A stretch of 29,741 nt of DNA, taken from positions 1 through 29,741 of the IMG/VR virus record IMGVR_UViG_3300044998_000182, one strand, 5' to 3'. The position numbers and the translations under genes were made by a program. Source of the stretch: a virus. The notes below the pieces were generated by a model, which saw nothing but the letters and a program-made list of their open reading frames with translations, did not search any database and was not told the DNA's origin. Each line of letters begins with the position of its first letter. The first letter of the stretch is position 1. Of this stretch, positions 1 to 29,741 are shown one piece after another.

Positions 1-40
1 TACAATCAACACAAATTCTTTGGCATTCTGTGGCGTTCAT
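1..40 (-). CDS. Partial CDS at window edge, N-terminal 13 residues, Cys-rich start
   Basis: An ATG at 38-40 on the minus strand opens a frame that runs off the left edge. It has a good ribosome binding site (TGAGG, six bases upstream). The visible peptide is MNATECQRICVDC, with a C-x3-C-x2-C spacing that may begin a zinc-binding module. It lies about 50 bases downstream of the Nudix gene on the same strand, so it is probably the next gene of that operon. Too little is visible for a function. Confidence 0.45.
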   Translation of the reverse strand, partial: MNATECQRICVDC

Positions 41-90
41 GTTTTGCCTCAAAATTATTTCGGCTTTACAACAGAACAGATTGTACCCTT

Positions 91-681
91 CTACTTTTGG
101 CTGTCAAGCACATTTTTGCTCGCCAACCACTCCGAGAACGAGTTCTTGGGGATTTTACGATCTATCACACGTTTGTATGACGGCCAGTGTTCGGCCATTT
201 TAGGATGCAATTTGTATTTGCTTAACTCGTTGATGGGTATCCACTTAGCCTCGCTATGTTCTTTACTGATTTCGCACTCGAACGGCTTGGAAATCCTGTA
301 CATGAAGACGTGGAAGTTGTGGTGGCCATCTTTTTCGTGGAACTTTTCGATTTGGTAGCCTTGAGGCCCAGCACCGCACTCTTCCTTGGTTTCACGCCAC
401 GCCGTAGCGATGGGGCTTTCGCCCTTTTTAGCGCCGCCACCCGGAATTCCCCACGTCCCTGCATTGTCGCTCGGCTCTTTCCGCTTTAGCAACAAAATAG
501 AATGTCCATCCGTAAAAAGGATTCCGGCCCCGGACTGATGCCAATAACGCTTGCCGTCTTTTCCGATTCTGTGAAATTGTTCAGAGAACGTGGGGAATAC
601 GTCTTCTTGAGTAACGCCCCACGCTAAGCAGCCATCACAAATATCTTGGTTGCTGGGTTCTCCGCAGTGGCAACAAATCAT
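91..681 (-). CDS. Nudix hydrolase with N-terminal zinc ribbon
   Basis: Nudix enzymes hydrolyse nucleoside diphosphates linked to another group (oxidised dNTPs, NAD, ADP-ribose and similar). The 196-residue protein starts with a short zinc ribbon (C3, C4, C6, then C15 and C18). The Nudix box follows at residues 82-104: G82, E88, R96-E97, E100-E101 and G103 fit GX5EX7REUXEEXGU, though the usual hydrophobic residue after RE is Thr98. The zinc ribbon plus Nudix layout recalls NudC-type NADH pyrophosphatases, but the substrate cannot be read from the sequence. The start codon overlaps the stop of the preceding minus-strand gene as ATGA, with AAAGGG just upstream, so the two are probably translationally coupled. 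The fold assignment is firm; the substrate is unknown. Confidence 0.9.
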   Translation of the reverse strand: MICCHCGEPSNQDICDGCLAWGVTQEDVFPTFSEQFHRIGKDGKRYWHQSGAGILFTDGHSILLLKRKEPSDNAGTWGIPGGGAKKGESPIATAWRETKEECGAGPQGYQIEKFHEKDGHHNFHVFMYRISKPFECEISKEHSEAKWIPINELSKYKLHPKMAEHWPSYKRVIDRKIPKNSFSEWLASKNVLDSQK

Positions 682-1274
682 CCCTTTGGCCCTCTCTTTA
701 ACGGAACTGGTTTCAATTTCTCTTGATGACGATCAGGTTGATCCTTCAAGTGATGCATCATATTGTTCAATTCCTTGGCTATTTCTGCTGCATTATCGGC
801 GTCACATTTCTTATTTGTCTGAATGGAAACCGTCTTTCTTTCACGATTGTAAAATCCCTTGGATATTACAAAGCAGGCATGTTCTGCATTCCAAGTGACA
901 ACACCAGCCCATTCGCCATCGTCCCAATTTCTTGTGGAAACCAATAAACGAAGAGGTTTTTCTGTAAAAACGTGTTTTGTGTGATAACCATTATTTTTGA
1001 GAGCGGCACTTACATACCCCAAAGCAACCTTGGCGAAACCTTCCAAAACTTCGTCTTTTTTGGTGCGATAATTGACTTCAATACCGTATCGAGAAGTTTC
1101 AACTGCTTCGACAAGCATATTTTCACGATGTTCAAAATAGGTTTTCAAATTACCTTTAAGAACAATACCGAAATACTCCAAGGCGAGCTTGGTAAATTCA
1201 TCTTTGCTGAGGAATTTAAGCTCGCCGGAATCACCGATATTCTTTTCTTGATACCATTCTTTATATGACTTCAT
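678..1274 (-). CDS. Conserved-looking phage protein of unknown function (198 aa)
   Basis: Unrecognised. The longer open frame extends upstream to 1526, but that part overlaps the neck-like gene. The start at 1274 sits four bases after that gene's stop and has a GGGG-type ribosome binding site, so it is preferred. The protein is soluble and mixed charged, with a central aromatic segment (WDDGEWAGVVTWN) and a basic, Pro-rich C terminus ending KRGPKG. It overlaps the Nudix start by ATGA. Its place between a virion gene and a Nudix enzyme gives no clear hint of role. That it is a real gene is well supported by spacing and coupling. Confidence 0.8.
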   Translation of the reverse strand: MKSYKEWYQEKNIGDSGELKFLSKDEFTKLALEYFGIVLKGNLKTYFEHRENMLVEAVETSRYGIEVNYRTKKDEVLEGFAKVALGYVSAALKNNGYHTKHVFTEKPLRLLVSTRNWDDGEWAGVVTWNAEHACFVISKGFYNRERKTVSIQTNKKCDADNAAEIAKELNNMMHHLKDQPDRHQEKLKPVPLKRGPKG

Positions 1275-1278
1275 ATTT

Positions 1279-2151
1279 TTACCCCATAGAAGGACCAAGC
1301 AAATCGCCCCATTTATTGAGTAGCTTTTCTTCCCATTCTTTTTTCTCTTCCAGCCCTTCTTGAAGAATTTGTTGGCCGTCCAACTGAATGCCACCGTTGG
1401 GACCGGGTGGGTTCTGAATTTTAGAACGAATTCTGCCGAGAATAATCTTGGCAAATGCCAAAGCACCTTCTTGCATGGCCTGAGTGACCATTGCAAAGTC
1501 CGGTCGGCGTTGCAAATATCGAACAATTACCGGGAAACTTCTATAAGGGGTAGGATACAATTTGACGTGATTGTATCCGCCAAGCCATTCCCAGCCACCC
1601 TGTTGACCTGAAATTCGGTTGTACATATCCTCATATTGTTTGTACAAGACCCATTCGCCCATCTTGCCCCAGACAGGCTGTTGAGGGTTAATACCGCCTG
1701 CAATACTGCCATAAGCACCCGCTCCCATGTATTCGAGGGGGATTACACCACCTAAATCTGATGAAGAAAATGCATAATTAGCGGTTTCTTTGTAATAGAT
1801 ATTACGAACGTATCCTACGTCGGCTGGCAATTCGTAAACGCTTTGCCCCGGCGTAGCATAAAAGGTGTAATATTGGAAGTATTCAGCAGGAGCATAGTCT
1901 TCAAATATTTGAAGAGCAAAATCAATTGCATTGTAAACTTGTTGTTCGTCTAGCTCTAACTGAATTACCGGGGCACCCAGCATAGTGAGAACATATTCTT
2001 TAATTTGTTCTCTAACTTTGAGTCTGGAACGTCTGGGACCGATTTTTACCAAGGGATCGGTTGCACCTAAATCATTGCAAGAAGCACAGTTGGCGTAAGC
2101 ACTGTACTCTTCTTTGCTGGGTCGGGGAATAAATAACATATTGCTGCTCAT
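1279..2151 (-). CDS. Candidate neck / head-tail connector protein (T4 gp13-like)
   Basis: This 290-residue protein has the look of T4-type neck proteins, which join the DNA-filled head to the tail. A helical segment at about residues 47-90 (REQIKEYVLTMLGAP, then a QVYNAIDFALQIFEDYAP-like stretch) precedes a beta-rich, aromatic region rich in Tyr, Trp and Gly (about 95-220). The C terminus is a charged helix. T4 gp13 is of similar length (309 residues). Neighbours encode gp14-, gp15-, gp18- and gp19-like proteins, which supports a neck role. It is transcribed away from them. The ribosome binding site is weak; an ATG four codons in (2139) is an alternative start. I infer a connector role from length, pattern and context, not from a decisive motif. 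Confidence 0.5.
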   Translation of the reverse strand: MSSNMLFIPRPSKEEYSAYANCASCNDLGATDPLVKIGPRRSRLKVREQIKEYVLTMLGAPVIQLELDEQQVYNAIDFALQIFEDYAPAEYFQYYTFYATPGQSVYELPADVGYVRNIYYKETANYAFSSSDLGGVIPLEYMGAGAYGSIAGGINPQQPVWGKMGEWVLYKQYEDMYNRISGQQGGWEWLGGYNHVKLYPTPYRSFPVIVRYLQRRPDFAMVTQAMQEGALAFAKIILGRIRSKIQNPPGPNGGIQLDGQQILQEGLEEKKEWEEKLLNKWGDLLGPSMG

Positions 2152-2194
2152 GCTAATATATAGTTTCGGGATTACGAAATGGGGTTGTAATTAA

Positions 2195-5100
2195 ATGAAA
2201 GCCGTTAACTTCAAAGATTTCTTCAAAACCAAATTTTTTACCGAAGACAGGAGATATGTCAATGCATATATGCCTAAGCTCTTCGAGATGGCTAGACCGT
2301 TTAGCCCAAATGATCCTACGGCCAGTGCAACAGGCGACGTAGCGAAGCATCCTATTCGTATTGATAATGATGACATTGAATTTTTACAGCAGTTCCCACC
2401 AGACCTTTGGGGTCGTGCTTTGCACGCTCGCTACCACGACGATTTATATGCTGCTTTGAGAGCCAGAGAGGAAGCACGGGGTCCAAAATACGAGGAATTG
2501 GTTCAGAAAATCAAACAAGCTCTCCTGTCGGGCAACCTCGACATGCTTAGAGATATGGTGCCCCCGCACACTTTGAGACAAATCCAAAATAACTACGGCC
2601 CAGAATGGGCCGAAAGATACAGAGGCGGAAACCTAGAAAAAGCTGCTACGGGTGCTGCAAAAGATATTGCTTACTATGCAGTCGAAGAAGCGATGCCAGA
2701 TACTGTCAATGACGAACCCAGAGTTTATGAATTCCGTGGGCAAGGCAAAGGTGTCCGAAGGATTAAAGCTCACCCATTCATCAATCGTTTAATCCACAAA
2801 TTGGAAAGAACAAGAGGCCACCAACACGCTCCACACACCGGACTGTCAAAATACGGACACGAAACTGGTCAATATGGATACGATTTACACGGCGTTAAAG
2901 AAGGAAGACCAAAAAAGAAAGCTGGGGATAGCGATATTCCTCACAGCACCCAAGGTATGCAAATGCCATCCCACCAAACAGTTGTGGATCGCATGAAGGA
3001 TTTCCTTGCAACAAATGCTCACGGAATATATGGCGATTTGCCACGACCGGGAGAAGAAATCGAGTTGCCTTCTGGCGAGAAGGTTAGAGTAAAGGGATTT
3101 CAGCCCGTTGCAGCCGGAAAGGGCGGACGACAGGGCGGTGGCGAGCATGTACAAGACTCGTTTATCCGTAAAAAATATCAGAACCCACTAGAATCCAAAT
3201 ACTATACCCTTCTAGGTTTGGCTAACGCTCCTTTCAAAACTCTCAGCGGCGAAGAAGTTAATCCCCGTAGTTTCCCATCTAATGATAAGAAACGTGCGGA
3301 GGCTGTACGTCTCGCTCGACAAGACATTGAATGGCTCAAACGAAATGGTGGTATTTCTGGCCCGCCAATTCCCGGTCATCATCAACATTGGAAAGGTATT
3401 CCTTTCGATCAACGTCAAACCGTACACCTTCCACACTTTGAGAAGGAAATTATAGAGGTCGATAAAGACGGAAGAGAAATTAAAACAAAAATCGACATGC
3501 CATATGTTCGTCCGGCTGGATATTTCCGGTCTATCGGCATTTTGCCCGAAGACTATGAAACAGACGAGGAGGGCAAAATCATCATTGACCCCAGAACTGG
3601 TCAGCCAAAACTTGCCATCCCAGATGAGGAACGAAGAGGTTATCAAAAAGATTATGTTGACGTTCACCCAGATGATTACGAGGCAATCCAAAGGGCAACA
3701 CGCAGAAAAGGCGTATATGCTGCGGGGGCTTTGTCGCTAAATCAAAATACATCAGGCGCTCAACCACTCGAATACGGCCACAAAGATTATCACGATAAGA
3801 TGTTCCAAATCTTCGGCCCAGAGCCGGGAGATGATCGTCCACGTCCAACAACTGCCATGAAGATAAACAAATTGGACAGTCAAGGACGATTCGACCGCAC
3901 GGGAGAAGGCGGTTTATTCTACGACGACATTATTCGTGGCATCAGAAGCTGCTTGAAGAGTGCCGACTGCGGTGAAGCCACGGTATGGGAAAGAAATATC
4001 GGTTTGAACAACATCGAAGAAATTCACCAAATCATTGTTCAAAGAATGCAACAGAATCTAAATGACCCAGATATGTTGGAACCAAGCAAGCGTGCTACAT
4101 TTGCCAAAACGCAAACAAGCATGATTATGCAGCAAGACCACGAGGGTGGCAGAACTCGTAGAAAGAGAATTCTCGATCCAACCTTGCGTCAAACTTCAAT
4201 GGACCGTGCCACAAAGAGTGCAGAGACGGGCGAAGAAAGCTCGGCCACAACTCAAGATATTGTAAGTCAAAAATTGAGAGACAGAGGCTTCTATCGTGAC
4301 GAACTTGGAGACACAGTAAATAGAAAACAACTTTCTGGTCAACACAAATTCCCTTACGATGTACGCCAAATGCGTGCTTTGCTTGACGAATTGAGACAAG
4401 AAGCCGGAAGTGCTGATGCTGAGGCTCAGGTCGCAAAAGAAAGAAGCCGTCAAGATGTGGGCCAAGAAATCATTACATTGCTTTCAAAATCTATTCAAGA
4501 CAAGAAGGTTGTAGCTCTACAAATCTATGAATTGATTAAGAAGATGATTGAAGTCGATGGTTATACATCAGATGTAGAACAAGCAGCTAATGAAGTCATG
4601 GCGGCAATTACCAAGGAAGCACAAACGTCTGCACAATTGGTGGCCAACTTCGCACAACACCCATTGACAAGAAAATACTCTGACTCGGATGAATTGCGAG
4701 CCGGACAGCAAGCTCAACAACAACCACAACAAGCTCAAGCTGGTGGCAAAGACAAAGATTTGGATGTTGCTATCGACAAGTTGTGGGATGATTACCTCAA
4801 CAATATCGACACCGATGAGAATGATAAGATTGTTCCTAGCGACCAAATGCGGACAGCTTTATTGCCTCAAGGTGGAGAGAAGGTAAGTCGATTGGCCAAG
4901 TTGATTGCCAGCAACTTCCCCGGCAAAGAGGAAGCAATTGCTGCTGGCGTACAAGACGCTATTTACGATGCCTTGGATATGGAAAAACCGGCTGAACAAA
5001 AGCCTGCGGTCGCTCCGACGCCGGTACGTCCTCAACAGCAAGCTCCAAAACAGCCGATCCCAATTCGCCCACAAGTTCCAGCGGCAGCGGCGGCTAGGGA

Positions 5101-5335
5101 CGTGGGCACATTATCGGCCAGAGAAAGAGCCGCCAAAACACCTGACTGGAAAGTGTTGAAAGATAACCGAGACTTCTTGGCTTTGGCTTTCCACCAGACA
5201 TTCTTGACAAGATTGAGAAAAGAATCGCTAGAAAACCTGAGAGCGGCTATTTTGCGGGATCACGGTAATGCTGCCAACCAAGATGAAGTGCAACAAGCTC
5301 TATTAAACATAGACCAAGAAATGAAGAGTTTATAA
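2195..5335 (+). CDS. Very large unrecognised protein (1046 aa), likely virion-associated
   Basis: The largest gene in the window and not recognised. It begins with a basic, aromatic N terminus (MKAVNFKDFFKTKFF) and is strongly hydrophilic throughout. The middle is rich in His, Arg and Gly; about residues 640-800 are charged and probably helical. Two Gln/Pro/Ala-rich linkers (about 828-848 and 945-975) surround a short acidic segment, and a final helical domain follows. No signal peptide or membrane segment is visible. The weak GGGG ribosome binding site is about ten bases upstream of the ATG. The stop overlaps the next gene's start as TAATG. Position among neck genes suggests an internal head, scaffold-like or ejected protein, but this is only inference. 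Confidence 0.8.
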   Translation: MKAVNFKDFFKTKFFTEDRRYVNAYMPKLFEMARPFSPNDPTASATGDVAKHPIRIDNDDIEFLQQFPPDLWGRALHARYHDDLYAALRAREEARGPKYEELVQKIKQALLSGNLDMLRDMVPPHTLRQIQNNYGPEWAERYRGGNLEKAATGAAKDIAYYAVEEAMPDTVNDEPRVYEFRGQGKGVRRIKAHPFINRLIHKLERTRGHQHAPHTGLSKYGHETGQYGYDLHGVKEGRPKKKAGDSDIPHSTQGMQMPSHQTVVDRMKDFLATNAHGIYGDLPRPGEEIELPSGEKVRVKGFQPVAAGKGGRQGGGEHVQDSFIRKKYQNPLESKYYTLLGLANAPFKTLSGEEVNPRSFPSNDKKRAEAVRLARQDIEWLKRNGGISGPPIPGHHQHWKGIPFDQRQTVHLPHFEKEIIEVDKDGREIKTKIDMPYVRPAGYFRSIGILPEDYETDEEGKIIIDPRTGQPKLAIPDEERRGYQKDYVDVHPDDYEAIQRATRRKGVYAAGALSLNQNTSGAQPLEYGHKDYHDKMFQIFGPEPGDDRPRPTTAMKINKLDSQGRFDRTGEGGLFYDDIIRGIRSCLKSADCGEATVWERNIGLNNIEEIHQIIVQRMQQNLNDPDMLEPSKRATFAKTQTSMIMQQDHEGGRTRRKRILDPTLRQTSMDRATKSAETGEESSATTQDIVSQKLRDRGFYRDELGDTVNRKQLSGQHKFPYDVRQMRALLDELRQEAGSADAEAQVAKERSRQDVGQEIITLLSKSIQDKKVVALQIYELIKKMIEVDGYTSDVEQAANEVMAAITKEAQTSAQLVANFAQHPLTRKYSDSDELRAGQQAQQQPQQAQAGGKDKDLDVAIDKLWDDYLNNIDTDENDKIVPSDQMRTALLPQGGEKVSRLAKLIASNFPGKEEAIAAGVQDAIYDALDMEKPAEQKPAVAPTPVRPQQQAPKQPIPIRPQVPAAAAARDVGTLSARERAAKTPDWKVLKDNRDFLALAFHQTFLTRLRKESLENLRAAILRDHGNAANQDEVQQALLNIDQEMKSL

Positions 5336-5625
5336 TGGCAACAACAGACCTAAATCCGTGGATGAGCTATCTCAGTAACCCGAAAGCTCATTATGTGCAA
5401 AAAAGCATGTTCCAACTTTTACAAGATCGGTACACAAAACACCAAGATATTGTAGAAAGGGTTGGCGTATCGCTACTAACTGATAAAGATGTGCAGGCTT
5501 TTTTGCAAATGGCGATTGAGATATACGAGATTGGTTATCTCAAAGCTGTAGGCGATTACAAAGAACAACTTGAGAAAATGGGCATTAAAGCCACGGTGGT
5601 TCACCCGGATCAAGCCTCAAAGTGA
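5335..5625 (+). CDS. Small helical protein coupled to the 1046-aa gene (96 aa)
   Basis: Unrecognised 96-residue protein. Its ATG shares an A with the stop codon of the 1046-residue gene (TAATG), so translation is probably coupled and the two products may act together. The sequence is largely helical, with a segment around residues 45-75 (LLTDKDVQAFLQMAIEIYEIG) that looks like an interaction helix. The 3' end overlaps the convergent minus-strand gene by 16 bases, leaving no room for a separate terminator. Confidence 0.75.
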   Translation: MATTDLNPWMSYLSNPKAHYVQKSMFQLLQDRYTKHQDIVERVGVSLLTDKDVQAFLQMAIEIYEIGYLKAVGDYKEQLEKMGIKATVVHPDQASK

Positions 5626-6275
5626 GGCTGAAAGTCGGATGGGTGAGATGTAATAATCCAACCACCAGTCTTTTCGACTCGCTCCTGTACTCTCCACCAT
5701 CTCTTTTGTGTGGTTTTGGGGTATATGATCGAGCCTTGAAGAATTTGATTGGTTAATTTATCTGCCTGAGTCCAAAATTTGAACGTCAAATCAGATTGAT
5801 CCAAAATTACCCCCTCGAAAGAGAATGGGGATTTATATTTCAGAGTTTGCACGTTGTCGCCATAAACATTGTCGATTTTGTTTTCGAGAAAAGCAGGCAG
5901 ACAATGGATAAATATTTTTGGAATAGAATTGTCGATATTTTCCGGTCGTGGAGGCTCAACGATCTTATTTTCAACCACAGTTATTTCGGATTTTGGTTCC
6001 AAAATGACTTTGGGTTCAGAAATCGTCGGTGTCTCTACTACTTTAATATCAGGTTCTTTAGGAGTTGCGGCTGCGGCTTGGTCGAGTTCGTCAATAAAGC
6101 TGTTACGAACTTGGAAGTCCGTTTTGATCGCATTAAGCTCCGAAGAATCGGGCAGGATTTCGCTACCCCACTTCATATTGTGGACACGAAACTCCTCCCA
6201 TATTTTTTGTTCTTTCATCAGGGGATTTGGTCCCTTCAAACGATAAACACTGCCGTCTTTGTTTTTCAAAGTCAT
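5610..6275 (-). CDS. Virion-type protein sharing an N-terminal motif with the gp14-like neck protein (221 aa)
   Basis: The first dozen residues (LKNKDGSVYRLKG, followed by an acidic, aromatic segment) closely resemble the start of the gp14-like protein at 8633 (LRNQDGTPYTLAG). A low-complexity middle rich in Pro, Glu, Val and Ile (about residues 70-115) leads to an aromatic C-terminal domain (about 120-221) with KFWTQAD and KRWWRVQ. I infer a neck or connector accessory protein built on the same N-terminal attachment motif. The ATG at 6275 forms an ATGA overlap with the HNH stop and has AAAGAGA upstream; the in-frame ATG at 6299 would overlap the HNH gene further and is less likely. Confidence 0.6.
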   Translation of the reverse strand: MTLKNKDGSVYRLKGPNPLMKEQKIWEEFRVHNMKWGSEILPDSSELNAIKTDFQVRNSFIDELDQAAAATPKEPDIKVVETPTISEPKVILEPKSEITVVENKIVEPPRPENIDNSIPKIFIHCLPAFLENKIDNVYGDNVQTLKYKSPFSFEGVILDQSDLTFKFWTQADKLTNQILQGSIIYPKTTQKRWWRVQERVEKTGGWIITSHPSDFQPHFEA

Positions 6276-7039
6276 TTTATTCTCTTTTTTGTAAGCCAAG
6301 ATTCAAATTCTTTTTTGCAATATTTTCCTTGCTTGTTTAGATTGTGCTGCTTTGGAACAGGTTGTAAATTTTCTAAACAATTTATCAACTTCAAATCTTG
6401 AATACCATAATCAACAAATGCTTTAATTGGAAATACATGATCTAAGTGCCACTCACCTTGAATAATTTGCTTAAATTTTTCTTGATTTATCCAATCACGA
6501 AGTTCCTCTGAAGTAAATCCCAACATTTGACTTGTTTTATATACTTTTTTCTTTCCAAATGATTTCAAAGACCTGTGTAATAAATTATAGCATCGTTTTC
6601 TCAAAGATTCATTTTCTTTAACAAGTTGTCTATTGGGATTCCATTTATGGTTTTTCGGGCCTATCTTTAAGCTGCACTTTCGACATCGATGACCAGCCCT
6701 AAAATTAACAAAGGTAATTTCTGATACGTTGCCGCAACAACACTTGTACCAAAGTGGCGTTAGAGAATTTTTATATTCATTGCTCAAAAGAGTACATTTA
6801 TTGGATTCAAAATATTCTCTAATATACTCATAATCAAAGGCTCTAGTTTTGGAACTTTTAAGGTTGCCACAATTTTTACATCTGGCACCAGACCTGAATC
6901 TCTTCAAGTTATTTTTAGCTTTGTTGCCACAAGAGCATACATATTCTAGCGAAGTGTTACTATCTTTATATTGCGACAAAAGTTTACAACCTTGGTCTTC
7001 AAAGATTCTTTCGACTTCGCCTTGAGATAATTTTCGCAT
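6272..7039 (-). CDS. Free-standing HNH endonuclease with two zinc-ribbon-like repeats
   Basis: A probable homing endonuclease that cuts DNA at a specific site and spreads by copying itself into genomes lacking it. The HNH core lies at residues 197-240: W197-H198-L-D200-H201, N224 in CLENLQP, and H232 in KQHNLNK. Upstream are two Cys repeats of the form C-x-C-G ... C-x2-C (about 35-57 and 100-122) that probably bind zinc and may contact DNA. The start at 7039 has AAGGAA five bases upstream; the longer frame from 7105 adds a segment with no ribosome binding site. The stop overlaps the next gene as ATGA. No intron or intein is visible, so it appears free-standing among virion genes, as in many T4-type phages. 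Confidence 0.88.
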   Translation of the reverse strand: MRKLSQGEVERIFEDQGCKLLSQYKDSNTSLEYVCSCGNKAKNNLKRFRSGARCKNCGNLKSSKTRAFDYEYIREYFESNKCTLLSNEYKNSLTPLWYKCCCGNVSEITFVNFRAGHRCRKCSLKIGPKNHKWNPNRQLVKENESLRKRCYNLLHRSLKSFGKKKVYKTSQMLGFTSEELRDWINQEKFKQIIQGEWHLDHVFPIKAFVDYGIQDLKLINCLENLQPVPKQHNLNKQGKYCKKEFESWLTKKRIK

Positions 7040-7053
7040 TGTGGTTCCTTTTC

Positions 7054-7061
7054 CATTTATA
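7054..7061 (-). promoter_or_regulatory. Weak candidate late promoter upstream of the HNH gene
   Basis: The minus strand reads TATAAATG, 7 of 8 matches to the T4-type late octamer TATAAATA, ending about 14 bases before the HNH start. One mismatch in an AT-rich stretch could be chance. Confidence 0.3.
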
Positions 7062-7106
7062 TAGAAGTAGGACCAAATAAATTTCTCAAAAAAAATTGGA
7101 GACAAC

Positions 7107-7114
7107 TATAAATA
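7107..7114 (+). promoter_or_regulatory. T4-type late promoter (perfect TATAAATA)
   Basis: A perfect TATAAATA octamer lies 21 bases upstream of the start at 7136, followed by the ribosome binding site AGGAG. In T4 this octamer is the whole -10 element recognised by RNA polymerase carrying gp55. A gp55-like gene is present at 15773-16321, so promoter and cognate factor occur together. Confidence 0.75.
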
Positions 7115-7135
7115 GAAGAAAAGTAGGAGTGAAAT

Positions 7136-7561
7136 ATGGCATTAGTAGTACCTGACGTTGCTGAAATTCTGATGTTGCAATATCTCGTCAATATGTTGGC
7201 AACAGATGGCACAGCCGGACCAGCCGGTGGACAGAGAGTTCTTAGACTTTACACCAATAATCCAACTGTTAACGACAGCATTACAACTTCAATTATTACT
7301 GAAGCGGTAGGAGCTACTGGTTATGCTCCAATTACACTTGTGGGTTCATCTTGGACGACGACCCAAACGAACGGCACGACGACAGCGGTTTACAGTGAAC
7401 AGACCTTTACTTTCACGACGGCAGTGACAGTTTACGGGTATTATGTAACTTCCCAAACAGGCGGAAACTTACTGTGGGTTGAGAAATTCTCAGGCGCTCC
7501 GTTCCAGTTGCCAGCAGGCGGTGGCGAGATTGCTATTACACCCAAAGTCACTTTAGACTGA
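7136..7561 (+). CDS. Small beta-rich virion-type protein, predicted abundant (141 aa)
   Basis: The protein is rich in Thr, Gly, Val and Ala and reads as a single beta-sandwich. Short segments such as LRLYTNN, YSEQTFTFT and VYGYYVTS recall a group of small phage structural proteins. It is probably a capsid decoration or tail surface protein; the exact role is inferred. The gene sits alone between a perfect late promoter and a 17-bp-stem terminator, an arrangement that suggests high, separate late expression. The AGGAG ribosome binding site is six bases from the ATG. No signal peptide or membrane segment is seen. Confidence 0.8.
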   Translation: MALVVPDVAEILMLQYLVNMLATDGTAGPAGGQRVLRLYTNNPTVNDSITTSIITEAVGATGYAPITLVGSSWTTTQTNGTTTAVYSEQTFTFTTAVTVYGYYVTSQTGGNLLWVEKFSGAPFQLPAGGGEIAITPKVTLD

Positions 7562-7585
7562 TTTTGACCTTTAAAATTCAATAAC

Positions 7586-7626
7586 AAAAAAACCTTCTGC
7601 CTATATACAGGCAGAAGGTTTTTTTG
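7586..7626. terminator. Strong intrinsic terminator, A/T-flanked 12-bp core stem
   Basis: AACCTTCTGCCT (7591-7602) and its perfect complement (7609-7620) are separated by a six-base loop. Flanking A5 and T5 extend the stem to 17 bp and supply a U-tract, and the A-tract on the other side would allow function in both directions. Confidence 0.93.
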
Positions 7627-7673
7627 TTTATTATCAGCTACGCCGGAAAAAGGTAGGAAGGATATATACAATC

Positions 7674-8633
7674 ATGGCAAATATGAACTTTAATTTGTGG
7701 TTCCAAATCGTAGAACTACGAGACGTGTGGACCGAAGCTATTTCGGAACTCAAATTCAAAAACAAACTAAATGAATCCCTCAGTAGTGAGTTGGGACATT
7801 GGAATAGCGCATTCGATTCGCTATTCAAAACTTCTGGCGTGAATTGGGTCAATCTTGCAATGTCGGCAAGTAGCGGCGGGTCTGTTTTCAAGCGTGATAC
7901 AGAAGCCTTTGCTACTGTATTGGGTGAAGCTCTCACAGACGCCTATATGTGTATGACTCAAGGCAAATTCTTGGGAAGAAAAGCTGAAAAGGGAATCGAA
8001 GCTGATCCAAATGAATGTGGAGCAACACGTCAGGCTTTCTTGGGGATTTTAGATAAGTCACCCGAAGATAAAGGACGGTGGTTTACCAGTGTTATTGTTA
8101 CAGCCTTGCGTCGTAGATCAGAAGGATATTCACAGCGATCTAAGGTAGTAAAAGGCAAAAATCGTGGCATGGAATATGACACATATATCAAGACTGGCAC
8201 TCGCAGTGCGGGGGAAGACGATATTGGACGAGATAGAGACGTAACTAAAGGTACGGTTGTAGGCAGTGGCAGCATTATGGACACTGGCGACGATGATGAA
8301 GTAAGAACATTGGGCGATGAGAGCGGAGAAGCCACAACCTTAATGAATGCCATTAAAAATCAGATTCGTTCGATGGCAGGACGTGCCGACGACCAAAAGA
8401 CGGTTCAGGCTTTGAGATTATTAGACATGATTTCAGGAGAAGAGCTTTCTTCTTTAAATTGGCAGGATGTACAAGATAAATTGGGTGTAGGTGGTTCTAC
8501 AGCAGGAAGAATCATTGATCTTATTCGCACCGCAACAGAAAAGGCTAGAAAAGATTTAGGTCTTCTTTCAGGTTTAAGATTCAACAGAGTAAAGAAACCC
8601 GGAGGACGCAAGAGAGCAACCGGAGGAGAGTAA
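7674..8633 (+). CDS. Unrecognised 319-aa protein with possible sigma-factor-like segments
   Basis: No firm family. Two stretches recall sigma factors: about residues 115-160, where a helical segment leads into DKGRWFTSVIVTALRRRS (like region 2), and about 240-300, where ALRLLDMISGEE, KLGVGGSTAGRIIDLIR and EKARKDL resemble a helix-turn-helix of region 4. An acidic, Gly-rich linker joins them (about 180-225), and the C terminus is basic (VKKPGGRKRATGGE). The protein could therefore bind DNA or RNA polymerase. Its position in a virion gene run argues instead for a packaged or structural protein. The ribosome binding site GGAAGGA precedes the ATG. The stop overlaps the next gene (TAATG). Confidence 0.75.
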   Translation: MANMNFNLWFQIVELRDVWTEAISELKFKNKLNESLSSELGHWNSAFDSLFKTSGVNWVNLAMSASSGGSVFKRDTEAFATVLGEALTDAYMCMTQGKFLGRKAEKGIEADPNECGATRQAFLGILDKSPEDKGRWFTSVIVTALRRRSEGYSQRSKVVKGKNRGMEYDTYIKTGTRSAGEDDIGRDRDVTKGTVVGSGSIMDTGDDDEVRTLGDESGEATTLMNAIKNQIRSMAGRADDQKTVQALRLLDMISGEELSSLNWQDVQDKLGVGGSTAGRIIDLIRTATEKARKDLGLLSGLRFNRVKKPGGRKRATGGE

Positions 8634-9172
8634 TGTTAAGAAATCAGGATGGAACGCCCTACACGTTGGCGGGTAGCATTCAGCAGTTTAATCCTGATGC
8701 CCCTGAACACGATTTGTTTAACGATTGGGATCAAGAAGCAATCAAACGTGGTGGCTCTCCTTTATATTACTATGAAGTCCTGATTCAACCACAAACTGTT
8801 GATCCGCTTTATTTGGAAGATCGTGGAAAGCTATTCTCCAATAATCCAGTCATGTTGTGGTGTAATTACGAACCAATACCCTCACAGAATGAGCTAACTC
8901 GATTTGGTATCGACGCCCCAGATGAAATGAAGTTTGAAGTAAATTATCGTGCAACTCTTAAAAGTATAGGGCATCCACCCAAAATTGGTTCGAGGTTGTT
9001 TACTCCACACCTTCGAGAGAATTGGGAAGTAGTTCAAAGGAACTTGGGCGAGTTCAAAATGTGGGGAGCGTTAAGATTAGAACTGATTTGCCGCAGATTC
9101 CAAGAAAGCGTTACAACTGGCGAGGGCAAAGTCACACAAAAACAACCTGATTCAAAAATCAAAATTGTGTAA
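8633..9172 (+). CDS. Neck / head-closure protein, T4 gp14-like
   Basis: T4 gp14 forms part of the neck that seals the head and receives the tail. The 179-residue protein follows the same order of features that I recall for gp14: a YYYEVLIQPQ segment and VDPLYLED near residues 43-62, an FGIDAPDE segment near 97, a Pro-Lys-Gly turn (PPKIGSRLFTP, about 117-127), then WEVVQRN, EFKMWGALRL and LICRRF. These correspond to gp14's tyrosine-rich entry, the PKEGDLI turn and the FEI strand. It is shorter than T4 gp14 (256 residues). The start is coupled to the preceding stop (TAATG). Next to gp15-, sheath- and tube-like genes, a neck role is likely. Confidence 0.6.
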   Translation: MLRNQDGTPYTLAGSIQQFNPDAPEHDLFNDWDQEAIKRGGSPLYYYEVLIQPQTVDPLYLEDRGKLFSNNPVMLWCNYEPIPSQNELTRFGIDAPDEMKFEVNYRATLKSIGHPPKIGSRLFTPHLRENWEVVQRNLGEFKMWGALRLELICRRFQESVTTGEGKVTQKQPDSKIKIV

Positions 9173-9178
9173 TAAATA
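9171..9178 (+). promoter_or_regulatory. Candidate late promoter (AATAAATA) overlapping the gp14-like stop
   Basis: AATAAATA matches the late octamer at 7 of 8 bases and lies 19 bases upstream of the start at 9198, the same geometry as the perfect site at 7107. It overlaps the end of the gp14-like gene. Confidence 0.4.
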
Positions 9179-9197
9179 TACAAAAGGGGAAAATAGA

Positions 9198-9623
9198 ATG
9201 TCATCTTTTTACGAGTTTTACAAAAAAATGAATCAGGAACGGCGTATTCGTGAGAATACTGCGGGCGCTCCTGCACAGCCTGCTCCTGCTGGTGGGCAAC
9301 CCGCTCCTGCCGGACAGCCGCAAGCACAACAGCCGCCACAGGCACAAGGCCAAGGTACGGCTCAACCGGCCAATGATAAAGCTGTAGAAGAAATTAAGAA
9401 GTTATGGCCACAAATTCAAAAGTTGGTTCCACAAATCCAAGACCAAAATTTGAAGAAGACATTTGAAGAACTAGGAAAGAACCCGATGTTGTCGGCACAA
9501 GGGCAGCAAGCGGCAGCGGCACCTAAGCCAGCGGCACCGCAAGCACAAGCGGGCCAGCAACCGGCTCAGCAACCGGCTCAACCTCAAGCGGGGCAGCAAC
9601 CGGCTCAGCAACCTCAACAATAA
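9198..9623 (+). CDS. Pro/Gln/Ala-rich protein with central helical segment (141 aa)
   Basis: The protein begins with a short aromatic, charged helix (MSSFYEFYKKMNQERRIREN). Low-complexity Ala/Pro/Gln/Gly tracts lie on both sides of a central, probably amphipathic helix (about residues 60-95: KKLWPQIQKLVPQIQ and onward). The C-terminal tract is a tandem DNA repeat encoding GQQPAQQPAQ units. Similar Gln/Pro linkers occur in the 1046-residue protein. A scaffold, internal head or flexible tether role is possible but not shown. The start at 9198 has AAGGGG upstream and is preferred to 9165, which would overlap the gp14-like gene. Confidence 0.65.
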   Translation: MSSFYEFYKKMNQERRIRENTAGAPAQPAPAGGQPAPAGQPQAQQPPQAQGQGTAQPANDKAVEEIKKLWPQIQKLVPQIQDQNLKKTFEELGKNPMLSAQGQQAAAAPKPAAPQAQAGQQPAQQPAQPQAGQQPAQQPQQ

Positions 9624-9637
9624 CCTTGGGTGACTGA

Positions 9638-9745
9638 TATAAATTTGGCATATGAACATCCAAAAAAAGACGAAACGGAATCTTGGGTTTGGGTAAGGGA
9701 AGTGGCAAAATAATAAACGGATTTACCTGTAGGTTCCGTTTCGTC
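9638..9745 (+). other. Convergent intergenic region with long-loop inverted repeat and late-like octamer
   Basis: Between two convergent genes, TATAAATT (9638-9645, 7 of 8 to the late octamer) is followed by GACGAAACGGAA (9669-9680) and its exact complement (9734-9745), which enclose a 53-base loop. Two more pairs (one G-U) extend the stem to 14. A T-tract is absent, so a simple terminator is unlikely. It may be a structured small RNA or the processed 3' end of the flanking transcripts. A 14-codon frame from 9652 has no ribosome binding site and was not called. Confidence 0.4.
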
Positions 9746-9760
9746 AATTTGGTGTAAAGT

Positions 9761-10588
9761 TTAATCTTCATATTTCTTTTTTCGCACTATAAACTTATTC
9801 TGAATTTTCGGGCTATTCTTCTTTTCGAGTCCATCCAAAAACTCATTGACGCCTTCTTTCCCTTTTTTGAGATAAATGCTTCGTAATATTTGATATTTGT
9901 GATCGAAGTCATGCCCGTGGCTCGTTTTAACGCTTTTTGAGATTTTCTGGGCGTTTTGAGTGATTTGCCAATCTCTCTTCTGTCGCTCTTCGACTTCTTC
10001 GGGCGTCATTTCTTTTATGTCATAAGAAACTTTTCTGGGCAATATCAATACTTGAGCGTAAGGTTCCCCTTTTCTGAAAATATATGTTTGCCCCGGTCGT
10101 GGATACTTAAATACCACGAAAAATATTTTAGTCCACCATTGTGGTTGGATATGTCCGGGCATAGCGGCAGGCACAGTCCAAGTATCGTCGGTATAAAAAC
10201 GGGGATGTGGTTCGATTCGTAAAATATACCCTTCTGGCACATCTATGTCGAGACAGGAAGTCATACCGAAATAGCCGGGAGAAAAAGACTTAAATGGTGG
10301 AAGGGGAATATTGAATGGGGCAACCTTTTTCAACTCTTCTGTAAAATCACCTTCAAAACGAATTTGTCCATCAACAACTCGGATGTGGCACTCGGTATCG
10401 AACGGATAGGTCAATTCTAAACCGTAAGTATTACCTTCGGTAAAAGGCGGACACTGCCACGGCTGAATTTTTCCCGCCTCCATAGGCGAGTGATCTTGGC
10501 CCGCCCAGCCGGGAATTTGCAACTTAATAGGCTTGGGCGGATTACTTTGATACCAAGTGCGGTACTTTACTCTTATAGAGTCGGACAT
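9761..10588 (-). CDS. DUF6065 family protein (275 aa)
   Basis: Matches my memory of the DUF6065 pattern, a family of unknown function found in phages and bacteria: an N-terminal PGWAGQD segment, a QPWQCPPF segment, GLELTYPF, then YFGMTSCLDIDVPEGYILR-like and EPHPRFYTDDTWTVP motifs, and WWTKIFFVVFKYP with RKGEPYAQVLILPR. The final 80 residues are charged and helical, richer in Lys than the core. The gene is inverted within the plus-strand tail genes, so it probably belongs to a different expression group. AGGAG lies eleven bases upstream of the ATG. Role unknown; the family assignment is fairly secure. Confidence 0.8.
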   Translation of the reverse strand: MSDSIRVKYRTWYQSNPPKPIKLQIPGWAGQDHSPMEAGKIQPWQCPPFTEGNTYGLELTYPFDTECHIRVVDGQIRFEGDFTEELKKVAPFNIPLPPFKSFSPGYFGMTSCLDIDVPEGYILRIEPHPRFYTDDTWTVPAAMPGHIQPQWWTKIFFVVFKYPRPGQTYIFRKGEPYAQVLILPRKVSYDIKEMTPEEVEERQKRDWQITQNAQKISKSVKTSHGHDFDHKYQILRSIYLKKGKEGVNEFLDGLEKKNSPKIQNKFIVRKKKYED

Positions 10589-10632
10589 TTTTGATGTTCT
10601 CCTACATATCTATTTTAAGCAGAGAAGGATAA

Positions 10633-11616
10633 ATGAGCAACGAAATTAACCACAATCAAAAATCATTGAACGAGTGCGAGGTTGGATTCCAATCGGTTCC
10701 CAACCTTGATCCTCCACCGCCATACTGCGATCACGATCCAGACCCGATGAATAAGCGGGCTGTAAACGATCAGTCTCTCAATTGGCTCAAAGATACAACA
10801 AACAAGAAGATTGGTCTAGGCGCTCAAGCTCTTTGCGACCCGATGCAAAAGGGTCACATTATCAACGATGGGACCGACCGCAACACAATTTATCGTTATT
10901 CCAAATCTAAAAGAGCGTGCGATGACGCAATGCAAGACCTGTTTAGAGATTTGGTGGTAATTGATGAAGATGGGAAGGCCCACCCTATTCCAATTATTTG
11001 GGGTACACAGGAAAAAGCGGTAGCTGCCATTTTGTTGGACAATGTAAGAAAAGACGAAACACTTGTAGTGGATCGTATTCGATTGCCCATGCTGGCAATC
11101 GTTGACTCAGATATTCAAATGAATCTGGATAGGTACGTCTATCACAAGGCTTTAGATTATATGAACCATCTCCGTCCTGACGGAAAGCCGGGTTTTACGA
11201 TTAAAGAAAAATATGATCGTGACACGGTTTTCGGGGTTGCGAGAGGTATTCCAGTAGATATTAGCTATACGCTAACGGCTTGGACACTCTATGTCGAAGA
11301 CATGAATCAAATATTGGAACAAATCATCACAAAATTTAGCCAAACTGCATACATACGAGTATCAGGCGTACCTTACGAGGTTATTGTCAAGCTGGACTCT
11401 ATAGCTAATAGCGGTGATTACGAACCCGGCGACCAAGCAGTTAGAGTGATAAAATATGAATTTAATCTAACAGCAGAAACATATATACCTCAACCTATAC
11501 AAAGGAAGAAGGCGGTCCTCAAGACACGCATCGAATTTGTAGATGGTCTAAAAGATGAAGAAATAACTGAGGTTTTGGCGAGGCTGGAAGAATCCATTAA
11601 GGAGCTAGAATGTTAG
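10633..11616 (+). CDS. Tail terminator / sheath stabiliser, T4 gp15-like
   Basis: T4 gp15 caps the finished tail tube and sheath and provides the docking surface for the neck. The 327-residue protein shows the expected order: WGTQEKA (123-129), a conserved RIRLPMLAIVDSD strand (148-160), IPVDISYTLTAWTLYVED (206-223), MNQILEQIITKFSQTAYIRV (224-243), and a C-terminal beta segment. T4 gp15 is 272 residues; the extra length lies mainly in a Pro-rich N terminus (about 1-90). The start has GAGAAGGA upstream. It overlaps the next small gene by seven bases and lies directly upstream of the sheath gene, as expected. Confidence 0.75.
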   Translation: MSNEINHNQKSLNECEVGFQSVPNLDPPPPYCDHDPDPMNKRAVNDQSLNWLKDTTNKKIGLGAQALCDPMQKGHIINDGTDRNTIYRYSKSKRACDDAMQDLFRDLVVIDEDGKAHPIPIIWGTQEKAVAAILLDNVRKDETLVVDRIRLPMLAIVDSDIQMNLDRYVYHKALDYMNHLRPDGKPGFTIKEKYDRDTVFGVARGIPVDISYTLTAWTLYVEDMNQILEQIITKFSQTAYIRVSGVPYEVIVKLDSIANSGDYEPGDQAVRVIKYEFNLTAETYIPQPIQRKKAVLKTRIEFVDGLKDEEITEVLARLEESIKELEC

Positions 11617-11831
11617 AGATTAGAAACAAGAACAGATTTCCAGTTCAGCTAGTTATTAGGTCAAGAAAGACTCCTCGATCCTTCACCGTATTAAACGTGC
11701 CGGGCATTGGTTCGGAAAAAAACATTTATTACTTAGAAGATGAAAGAGCAACTGACTATATAGATAGAGCAGAAAAATCAGGATTGATTTCCGTAAAACA
11801 AGTACCAAATAAGTTACGAAAGGGAGAATAA
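11610..11831 (+). CDS. Small protein between tail terminator and sheath genes (73 aa)
   Basis: Unrecognised. The ATG overlaps the last codons of the gp15-like gene (GAGCTAGAATG context), which suggests coupling. The protein is basic, with beta-like segments (RFPVQLVIRSRK, SFTVLNVPGIGS) and a short C-terminal helical part. It is followed after four bases by the sheath gene. Position suggests a tail assembly accessory role, by inference only. Confidence 0.7.
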   Translation: MLEIRNKNRFPVQLVIRSRKTPRSFTVLNVPGIGSEKNIYYLEDERATDYIDRAEKSGLISVKQVPNKLRKGE

Positions 11832-11835
11832 GACT

Positions 11836-14193
11836 ATGGCGATATTAAGGGGATTCCCGCCTTCTAATACGATTAGCCCAAGTGTTAGAATTACAGAAAA
11901 AGATTTGAGCTTTATTGCTCCTGAGCAGTCGTTTCACAGAGCGGCTTTGATTGGTTTTGCAAGCAAAGGTCCAGTTAATTTGCCTACAGTCGTAGCGACC
12001 AGTCGTCAGTTGCATACAATTTTCGGTTATCCACACCCAGATGTGGGTGATCCATACTTACTTTATGCAGCCGAGCAGTATTTGCTTGTTGCGAACGAAT
12101 TGTATGTCGTTCGTGTTGCGGACACCGATCCAGTAAGTGATGAAGCAGCAGAAACAGCGACGGTTGATGTACCGGCAGCAGGCGATCTAATCATGATCGA
12201 ATCTGACACTCCCGGCCCTTACACCTTCGATGGCGACCACTTCTTCCGTTGGAAACTCAATGGCGTAATGTCTGTTAAGACTCTTGTAGTCCTTGATGGA
12301 ACTTACAACGTAGACGAGCTTGTTGACGATCTTAACGACCAACTCGACTTCGAGAATGACGGAATTCAATTCTACATCACAGCAACAGACACACTTGGAG
12401 TAAAGGGCATTTGGGCTTATGGTCCTGACTCTGAACTCGAACTCGTATCTGTTCAGAATGCGATCTACGGTGGTGCAGTAGTAGACGGCAACCCAACTGG
12501 CTTGGGTACAGGCATGACAGTTGCTTCCGTAACAGCGGCCAACTCCATGTATCCGAACGTCGGCTATCAGACACCGGGTATTTATGACTTCTCCGGTTTG
12601 ACCAATTTGAACCTACAAATCGTGGTAGACGGAACTGACAACGTAACAATTGACAACGTAGTTCAGACCATCGACCTTGCCGACTTGGAAGGCGCTTCTT
12701 GGACAGCTAACGAAGTTGCAGAAGAAATTAACAATCAGAAGGCCGAGAACGGCGGCGCATTACCGGGCGGTTGGGAATGCACAGTAGTTGGTGGTACAAC
12801 CCTCCAATTCTACACCCTCCACCACGGACGTGACGCAAGAATCCGTATCAAGCCAGCAAGCACAGCAGAGCAACTATTTGGTTTCCCAACCACAACCGCA
12901 ATCGGCACAAGCCCATTGGGTGTAACTGGCGATGCCGCTGTAGAGAGCTTTGGTCGTGTAACTGGTTCTGACAACGTAGATGGAAGAGTAACCTTCACGG
13001 TAACTGCTGACAGCCCCGGTATCGACGGCAACAGCACACAAGTAAGAATTACAAACAACACTCGTGACAACAACTTTACGATTGAAGTATTCAACAACGG
13101 GGTACAACTTGAAGCATGGGGCAACCTAACCAAGAACCCTGTAAGCCGATTCTATGTAGAAACCTACATGGCATTGGTATCTGACTGGATTAGAGTATCC
13201 GACAATACTGCTGAAGGCGCTGGTCCACTAAACGGAACATACAGCCTAAGCGGTGGTTCTGACGGTATTCCATCCGACCCAGATAAGCAAGACGATCTTT
13301 TGATCGGTGAACAACTAGGTTACACTGGTATTTACACAGTAAGTGAACCTGAGCAAATTGATATTGACTTGATTGCAGTACCGGGACACCCAAGCACAAC
13401 GGTAGTAACGGCATTGCTCGATCTATGTCAGAACGTCCGTATGGACTGCATGGCGATCATTGATCCACCATTCGGTTTGACGGTCAACGAAATCATCGCA
13501 TGGCAAAACGGCACCCACCCGTTGAATCTCACAAGATTCGACTCGGACTTCGGTGCAATGTACTGGCCGTGGGTAAAGATTCGTGACAACTTCAACCAAG
13601 TTGACGTATGGGTTCCACCATCCGGTTCGGTAATGGCTGTATATGCCAGAAACGACTACTTGGCTAAGCCTTGGTTTGCTCCTGCTGGTTTGAACCGTGG
13701 TACAGTTCCGGGTATTACAGATGTTTATAGCCGTCCATCTCTTGAAGAAAGAGACTTGATGTATGGTTACAGAAACTGCATCAACCCAATTGTACAGTTT
13801 AACGACTTCGAGGGCTTTGTGGTGTGGGGCCAAAAGACCTTGCAGCGTAGACCGACAGCTTTGGATCGTGTCAACGTAAGACGTTTGATGTTCTACATTG
13901 AGAAGAGAATTAGAGCCGCATCCCGTGTATTGATCTTCGATCCACATGATGAAATTTTCCGCTCGAAGTTCCGAGACATTGCAGATGGTATCTTGAGAGA
14001 AGTTTTGGTGGGCCGTGGTCTATACGCCTACATCATCAAGGCTGACGAAGAACTCAATACCCCAGACGTAATTGACCGCAACGAATTCCGTGCCAGAATC
14101 GGTGTACAGCCAGTTCGAGCCGCAGAATTCATCTTCATCGAGTTCTCTGTACACCGTACAGGCAGCTTCGGTGAGAATGCTGATACTTTCTAA
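11836..14193 (+). CDS. Tail sheath protein, T4 gp18-like, with inserted domains
   Basis: The sheath is the contractile outer cylinder of the tail. The N terminus (about 1-100) has the typical start: SPSVRITEKDLSFIAP, a variant of AALIGFASKGPVNLPT, and the YLLYAAEQYLLVANELYVVRV segment. The C-terminal third holds the conserved core: LIAVPGHPS, WPWVKIRDN, VPPSGSVMAVYARND, KPWFAPAGLNRG, RRLMFYIEKRI and a final PVRAAEFIFIEFSVHR. At 785 residues it is longer than T4 gp18 (659). Extra domains occupy about 110-470, including two that look alike (about 125-210 and 246-360). The ribosome binding site AAGGGAG precedes the ATG. Confidence 0.97.
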   Translation: MAILRGFPPSNTISPSVRITEKDLSFIAPEQSFHRAALIGFASKGPVNLPTVVATSRQLHTIFGYPHPDVGDPYLLYAAEQYLLVANELYVVRVADTDPVSDEAAETATVDVPAAGDLIMIESDTPGPYTFDGDHFFRWKLNGVMSVKTLVVLDGTYNVDELVDDLNDQLDFENDGIQFYITATDTLGVKGIWAYGPDSELELVSVQNAIYGGAVVDGNPTGLGTGMTVASVTAANSMYPNVGYQTPGIYDFSGLTNLNLQIVVDGTDNVTIDNVVQTIDLADLEGASWTANEVAEEINNQKAENGGALPGGWECTVVGGTTLQFYTLHHGRDARIRIKPASTAEQLFGFPTTTAIGTSPLGVTGDAAVESFGRVTGSDNVDGRVTFTVTADSPGIDGNSTQVRITNNTRDNNFTIEVFNNGVQLEAWGNLTKNPVSRFYVETYMALVSDWIRVSDNTAEGAGPLNGTYSLSGGSDGIPSDPDKQDDLLIGEQLGYTGIYTVSEPEQIDIDLIAVPGHPSTTVVTALLDLCQNVRMDCMAIIDPPFGLTVNEIIAWQNGTHPLNLTRFDSDFGAMYWPWVKIRDNFNQVDVWVPPSGSVMAVYARNDYLAKPWFAPAGLNRGTVPGITDVYSRPSLEERDLMYGYRNCINPIVQFNDFEGFVVWGQKTLQRRPTALDRVNVRRLMFYIEKRIRAASRVLIFDPHDEIFRSKFRDIADGILREVLVGRGLYAYIIKADEELNTPDVIDRNEFRARIGVQPVRAAEFIFIEFSVHRTGSFGENADTF

Positions 14194-14224
14194 TATTGGA
14201 TAAAACTATAGGAGATTAACTAAT

Positions 14225-14812
14225 ATGGCATGTACACAACAAAATATGGGTTTGGGCGAATTAGCGTCCAACACCAATTTGGTATTCAAAAGAAAGTATA
14301 GATGGACGTTTGCGCTGGAATCCCCTTGCGGTCCAGCCATTCCGCCACACTATGTCAAGTTGGCGTCTCGCCCGAACTTGACGATTGAAGAAACCGAAAT
14401 CAACTTCTTGCACGGCAAGATGTTCCTTCCGGGTAAAGGGACTTGGGAATCCATCACCGTCACCTACTATGACATTGGTAACGGCGGCGCTGGTATGTCG
14501 GGTCTTTATAGCTGGTTGGCCACAGTTTACAACTTTACTGATCCGGTCTGCTTGTCTCAAGCGTCCAAGATTGGTGCTGGACAGAACAGTGGTGGTTACG
14601 CAGGCATTGGTACTTTGCAACTATATGATGGTTGCGGTACTGTAATGGAAAAGTGGACACTCAGACAAGTTTGGCCGCAAGCCGTTAACTTTGGCGAATT
14701 GGACTACTCTTCTTCGGAAGAAGTAACAATCGAACTAACCCTTCGTTATGCTGAAGTTAAACTCGAACTCTTCTGCGGTGGCTCGATCACAGTTTGCTGC
14801 GGTGGTTGCTAA
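14225..14812 (+). CDS. Major tail tube protein, T4 gp19-like, with Cys-rich C terminus
   Basis: The tube protein stacks into the inner channel through which DNA passes. Features: RKYRWTFALESPCG near the N terminus, SRPNLTIEETEINFLHGKMF at about 48-67, TWESITVTYYDI, a conserved LQLYDGCGTVMEKW, WPQAVNFGELDYSSSE and a final ELTLRYAEV strand. Order after the sheath gene matches T4. At 195 residues it is longer than T4 gp19 (163). The added C terminus is unusual: FCGGSITVCCGGC carries four cysteines in 13 residues. AGGAG lies upstream of the ATG. An intrinsic terminator follows the gene, so its transcript is largely separate from the second tube gene. Confidence 0.93.
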   Translation: MACTQQNMGLGELASNTNLVFKRKYRWTFALESPCGPAIPPHYVKLASRPNLTIEETEINFLHGKMFLPGKGTWESITVTYYDIGNGGAGMSGLYSWLATVYNFTDPVCLSQASKIGAGQNSGGYAGIGTLQLYDGCGTVMEKWTLRQVWPQAVNFGELDYSSSEEVTIELTLRYAEVKLELFCGGSITVCCGGC

Positions 14813-14842
14813 CCTTCAAATCACTTTAGATAGAGATTTAAG

Positions 14843-14875
14843 AGCCTCATACTTTCTTAGTGTGGGGCTTTTTTT
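14843..14875 (+). terminator. Intrinsic terminator between the two tube genes
   Basis: AGCCTCATAC (14843-14852) pairs with GTGTGGGGCT (14860-14869) over ten positions, two of them G-U, around a seven-base loop, followed by T7. It lies 18 bases upstream of the second tube gene's ATG, so read-through would set that gene's level. Confidence 0.85.
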
Positions 14876-14892
14876 ATAGACAAAGGAGTAGA

Positions 14893-15423
14893 ATGGGTTG
14901 TAACGGAAGAAACATGGGATTGGACTTTGGGCTAGAAAGTCCCGAAGCCTGTTTCAAGCGAAAGCATCGTTGGTTGTTAATCATCCCCGATGTTTCCGCC
15001 GAAGGTGTAAACACACTTCCGCCATCGAGAGGGGCCAGACCGAGCTTCAGCTTCAAGGAAATGGAAGCTCAACACTTAAATGAGACTGTATATTTCCCAG
15101 CTAAGCCCGAATGGAAACCGATCACACTCAGCTTGTATGACATAAAAAAACCGGGGTCAAGTCAACACCCGGTCTTTGAGTGGATAAAAGAGGTCTATGA
15201 CCCTCAACAAGATGCTCGTTGGGTTCCTTCCTGTGACGGGTTCAAAAAGAACACCGCCAGACTAGAACTCTACGACGGTTGCGGAAAAACCATTGAGCAA
15301 TGGGTTTTTGAATCTATTTGGCCGCAAGCCGTAGAATTCGGAGACTTGGATATGGCATCCAGTGATATAGTAACTTTGGAATTGACCCTAAGATACGACA
15401 GAGCGTATGTAATTACCGCTTAG
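14893..15423 (+). CDS. Second tail-tube-fold protein, paralogue of the major tube
   Basis: 176 residues with clear similarity to the upstream tube protein: matching starts (NMGLDFGLESP, FKRKHRW), LYDIKKP, LELYDGCGKTIEQW, IWPQAVEFGDLD, MASSDIVTLELTLRYD. It lacks the Cys-rich tail and has a longer middle with a PVFEWIKEVYDPQQ helix. T4 uses tube-related proteins at the ends of the tube (gp48, gp54), so this may be a specialised end or initiator subunit; a second, minor tube subunit is also possible. The start at 14893 has a perfect AAGGAG. The 3' end overlaps the convergent 15413 gene by 11 bases. Confidence 0.88.
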   Translation: MGCNGRNMGLDFGLESPEACFKRKHRWLLIIPDVSAEGVNTLPPSRGARPSFSFKEMEAQHLNETVYFPAKPEWKPITLSLYDIKKPGSSQHPVFEWIKEVYDPQQDARWVPSCDGFKKNTARLELYDGCGKTIEQWVFESIWPQAVEFGDLDMASSDIVTLELTLRYDRAYVITA

Positions 15424-15685
15424 AATCTTCGTCGTCATCTTCGCCATCTTCGGTGAATATATCCCTTTTAAGTATTTCACGGCATTGAGCCAGAGCTTCA
15501 TCAAGCTCTTTAGGCTTCCAACCTAAAACACGGCAGGCTCCACTTTTGTTGAGTCTGCCTTTTTTTGTGTATACTTCTTTTTCGTTACTTAAAAGAGCGT
15601 CGATCAGATTCCCATAACCTTTGTCGATCAATTTTTGGAGCAATTCCTGTTTTTCAATTTGTTCTATAAGATCGCCATTGTTCAT
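15413..15685 (-). CDS. Small HTH-like protein with acidic tail (90 aa)
   Basis: Unrecognised. The middle (KKGRLNKSGACRVLGWKPKE, about residues 41-60) could form a helix-turn-helix, and the C terminus is very acidic (EDGEDDDEDSKR). N-terminal helices are rich in Leu, Ile and Gln. It lies next to the gp55-like sigma gene, where T4-type phages may keep transcription partners such as gp33; however, the gp33 clamp-binding C terminus is absent, so gp33 identity is not claimed. A consensus sigma-70 promoter and a hairpin precede it. The ribosome binding site AGGAAA is about ten bases upstream. Confidence 0.7.
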   Translation of the reverse strand: MNNGDLIEQIEKQELLQKLIDKGYGNLIDALLSNEKEVYTKKGRLNKSGACRVLGWKPKELDEALAQCREILKRDIFTEDGEDDDEDSKR

Positions 15686-15705
15686 ATTTCAAGTATTTCC
15701 TAGAT

Positions 15706-15741
15706 AAAAACGGCCAATAGGTGTTTTTGCACCTATTAGCC
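15706..15741 (-). terminator. Minus-strand hairpin with short U-tract (terminator or leader hairpin)
   Basis: On the minus strand GGCTAATAGGTG (15741-15730) pairs with CACCTATTGGCC (15723-15712) with one mismatch and a six-base loop, then GTTTTTAT. It could end the sigma-factor transcript. It also begins almost exactly where the promoter at 15749-15776 would start RNA, so it may instead be an attenuator or a protective 5' hairpin for the 90-residue gene. Confidence 0.65.
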
Positions 15742-15748
15742 CTCAATA

Positions 15749-15776
15749 ATTATAATGGAAAAAACACCAATGTCAA
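15749..15776 (-). promoter_or_regulatory. Consensus sigma-70 promoter, minus strand
   Basis: Minus strand reads TTGACA (15776-15771), 16 bases, TATAAT (15754-15749): both hexamers are perfect. The -35 hexamer overlaps the sigma gene's stop codon. Transcription would start near 15742 and drive the 90-residue gene using unmodified host polymerase. Confidence 0.85.
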
Positions 15777-16321
15777 TATTTGGCGTTAATATCTTGTTTT
15801 TTGTAGAATTGCTTATTCGCTCGCATCGGTGGAATCGGCTGGTCCACCTTTACAGATAAAAAATCGTGATACTTCTTTTTGAGTTCATTGTAGTTTCGAG
15901 CGGTCCTATAAAGCTGCCGGAAATGATTGATAATACAAGTCGTCATGTAATTGAAGGCTTTTCCCTTATCTGGATCGAAACGATCTACTTTTTCAAAGCA
16001 AATCATAACACCTTCTTGAATTGCATCATCGGGATCAATAAGATTGAACTTGCGGTATCTGACAATATTCTCAGATAAGAGATAGAACGCCGTCGTCAAC
16101 TCTCCTTGAAGTTCTTGATATTCTGCCACAAGTGAGGCAAAAGTCTTCTCTATTTCTTCCCAATTATCGGGCTTCTTATATTTCTTTCGATTCGATGTTC
16201 TTGCTTCTGTTTCCCGTATGTCCTCGATTAAAAGTAAATACTTGGTTTTTTCTTTCTTACACGTCAGAAATTTAGAAATCAAACTCTCGAACTTTTTGTT
16301 GTTTAGGTATTCGTTGGCCAT
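15773..16321 (-). CDS. Late-transcription sigma factor, T4 gp55-like
   Basis: T4 gp55 is a small sigma-like protein that directs host RNA polymerase to TATAAATA late promoters. In this 182-residue protein, residues about 78-142 resemble sigma region 2: AFYLLSENIVRYRKF, DPDDAIQEGVMICFEKV, RFDPDKGKAFNYMTTCIINHF, then RQLYRTARNYNELKKK. Length is close to T4 gp55 (185). There is no region 4, as in gp55. The C terminus is short and basic and lacks an obvious clamp-binding LDFLL-type motif. The start at 16321 has AAGGAGAGGA next to it and is preferred to 16357. A perfect TATAAATA site in the window supports the role. Confidence 0.85.
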   Translation of the reverse strand: MANEYLNNKKFESLISKFLTCKKEKTKYLLLIEDIRETEARTSNRKKYKKPDNWEEIEKTFASLVAEYQELQGELTTAFYLLSENIVRYRKFNLIDPDDAIQEGVMICFEKVDRFDPDKGKAFNYMTTCIINHFRQLYRTARNYNELKKKYHDFLSVKVDQPIPPMRANKQFYKKQDINAKY

Positions 16322-16349
16322 TCCTCTCCTTATCCTCTTTTCGAGAGGA
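16322..16349 (-). promoter_or_regulatory. Leader structure that may hide the sigma gene's ribosome binding site
   Basis: On the minus strand TCCTCTC (16349-16343) can pair with AGAGGA (16338-16333) around a short loop, or instead with GAGAGGA (16328-16322), which is part of the ribosome binding site. The two pairings exclude each other, so translation of the sigma factor could be switched. Seen by eye only. Confidence 0.35.
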
Positions 16350-16402
16350 CGTTTCAAAAGAACTTGGGTATCTATCTACTGCGCTAATTGTACTTTTCAC
16401 TT

Positions 16403-17263
16403 TCATTCTTTCACCCATTCACACATTCTTTCGAGAGCCTTAGTCCGTGCCTCTTCATACCATTCACTAGCCATCTTAAAATAGCTATTACTGTATAATT
16501 TTGATGACGTATAACTCCTGAAATGGTCTATATTTTCATCATTCGTTCTTTGGAAGTTTTGTTCTTTTCCAATCAAAAGTGGAACGATATTATTTTTCCT
16601 AAGTAAATAGTTCCCTAATAACTCAGTATCTGGCCAACATGGGCGGTTGGGATTTGGTCGTGGATCAGAAATATTAAACAGATTGCAAAGTCTTCGGAGA
16701 CTCCATCCAAAGCCAATTTTGTCCATAGTTGCCATGTGGTACATGGTTGCAGTATGAGAAACCATTCCTTTCCAGTCATCATGGCTGCGAGGGCTGATTT
16801 CATATCCGACAACCGGGGATTCCTTTTCGCAAAGATCAATCATGTCAGCTAGAAGCGTCTTCTTTTTGAGAAAAACGTCAGCGTGGGTAGCAAACAGATA
16901 GGGAGTGCGACACAAAGAAAATGCCAAATCCATTGCTATTGCTGGGAAATCTGATGGATGTGTTGTAGAATTTAAGCGAAGGCAATGAACTTCCACACTT
17001 TCTGAGCGAAGACTTTCTATTTTAGAATAGATTTCTGGAAGACTGCCTGTGTCAATAATAACAATGTATGGTGTTTCACTTTGTAGTTGGAGCAGCTTGA
17101 CGGCAATTTCCAATGAATCGTATGTATCCATACAAGGAATTACAGCCGTAACTCTGTAGTGCCAAGGCTTTTTTGAACAGGAACCTTCCCACGGCTTTTG
17201 CATTGCCAAACAATTTCTAACGGGGGCAAAATTGTTAAAGTTATTTAAACTATTTAGCGACAT
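16403..17263 (-). CDS. GT2-type glycosyltransferase (GT-A fold)
   Basis: Transfers a sugar from a nucleotide-sugar donor. Features of the GT-A fold are visible: a first strand VTAVIPCMDTYDS (about 38-50) starting the nucleotide-binding region, IIDTGS (69-74), and a DxD-like metal motif in THADVF (126-131) after a YLFATHA strand. The C-terminal half carries conserved Trp and His residues (SPRSHDDWKG, RPCWPDTELLG). Length (286) is usual for compact GT2 enzymes. T4-type phages use such enzymes on their own DNA bases or virion, or on host surface; the acceptor cannot be told. The ATG at 17263 overlaps the plus-strand ATG at 17262 within CATG. The ribosome binding site is AAGGG, about nine bases upstream. 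Confidence 0.8.
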   Translation of the reverse strand: MSLNSLNNFNNFAPVRNCLAMQKPWEGSCSKKPWHYRVTAVIPCMDTYDSLEIAVKLLQLQSETPYIVIIDTGSLPEIYSKIESLRSESVEVHCLRLNSTTHPSDFPAIAMDLAFSLCRTPYLFATHADVFLKKKTLLADMIDLCEKESPVVGYEISPRSHDDWKGMVSHTATMYHMATMDKIGFGWSLRRLCNLFNISDPRPNPNRPCWPDTELLGNYLLRKNNIVPLLIGKEQNFQRTNDENIDHFRSYTSSKLYSNSYFKMASEWYEEARTKALERMCEWVKE

Positions 17264-17435
17264 GATCGACAAGCCCTTCGCACCTAAGTTCTATAAGGAT
17301 TTACAGACTTATTATAGAAACAAAGGTATGAAAAATGAGGCCGATGCATTCGAGCATTTAATGAGGACTAGATTCCATGATAACGATTCACATGGTAATA
17401 CAGAACAATCAAAAAACGATTCAAAAAGCGATTGA
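17262..17435 (+). CDS. Small helical protein (57 aa) divergent from the glycosyltransferase
   Basis: A small basic helical protein with a convincing stretch (FYKDLQTYYRNKGMKNEADAF, partly quoted) and a hydrophilic tail rich in Asp, Ser and Asn. No ribosome binding site precedes ATG 17262; a TTG at 17232 has GGGGG upstream and could be the true start. It overlaps the next gene by 59 bases in another frame; that part (the C-terminal tail) may be non-essential. Reality of the gene is moderate. Confidence 0.45.
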   Translation: MIDKPFAPKFYKDLQTYYRNKGMKNEADAFEHLMRTRFHDNDSHGNTEQSKNDSKSD

Positions 17436-18318
17436 TTCAGTGTCTTCATTGAACGCAAAGTTTTTATTTGCGGACATAGGATGCACAGACAAGACGGCAG
17501 ATATTTGCAAGAAATATGGCGAAGTCATTCGGATGAATTTCCGTAATGATCTTAGTGCTATTCGCAATGAGTTGTGTCAAAAAGAAACAGAATGGAACCT
17601 TCAGCTTGAACCTTGGGAAGAAGTTTTGACTGGTTTGGAAGAGATAGAAGGTTTAGATGAAGGTAATTATCGTTGTAATATCATTCAAAACACATTGATA
17701 ACCAAGCCGATCAGGTTGTGGCATAAAAGCAGAAAAATCAAATATAAAAACCCGGTTTACGAAATTATACCGGGAACTGCTGGGCCGACTGGCATCTATA
17801 TTCGATCCACACCACCAGACCTGACAGAGAGAAATCTCGAATTGTTAGAGGCTTGGAAAAGCAACAACCCAATGGCTTTTGAATACCACTATTACAAAGC
17901 CTGCATTTTTCTTACACAAAGCAAGTGGAAAGAATTCATCGACCTTGCCAACCATTTCTTATTTCAAGAAAAGAAAATGACAATGGCTTCGATAATGACT
18001 CGCTATTATATGGCCACAGTTTATTGCTACGTTCTAAAAGATCAACGCAAGGCACTTGAGTTGCTGATGTATTGTTTTGCAGAGAAGCCATTGATGGCCG
18101 AATTTTGGTGCCTTTTGGGGGACATTTACTACGAAGCTGATGAGTACGGAAAAGCAAAGTGCTTCTATGAAAATGCCAAGATTCTTGGGTCTAGGCGACT
18201 TAATTCTGATGAGTGGCCATTTGATATATCAAAATACAAAGATTACCCCGACAAAATGATTGCATCTTGTGACGAGGTAATCTCCAAAGCAATTAGAATA
18301 AAATCTCAAGTTCGTTAA
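17377..18318 (+). CDS. Degenerate GT2-like glycosyltransferase with C-terminal helical repeats
   Basis: The N-terminal ~110 residues resemble the start of a GT2 glycosyltransferase: MVIQNNQKTIQKAIDSVS, FADIGCTDKTADICKKYG (about 31-48), and NDLSAIRNEL. Where this subgroup usually has the metal-binding DADE, this protein reads LEPWEE (77-82), so metal binding may be altered. Residues about 150-290 form paired helices typical of TPR-like repeats (ALELLMYCFAEKP, CLLGDIYYEADEYGKAKCFY). This combination occurs in bacterial glycosyltransferases with TPR tails. The 3' end overlaps the convergent 18293 gene by 26 bases. Catalytic activity is uncertain. Confidence 0.7.
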   Translation: MITIHMVIQNNQKTIQKAIDSVSSLNAKFLFADIGCTDKTADICKKYGEVIRMNFRNDLSAIRNELCQKETEWNLQLEPWEEVLTGLEEIEGLDEGNYRCNIIQNTLITKPIRLWHKSRKIKYKNPVYEIIPGTAGPTGIYIRSTPPDLTERNLELLEAWKSNNPMAFEYHYYKACIFLTQSKWKEFIDLANHFLFQEKKMTMASIMTRYYMATVYCYVLKDQRKALELLMYCFAEKPLMAEFWCLLGDIYYEADEYGKAKCFYENAKILGSRRLNSDEWPFDISKYKDYPDKMIASCDEVISKAIRIKSQVR

Positions 18319-18670
18319 TGATTACCGTGACTTGATCTTCATAGCGGGTCATAGCGATTTGTTTGCGACCTTTTGGCAGCTTACGCATTTTGTCTTCAAG
18401 CTCGTTAATATGACAGTTGATGACAGTCCAGTTGTTCTCTGCCAACTTTTTGATTTCTTCGTCTATGTTTGATAAAGAGCGATTGGGGAAATACGACTTT
18501 AGTTGTTCTGTACATTCCTTGAGTATCTTACGATAGAGTGGCGTATTGCAGGCACAACCCGGATTGTTCAGATATTTTTGAACATCTTCATTAAGAGACT
18601 TCGGTAGACTTTCACGAAATCGGGAGTCCCGAAGAGCCTGTTTCACGTCCAGCAGTGTTACCAGTTTCAT
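18293..18670 (-). CDS. Small protein of unknown function (125 aa)
   Basis: Unrecognised. Mostly helical and basic, with two nearby cysteines (PGCACN, residues 38-42) and a C-terminal segment with a beta-like TVIINELEIL end. Possibly a nucleic-acid-binding or regulatory factor, but nothing visible proves it. The start has GAGGAAG upstream. The first 59 bases overlap the 3' end of the preceding zinc-ribbon gene in another frame, a tight overlap typical of phage operons. Confidence 0.7.
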   Translation of the reverse strand: MKLVTLLDVKQALRDSRFRESLPKSLNEDVQKYLNNPGCACNTPLYRKILKECTEQLKSYFPNRSLSNIDEEIKKLAENNWTVINCHINELEDKMRKLPKGRKQIAMTRYEDQVTVIINELEILF

Positions 18671-18914
18671 TTACTTCCTCGACAAATTCTATTTGTTTAG
18701 ACATAATGACCCTGCCGCATTTTGGGCATTTGAAACGAAGGCGTTGTGCTTTATAAGGAGGCGTAACGGTCTTCTTCGTCATCGGGTCGATAAAGGGCAA
18801 TTCGTGTTGTATTTTAGACGTTTTGACCGGAACCAAATCTTGAATATCGGTTCCATCAGTTAATCTCTTATAGCCGCAGATTTCACAATATAATTGATAG
18901 CGTTTTAGGGACAT
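18612..18914 (-). CDS. Zinc-ribbon protein (100 aa)
   Basis: Two Cys pairs (CEIC at about residues 10-13 and CPKC at about 63-66) can form a zinc ribbon split by a long loop, with a basic YKAQRLRFKCPKCGR segment. The C terminus is low-complexity (ETGNTAGRETGSSG). A nucleic-acid or protein contact is likely, but no specific role can be stated. The ATG forms a TAATG overlap with the membrane protein gene upstream. Confidence 0.75.
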   Translation of the reverse strand: MSLKRYQLYCEICGYKRLTDGTDIQDLVPVKTSKIQHELPFIDPMTKKTVTPPYKAQRLRFKCPKCGRVIMSKQIEFVEEVNETGNTAGRETGSSGLPIS

Positions 18915-19375
18915 TATTCCTCTTTGTCGTCACTTGGTAACTTGACTATGGTTGATGCTTCGATCCAATTCAAAAGCATTGCTGCTAAGTTAGCTACGAA
19001 ACCACCCGCACATCCACAAGCAAAAATTTGCAATGGGTCTTGGGTCAACCATATATTGCCCATCAGGAAACCGGCCCAAGTACCAGAACACAAATAACAA
19101 TCAACAACAGAGCCAAAGTCGGCCCATAGAATTAGCACGACCATCAAAGCTGCAAAATATGGAAGTCCTGTAAATCCAAACTTAAATGTCCAAAGGACGC
19201 ACACCGCCGCTGCAACCGCAGTAAGGATCACCTTCAAATTGAAGGAGGAATTTTTAGCTCTGGCCGAATATTCCTTAATCAATTTTCTTGGCGTTTCAAA
19301 AATAGAACCATCGACAATGATATGGGCCATCCCGATGGTTGTCAAAATAAACATCAAAAAAGCTAAAGTGGTCAT
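18914..19375 (-). CDS. Integral membrane protein, DUF1360-like (153 aa)
   Basis: Four hydrophobic segments are visible: about residues 1-22, 47-66, 70-86 and 100-145. The motif VDCYLCSGTWAG (about 91-102) recalls the C-x2-C-x-G signature of DUF1360-type small membrane proteins found in phages and Gram-positive bacteria. Two further cysteines occur in the last segment (ACGCAGG). The role is unknown; a place in the host inner membrane is likely. The start has GAGG upstream. The downstream zinc-ribbon gene begins at the shared TAATG. Confidence 0.8.
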   Translation of the reverse strand: MTTLAFLMFILTTIGMAHIIVDGSIFETPRKLIKEYSARAKNSSFNLKVILTAVAAAVCVLWTFKFGFTGLPYFAALMVVLILWADFGSVVDCYLCSGTWAGFLMGNIWLTQDPLQIFACGCAGGFVANLAAMLLNWIEASTIVKLPSDDKEE

Positions 19376-19382
19376 TTTTACC

Positions 19383-19745
19383 TCATTTCCAGAATGTTAA
19401 ACTTATTTGGTCGCCTTTGCGATAGGCCGAAAAATCTACAAATCCCTCGAATCTACACAATTCTGATTGGATTTCGTCTATCTTGCCATTATAATTCTGG
19501 ACTGTGTGATAATCAATTTTATCCAGTACAATTATATCGTGGAAATACTCTTCTAGCTTATCCAAATGGGATTTTTCTAGGGAGTTCAAGAAATCAATTA
19601 GGCTGCGTTTGCCTAAGTTTTGCATACCGGGCACTCTTTTACTGAGTGCCCATTGCTCAAAAAGAGGTCGAAATTCTGGGAGAGTGTCCCATACCTTTTT
19701 GTCGAAGAAAACTAAATCTTCTACATTTTGCAAATTGAGTATCAT
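19383..19745 (-). CDS. Small protein of unknown function (120 aa)
   Basis: Unrecognised. It looks soluble, helical in the first two thirds (LVFFDKKVWDTLPEFRPLFEQW, quoted in part) and beta-like at the end (QISLTFWK). The first gene of a four-gene minus-strand group, facing the gp26-like gene across an 81-base divergent region. A TGAGG ribosome binding site precedes the ATG. No domain can be named. Confidence 0.7.
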   Translation of the reverse strand: MILNLQNVEDLVFFDKKVWDTLPEFRPLFEQWALSKRVPGMQNLGKRSLIDFLNSLEKSHLDKLEEYFHDIIVLDKIDYHTVQNYNGKIDEIQSELCRFEGFVDFSAYRKGDQISLTFWK

Positions 19746-19826
19746 GAAATCGGCCTCAAAATTTATTCAACCACACTATGATGAAATTAGACGCTCGAAT
19801 TAAAAGAGTAGTACAAGGAGAAAAAT

Positions 19827-20957
19827 ATGGCAGACGATGTATTCCGTCCAAGAAAAGTAGATGATGACGAATTAAAGAAGGCCGAAGCCGTTCGCAAAGC
19901 ATTGAGTGATGATGAACAAGAATCTAAGCCAGACGCAGGCAGCGTAGAGGTCAAAGGAAATGTACCCAAGGAGTTTTTGCAGGCACTCAAGATGGCCCAG
20001 CAATCCGACCCCAATGTTCCTTTAAGCGAGCAAGTAGGGGCGGCAGCACCAAAGCCATTTTCTTCTCTAAAGGAAAGACCAGCCGGTAAGGGAAGCAAGA
20101 GATTTACAAACGAAGCTAAGCAAGGTCCAGAAATTGTTCGTCACGATACTCACTCTGGTCACTTGAAAGACCTTTTGCAACAGTTGAAGTCTTCGACTTC
20201 TAACTACGAAGAAGTTCAACTTCCATCTAAGGGCAAGTTCTACGACGGCGTAAATGGTCCAAGCAACGGCATCCTCAGTATCCGTCAAATGACCGGCGAA
20301 GAAGAGCAAATTCTTGCCACACCGAGATTCGTTCGGAAGGGCCAAGCCATCAACATGATTTTCAAGCGTTGTATGATGGAAAACTTCCAACCAGAAAATC
20401 TTTTGACTGCTGACAGAACTTATCTTTTGATTTATCTTCGTGGTATTTCTTACTCAAATCACTACGATGTAGAAGTAAAGTGCCCAGAGTGCGAGAAGAA
20501 ATTCTCGGCTGATATTGATTTGGCAAGCCTTTATGTTGAGCATTGCCCAGACGAATTCGGCCCAATGCTCGAAGACACATTGCCAACAACTGGTTTGGTT
20601 TTCCATTACCGTCTTTCCACAGGTCGTGATGAACAAGAAATCACAGAATATCGTGATCGAAGACTCAAGACCTACGGCGATCAAGCGGCAGACGACACCT
20701 TGACTCACAGAACGTCGATGTTGCTCGAAGATATTGACGGAATTACTGACAAGTCTGAGCTTCAAATTCTCTTGAAGAATTTGCCGATCAATGACGTTGC
20801 TCATATCCGCAACTGTATCAATGAGCCACCATTCGGCGTGGATACAAACGTGGAAATTTTCTGCCCAAGTTGCCTCCAAGAATTTGAAATGGACTTGCCT
20901 CTTGAAGCAAATTTTTTCTTCCCCCGGAAGAAGAAGGCCGAGAACATCCAAGCCTAA
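19827..20957 (+). CDS. Baseplate hub / assembly protein, T4 gp26-like
   Basis: The conserved part (about residues 125-365) follows the T4-type baseplate gp26 family pattern: YEEVQLPSKGKFYDG, an ILSIRQMTGEEEQIL segment, and YLLIYLRGISY. Two zinc-ribbon-like Cys pairs follow (CPEC 219-222; CPSC 346-349), each continuing into a short acidic strand. The N-terminal ~120 residues are charged and probably disordered. T4 gp26 is shorter (208 residues). The genes downstream are also tail-like. AAGGAG lies upstream of the ATG. Near the 3' end the sequence AAATTTT in the phase A-AAT-TTT could allow a -1 frameshift into the next gene. Confidence 0.65.
   Translation: MADDVFRPRKVDDDELKKAEAVRKALSDDEQESKPDAGSVEVKGNVPKEFLQALKMAQQSDPNVPLSEQVGAAAPKPFSSLKERPAGKGSKRFTNEAKQGPEIVRHDTHSGHLKDLLQQLKSSTSNYEEVQLPSKGKFYDGVNGPSNGILSIRQMTGEEEQILATPRFVRKGQAINMIFKRCMMENFQPENLLTADRTYLLIYLRGISYSNHYDVEVKCPECEKKFSADIDLASLYVEHCPDEFGPMLEDTLPTTGLVFHYRLSTGRDEQEITEYRDRRLKTYGDQAADDTLTHRTSMLLEDIDGITDKSELQILLKNLPINDVAHIRNCINEPPFGVDTNVEIFCPSCLQEFEMDLPLEANFFFPRKKKAENIQA
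20909..20915 (+). other. Possible -1 frameshift site (A-AAT-TTT)
   Basis: The heptamer AAATTTT is in the reading phase needed for a tandem -1 slip. The -1 frame is open from 20906 through the stop at 21151, so a slip would fuse the gp26-like protein to the small downstream protein. A similar strategy is known for tail assembly chaperones of other phages. Confidence 0.35.
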
Positions 20958-20971
20958 CTTTGGGGAAAAAC

Positions 20972-21151
20972 TTGCTAGAAGAGCAATTCTTCTTCATGTA
21001 TCACTTGCGTCAAGGGCTGCATAGCAGCATGTCTATGCCTATCAATACCAGAAAGTGGTTAATTGATAGGTTTGTCCAGCAGAAAGAACAAGAAAACGAA
21101 GCAATGGAAGCCCAGAGAAGAAAGGCCCAAGCAGCTTCAAGAAGGAGATAA
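20972..21151 (+). CDS. Small tail-assembly-type protein (59 aa, TTG start or frameshift product)
   Basis: The core LEEQFFFMYHLRQG and NTRKWLIDRF, followed by a charged helix, resembles short proteins that follow baseplate or tail chaperone genes in many phages. It probably helps tail assembly. No ATG with a good ribosome binding site is found: TTG 20972 has GGGGA five bases upstream and is chosen; TTG 20960 is also possible, and ATG 20996 would remove the conserved start. It may also be made as a -1 frameshift extension of the preceding gene. The last residues are rich in Arg, Gln and Ala. Confidence 0.55.
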   Translation: MLEEQFFFMYHLRQGLHSSMSMPINTRKWLIDRFVQQKEQENEAMEAQRRKAQAASRRR

Positions 21152-21156
21152 GATAA

Positions 21157-21900
21157 GTGGCAACCAAAGAAAGAATGCAAAATCCGGTCTGCGGTGACAC
21201 CGTGCGTCTACGGTTATTGACATACAATTCCAATAACCGTAGAAATGTGCAGTCTATCGAAAAGATAGAAATTTATTTCCTTGATCCCAATGAAGTTAGT
21301 TCCACCAATCCAGATGGTCGCAGACTGGTGCAAACAATTTCTGCCGATGACGTTGTTCAAGAAGCCACCGGACAATATTTAATTGAAGTCCCGATTGCCG
21401 ATCCGCTTTATACAATCGGGAGATATGTCGATGCTTGGTATGTGACATTTGAGGACGGCGAATGTCAAACAGCTTGTATCACAAATAACTTTGTAATTTA
21501 TCCCGACTTATGGTTTACTTCTCCTGTACCACCGATATATGACTTCAGCTTTGCCTTCAGACCAAACAAAATACGCAAGGGAACAAAGAGATACATAATC
21601 ATACAAATAACCCCGAATGTCCCACGAGGGTCCGATATACTACCCTACTACGAAAATCTCGCCATAGTCTCAGATTTACGGGTATCTATTGAAATTGCCT
21701 GCGGGGAGTGTGTCCCGGCAGAACAAGATTTACGCCTGTTAGTAGATCGTGCCCTCGTGGACTATCGGGAAAAAATGTATGCTTACTATTTCCTAGACAC
21801 GAATGAACTCGAATGTGGAATTTACAACGTATGGTTTGAATTGGCGTTTGGAGAGAATGTTTTTATATCAGAAAAGAATCAATTACAAATATTCGATTAA
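21157..21900 (+). CDS. Virion structural protein of unknown role (247 aa)
   Basis: Probably two beta-sandwich domains. The N-terminal part (about 15-110) reads as an Ig-like fold (VRLRLLTYNSN, IEIYFLDPNE, YVDAWYVTFED). The middle holds DLWFTSPVPPIYDFSFAF and RKGTKRYIIIQITPN, and the end returns to beta strands (YNVWFELAFGENVFIS). It is likely a tail or baseplate component, given the adjacent gp26-like and tube-like genes; no closer family is recognised. GTG start at 21157 with GAAGGAG nine bases upstream. Confidence 0.75.
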   Translation: MATKERMQNPVCGDTVRLRLLTYNSNNRRNVQSIEKIEIYFLDPNEVSSTNPDGRRLVQTISADDVVQEATGQYLIEVPIADPLYTIGRYVDAWYVTFEDGECQTACITNNFVIYPDLWFTSPVPPIYDFSFAFRPNKIRKGTKRYIIIQITPNVPRGSDILPYYENLAIVSDLRVSIEIACGECVPAEQDLRLLVDRALVDYREKMYAYYFLDTNELECGIYNVWFELAFGENVFISEKNQLQIFD

Positions 21901-21908
21901 GGAGATAG

Positions 21909-22316
21909 ATGACCGATAAAGTAGATATGTCTGGAAAAGATAACCCATATTTGGCCGCAGACAAATTGCCATTTGCTTTTAGATTCAAAGTTTATTCTGA
22001 ACTATTCAAAGACCTTGAATGGTTAATCAAAGACACAGAAATAAATTACATCAAAAAGGAATTAAAAGTAAACGTATACGAAGTGGTCGATGCCAAGACC
22101 TTCGATTGGATCGAGAAGATCATTCGAGAAGGATCAAAAGACCGCTGGACTTTGGTGGCCCTCAGCGCCGCAGGAACAAAGTTGTACACCCAAATTTTTG
22201 AAGGCGTCACCGTCACAGATCATTCCGTCAAGTACGACTACAGCACGGGCAGCAAGATCGTCACGCACGCTCTAACTTTCAACTTCTCGAACTACAAGCG
22301 AACCGACAAAAACTGA
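21909..22316 (+). CDS. Third tail-tube-fold protein (135 aa)
   Basis: The C-terminal half (TLVALSAAGTKLYTQIFEG, VTDHSVKYDYSTGSKIV, THALTFNFSNYKR) matches the pattern of tube-fold proteins (gp19-like), in which a short strand pair is followed by a DYSS/DYST turn and a final strand. The N-terminal half is charged and helical. T4 has tube-initiator proteins (gp48, gp54) at the baseplate, which this may parallel. It is the last gene before the strong terminator at 22357-22396. The start has AAGGAG upstream. Confidence 0.65.
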   Translation: MTDKVDMSGKDNPYLAADKLPFAFRFKVYSELFKDLEWLIKDTEINYIKKELKVNVYEVVDAKTFDWIEKIIREGSKDRWTLVALSAAGTKLYTQIFEGVTVTDHSVKYDYSTGSKIVTHALTFNFSNYKRTDKN

Positions 22317-22356
22317 TTTTCTGTCTTTTCATGAGCGAAAACCCGGTTTGGGTTTG

Positions 22357-22396
22357 AACCGCAAGTCCTTAGTTTTCTAAGACTTGCGGTTTTTTT
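22357..22396 (+). terminator. Strong intrinsic terminator ending the tail region
   Basis: AACCGCAAGTC pairs with GACTTGCGGTT, and CTTAG with CTAAG across a one-base bulge, around a TTTT loop, followed by T7. It separates the tail genes from the right-hand module. Confidence 0.93.
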
Positions 22397-22416
22397 GTTG
22401 CTGGGATTCCCGCAGC

Positions 22417-22444
22417 TTTACAACCGACAAATCTGTGGTAGAAT
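22417..22444 (+). promoter_or_regulatory. Sigma-70-type promoter A
   Basis: TTTACA (22417-22422), 16 bases, TAGAAT (22439-22444). About 15 bases of the spacer and -10 region match the promoter at 23848-23876 (CTGTGGTA then AAT), so the two are copies of one element. It drives the ParB-like gene pair. Confidence 0.7.
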
Positions 22445-22495
22445 GCACTTCGTTGTCGATTCGGTGTCCCATCAGTTCTAAACGACGAGGCATTT

Positions 22496-23023
22496 ATGGG
22501 TTCTAAGCGACGTATCCGGCGTCAGAACGAGAAGCGTGCGAAGGAACAGCAAGCCGAACAGATGCGCAAGTCACAACTCGCAGGAGGTCTAGGTCCAGTG
22601 AATCAACCCCTCTTTGGCGGCGTTGGCCGCACCAGTGTTGCGGATATGGTCTTGCAGAAGCATCGCTTCTTGCACGAAGAGAAACCGCAGGTTCAGCCTG
22701 TCTCTCCTGATAAGCCATTGCCGGGTGTTGCAAATCAGCAACAGCCACAGCACAAGCCCGCTCCGACCAGTCCTGTTGGCAAGATCACCGACGAGATTGT
22801 ATCGGAAGAGCAGCGTCGTCACAAGGAAATCTGCAAGCAGGCCAAGACGAATCAGGAATACTACCTGTTTGCCTGCAACGGCAAAGACAAGCCGTGGTTC
22901 GCTTTCCCCCGCAACCAGAATCAGTATAGCGAGTACGTTATAGTACGTTATGCTGACGGGGCCAATGGCAAAGACCTGTCTCGACAACATTTGGCTGGAA
23001 GACGAAGGCAATCGTCGTCTTGA
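22496..23023 (+). CDS. N-terminal part of a split ParB-like protein (175 aa as read)
   Basis: The first ~70 residues are basic and Gln/Pro-rich (SKRRIRRQNEKRAKEQQAE) and probably disordered. The end holds a segment with KDKPWFAFPRNQNQYSEYV. The downstream ParB-like frame begins at the 3' end, out of phase. A perfect 10-bp tandem duplication (22932-22951) lies at the junction; with one copy the two frames are continuous (411 residues in all). The last ~30 residues of this product (after EYV) are then read out of frame and end RRRQSSS. I infer that the ancestral gene was one protein. CGAGG lies upstream of the ATG. Confidence 0.6.
   Translation: MGSKRRIRRQNEKRAKEQQAEQMRKSQLAGGLGPVNQPLFGGVGRTSVADMVLQKHRFLHEEKPQVQPVSPDKPLPGVANQQQPQHKPAPTSPVGKITDEIVSEEQRRHKEICKQAKTNQEYYLFACNGKDKPWFAFPRNQNQYSEYVIVRYADGANGKDLSRQHLAGRRRQSSS
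22932..22951 (+). repeat. Perfect 10-bp tandem duplication at the ParB-like junction
   Basis: Two adjacent copies of AGTACGTTAT. One copy removed shifts the downstream frame by one and joins the two reading frames. Confidence 0.9.
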
Positions 23024-23741
23024 CCGTTCAACTGTTGAGAAGTACAAACGGGACATGCTCAATGGTTCGTGGATTCCCACCGACGAAGCAATCGGTGTGG
23101 ACTACCAGAACAAGGTCTACAACGGTCGTCACCGGCTGACGGCAATCAAAGAAATCTGGGAAGAAGGCGGGCAGATCGAAATCCCGCTTTACTTCACCTT
23201 TAACGTGCTGACTACGGCACGATTCGTCATCGACTCCGGGCGTGTCCGTCCACTCAGCGACCGTTTGAAGCTGATTGTGGACTCGAAATTGGCAAGCAAT
23301 CGCATTGCCGGTTTCTGTCGGGCGCTGATGAAGGGATTGAGCAGCAAGCAGGTTCGATACACCGAATCCGAAGTGGCGGCATTCGCCCACAAGTGGGAAC
23401 ACGTCATCGACTGGATTCACACTCATCTGCCACAAGGCCGGGCGGAAGTGCAAGCCGCTGTCGCCAAGGCGTATATGTGGTACGGTGCCGAGAAGATCGA
23501 ACCGTTCTGTGAACGGCTCCGTGAAATCAAGTTCAGCGATGACGGCGATCCGGCCCGTGCCCTGTTCGTGAGTTTGCAGCGAATGCGTGCCCAACGCATT
23601 AACGCACAGGGATTGTCGTACCGTAAAACCTTGGGGGCCATCAACGCCCTCATGACGGACAAAAAGATCGACAAACTCTATGAACGGGACGAGGATATTT
23701 TCCAGTGGTTGCCCGGCTGGGAAATGCCGAAGAAGTCGTAG
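22950..23741 (+). CDS. ParB/Srx-type protein with N-terminal ParB-like domain (263 aa)
   Basis: The N-terminal ~75 residues match the ParB-like nuclease-fold pattern: an N-R-R-L (21-24) entry, VEKYKRDMLNGSW (29-41), and the NGRHRLTA box (58-65) that in ParB proteins binds nucleotide. Residues about 80-110 continue in the usual way (VIDSGRVRPLSDRL). The C-terminal ~150 residues are helical and unrecognised. It probably is not a partition protein; phages use such proteins in unclear roles. ATG 22950 overlaps the duplicated segment and lacks a clear ribosome binding site, consistent with a former continuous gene starting at 22496. Confidence 0.75.
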   Translation: MLTGPMAKTCLDNIWLEDEGNRRLDRSTVEKYKRDMLNGSWIPTDEAIGVDYQNKVYNGRHRLTAIKEIWEEGGQIEIPLYFTFNVLTTARFVIDSGRVRPLSDRLKLIVDSKLASNRIAGFCRALMKGLSSKQVRYTESEVAAFAHKWEHVIDWIHTHLPQGRAEVQAAVAKAYMWYGAEKIEPFCERLREIKFSDDGDPARALFVSLQRMRAQRINAQGLSYRKTLGAINALMTDKKIDKLYERDEDIFQWLPGWEMPKKS

Positions 23742-23757
23742 TCCCGAATATCCGGCG

Positions 23758-23794
23758 AAAATAGCCCGGTGAATATTCACCGGGCTATTTTTTT
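23758..23794 (+). terminator. Strong intrinsic terminator
   Basis: A near-perfect palindrome (AAAATAGCCCGGTGAA and its complement) with a two-base loop, then T-tract at 23788-23794. It ends the ParB-like unit. Confidence 0.95.
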
Positions 23795-23847
23795 ATCTGG
23801 GAGTGCGAAGAACTTTTCCGTATATGTAGCGTAGCAAGCAAAACTGC

Positions 23848-23876
23848 TTTACCACATAACAAAACTGTGGTATAAT
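23848..23876 (+). promoter_or_regulatory. Sigma-70-type promoter B with built-in inverted repeat
   Basis: TTTACC (23848-23853), 17 bases, TATAAT (23871-23876). Within it TACCACA (23850-23856) and TGTGGTA (23866-23872) form a perfect inverted repeat lying across the spacer, from -35 to -10; a repressor bound there would block polymerase. It drives the five-gene MoxR operon. Confidence 0.8.
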
Positions 23877-23917
23877 CGCAGCAGACTAACTCCCTCATCG
23901 CAATTCGGAGCGGACTG

Positions 23918-25510
23918 ATGGCCGTCAACATTCAGAATAAGCTGGGTTTTTGGATCAAGAACAACCTCAACGTGTTGTTTATCGGCAAGCACGGCGTCGG
24001 CAAGACCGCTATGGTCAAGCAAGCCTTCGATGAACACAACTTAAACTGGCGGTATTTCTCGGCGTCCACAATGGACCCTTGGGTTGACTTCGTTGGTGTC
24101 CCCAAGGAAAAGTCCGAAGGCAAATTCGGCTCCGACCAGTTTGAAGTTATTCGTGAACTTATCAACATCGACCAATCCCTTGCTTTGGAATGGATCGAAA
24201 AGAATTGGCACCTGAAAGGCGAATCTGCTCAAAAGGTAGTGCAGAGCGTCGAAAACCGTCGTCAATTCAACTATCTTGAGTTGGTTCGTCCTCGCACCTT
24301 TGCCACTGGCGAAGTCGAAGCGTTATTCTTTGACGAATTCAACCGTAGCCCGAAGAAGGTTCGCAATGCCGTGATGGAATTGCTGCAATTCAAATCCATC
24401 AACGGCGAGAAATTCCCGAATCTCAAGATCGTTTGGGCGGCGATCAACCCCGACGACGACGAAGATGAAACCTACGACGTGGAAAAGTTGGACCCTGCTC
24501 AGCAGGACCGCTACCACGTTATTACGACCATCCCTTATTTGCCGAATACCGAGTGGTTCCGGCAGAAATTTGGTCGTCGCTTGGCCGATTCCGCCATCGG
24601 TTGGTGGAAGGAATTGACCCCCGAAATGCAGAATGTCGTCTCGCCCCGGCGTCTCGAATACGCCCTGAATATGTTCCAATTACACGGAGATATTCGGGAT
24701 GTTATTCCGCATGAGGCTGGCGTCAGCAAGTTGGCGAACGCCCTCAATACCGGGCCGACTTCCGACCGGCTTTCGGAATTGATGGAAGCCAACGACGTTG
24801 CCGGGGCACGGACATTCCTTTCCAACGAGAATAACTTCGCCGCAGCGATGAAGTTCATTCCAGAGTCGGATACTCTGATGAATTTCTTCCTGCCGCTTAT
24901 CTCGAAGGAAAAGATTGCTTCCTCGATGGCGGATAATGCCAAAATTCGCAAGCATATCATCACGAATTCGGACAAAATTCCGGTATTCATGAATGTTTGT
25001 GACGAAATTCTCAAGGCTGGCACCGACCAGAAAACGGGACGAGAAATTCGCAAAGTTCTTCAACAGAACCAAGAGTTGGCTCGTGCCTTCGCCACCAAAA
25101 GCAGCGGCGGCGACAGTGAAGTAGCAGAAGCACACTACACTGGCGAGTCCGCAGCGGCATTCACCGGCATCCTGACGCAACTACGCCGATTGGATGCCAA
25201 TACTCCGCAACTGCAACAGTCGGCGTATGAGAAGATCGAGAAGAGCCTTCCGAAAGACATGACGGCAGACCAAGCATTGAATGCTCTGGAAGTGCTTAGT
25301 GCATTGGTGGGCAAGATGTGGCCCGCATCGTTGACAAGCCCGCCGTTTGCCAAGCTGCCGGGCGTGGTCAACCACTGCATCAAGGAAATCCATCGGAACA
25401 CCGGCCACAACTGGTCGATGATTCTGAGTCGGCACGGTGGGCGATTTGTGGCCCTTATGACTAAGCTGAATGAGGCTGGCTTGAGCCACAAACTCGTGCA
25501 ACCCAAGTGA
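23918..25510 (+). CDS. MoxR-type AAA+ ATPase (530 aa)
   Basis: MoxR ATPases remodel or load partner proteins, usually VWA-domain proteins, using ATP. Visible motifs: Walker A G23-K-H-G-V-G-K29-T30, Walker B LFFDE (136-140), sensor-1 Asn177 in AAINPDD, and a probable arginine finger R198 (QQDRYHV). Between Walker A and B is a longer helical insert than usual. The remaining ~300 residues are helical, without an obvious known domain. The next gene encodes a metallopeptidase-like/VWA protein, the classic partner, seven bases away. The ribosome binding site CGGAG precedes the ATG. Substrate unknown. Confidence 0.92.
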   Translation: MAVNIQNKLGFWIKNNLNVLFIGKHGVGKTAMVKQAFDEHNLNWRYFSASTMDPWVDFVGVPKEKSEGKFGSDQFEVIRELINIDQSLALEWIEKNWHLKGESAQKVVQSVENRRQFNYLELVRPRTFATGEVEALFFDEFNRSPKKVRNAVMELLQFKSINGEKFPNLKIVWAAINPDDDEDETYDVEKLDPAQQDRYHVITTIPYLPNTEWFRQKFGRRLADSAIGWWKELTPEMQNVVSPRRLEYALNMFQLHGDIRDVIPHEAGVSKLANALNTGPTSDRLSELMEANDVAGARTFLSNENNFAAAMKFIPESDTLMNFFLPLISKEKIASSMADNAKIRKHIITNSDKIPVFMNVCDEILKAGTDQKTGREIRKVLQQNQELARAFATKSSGGDSEVAEAHYTGESAAAFTGILTQLRRLDANTPQLQQSAYEKIEKSLPKDMTADQALNALEVLSALVGKMWPASLTSPPFAKLPGVVNHCIKEIHRNTGHNWSMILSRHGGRFVALMTKLNEAGLSHKLVQPK

Positions 25511-25517
25511 GGAAACA

Positions 25518-26915
25518 ATGGCCGACTTCATGAAAACTATGGCCCTGCCTCGAATCACCAACGATGAATGGTTGGAGATTTCGATGGCCCTTGAAGGGCA
25601 CCACGCAGTCTTCTACAAGCTATGGCAGATGGGCAAGCCCGTATTCAACGAGGATTTGCCCACCGCTGCTGTACAGTTTGATGAAGTGGGGGAATTTGTT
25701 TACTTCCACTTCAATCCGACATTCTGGCAGCGTTTGGACTTTAATGGCAAGTTATTCGTAATTTGCCACGAAGCACTGCACGTTATTTTGAATCACGGCA
25801 TCCGTATTCGTGATGCCGGTATCAATCGGCGTGCAGCCAATTCTGCTTTGGATATTGTTGTCAATCATAATCTGGTGCGGGGCTTTGGCTTCGACCGGAA
25901 GAAAATTGACGATGTTATCAAGCCCATTTTCAAACAAATGGCTATTGACGAGGGCAAGCCGTGGGGACCGGAACAAGAGGCTAACGGCGGTCTTTGCTGG
26001 GTGGATACTGTCTTTAAGGACAAGAAACCCATGCCCAAAGACGACGAAATGTTCGAGCATTACTACAACCTATTCGAGAAGATGTACGGCGATGGTGGAC
26101 CCGGTGACGGGGAAGCTGGCCCCGGTCAACCGGGTGGTTCGCTTGACGATCACTCGATGATGGGCGAGGAACAGTCCGACGCTTGGGGCAAAGTCATTGA
26201 CAATTTGTCCAAGGAATTGACTGAGGATGAAAAGAAACCCCTCAAGTCGATGGTGGACAAGCATTTTCAGAATCCGCCCAAGGATGCAAAAAACCAGCAG
26301 GCCGGAACCGGCACTGGTGGTCAGTGGGTCTTTGCCAAAATCGGCAAGGTCGTAAAGAAAAAGAAGTGGGAAACCGTCATCAAGAAATGGGCGAGCAAAT
26401 ATCTTGTTGAAAAAGACAAGGATATTGAGCAATGGGCACGAGTCCAGCGCCGGTTGACGTTCCTGCCTCGTGATATGTTCTTACCTTCCGATATGGAAGT
26501 CGAAGAACATGAAAATGAAAAGAAAAAGATCAAGGTGTTTTTCTTCCTTGATACTTCGGGTTCATGTTGGGGACTCAAGGATCGGTTTTTCACCGCCGCC
26601 GAGAGTCTTCCCACGGAACGATTCGATGTTCGCCTGTTCTGCTTCGATACGGTCGTCAAGGAAACCACCTTGGCGTCCAAGAAAATTTATGGTGGTGGTG
26701 GCACTAGCTTTTCCATCTTGGAGAAGCATGTTCAGGCCGTCATGAATCAGGAAAACTGCAAATATCCCGAAGCGGTATTTGTGATTACTGACGGATACGG
26801 TGATTCGATTCGTCCGCAAGACCCGTCGAAATGGTATTGGTTTATTACTCAGGGCGGAACCAAAAACTATATCGACAAAGATTGCAATTTCTTCCGCCTT
26901 GAAGATTACGAATAA
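25518..26915 (+). CDS. Metallopeptidase-like plus VWA protein (DUF2201-like), MoxR partner
   Basis: Residues 80-95 carry H84-E85-x2-H88-x4-H93, a zinc metallopeptidase signature in a hydrophobic helix. A Gly/Pro/Asp-rich linker (190-210) leads to a VWA-like domain with a MIDAS motif, FLDTSGS (343-349), a later conserved Thr (GGGGTSF, about 396) and an Asp (ITDGYGD). Proteins with this two-part layout (DUF2201-like) often neighbour MoxR ATPases. The complex may cut or remodel a target protein. The start has GAGGAAA upstream. Whether the peptidase site is active cannot be seen. Confidence 0.9.
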   Translation: MADFMKTMALPRITNDEWLEISMALEGHHAVFYKLWQMGKPVFNEDLPTAAVQFDEVGEFVYFHFNPTFWQRLDFNGKLFVICHEALHVILNHGIRIRDAGINRRAANSALDIVVNHNLVRGFGFDRKKIDDVIKPIFKQMAIDEGKPWGPEQEANGGLCWVDTVFKDKKPMPKDDEMFEHYYNLFEKMYGDGGPGDGEAGPGQPGGSLDDHSMMGEEQSDAWGKVIDNLSKELTEDEKKPLKSMVDKHFQNPPKDAKNQQAGTGTGGQWVFAKIGKVVKKKKWETVIKKWASKYLVEKDKDIEQWARVQRRLTFLPRDMFLPSDMEVEEHENEKKKIKVFFFLDTSGSCWGLKDRFFTAAESLPTERFDVRLFCFDTVVKETTLASKKIYGGGGTSFSILEKHVQAVMNQENCKYPEAVFVITDGYGDSIRPQDPSKWYWFITQGGTKNYIDKDCNFFRLEDYE

Positions 26916-26929
26916 ATACGGGAGTGGTC

Positions 26930-28006
26930 ATGGACTTCACGTTCTTGGATCACAAAGAGAATATTCCCGTACTGACATGGCTCGGCAGAAAAGAGTGGAT
27001 TGTTTACAAAGCACTCTCGGAACGCCGGGCCATTTCAGTACGGCCTGTTAAATTCATGCTTGTCCCAAAGCACGGCGAAGCCGATGCATATAAGGCCAAG
27101 CACCCCGATGAACCCGTCATTGTCGTGGGGGAGAAAGAATTCAAAAGCCATCCCCCTGAATTCTGGCGGCAATTTAACAAAATTCTCGATGTACTCCAAA
27201 TAGACCCTATCGGGACTTTTTGGTATTACACCCTCAGCAAATCTTTGGCTGGTGGGCCGAAGCTATTTCGCCCGCTTCCAGAGCAATGTGAGGCATTGCA
27301 GCATTCGTCTGCTTCGTATTCATTTGATGATTACAAGCAACCATATCCCGTCATTATTCTGGAAATCCCACCAGAATACGGGAACACTCTCAAACAGGAA
27401 TACAACATTCCTGATACACCAAAATTTGTTTTGGTACATCATGACGATCAAAAGAAATTCATCAACGTCAGTGCCTTCTTCAACCGAAGTAACGTGATTA
27501 CTCACGTCACACCCCGGCGAGAAGAATTTAAAACTATTGAAGATGCCATCATCGGCAACCGGCCCAATCGCAACGAGGGGTTAGTGAATTTGGCTGATGC
27601 CGAATGCAATGCTGCTGAAAACGTACAGAGGCTTGGTGTAAATTTCGCCATGATGATGAGCCTGTATTCCGTCAAGGATTATGGGCCACTCGATCCACAA
27701 AAGTATAAACAATGGCAACAGGAAGCACGGGCTAAGCGTCGTGGCAATATTCCAACACGGCGGGCGATGGAAGCACAAGCAAACCTTGCCGCCTCTGTCA
27801 ATCTTTTGAAATTCGATCAAAAGGTCGAGTTTTATGATGAAGTCGTGGAGAATGTACCCGAAGGCGAAGCTGTAGAAATGGATTTGCTCAAGAAATGGAT
27901 TTGCTCAAGAAATCGCCACGTTCCCACTGGCGGCGGGGGCATTTTGCCAACCAGCCCTATGGACCGGGCCTTCGGGAGCGAAAGATCATTTTCCGCAAAC
28001 CCGTAA
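26930..28006 (+). CDS. N-terminal part of a split protein (358 aa as read)
   Basis: No family named. The sequence begins MDFTFLDHKENIP, is mixed alpha/beta, and has a hydrophobic strand YPVIILEIPPEYG (about 139-151) and a FVLVHHDD segment. The last ~35 residues after DLLKK are probably read out of frame: a 17-bp tandem duplication at 27875-27908 moves the reading frame. With one copy, the frame continues into the HWRRGH segment of the next feature (441 residues in all). The start at 26930 has GGGAG five bases upstream and is preferred to GTG 26924. Confidence 0.65.
   Translation: MDFTFLDHKENIPVLTWLGRKEWIVYKALSERRAISVRPVKFMLVPKHGEADAYKAKHPDEPVIVVGEKEFKSHPPEFWRQFNKILDVLQIDPIGTFWYYTLSKSLAGGPKLFRPLPEQCEALQHSSASYSFDDYKQPYPVIILEIPPEYGNTLKQEYNIPDTPKFVLVHHDDQKKFINVSAFFNRSNVITHVTPRREEFKTIEDAIIGNRPNRNEGLVNLADAECNAAENVQRLGVNFAMMMSLYSVKDYGPLDPQKYKQWQQEARAKRRGNIPTRRAMEAQANLAASVNLLKFDQKVEFYDEVVENVPEGEAVEMDLLKKWICSRNRHVPTGGGGILPTSPMDRAFGSERSFSANP
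27875..27908 (+). repeat. Perfect 17-bp tandem duplication that breaks a gene
   Basis: Two adjacent copies of a 17-base unit (27875-27891 and 27892-27908). With one copy, the upstream frame (ending DLLKK) joins the downstream frame (SPRSHWRRGH). The tract begins a third copy for five bases (GAAAT). Confidence 0.93.
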
Positions 28007-28272
28007 TGGTTCGTGCTGGCGCATTCTTCGGTGACGTAAAAAATACGAGCGTCACTTATACTGCCCATGCAGCAAGAAAACCACAAAATATTGGACCGAG
28101 GGTCGGCACGAAAATCAAAGTTATCAACGCTGACGAAGTACCAGCCGGTACGGTAGGAATTGTGCAGAAAGTAAAAGTTCTCAATACAATCCAACAAATC
28201 GAGGCGGTCACAGAGGCCGAAGAGAATTTCATTCTCATTTGCCCTCCTGATTCCTACGAGAATATCCAATGA
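27895..28272 (+). CDS. C-terminal part of the split protein with HWRRGH motif (125 aa)
   Basis: The segment SPRSHWRRGHFANQPYGPG (about residues 7-25) resembles the conserved C-terminal HWRRGH-type motif I recall from many uncharacterised phage and bacterial proteins. It therefore marks this frame as coding. It continues the upstream 358-residue frame if one copy of the 17-bp duplication is removed. ATG 27895 lies inside the second copy; ATG 28006, formed as TAATG with the upstream stop, would give an 88-residue product (MVRAGAFF...). Either could still be used. The end overlaps the ART-HD gene as ATGA. Function unknown. Confidence 0.6.
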   Translation: MDLLKKSPRSHWRRGHFANQPYGPGLRERKIIFRKPVMVRAGAFFGDVKNTSVTYTAHAARKPQNIGPRVGTKIKVINADEVPAGTVGIVQKVKVLNTIQQIEAVTEAEENFILICPPDSYENIQ

Positions 28273-29414
28273 ATATCGAATCTTTTGAAGAAGTCCTGAA
28301 ACGTCAAGAAGCCCTTGACCCGGAACTCAAGCCTTGGCTTGAGAAGGGTCGGGGTGCGCTTGGTTGGCCTACTCTCAAGCACCCACTTGTATTCGGCGTC
28401 CCATACATGGAAGCAATGAATGCCATGTATAACGCTCAACTAAAAGCCAAGAAAGAATATGCTGCCAAAGCGATGGAAGAGCAGAAATGGAGTAGTTATC
28501 TCTACATCCACGAACGTCCCTATCGCTTCCAGAAGTTTGTCGAAATTGAAAACCTAATGTCCGACAAGGATTATTGGGACAATTTGGGAAGCATCTGGTC
28601 AGATAGCGAAAATATCTGGCAATACAAGCATATCGTCGCCATGCTTCTATTGAGCAGCCGTGGCGATAAAGAACACTTTATGAATGATGAAGAACGGAAG
28701 TTCCTTGAGGGCTTGCCGGAAGAATTCATCATTTATCGAGGCCATCAGGGAATCAATCGAAGCGGGTATAGCTGGACGCTCAGTTATTGGCGTGCCCGTT
28801 GGTTCGCTCAACGATTCGATCACAAAAAGAACGGCGTCGTACAAGCCATTGTCAACAAAAAGGACATTATCGGCGTCCTTCTTGGGCGAGGGGAGTACGA
28901 AATCGTCACCCTGCCCAGCCGTCTCAAAATCGAACCCTGCCAGAAGGTTGCAAAGCGACCCGGTTGGATGGAATCGGTGTTGAAAGAGGCGTGGTCCCGA
29001 TTTTCTTTGGTTCGGGCGGGAAGTTTTCATGGACTTTGGCATTGGGAGAAGGTAGAAAAGAATGCAGTGTTCTTGGCGAACAACACACCGGGGGCCGACA
29101 AGACCGTGGCCCAACTGTTTGCTCTGGTCCACGATAGCAAGCGGCAAAACGAAGATGAAGACCCCGAACACGGGCATCGCTCTGCTAAATGGGCAGAAGA
29201 ACTATTCGAGGAAGGGCGACTCAAGATCAATCGGGATCAATTAAACAAATTGGTAGAGGCTTGCAAGTACCACAACGATGGCCAGACTAGCAACGACCCG
29301 ACGATTGGTGTATGTTGGGATGCTGACCGTCTGGACTTGCCACGAGTAGGCATCACTCCTGACCCGAAATATCTCTCTACTGAGGCCGGGAAGAAATTCC
29401 TTTGGAGGATTTAA
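28269..29414 (+). CDS. ADP-ribosyltransferase-like domain fused to HD hydrolase domain (381 aa)
   Basis: Two enzyme domains appear in one chain. Residues about 95-220 look like an ART fold: Y156-R157-G158 (the NAD-binding Arg), S168-W-T170, and RGEYE with E209 and E211 (catalytic Glu region), an R-S-E order. Residues about 250-381 look like a metal-dependent HD hydrolase: H254, H258, H288-D289, H301, H335 and D351 with D353 and D356, in a family pattern I recall (FALVHDSKR, CWDADRLDL, GITPDPKYL). T4 uses ADP-ribosyltransferases on host RNA polymerase, so host takeover is one idea. The substrates are unknown. The ATG overlaps the preceding gene's stop (ATGA). Confidence 0.8.
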   Translation: MNIESFEEVLKRQEALDPELKPWLEKGRGALGWPTLKHPLVFGVPYMEAMNAMYNAQLKAKKEYAAKAMEEQKWSSYLYIHERPYRFQKFVEIENLMSDKDYWDNLGSIWSDSENIWQYKHIVAMLLLSSRGDKEHFMNDEERKFLEGLPEEFIIYRGHQGINRSGYSWTLSYWRARWFAQRFDHKKNGVVQAIVNKKDIIGVLLGRGEYEIVTLPSRLKIEPCQKVAKRPGWMESVLKEAWSRFSLVRAGSFHGLWHWEKVEKNAVFLANNTPGADKTVAQLFALVHDSKRQNEDEDPEHGHRSAKWAEELFEEGRLKINRDQLNKLVEACKYHNDGQTSNDPTIGVCWDADRLDLPRVGITPDPKYLSTEAGKKFLWRI

Positions 29415-29725
29415 TGGACGAAACAATCAACATCGGTGGCGTCGATATAAAGGTCGCCTCTCAAGAGGAAATCAACAAAGAAGCAGACGCAGGCAATATG
29501 ATTTTTGCCTGTATGCCCACCAAATACGGCCCATCAGCGGTGCCGAATTCTCGAACGGTCCAGTGTGAGAAATGTAAACAAGATGTTTGGATTTCTCCCG
29601 CTACTTACTCAACGTGGCAATCGTGTGATGCGCCCATCATGTGCTTGGAATGCATCACAACGGAAGTGACCTACCCCGCCGCTAAAGACGGCGGGGCTTC
29701 CGTTCCAATCAGCAGCCCACTCTGA
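29414..29725 (+). CDS. Zinc-ribbon protein with altered C terminus (103 aa)
   Basis: Two Cys pairs (CEKC at about residues 54-57 and CLEC at about 79-82) with a WISPATYSTWQS loop form a probable zinc ribbon; the N-terminal ~50 residues are acidic. The start shares TAATG with the ART-HD stop and has a perfect GGAGG six bases upstream. The last ~17 residues (after EVTYPAA) are encoded by a GC-rich compound hairpin at 29659-29704, so the native C terminus was probably shorter or different. Possibly an accessory to the operon. Confidence 0.7.
   Translation: MDETINIGGVDIKVASQEEINKEADAGNMIFACMPTKYGPSAVPNSRTVQCEKCKQDVWISPATYSTWQSCDAPIMCLECITTEVTYPAAKDGGASVPISSPL
29659..29704. other. Compound hairpin resembling an IS200/IS605-type element end
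   Basis: Outer stem AACGGAAG (29659-29666) with CTTCCGTT (29697-29704), inner stem CCCCGCCG (29674-29681) with CGGCGGGG (29689-29696), both perfect 8 bp, with a seven-base bulge on one side and a seven-base loop. No T-tract follows. The layout recalls the subterminal hairpins of IS200/IS605 elements, and any transposase or TnpB would lie outside the window. Confidence 0.45.
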
Positions 29726-29741
29726 GCAGGTCTTACGCCAA

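What the first reader, a model, noticed from the sequence alone, without database searches (positions are those of the whole stretch)
28269..29414. ADP-ribosyltransferase-like domain fused to an HD hydrolase
Seen directly: an R157/S168-W-T170/E209-E211 set in order, followed by an HD set (H254, H258, H288-D289, H335, D351, D356). I know of ART proteins and of this HD family, but do not recall them joined in one phage protein. One domain might modify a host factor or nucleic acid while the other cleaves a nucleotide or a related product, or the HD domain might limit the ART activity. If so it would be a self-contained modification module.
Basis: partly seen in the sequence, partly recalled or inferred. 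Interest (0 to 1): 0.72.

Follow-up and report, generated by a model that had tools for sequence, protein, structure and literature searches.

The report
Phage ADP-ribosyltransferase fused to HD hydrolase
A large bacterial virus carries one protein that joins an enzyme domain predicted to attach ADP-ribose to other molecules with one predicted to cut phosphate bonds, and the same pairing recurs in distant plasmids and viruses, which suggests that the second domain trims what the first attaches.

Summary
ORF 28269-29414 (381 aa) has an N-terminal ART region (PHROG 4776, unknown function) and a C-terminal HD hydrolase domain. A model of the ART part alone (pLDDT 92.5) resembles ART enzymes, at modest Z (best 6.8). 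The HD part matches solved HD hydrolases (2pq7, Z 17.5).

New here: the pairing recurs. (1) This fusion is in 14 of the best 80 IMG/VR loci found by its ART, and in one Neisseriaceae MAG contig. (2) A second fusion, about 25% identical, is in large Bacillota plasmids; ART and HD trees both reject one clade of all fusions (AU p<0.001; long branches). (3) In virus L148 separate ART and HD genes overlap by ATGA. (4) In 3 of 7 plasmid regions read, a stand-alone HD gene adjoins Sir2, twice with NAD-salvage genes.

Best explanation: the HD domain cuts the pyrophosphate of ADP-ribose made or attached by the ART, leaving phosphoribose and releasing AMP. Legionella SidE enzymes (mART plus HD-like PDE) use that logic, but with reversed domain order, and no specific kinship was found. 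Chemistry and target are inferred. I saw no such fusion in the papers searched.

The parts
28269..29414 (+). ART-HD fusion protein, 381 aa, with stop codon
   Evidence: same fusion in homologues
28269..28943 (+). ART family region, residues 1-225 (PHROG 4776): mostly helical N-terminal part plus ART core
   Evidence: E 1.4e-64, residues 5-219; model pLDDT 92.5
28683..28946 (+). ART core, residues 139-226
   Evidence: structural matches span 139-226 to diphtheria toxin and 151-226 to cholera toxin A1
28737..28739 (+). R157, first residue of the R-S-E set
   Evidence: 38 of 39 in A4; in strand 152-160
28770..28778 (+). S168-W169-T170
   Evidence: S168 38 and W169 38 of 39, T170 T in 32 and S in 7 of 39 in A4
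28893..28901 (+). E209-x-E211 bi-glutamate motif
   Evidence: 39 of 39 each in A4
28944..29411 (+). HD phosphohydrolase domain, residues 226-381
   Evidence: 2pq7 Z 17.5, 147 aligned, rmsd 2.9; 2pq7 E 3.4e-10
29028..29042 (+). H254-x3-H258 motif
   Evidence: 10 of 10 in A5, 60 of 62 in the wider HD set (2 gaps)
29130..29135 (+). H288-D289, the HD dyad
   Evidence: 61 of 62 in the wider HD set (1 gap)
29169..29171 (+). H301
   Evidence: 60 of 62
29271..29273 (+). H335
   Evidence: 59 of 62
29319..29336 (+). D351-A-D353-R-L-D356 motif
   Evidence: D351 and D353 61 of 62, D356 59 of 62
23918..25510 (+). AAA ATPase gene, upstream neighbour (MoxR-type is my inference)
   Evidence: phrog_1297 ATPase; PF00004 just below its cut-off; homologue in 9 of 14 fusion loci
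25518..26915 (+). gene of a protein with a DUF2201_N putative metallopeptidase domain; its C-terminal part looks VWA-like to me (no Pfam VWA match)
   Evidence: homologue in 10 of 14 fusion loci; resembles the MoxR-vWA pair described in PMC7824862 (passage)
26924..28272 (+). upstream gene of unknown function, read here as two overlapping frames (26924-28006 and 27895-28272), one 451 aa frame in L003
   Evidence: homologue in 11 of 14 fusion loci

Best explanation
It is a bifunctional enzyme of a T4-like (contractile-tailed) phage. Step 1 (fold and residues supported, activity inferred): the N-terminal R-S-ExE ART takes NAD+ and puts ADP-ribose on a target, most likely an arginine side chain because it has the bi-glutamate ExE (link recalled). 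Step 2 (inferred from the recurrent pairing and from HD chemistry): the metal-dependent HD domain cuts the pyrophosphate of that ADP-ribose, releasing AMP and leaving 5-phosphoribose on the target, or, if the ART also makes free ADP-ribose, turning it into AMP and ribose 5-phosphate. The result would be an altered mark that host enzymes may not easily remove, or a disposal of ADP-ribose. The target is unknown.
For: ART: PHROG 4776, A4 residue conservation, model and structural matches. HD; full HD ligand set. Coupling of the two: fused in 14 of the best 80 IMG/VR loci found by ART and in one MAG contig; a divergent fusion in the 7 Bacillota plasmid genes I read, with R, S-W-T, ExE, HxxxH, HD, H and DxD 7 of 7, one of them aligning with the window family over both domains (305 columns, E 7e-13); AU test rejects all fusions as one clade in the ART tree (p 0.0008) and in the HD tree (p 0.0006); ART and HD as adjacent genes overlapping by ATGA in L148. 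NAD link of the HD family: Sir2-HD in Aliarcobacter, and Sir2-Sir2-HD-nicotinate phosphoribosyltransferase-isochorismatase family genes in Paenibacillus and Mesobacillus. Chemistry precedent: the SidE PDE, which resembles HD domains, cuts ADP-ribosyl-ubiquitin to phosphoribosyl-ubiquitin (PMC10143409 passages; PMC6941232 sections 8-9).
Against: No activity is shown. HD relatives in viruses are mostly alone: of the 80 kept HD loci 14 are the fusion, 1 a broken copy and 65 HD-only, and of these 65 one has an ART of this family nearby; many have the gene sizes downstream that are terminase genes in Roseobacter phage CRP-902, so the HD may have a general nucleotide substrate. Four of 7 stand-alone HD plasmid regions read show no annotated Sir2, ART or NAD-salvage gene. 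Of the 80 kept ART loci 66 have no HD in them. Z values to SidE-type PDEs (10.3-12.5) are no better than those to YpgQ (12.8) and 3b57 (12.4), and far below 2pq7 (17.5). ART Z values are all under 8, Foldseek alone is not significant, and the best-ranked folds are diphtheria toxin and KptA/Tpt1, not R-S-E enzymes (cholera toxin 4.2). The pTM of the full-length model is 0.60, so how the two active sites face each other is unknown.
Confidence: 0.45

Rival explanations
1. Two independent host-takeover activities joined for co-expression or co-delivery: the ART modifies a host protein as T4 Alt/ModA do, and the HD hydrolyses an unrelated nucleotide (dNTP, alarmone or defence signal).
For: YpgQ, a solved relative (Z 12.8 by fold; E 0.002 by profile), is a nucleotide pyrophosphohydrolase (recalled). 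Stand-alone HD relatives without an ART of this family nearby are common in phages. Polyvalent phage proteins that join unrelated effectors are known (PMC5512222 passages); one ART of this family lies in a 1035 aa open frame (L105).
Against: The same two families are joined, in the same order, in two lineages that the trees separate, and are adjacent in L148. The HD family also lies beside Sir2 in three plasmids.
Confidence: 0.27
2. The HD domain is a brake: it destroys NAD+ or ADP-ribose, or trims the mark, so that ART activity is limited (cis-acting antidote).
For: ADP-ribosylating enzymes are often paired with a removing enzyme (DraT-DraG, DarT with macro or NADAR; PMC9503650 sections 27 and 31). 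Fusion gives a fixed 1:1 ratio.
Against: The removers named there are macro, ARG and NADAR domains, not HD. 66 of 80 kept ART loci have no HD.
Confidence: 0.13
3. The module handles defence signals: HD degrades NAD-derived messengers made by host defence and the ART modifies the defence protein.
For: Phage ADPr-targeting domains are proposed to counter soluble ADPr derivatives (PMC9503650 abstract). HD relatives lie beside Sir2 in three plasmids.
Against: Of the window genes that I scanned none matched a defence family name; the neighbours are the AAA and DUF2201 genes and tail genes. PADLOC was run only on the fusion protein.
Confidence: 0.1
4. The ART domain is a catalytically dead or non-NAD binding module.
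For: Best ART Z is only 6.8 and Foldseek has no match at E <= 0.001 for the ART model; no Pfam ART model matches. One of 39 homologues has Q for R157 and one has A for S168.
Against: R157 38, S168 38, E209 39 and E211 39 of 39 across divergent homologues; the same set is 7 of 7 in the Bacillota fusions; the 21 best VIA rows are all ART enzymes by title or my recall.
Confidence: 0.05

Closest known systems
PHROG 4776 (unknown function; stand-alone in mycobacteriophages such as Krypton555 and in IMG/VR phages)
   Same: whole N-terminal region; about 34-42% identity to the mycobacteriophage proteins; R-S-ExE set
   Different: the 66 ART-only loci examined have no HD domain
HD hydrolases 2pq7, YpgQ (5dqv/5dqw) and stand-alone phage HD proteins (Vibrio phage D69, Roseobacter phages CRP-901/902)
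   Same: fold and HD ligand residues
   Different: not fused to an ART; substrates of the phage versions unknown to me
Legionella SidE family (mART plus HD-like PDE)
   Same: an ART and an HD-like phosphodiesterase in one protein; the NAD+-dependent two-step logic would fit
   Different: domain order reversed (PMC10143409 Figure 1 legend: DUB-PDE-mART-CTD); PDE uses an H-E-H triad with a His intermediate; ubiquitin is the substrate; fold scores are tied with ordinary HD proteins
T4 Alt/ModA/ModB and other R-S-E phage ARTs
   Same: R-S-E active-site set, contractile-tailed phage
   Different: known for no HD domain (recalled); no match to a named ART family found for the window protein
ARG-centred host systems with an HD phosphatase and a vWA chaperone (PMC9503650 section 31)
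   Same: an ADP-ribose enzyme coupled with an HD phosphatase and vWA
   Different: those hold an ADP-ribose remover (ARG) and lack a coupled ART or sirtuin; here the presumed writer is fused to the HD
MoxR AAA plus metallopeptidase-vWA pair of group 2.2 jumbo phages (PMC7824862 passage)
   Same: genes 23918-25510 and 25518-26915 look like this pair
   Different: the passages that I saw do not mention an ART-HD protein beside it

Membership tests
R-S-E clade ADP-ribosyltransferase | Arg, Ser-x-Ser/Thr and Glu (ExE) in order on the core strands | tested here: met
   R157 in strand 152-160, S168 in 168-170, E209/E211 by 211-214; 38, 38, 39 and 39 of 39
R-S-E clade ADP-ribosyltransferase | ART fold | tested here: met
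   first 21 rows are ART enzymes (Z 6.8 to 5.1, 74-86 residues aligned). Caveats: all Z under 8, Foldseek alone not significant, and the top rows are H-Y-E and KptA types; the call rests on agreement of many hits plus the motif
R-S-E clade ADP-ribosyltransferase | NAD+-dependent transfer activity | not testable with these tools
   needs an enzyme assay
R-S-E clade ADP-ribosyltransferase | match to a curated ART family model (helpful, not defining) | tested here: not met
   no Pfam or NCBIfam model; only PHROG 4776 and 25265, unnamed
HD-domain phosphohydrolase superfamily | H...HD...D metal ligands | tested here: met
   and alignment with 2pq7
HD-domain phosphohydrolase superfamily | HD helical fold | tested here: met
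   2pq7 Z 17.5, YpgQ 12.8
HD-domain phosphohydrolase superfamily | curated HD model match | tested here: inconclusive
   none for the window protein; PF01966 in the divergent fusion P0002 (E 1.4e-9)
HD-domain phosphohydrolase superfamily | metal-dependent hydrolase activity | not testable with these tools
   needs an enzyme assay
SidE family (phosphoribosyl-ubiquitin ligases) | mART and HD-like PDE in one protein | tested here: met
SidE family (phosphoribosyl-ubiquitin ligases) | domain order DUB-PDE-mART-CTD | tested here: not met
   381 aa, ART then HD, no room for DUB and CTD
SidE family (phosphoribosyl-ubiquitin ligases) | PDE catalytic H-E-H triad | not tested
   residue equivalence was not examined; no SidE sequence was fetched
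SidE family (phosphoribosyl-ubiquitin ligases) | specific fold kinship of the PDE beyond the HD superfamily | tested here: inconclusive
   Z 10.3-12.5, tied with or below ordinary HD hydrolases

The most novel reading that the evidence does not exclude
Phages and Bacillota plasmids each assembled, apart from the SidE proteins, a one-protein phosphoribosylation machine: the ART puts ADP-ribose on an arginine and the HD domain trims it to phosphoribose (or hands the phosphoribosyl group to a second protein), which would be, as far as I know, the first such machine aimed at prokaryotic proteins.
Probability: 0.2. Interest if true: 0.87.

Novelty: new variant of a known kind. Interest (0 to 1): 0.64.

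Why it matters
Phage ARTs are thought to modify host proteins, and what becomes of the ADP-ribose mark is seldom known. A recurrent one-protein pairing of a presumed ADP-ribose writer with a phosphohydrolase predicts a definite, measurable product (phosphoribosyl adduct plus AMP), and gives a function hypothesis for two unnamed families: PHROG 4776 and a stand-alone HD family found in phages and plasmids. If true, phosphoribosylation is not a peculiarity of one pathogen but a reaction reached more than once.

Tried and rejected
Curated libraries: Pfam, NCBIfam and PADLOC gave nothing for the window protein at E up to 10, nor Pfam for the two halves. phmmer against PDB sequences gave one chance-level ribosomal hit, and the A4 profile one chance-level hit (E 1.6).

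KptA/Tpt1 identity (H-H-h ART) was considered because KptA structures rank high: rejected, since the conserved residues are R-S-ExE and Z differences under 1 are ties.

Direct kinship with SidE is not claimed: order reversed, fold scores tied with ordinary HD proteins.

The 511 aa Variovorax HD protein (P0006) as a third ART-HD fusion: its N-terminal part looked ART-like to me, but the A4 profile comparison gives no support (probability 1.0%, E 0.057 over 17 columns), Pfam gives nothing there and PHROGs gives a ParB C-terminal match, so it is not counted.

MoxR-vWA as a general partner of the HD domain: VWA-like genes lie just upstream of HD in L150 and L167 (E 1e-4 and 0.0092, both below Pfam's cut-off), but the window's AAA and DUF2201/VWA-like proteins find no homologue at E 1e-5 in 68 HD-only or 66 ART-only loci, so I take it as a feature of the window's own fusion clade only; two fusion loci (L141, L142) lack it within their flanks too.

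Bacterial survey: 4 of 398 genomes drawn from the phylum of the Neisseriaceae MAG matched A2 (1 fusion, the MAG itself; 2 HD-only; 1 ART-only); 12 of 369 of its class matched the HD profile, some only remotely, and of these only the MAG is fused to this ART. Bacillota genomes were not searched.

Neighbour survey of HD loci: 139 of 140 selected neighbour proteins were scanned by Pfam; 25 of 71 matching families are shown, SIR2 with 2 members. Five HD loci (L113, L148, L153, L168, L171) were skipped by my gene caller and are not in that count; near-copies were removed.

Trees are 'quick' IQ-TREE runs with several long branches. The AU test rejects one clade of all fusions; one early fusion followed by several splits is not excluded. 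A stand-alone HD (Peptoclostridium) falls inside the Bacillota fusion group.
Full report
1. The observation. ORF 28269-29414 (+) encodes 381 aa. Residues 5-219 match PHROG 4776 (E 1.4e-64) and 89-215 match PHROG 25265 (E 4.3e-12), both of unknown function. Nothing in Pfam, NCBIfam or PADLOC matches. In 20,000 shuffles of the sequence a loose R-S-E pattern occurred 253 times, a loose HD pattern 7 times and the two in order never; the patterns were written after seeing the protein.

2. Setting. The window is a virus record. It encodes a tail sheath, a T4 gp15-type sheath stabiliser and a T4-type baseplate protein, so a contractile-tailed, T4-like phage. Upstream of the fusion lie an AAA ATPase gene (23918-25510), a gene for a DUF2201_N putative metallopeptidase whose C-terminal part looks VWA-like to me (25518-26915), and a gene of unknown function. 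The first two look like the MoxR plus metallopeptidase-vWA pair reported in group 2.2 jumbo phages (PMC7824862, passages only). Of 14 loci with the fusion (near-copies, the MAG contig and one broken copy included) 9 hold a homologue of the AAA protein, 10 of the DUF2201/VWA-like protein and 11 of the third protein within the flanks; 0 of 68 HD-only and 0 of 66 ART-only loci do (phmmer, E 1e-5).

3. ART domain. A4 holds the window and 38 ART domains at 34-55% identity to it: R157 38, S168 38, W169 38, E209 39, E211 39 of 39. The AlphaFold2 model of residues 1-226 has mean pLDDT 92.5. Foldseek against PDB has no match at E <= 0.001 for it. VIA-align re-scoring of Foldseek's list gives diphtheria toxin Z 6.8 (86 residues, rmsd 3.0), KptA/Tpt1 6.4, Rhs Tre toxins 5.3, Tse6 5.1, ParT 4.5 and cholera toxin A1 4.2; by title or recall the first 21 rows are all ART enzymes and 39 of the 50 shown are (6 are not, 5 unsure). 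The best-ranked types are H-Y-E and KptA enzymes, not R-S-E ones. In the cholera toxin and heat-labile toxin rows the aligned starts (model 151 with chain 1; model 154 with chain 4) would put R157 opposite residue 7, the NAD-contacting Arg of those toxins (recalled), if no gap lies between. No Z reaches 8, so the fold call rests on the agreement of hits with the motif. ExE usually goes with arginine targets (recalled).

4. HD domain. In the full-length model (pLDDT 83.4, pTM 0.60) residues 226-381 match 2pq7 (Z 17.5, 147 residues, rmsd 2.9, 23% identity), YpgQ (12.8), 3b57 (12.4), and SidE-family PDE domains (SdeD 12.5, DupA 12.2, SdeC 12.0, lpg1496 10.9; range of such rows 10.3-12.5), then SAMHD1, PDE10 and HD-GYP near 10. 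The HD profile A5 finds 2pq7 (E 3.4e-10) and YpgQ (0.002); in the 2pq7 alignment HxxxH, HD and DADRLD line up. In 62 HD domains H254 60, H258 60, H288 61, D289 61, H301 60, H335 59, D351 61 and D353 61. It therefore looks like a working metal-dependent phosphohydrolase. In predicted viral structures (BFVD) the full model's best matches are a Gordonia phage Octobien14 protein (E 8.9e-16), whose gene matches the ART part by tblastn, and smaller unnamed proteins.

5. The same fusion elsewhere. A scan of IMG/VR with the ART profile confirmed 192 loci, of which the best 80 were kept; 14 of 80 have ART and HD in one frame and 66 have ART alone, one of these inside a 1035 aa open frame (L105). Three of the 14 encode the window protein unchanged; the rest are 48-55% identical in the ART part. 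A MAG contig labelled Neisseriaceae has it too (45%), with the same AAA and DUF2201/VWA-like neighbours, so it may be phage DNA. A further contig (L011/L143) has the fusion spread over several frames.

6. A second fusion lineage. tblastn against plasmids gave a 25% hit in a Pontibacillus plasmid that covers parts of both domains. Its 460 aa protein P0002 matches PHROG 4776 (E 1.9e-11) and Pfam HD PF01966 (E 1.4e-9), and aligns with the window family over 305 columns (E 7e-13). tblastn with P0002 matched 25 plasmid records; I read 7 coding sequences that cover both domains (Pontibacillus, Aneurinibacillus, Jeotgalibacillus, Brevibacillus, two Paenibacillus, Alkaliphilus). R, S-W-T, ExE, HxxxH, HD, a later H-G, H, DxD and D are 7 of 7. 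The ART profile of the phage clade finds all 7, the HD profile only 3 of 7; three of the other four are annotated as HD domain-containing. In ART and HD trees the two fusion groups lie apart, each among stand-alone proteins of its own kind; holding all fusions together is rejected (ART p-AU 0.0008, HD 0.0006; quick trees, long branches). Two fusions is the simplest reading; one old fusion with several splits is not excluded.

7. Separate but coupled. In L148 a PHROG 4776 gene (E 4.5e-12; motifs YRG, SWS, EYE) is followed by an HD gene whose start overlaps its stop as ATGA. In the HD tree L148 lies in a group of 15 rows with the phage fusions (SH-aLRT 91). So ART and HD are joined in two groups and adjacent, probably translationally coupled, in a third setting.

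8. NAD link of the HD family. A stand-alone HD that groups with the Bacillota fusions lies after two Sir2 genes and before nicotinate phosphoribosyltransferase and isochorismatase-family genes in Paenibacillus sp. 37; Mesobacillus foraminis has the same order, with one small gene more (77% identical HD). In Aliarcobacter a Sir2 gene precedes the HD. Against this, four further stand-alone HD plasmid regions show no such annotated gene (Peptoclostridium 104, Photobacterium 134, Magnetospirillum 135, Alteromonas 136), and of 65 viral HD-only loci one has an ART of this family nearby. Among 139 neighbour proteins of HD loci 2 match SIR2.

9. How it may work. HD enzymes cut phosphate esters and anhydrides (general knowledge); the ADP-ribose made or attached by an ART holds a pyrophosphate. 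In Legionella SidE proteins an mART puts ADP-ribose on ubiquitin and an HD-like PDE cuts it to phosphoribosyl-ubiquitin and AMP (PMC10143409, passages; PMC6941232, passages and sections 8 and 9). The simplest reading of the repeated ART-HD pairing is the same chemistry: ADP-ribosylation followed by pyrophosphate cleavage, on a protein or on free ADP-ribose. Shown: the two domains by sequence and model, their conserved residues and the repeated coupling. Inferred: both activities, the arginine target, the order of steps, the HD substrate. Not known: the target.

10. Comparison with what is in print. PMC9503650: abstract and outline, sections 13, 27 and 31, and term passages; there an HD phosphatase is named with ARG-centred host systems, and I saw no ART-HD fusion; its figures are not held. 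PMC7824862: term passages. PMC5512222: term passages, no HD term found. Listings only: searches with ADP-ribosyltransferase, HD domain, HD phosphohydrolase, Sir2, SidE and phosphoribosyl terms. I saw no ART-HD fusion in these; the ART survey PMC6126934 is not held, so absence from print is not established.

11. Verdict. It is a new combination of known enzyme families. Interest 0.64; if the phosphoribosylation reading is right, much higher.

Noticed in passing
window 26924-28272: The gene upstream of the fusion is read as two overlapping frames here but as one 451 aa frame in the near-identical contig L003; a real frame difference or an assembly error.
   Followed up: partly
window 29580-29741; L003:7306-9525: L003 lacks a stretch of about 86 bases that the window has after the fusion gene, then goes on into ORFs that look to me like TnpB (426 aa, minus strand) and TnpA (134 aa); the window ends 76 bases into the shared part (blastn; ORFs).
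   Followed up: partly
L011:5811-7076: A fusion homologue on a 146 kb contig is spread over several frames, a broken or mis-assembled copy.
   Followed up: no
L126:1065-5608 and L222:2117-7167: Plasmid gene set Sir2, Sir2, HD, nicotinate phosphoribosyltransferase, isochorismatase-family hydrolase in Paenibacillus and Mesobacillus: looks like an NAD cycle with an HD enzyme of unknown role.
   Followed up: partly
L129:2960-4492 and L226:2337-3968: Variovorax plasmids carry a longer protein with the HD domain near its C-terminal end and an unassigned N-terminal part (PHROG 2579 ParB C-terminal match in the first).
   Followed up: partly
L105:2810-5914: An ART of this family lies in the middle of a 1035 aa open frame, perhaps a polyvalent phage protein.
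   Followed up: no
L026:3-464 (Roseobacter phage CRP-902): An HD gene just upstream of the terminase small subunit gene is not annotated in the record; many IMG/VR HD-only loci have downstream genes of the same sizes.
   Followed up: no
L150:3095-5384 and L167:3155-5447: A gene with a weak VWA match overlaps or abuts the start of the HD gene, after a gene of about 350 aa with weak PHROG matches (phrog_459, phrog_1576).
   Followed up: partly
window 25518-26915: PHROG 1314 is named HNH endonuclease, but the protein it matches here has a DUF2201_N putative metallopeptidase domain and a VWA-like C-terminal part; the PHROG name is doubtful.
   Followed up: no
L117:3854-7464, L118:3859-7458, L119:3695-7350: In three Paenibacillaceae plasmids the ART-HD gene is divergent from an NAD-dependent DNA ligase gene (ligA).
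   Followed up: no
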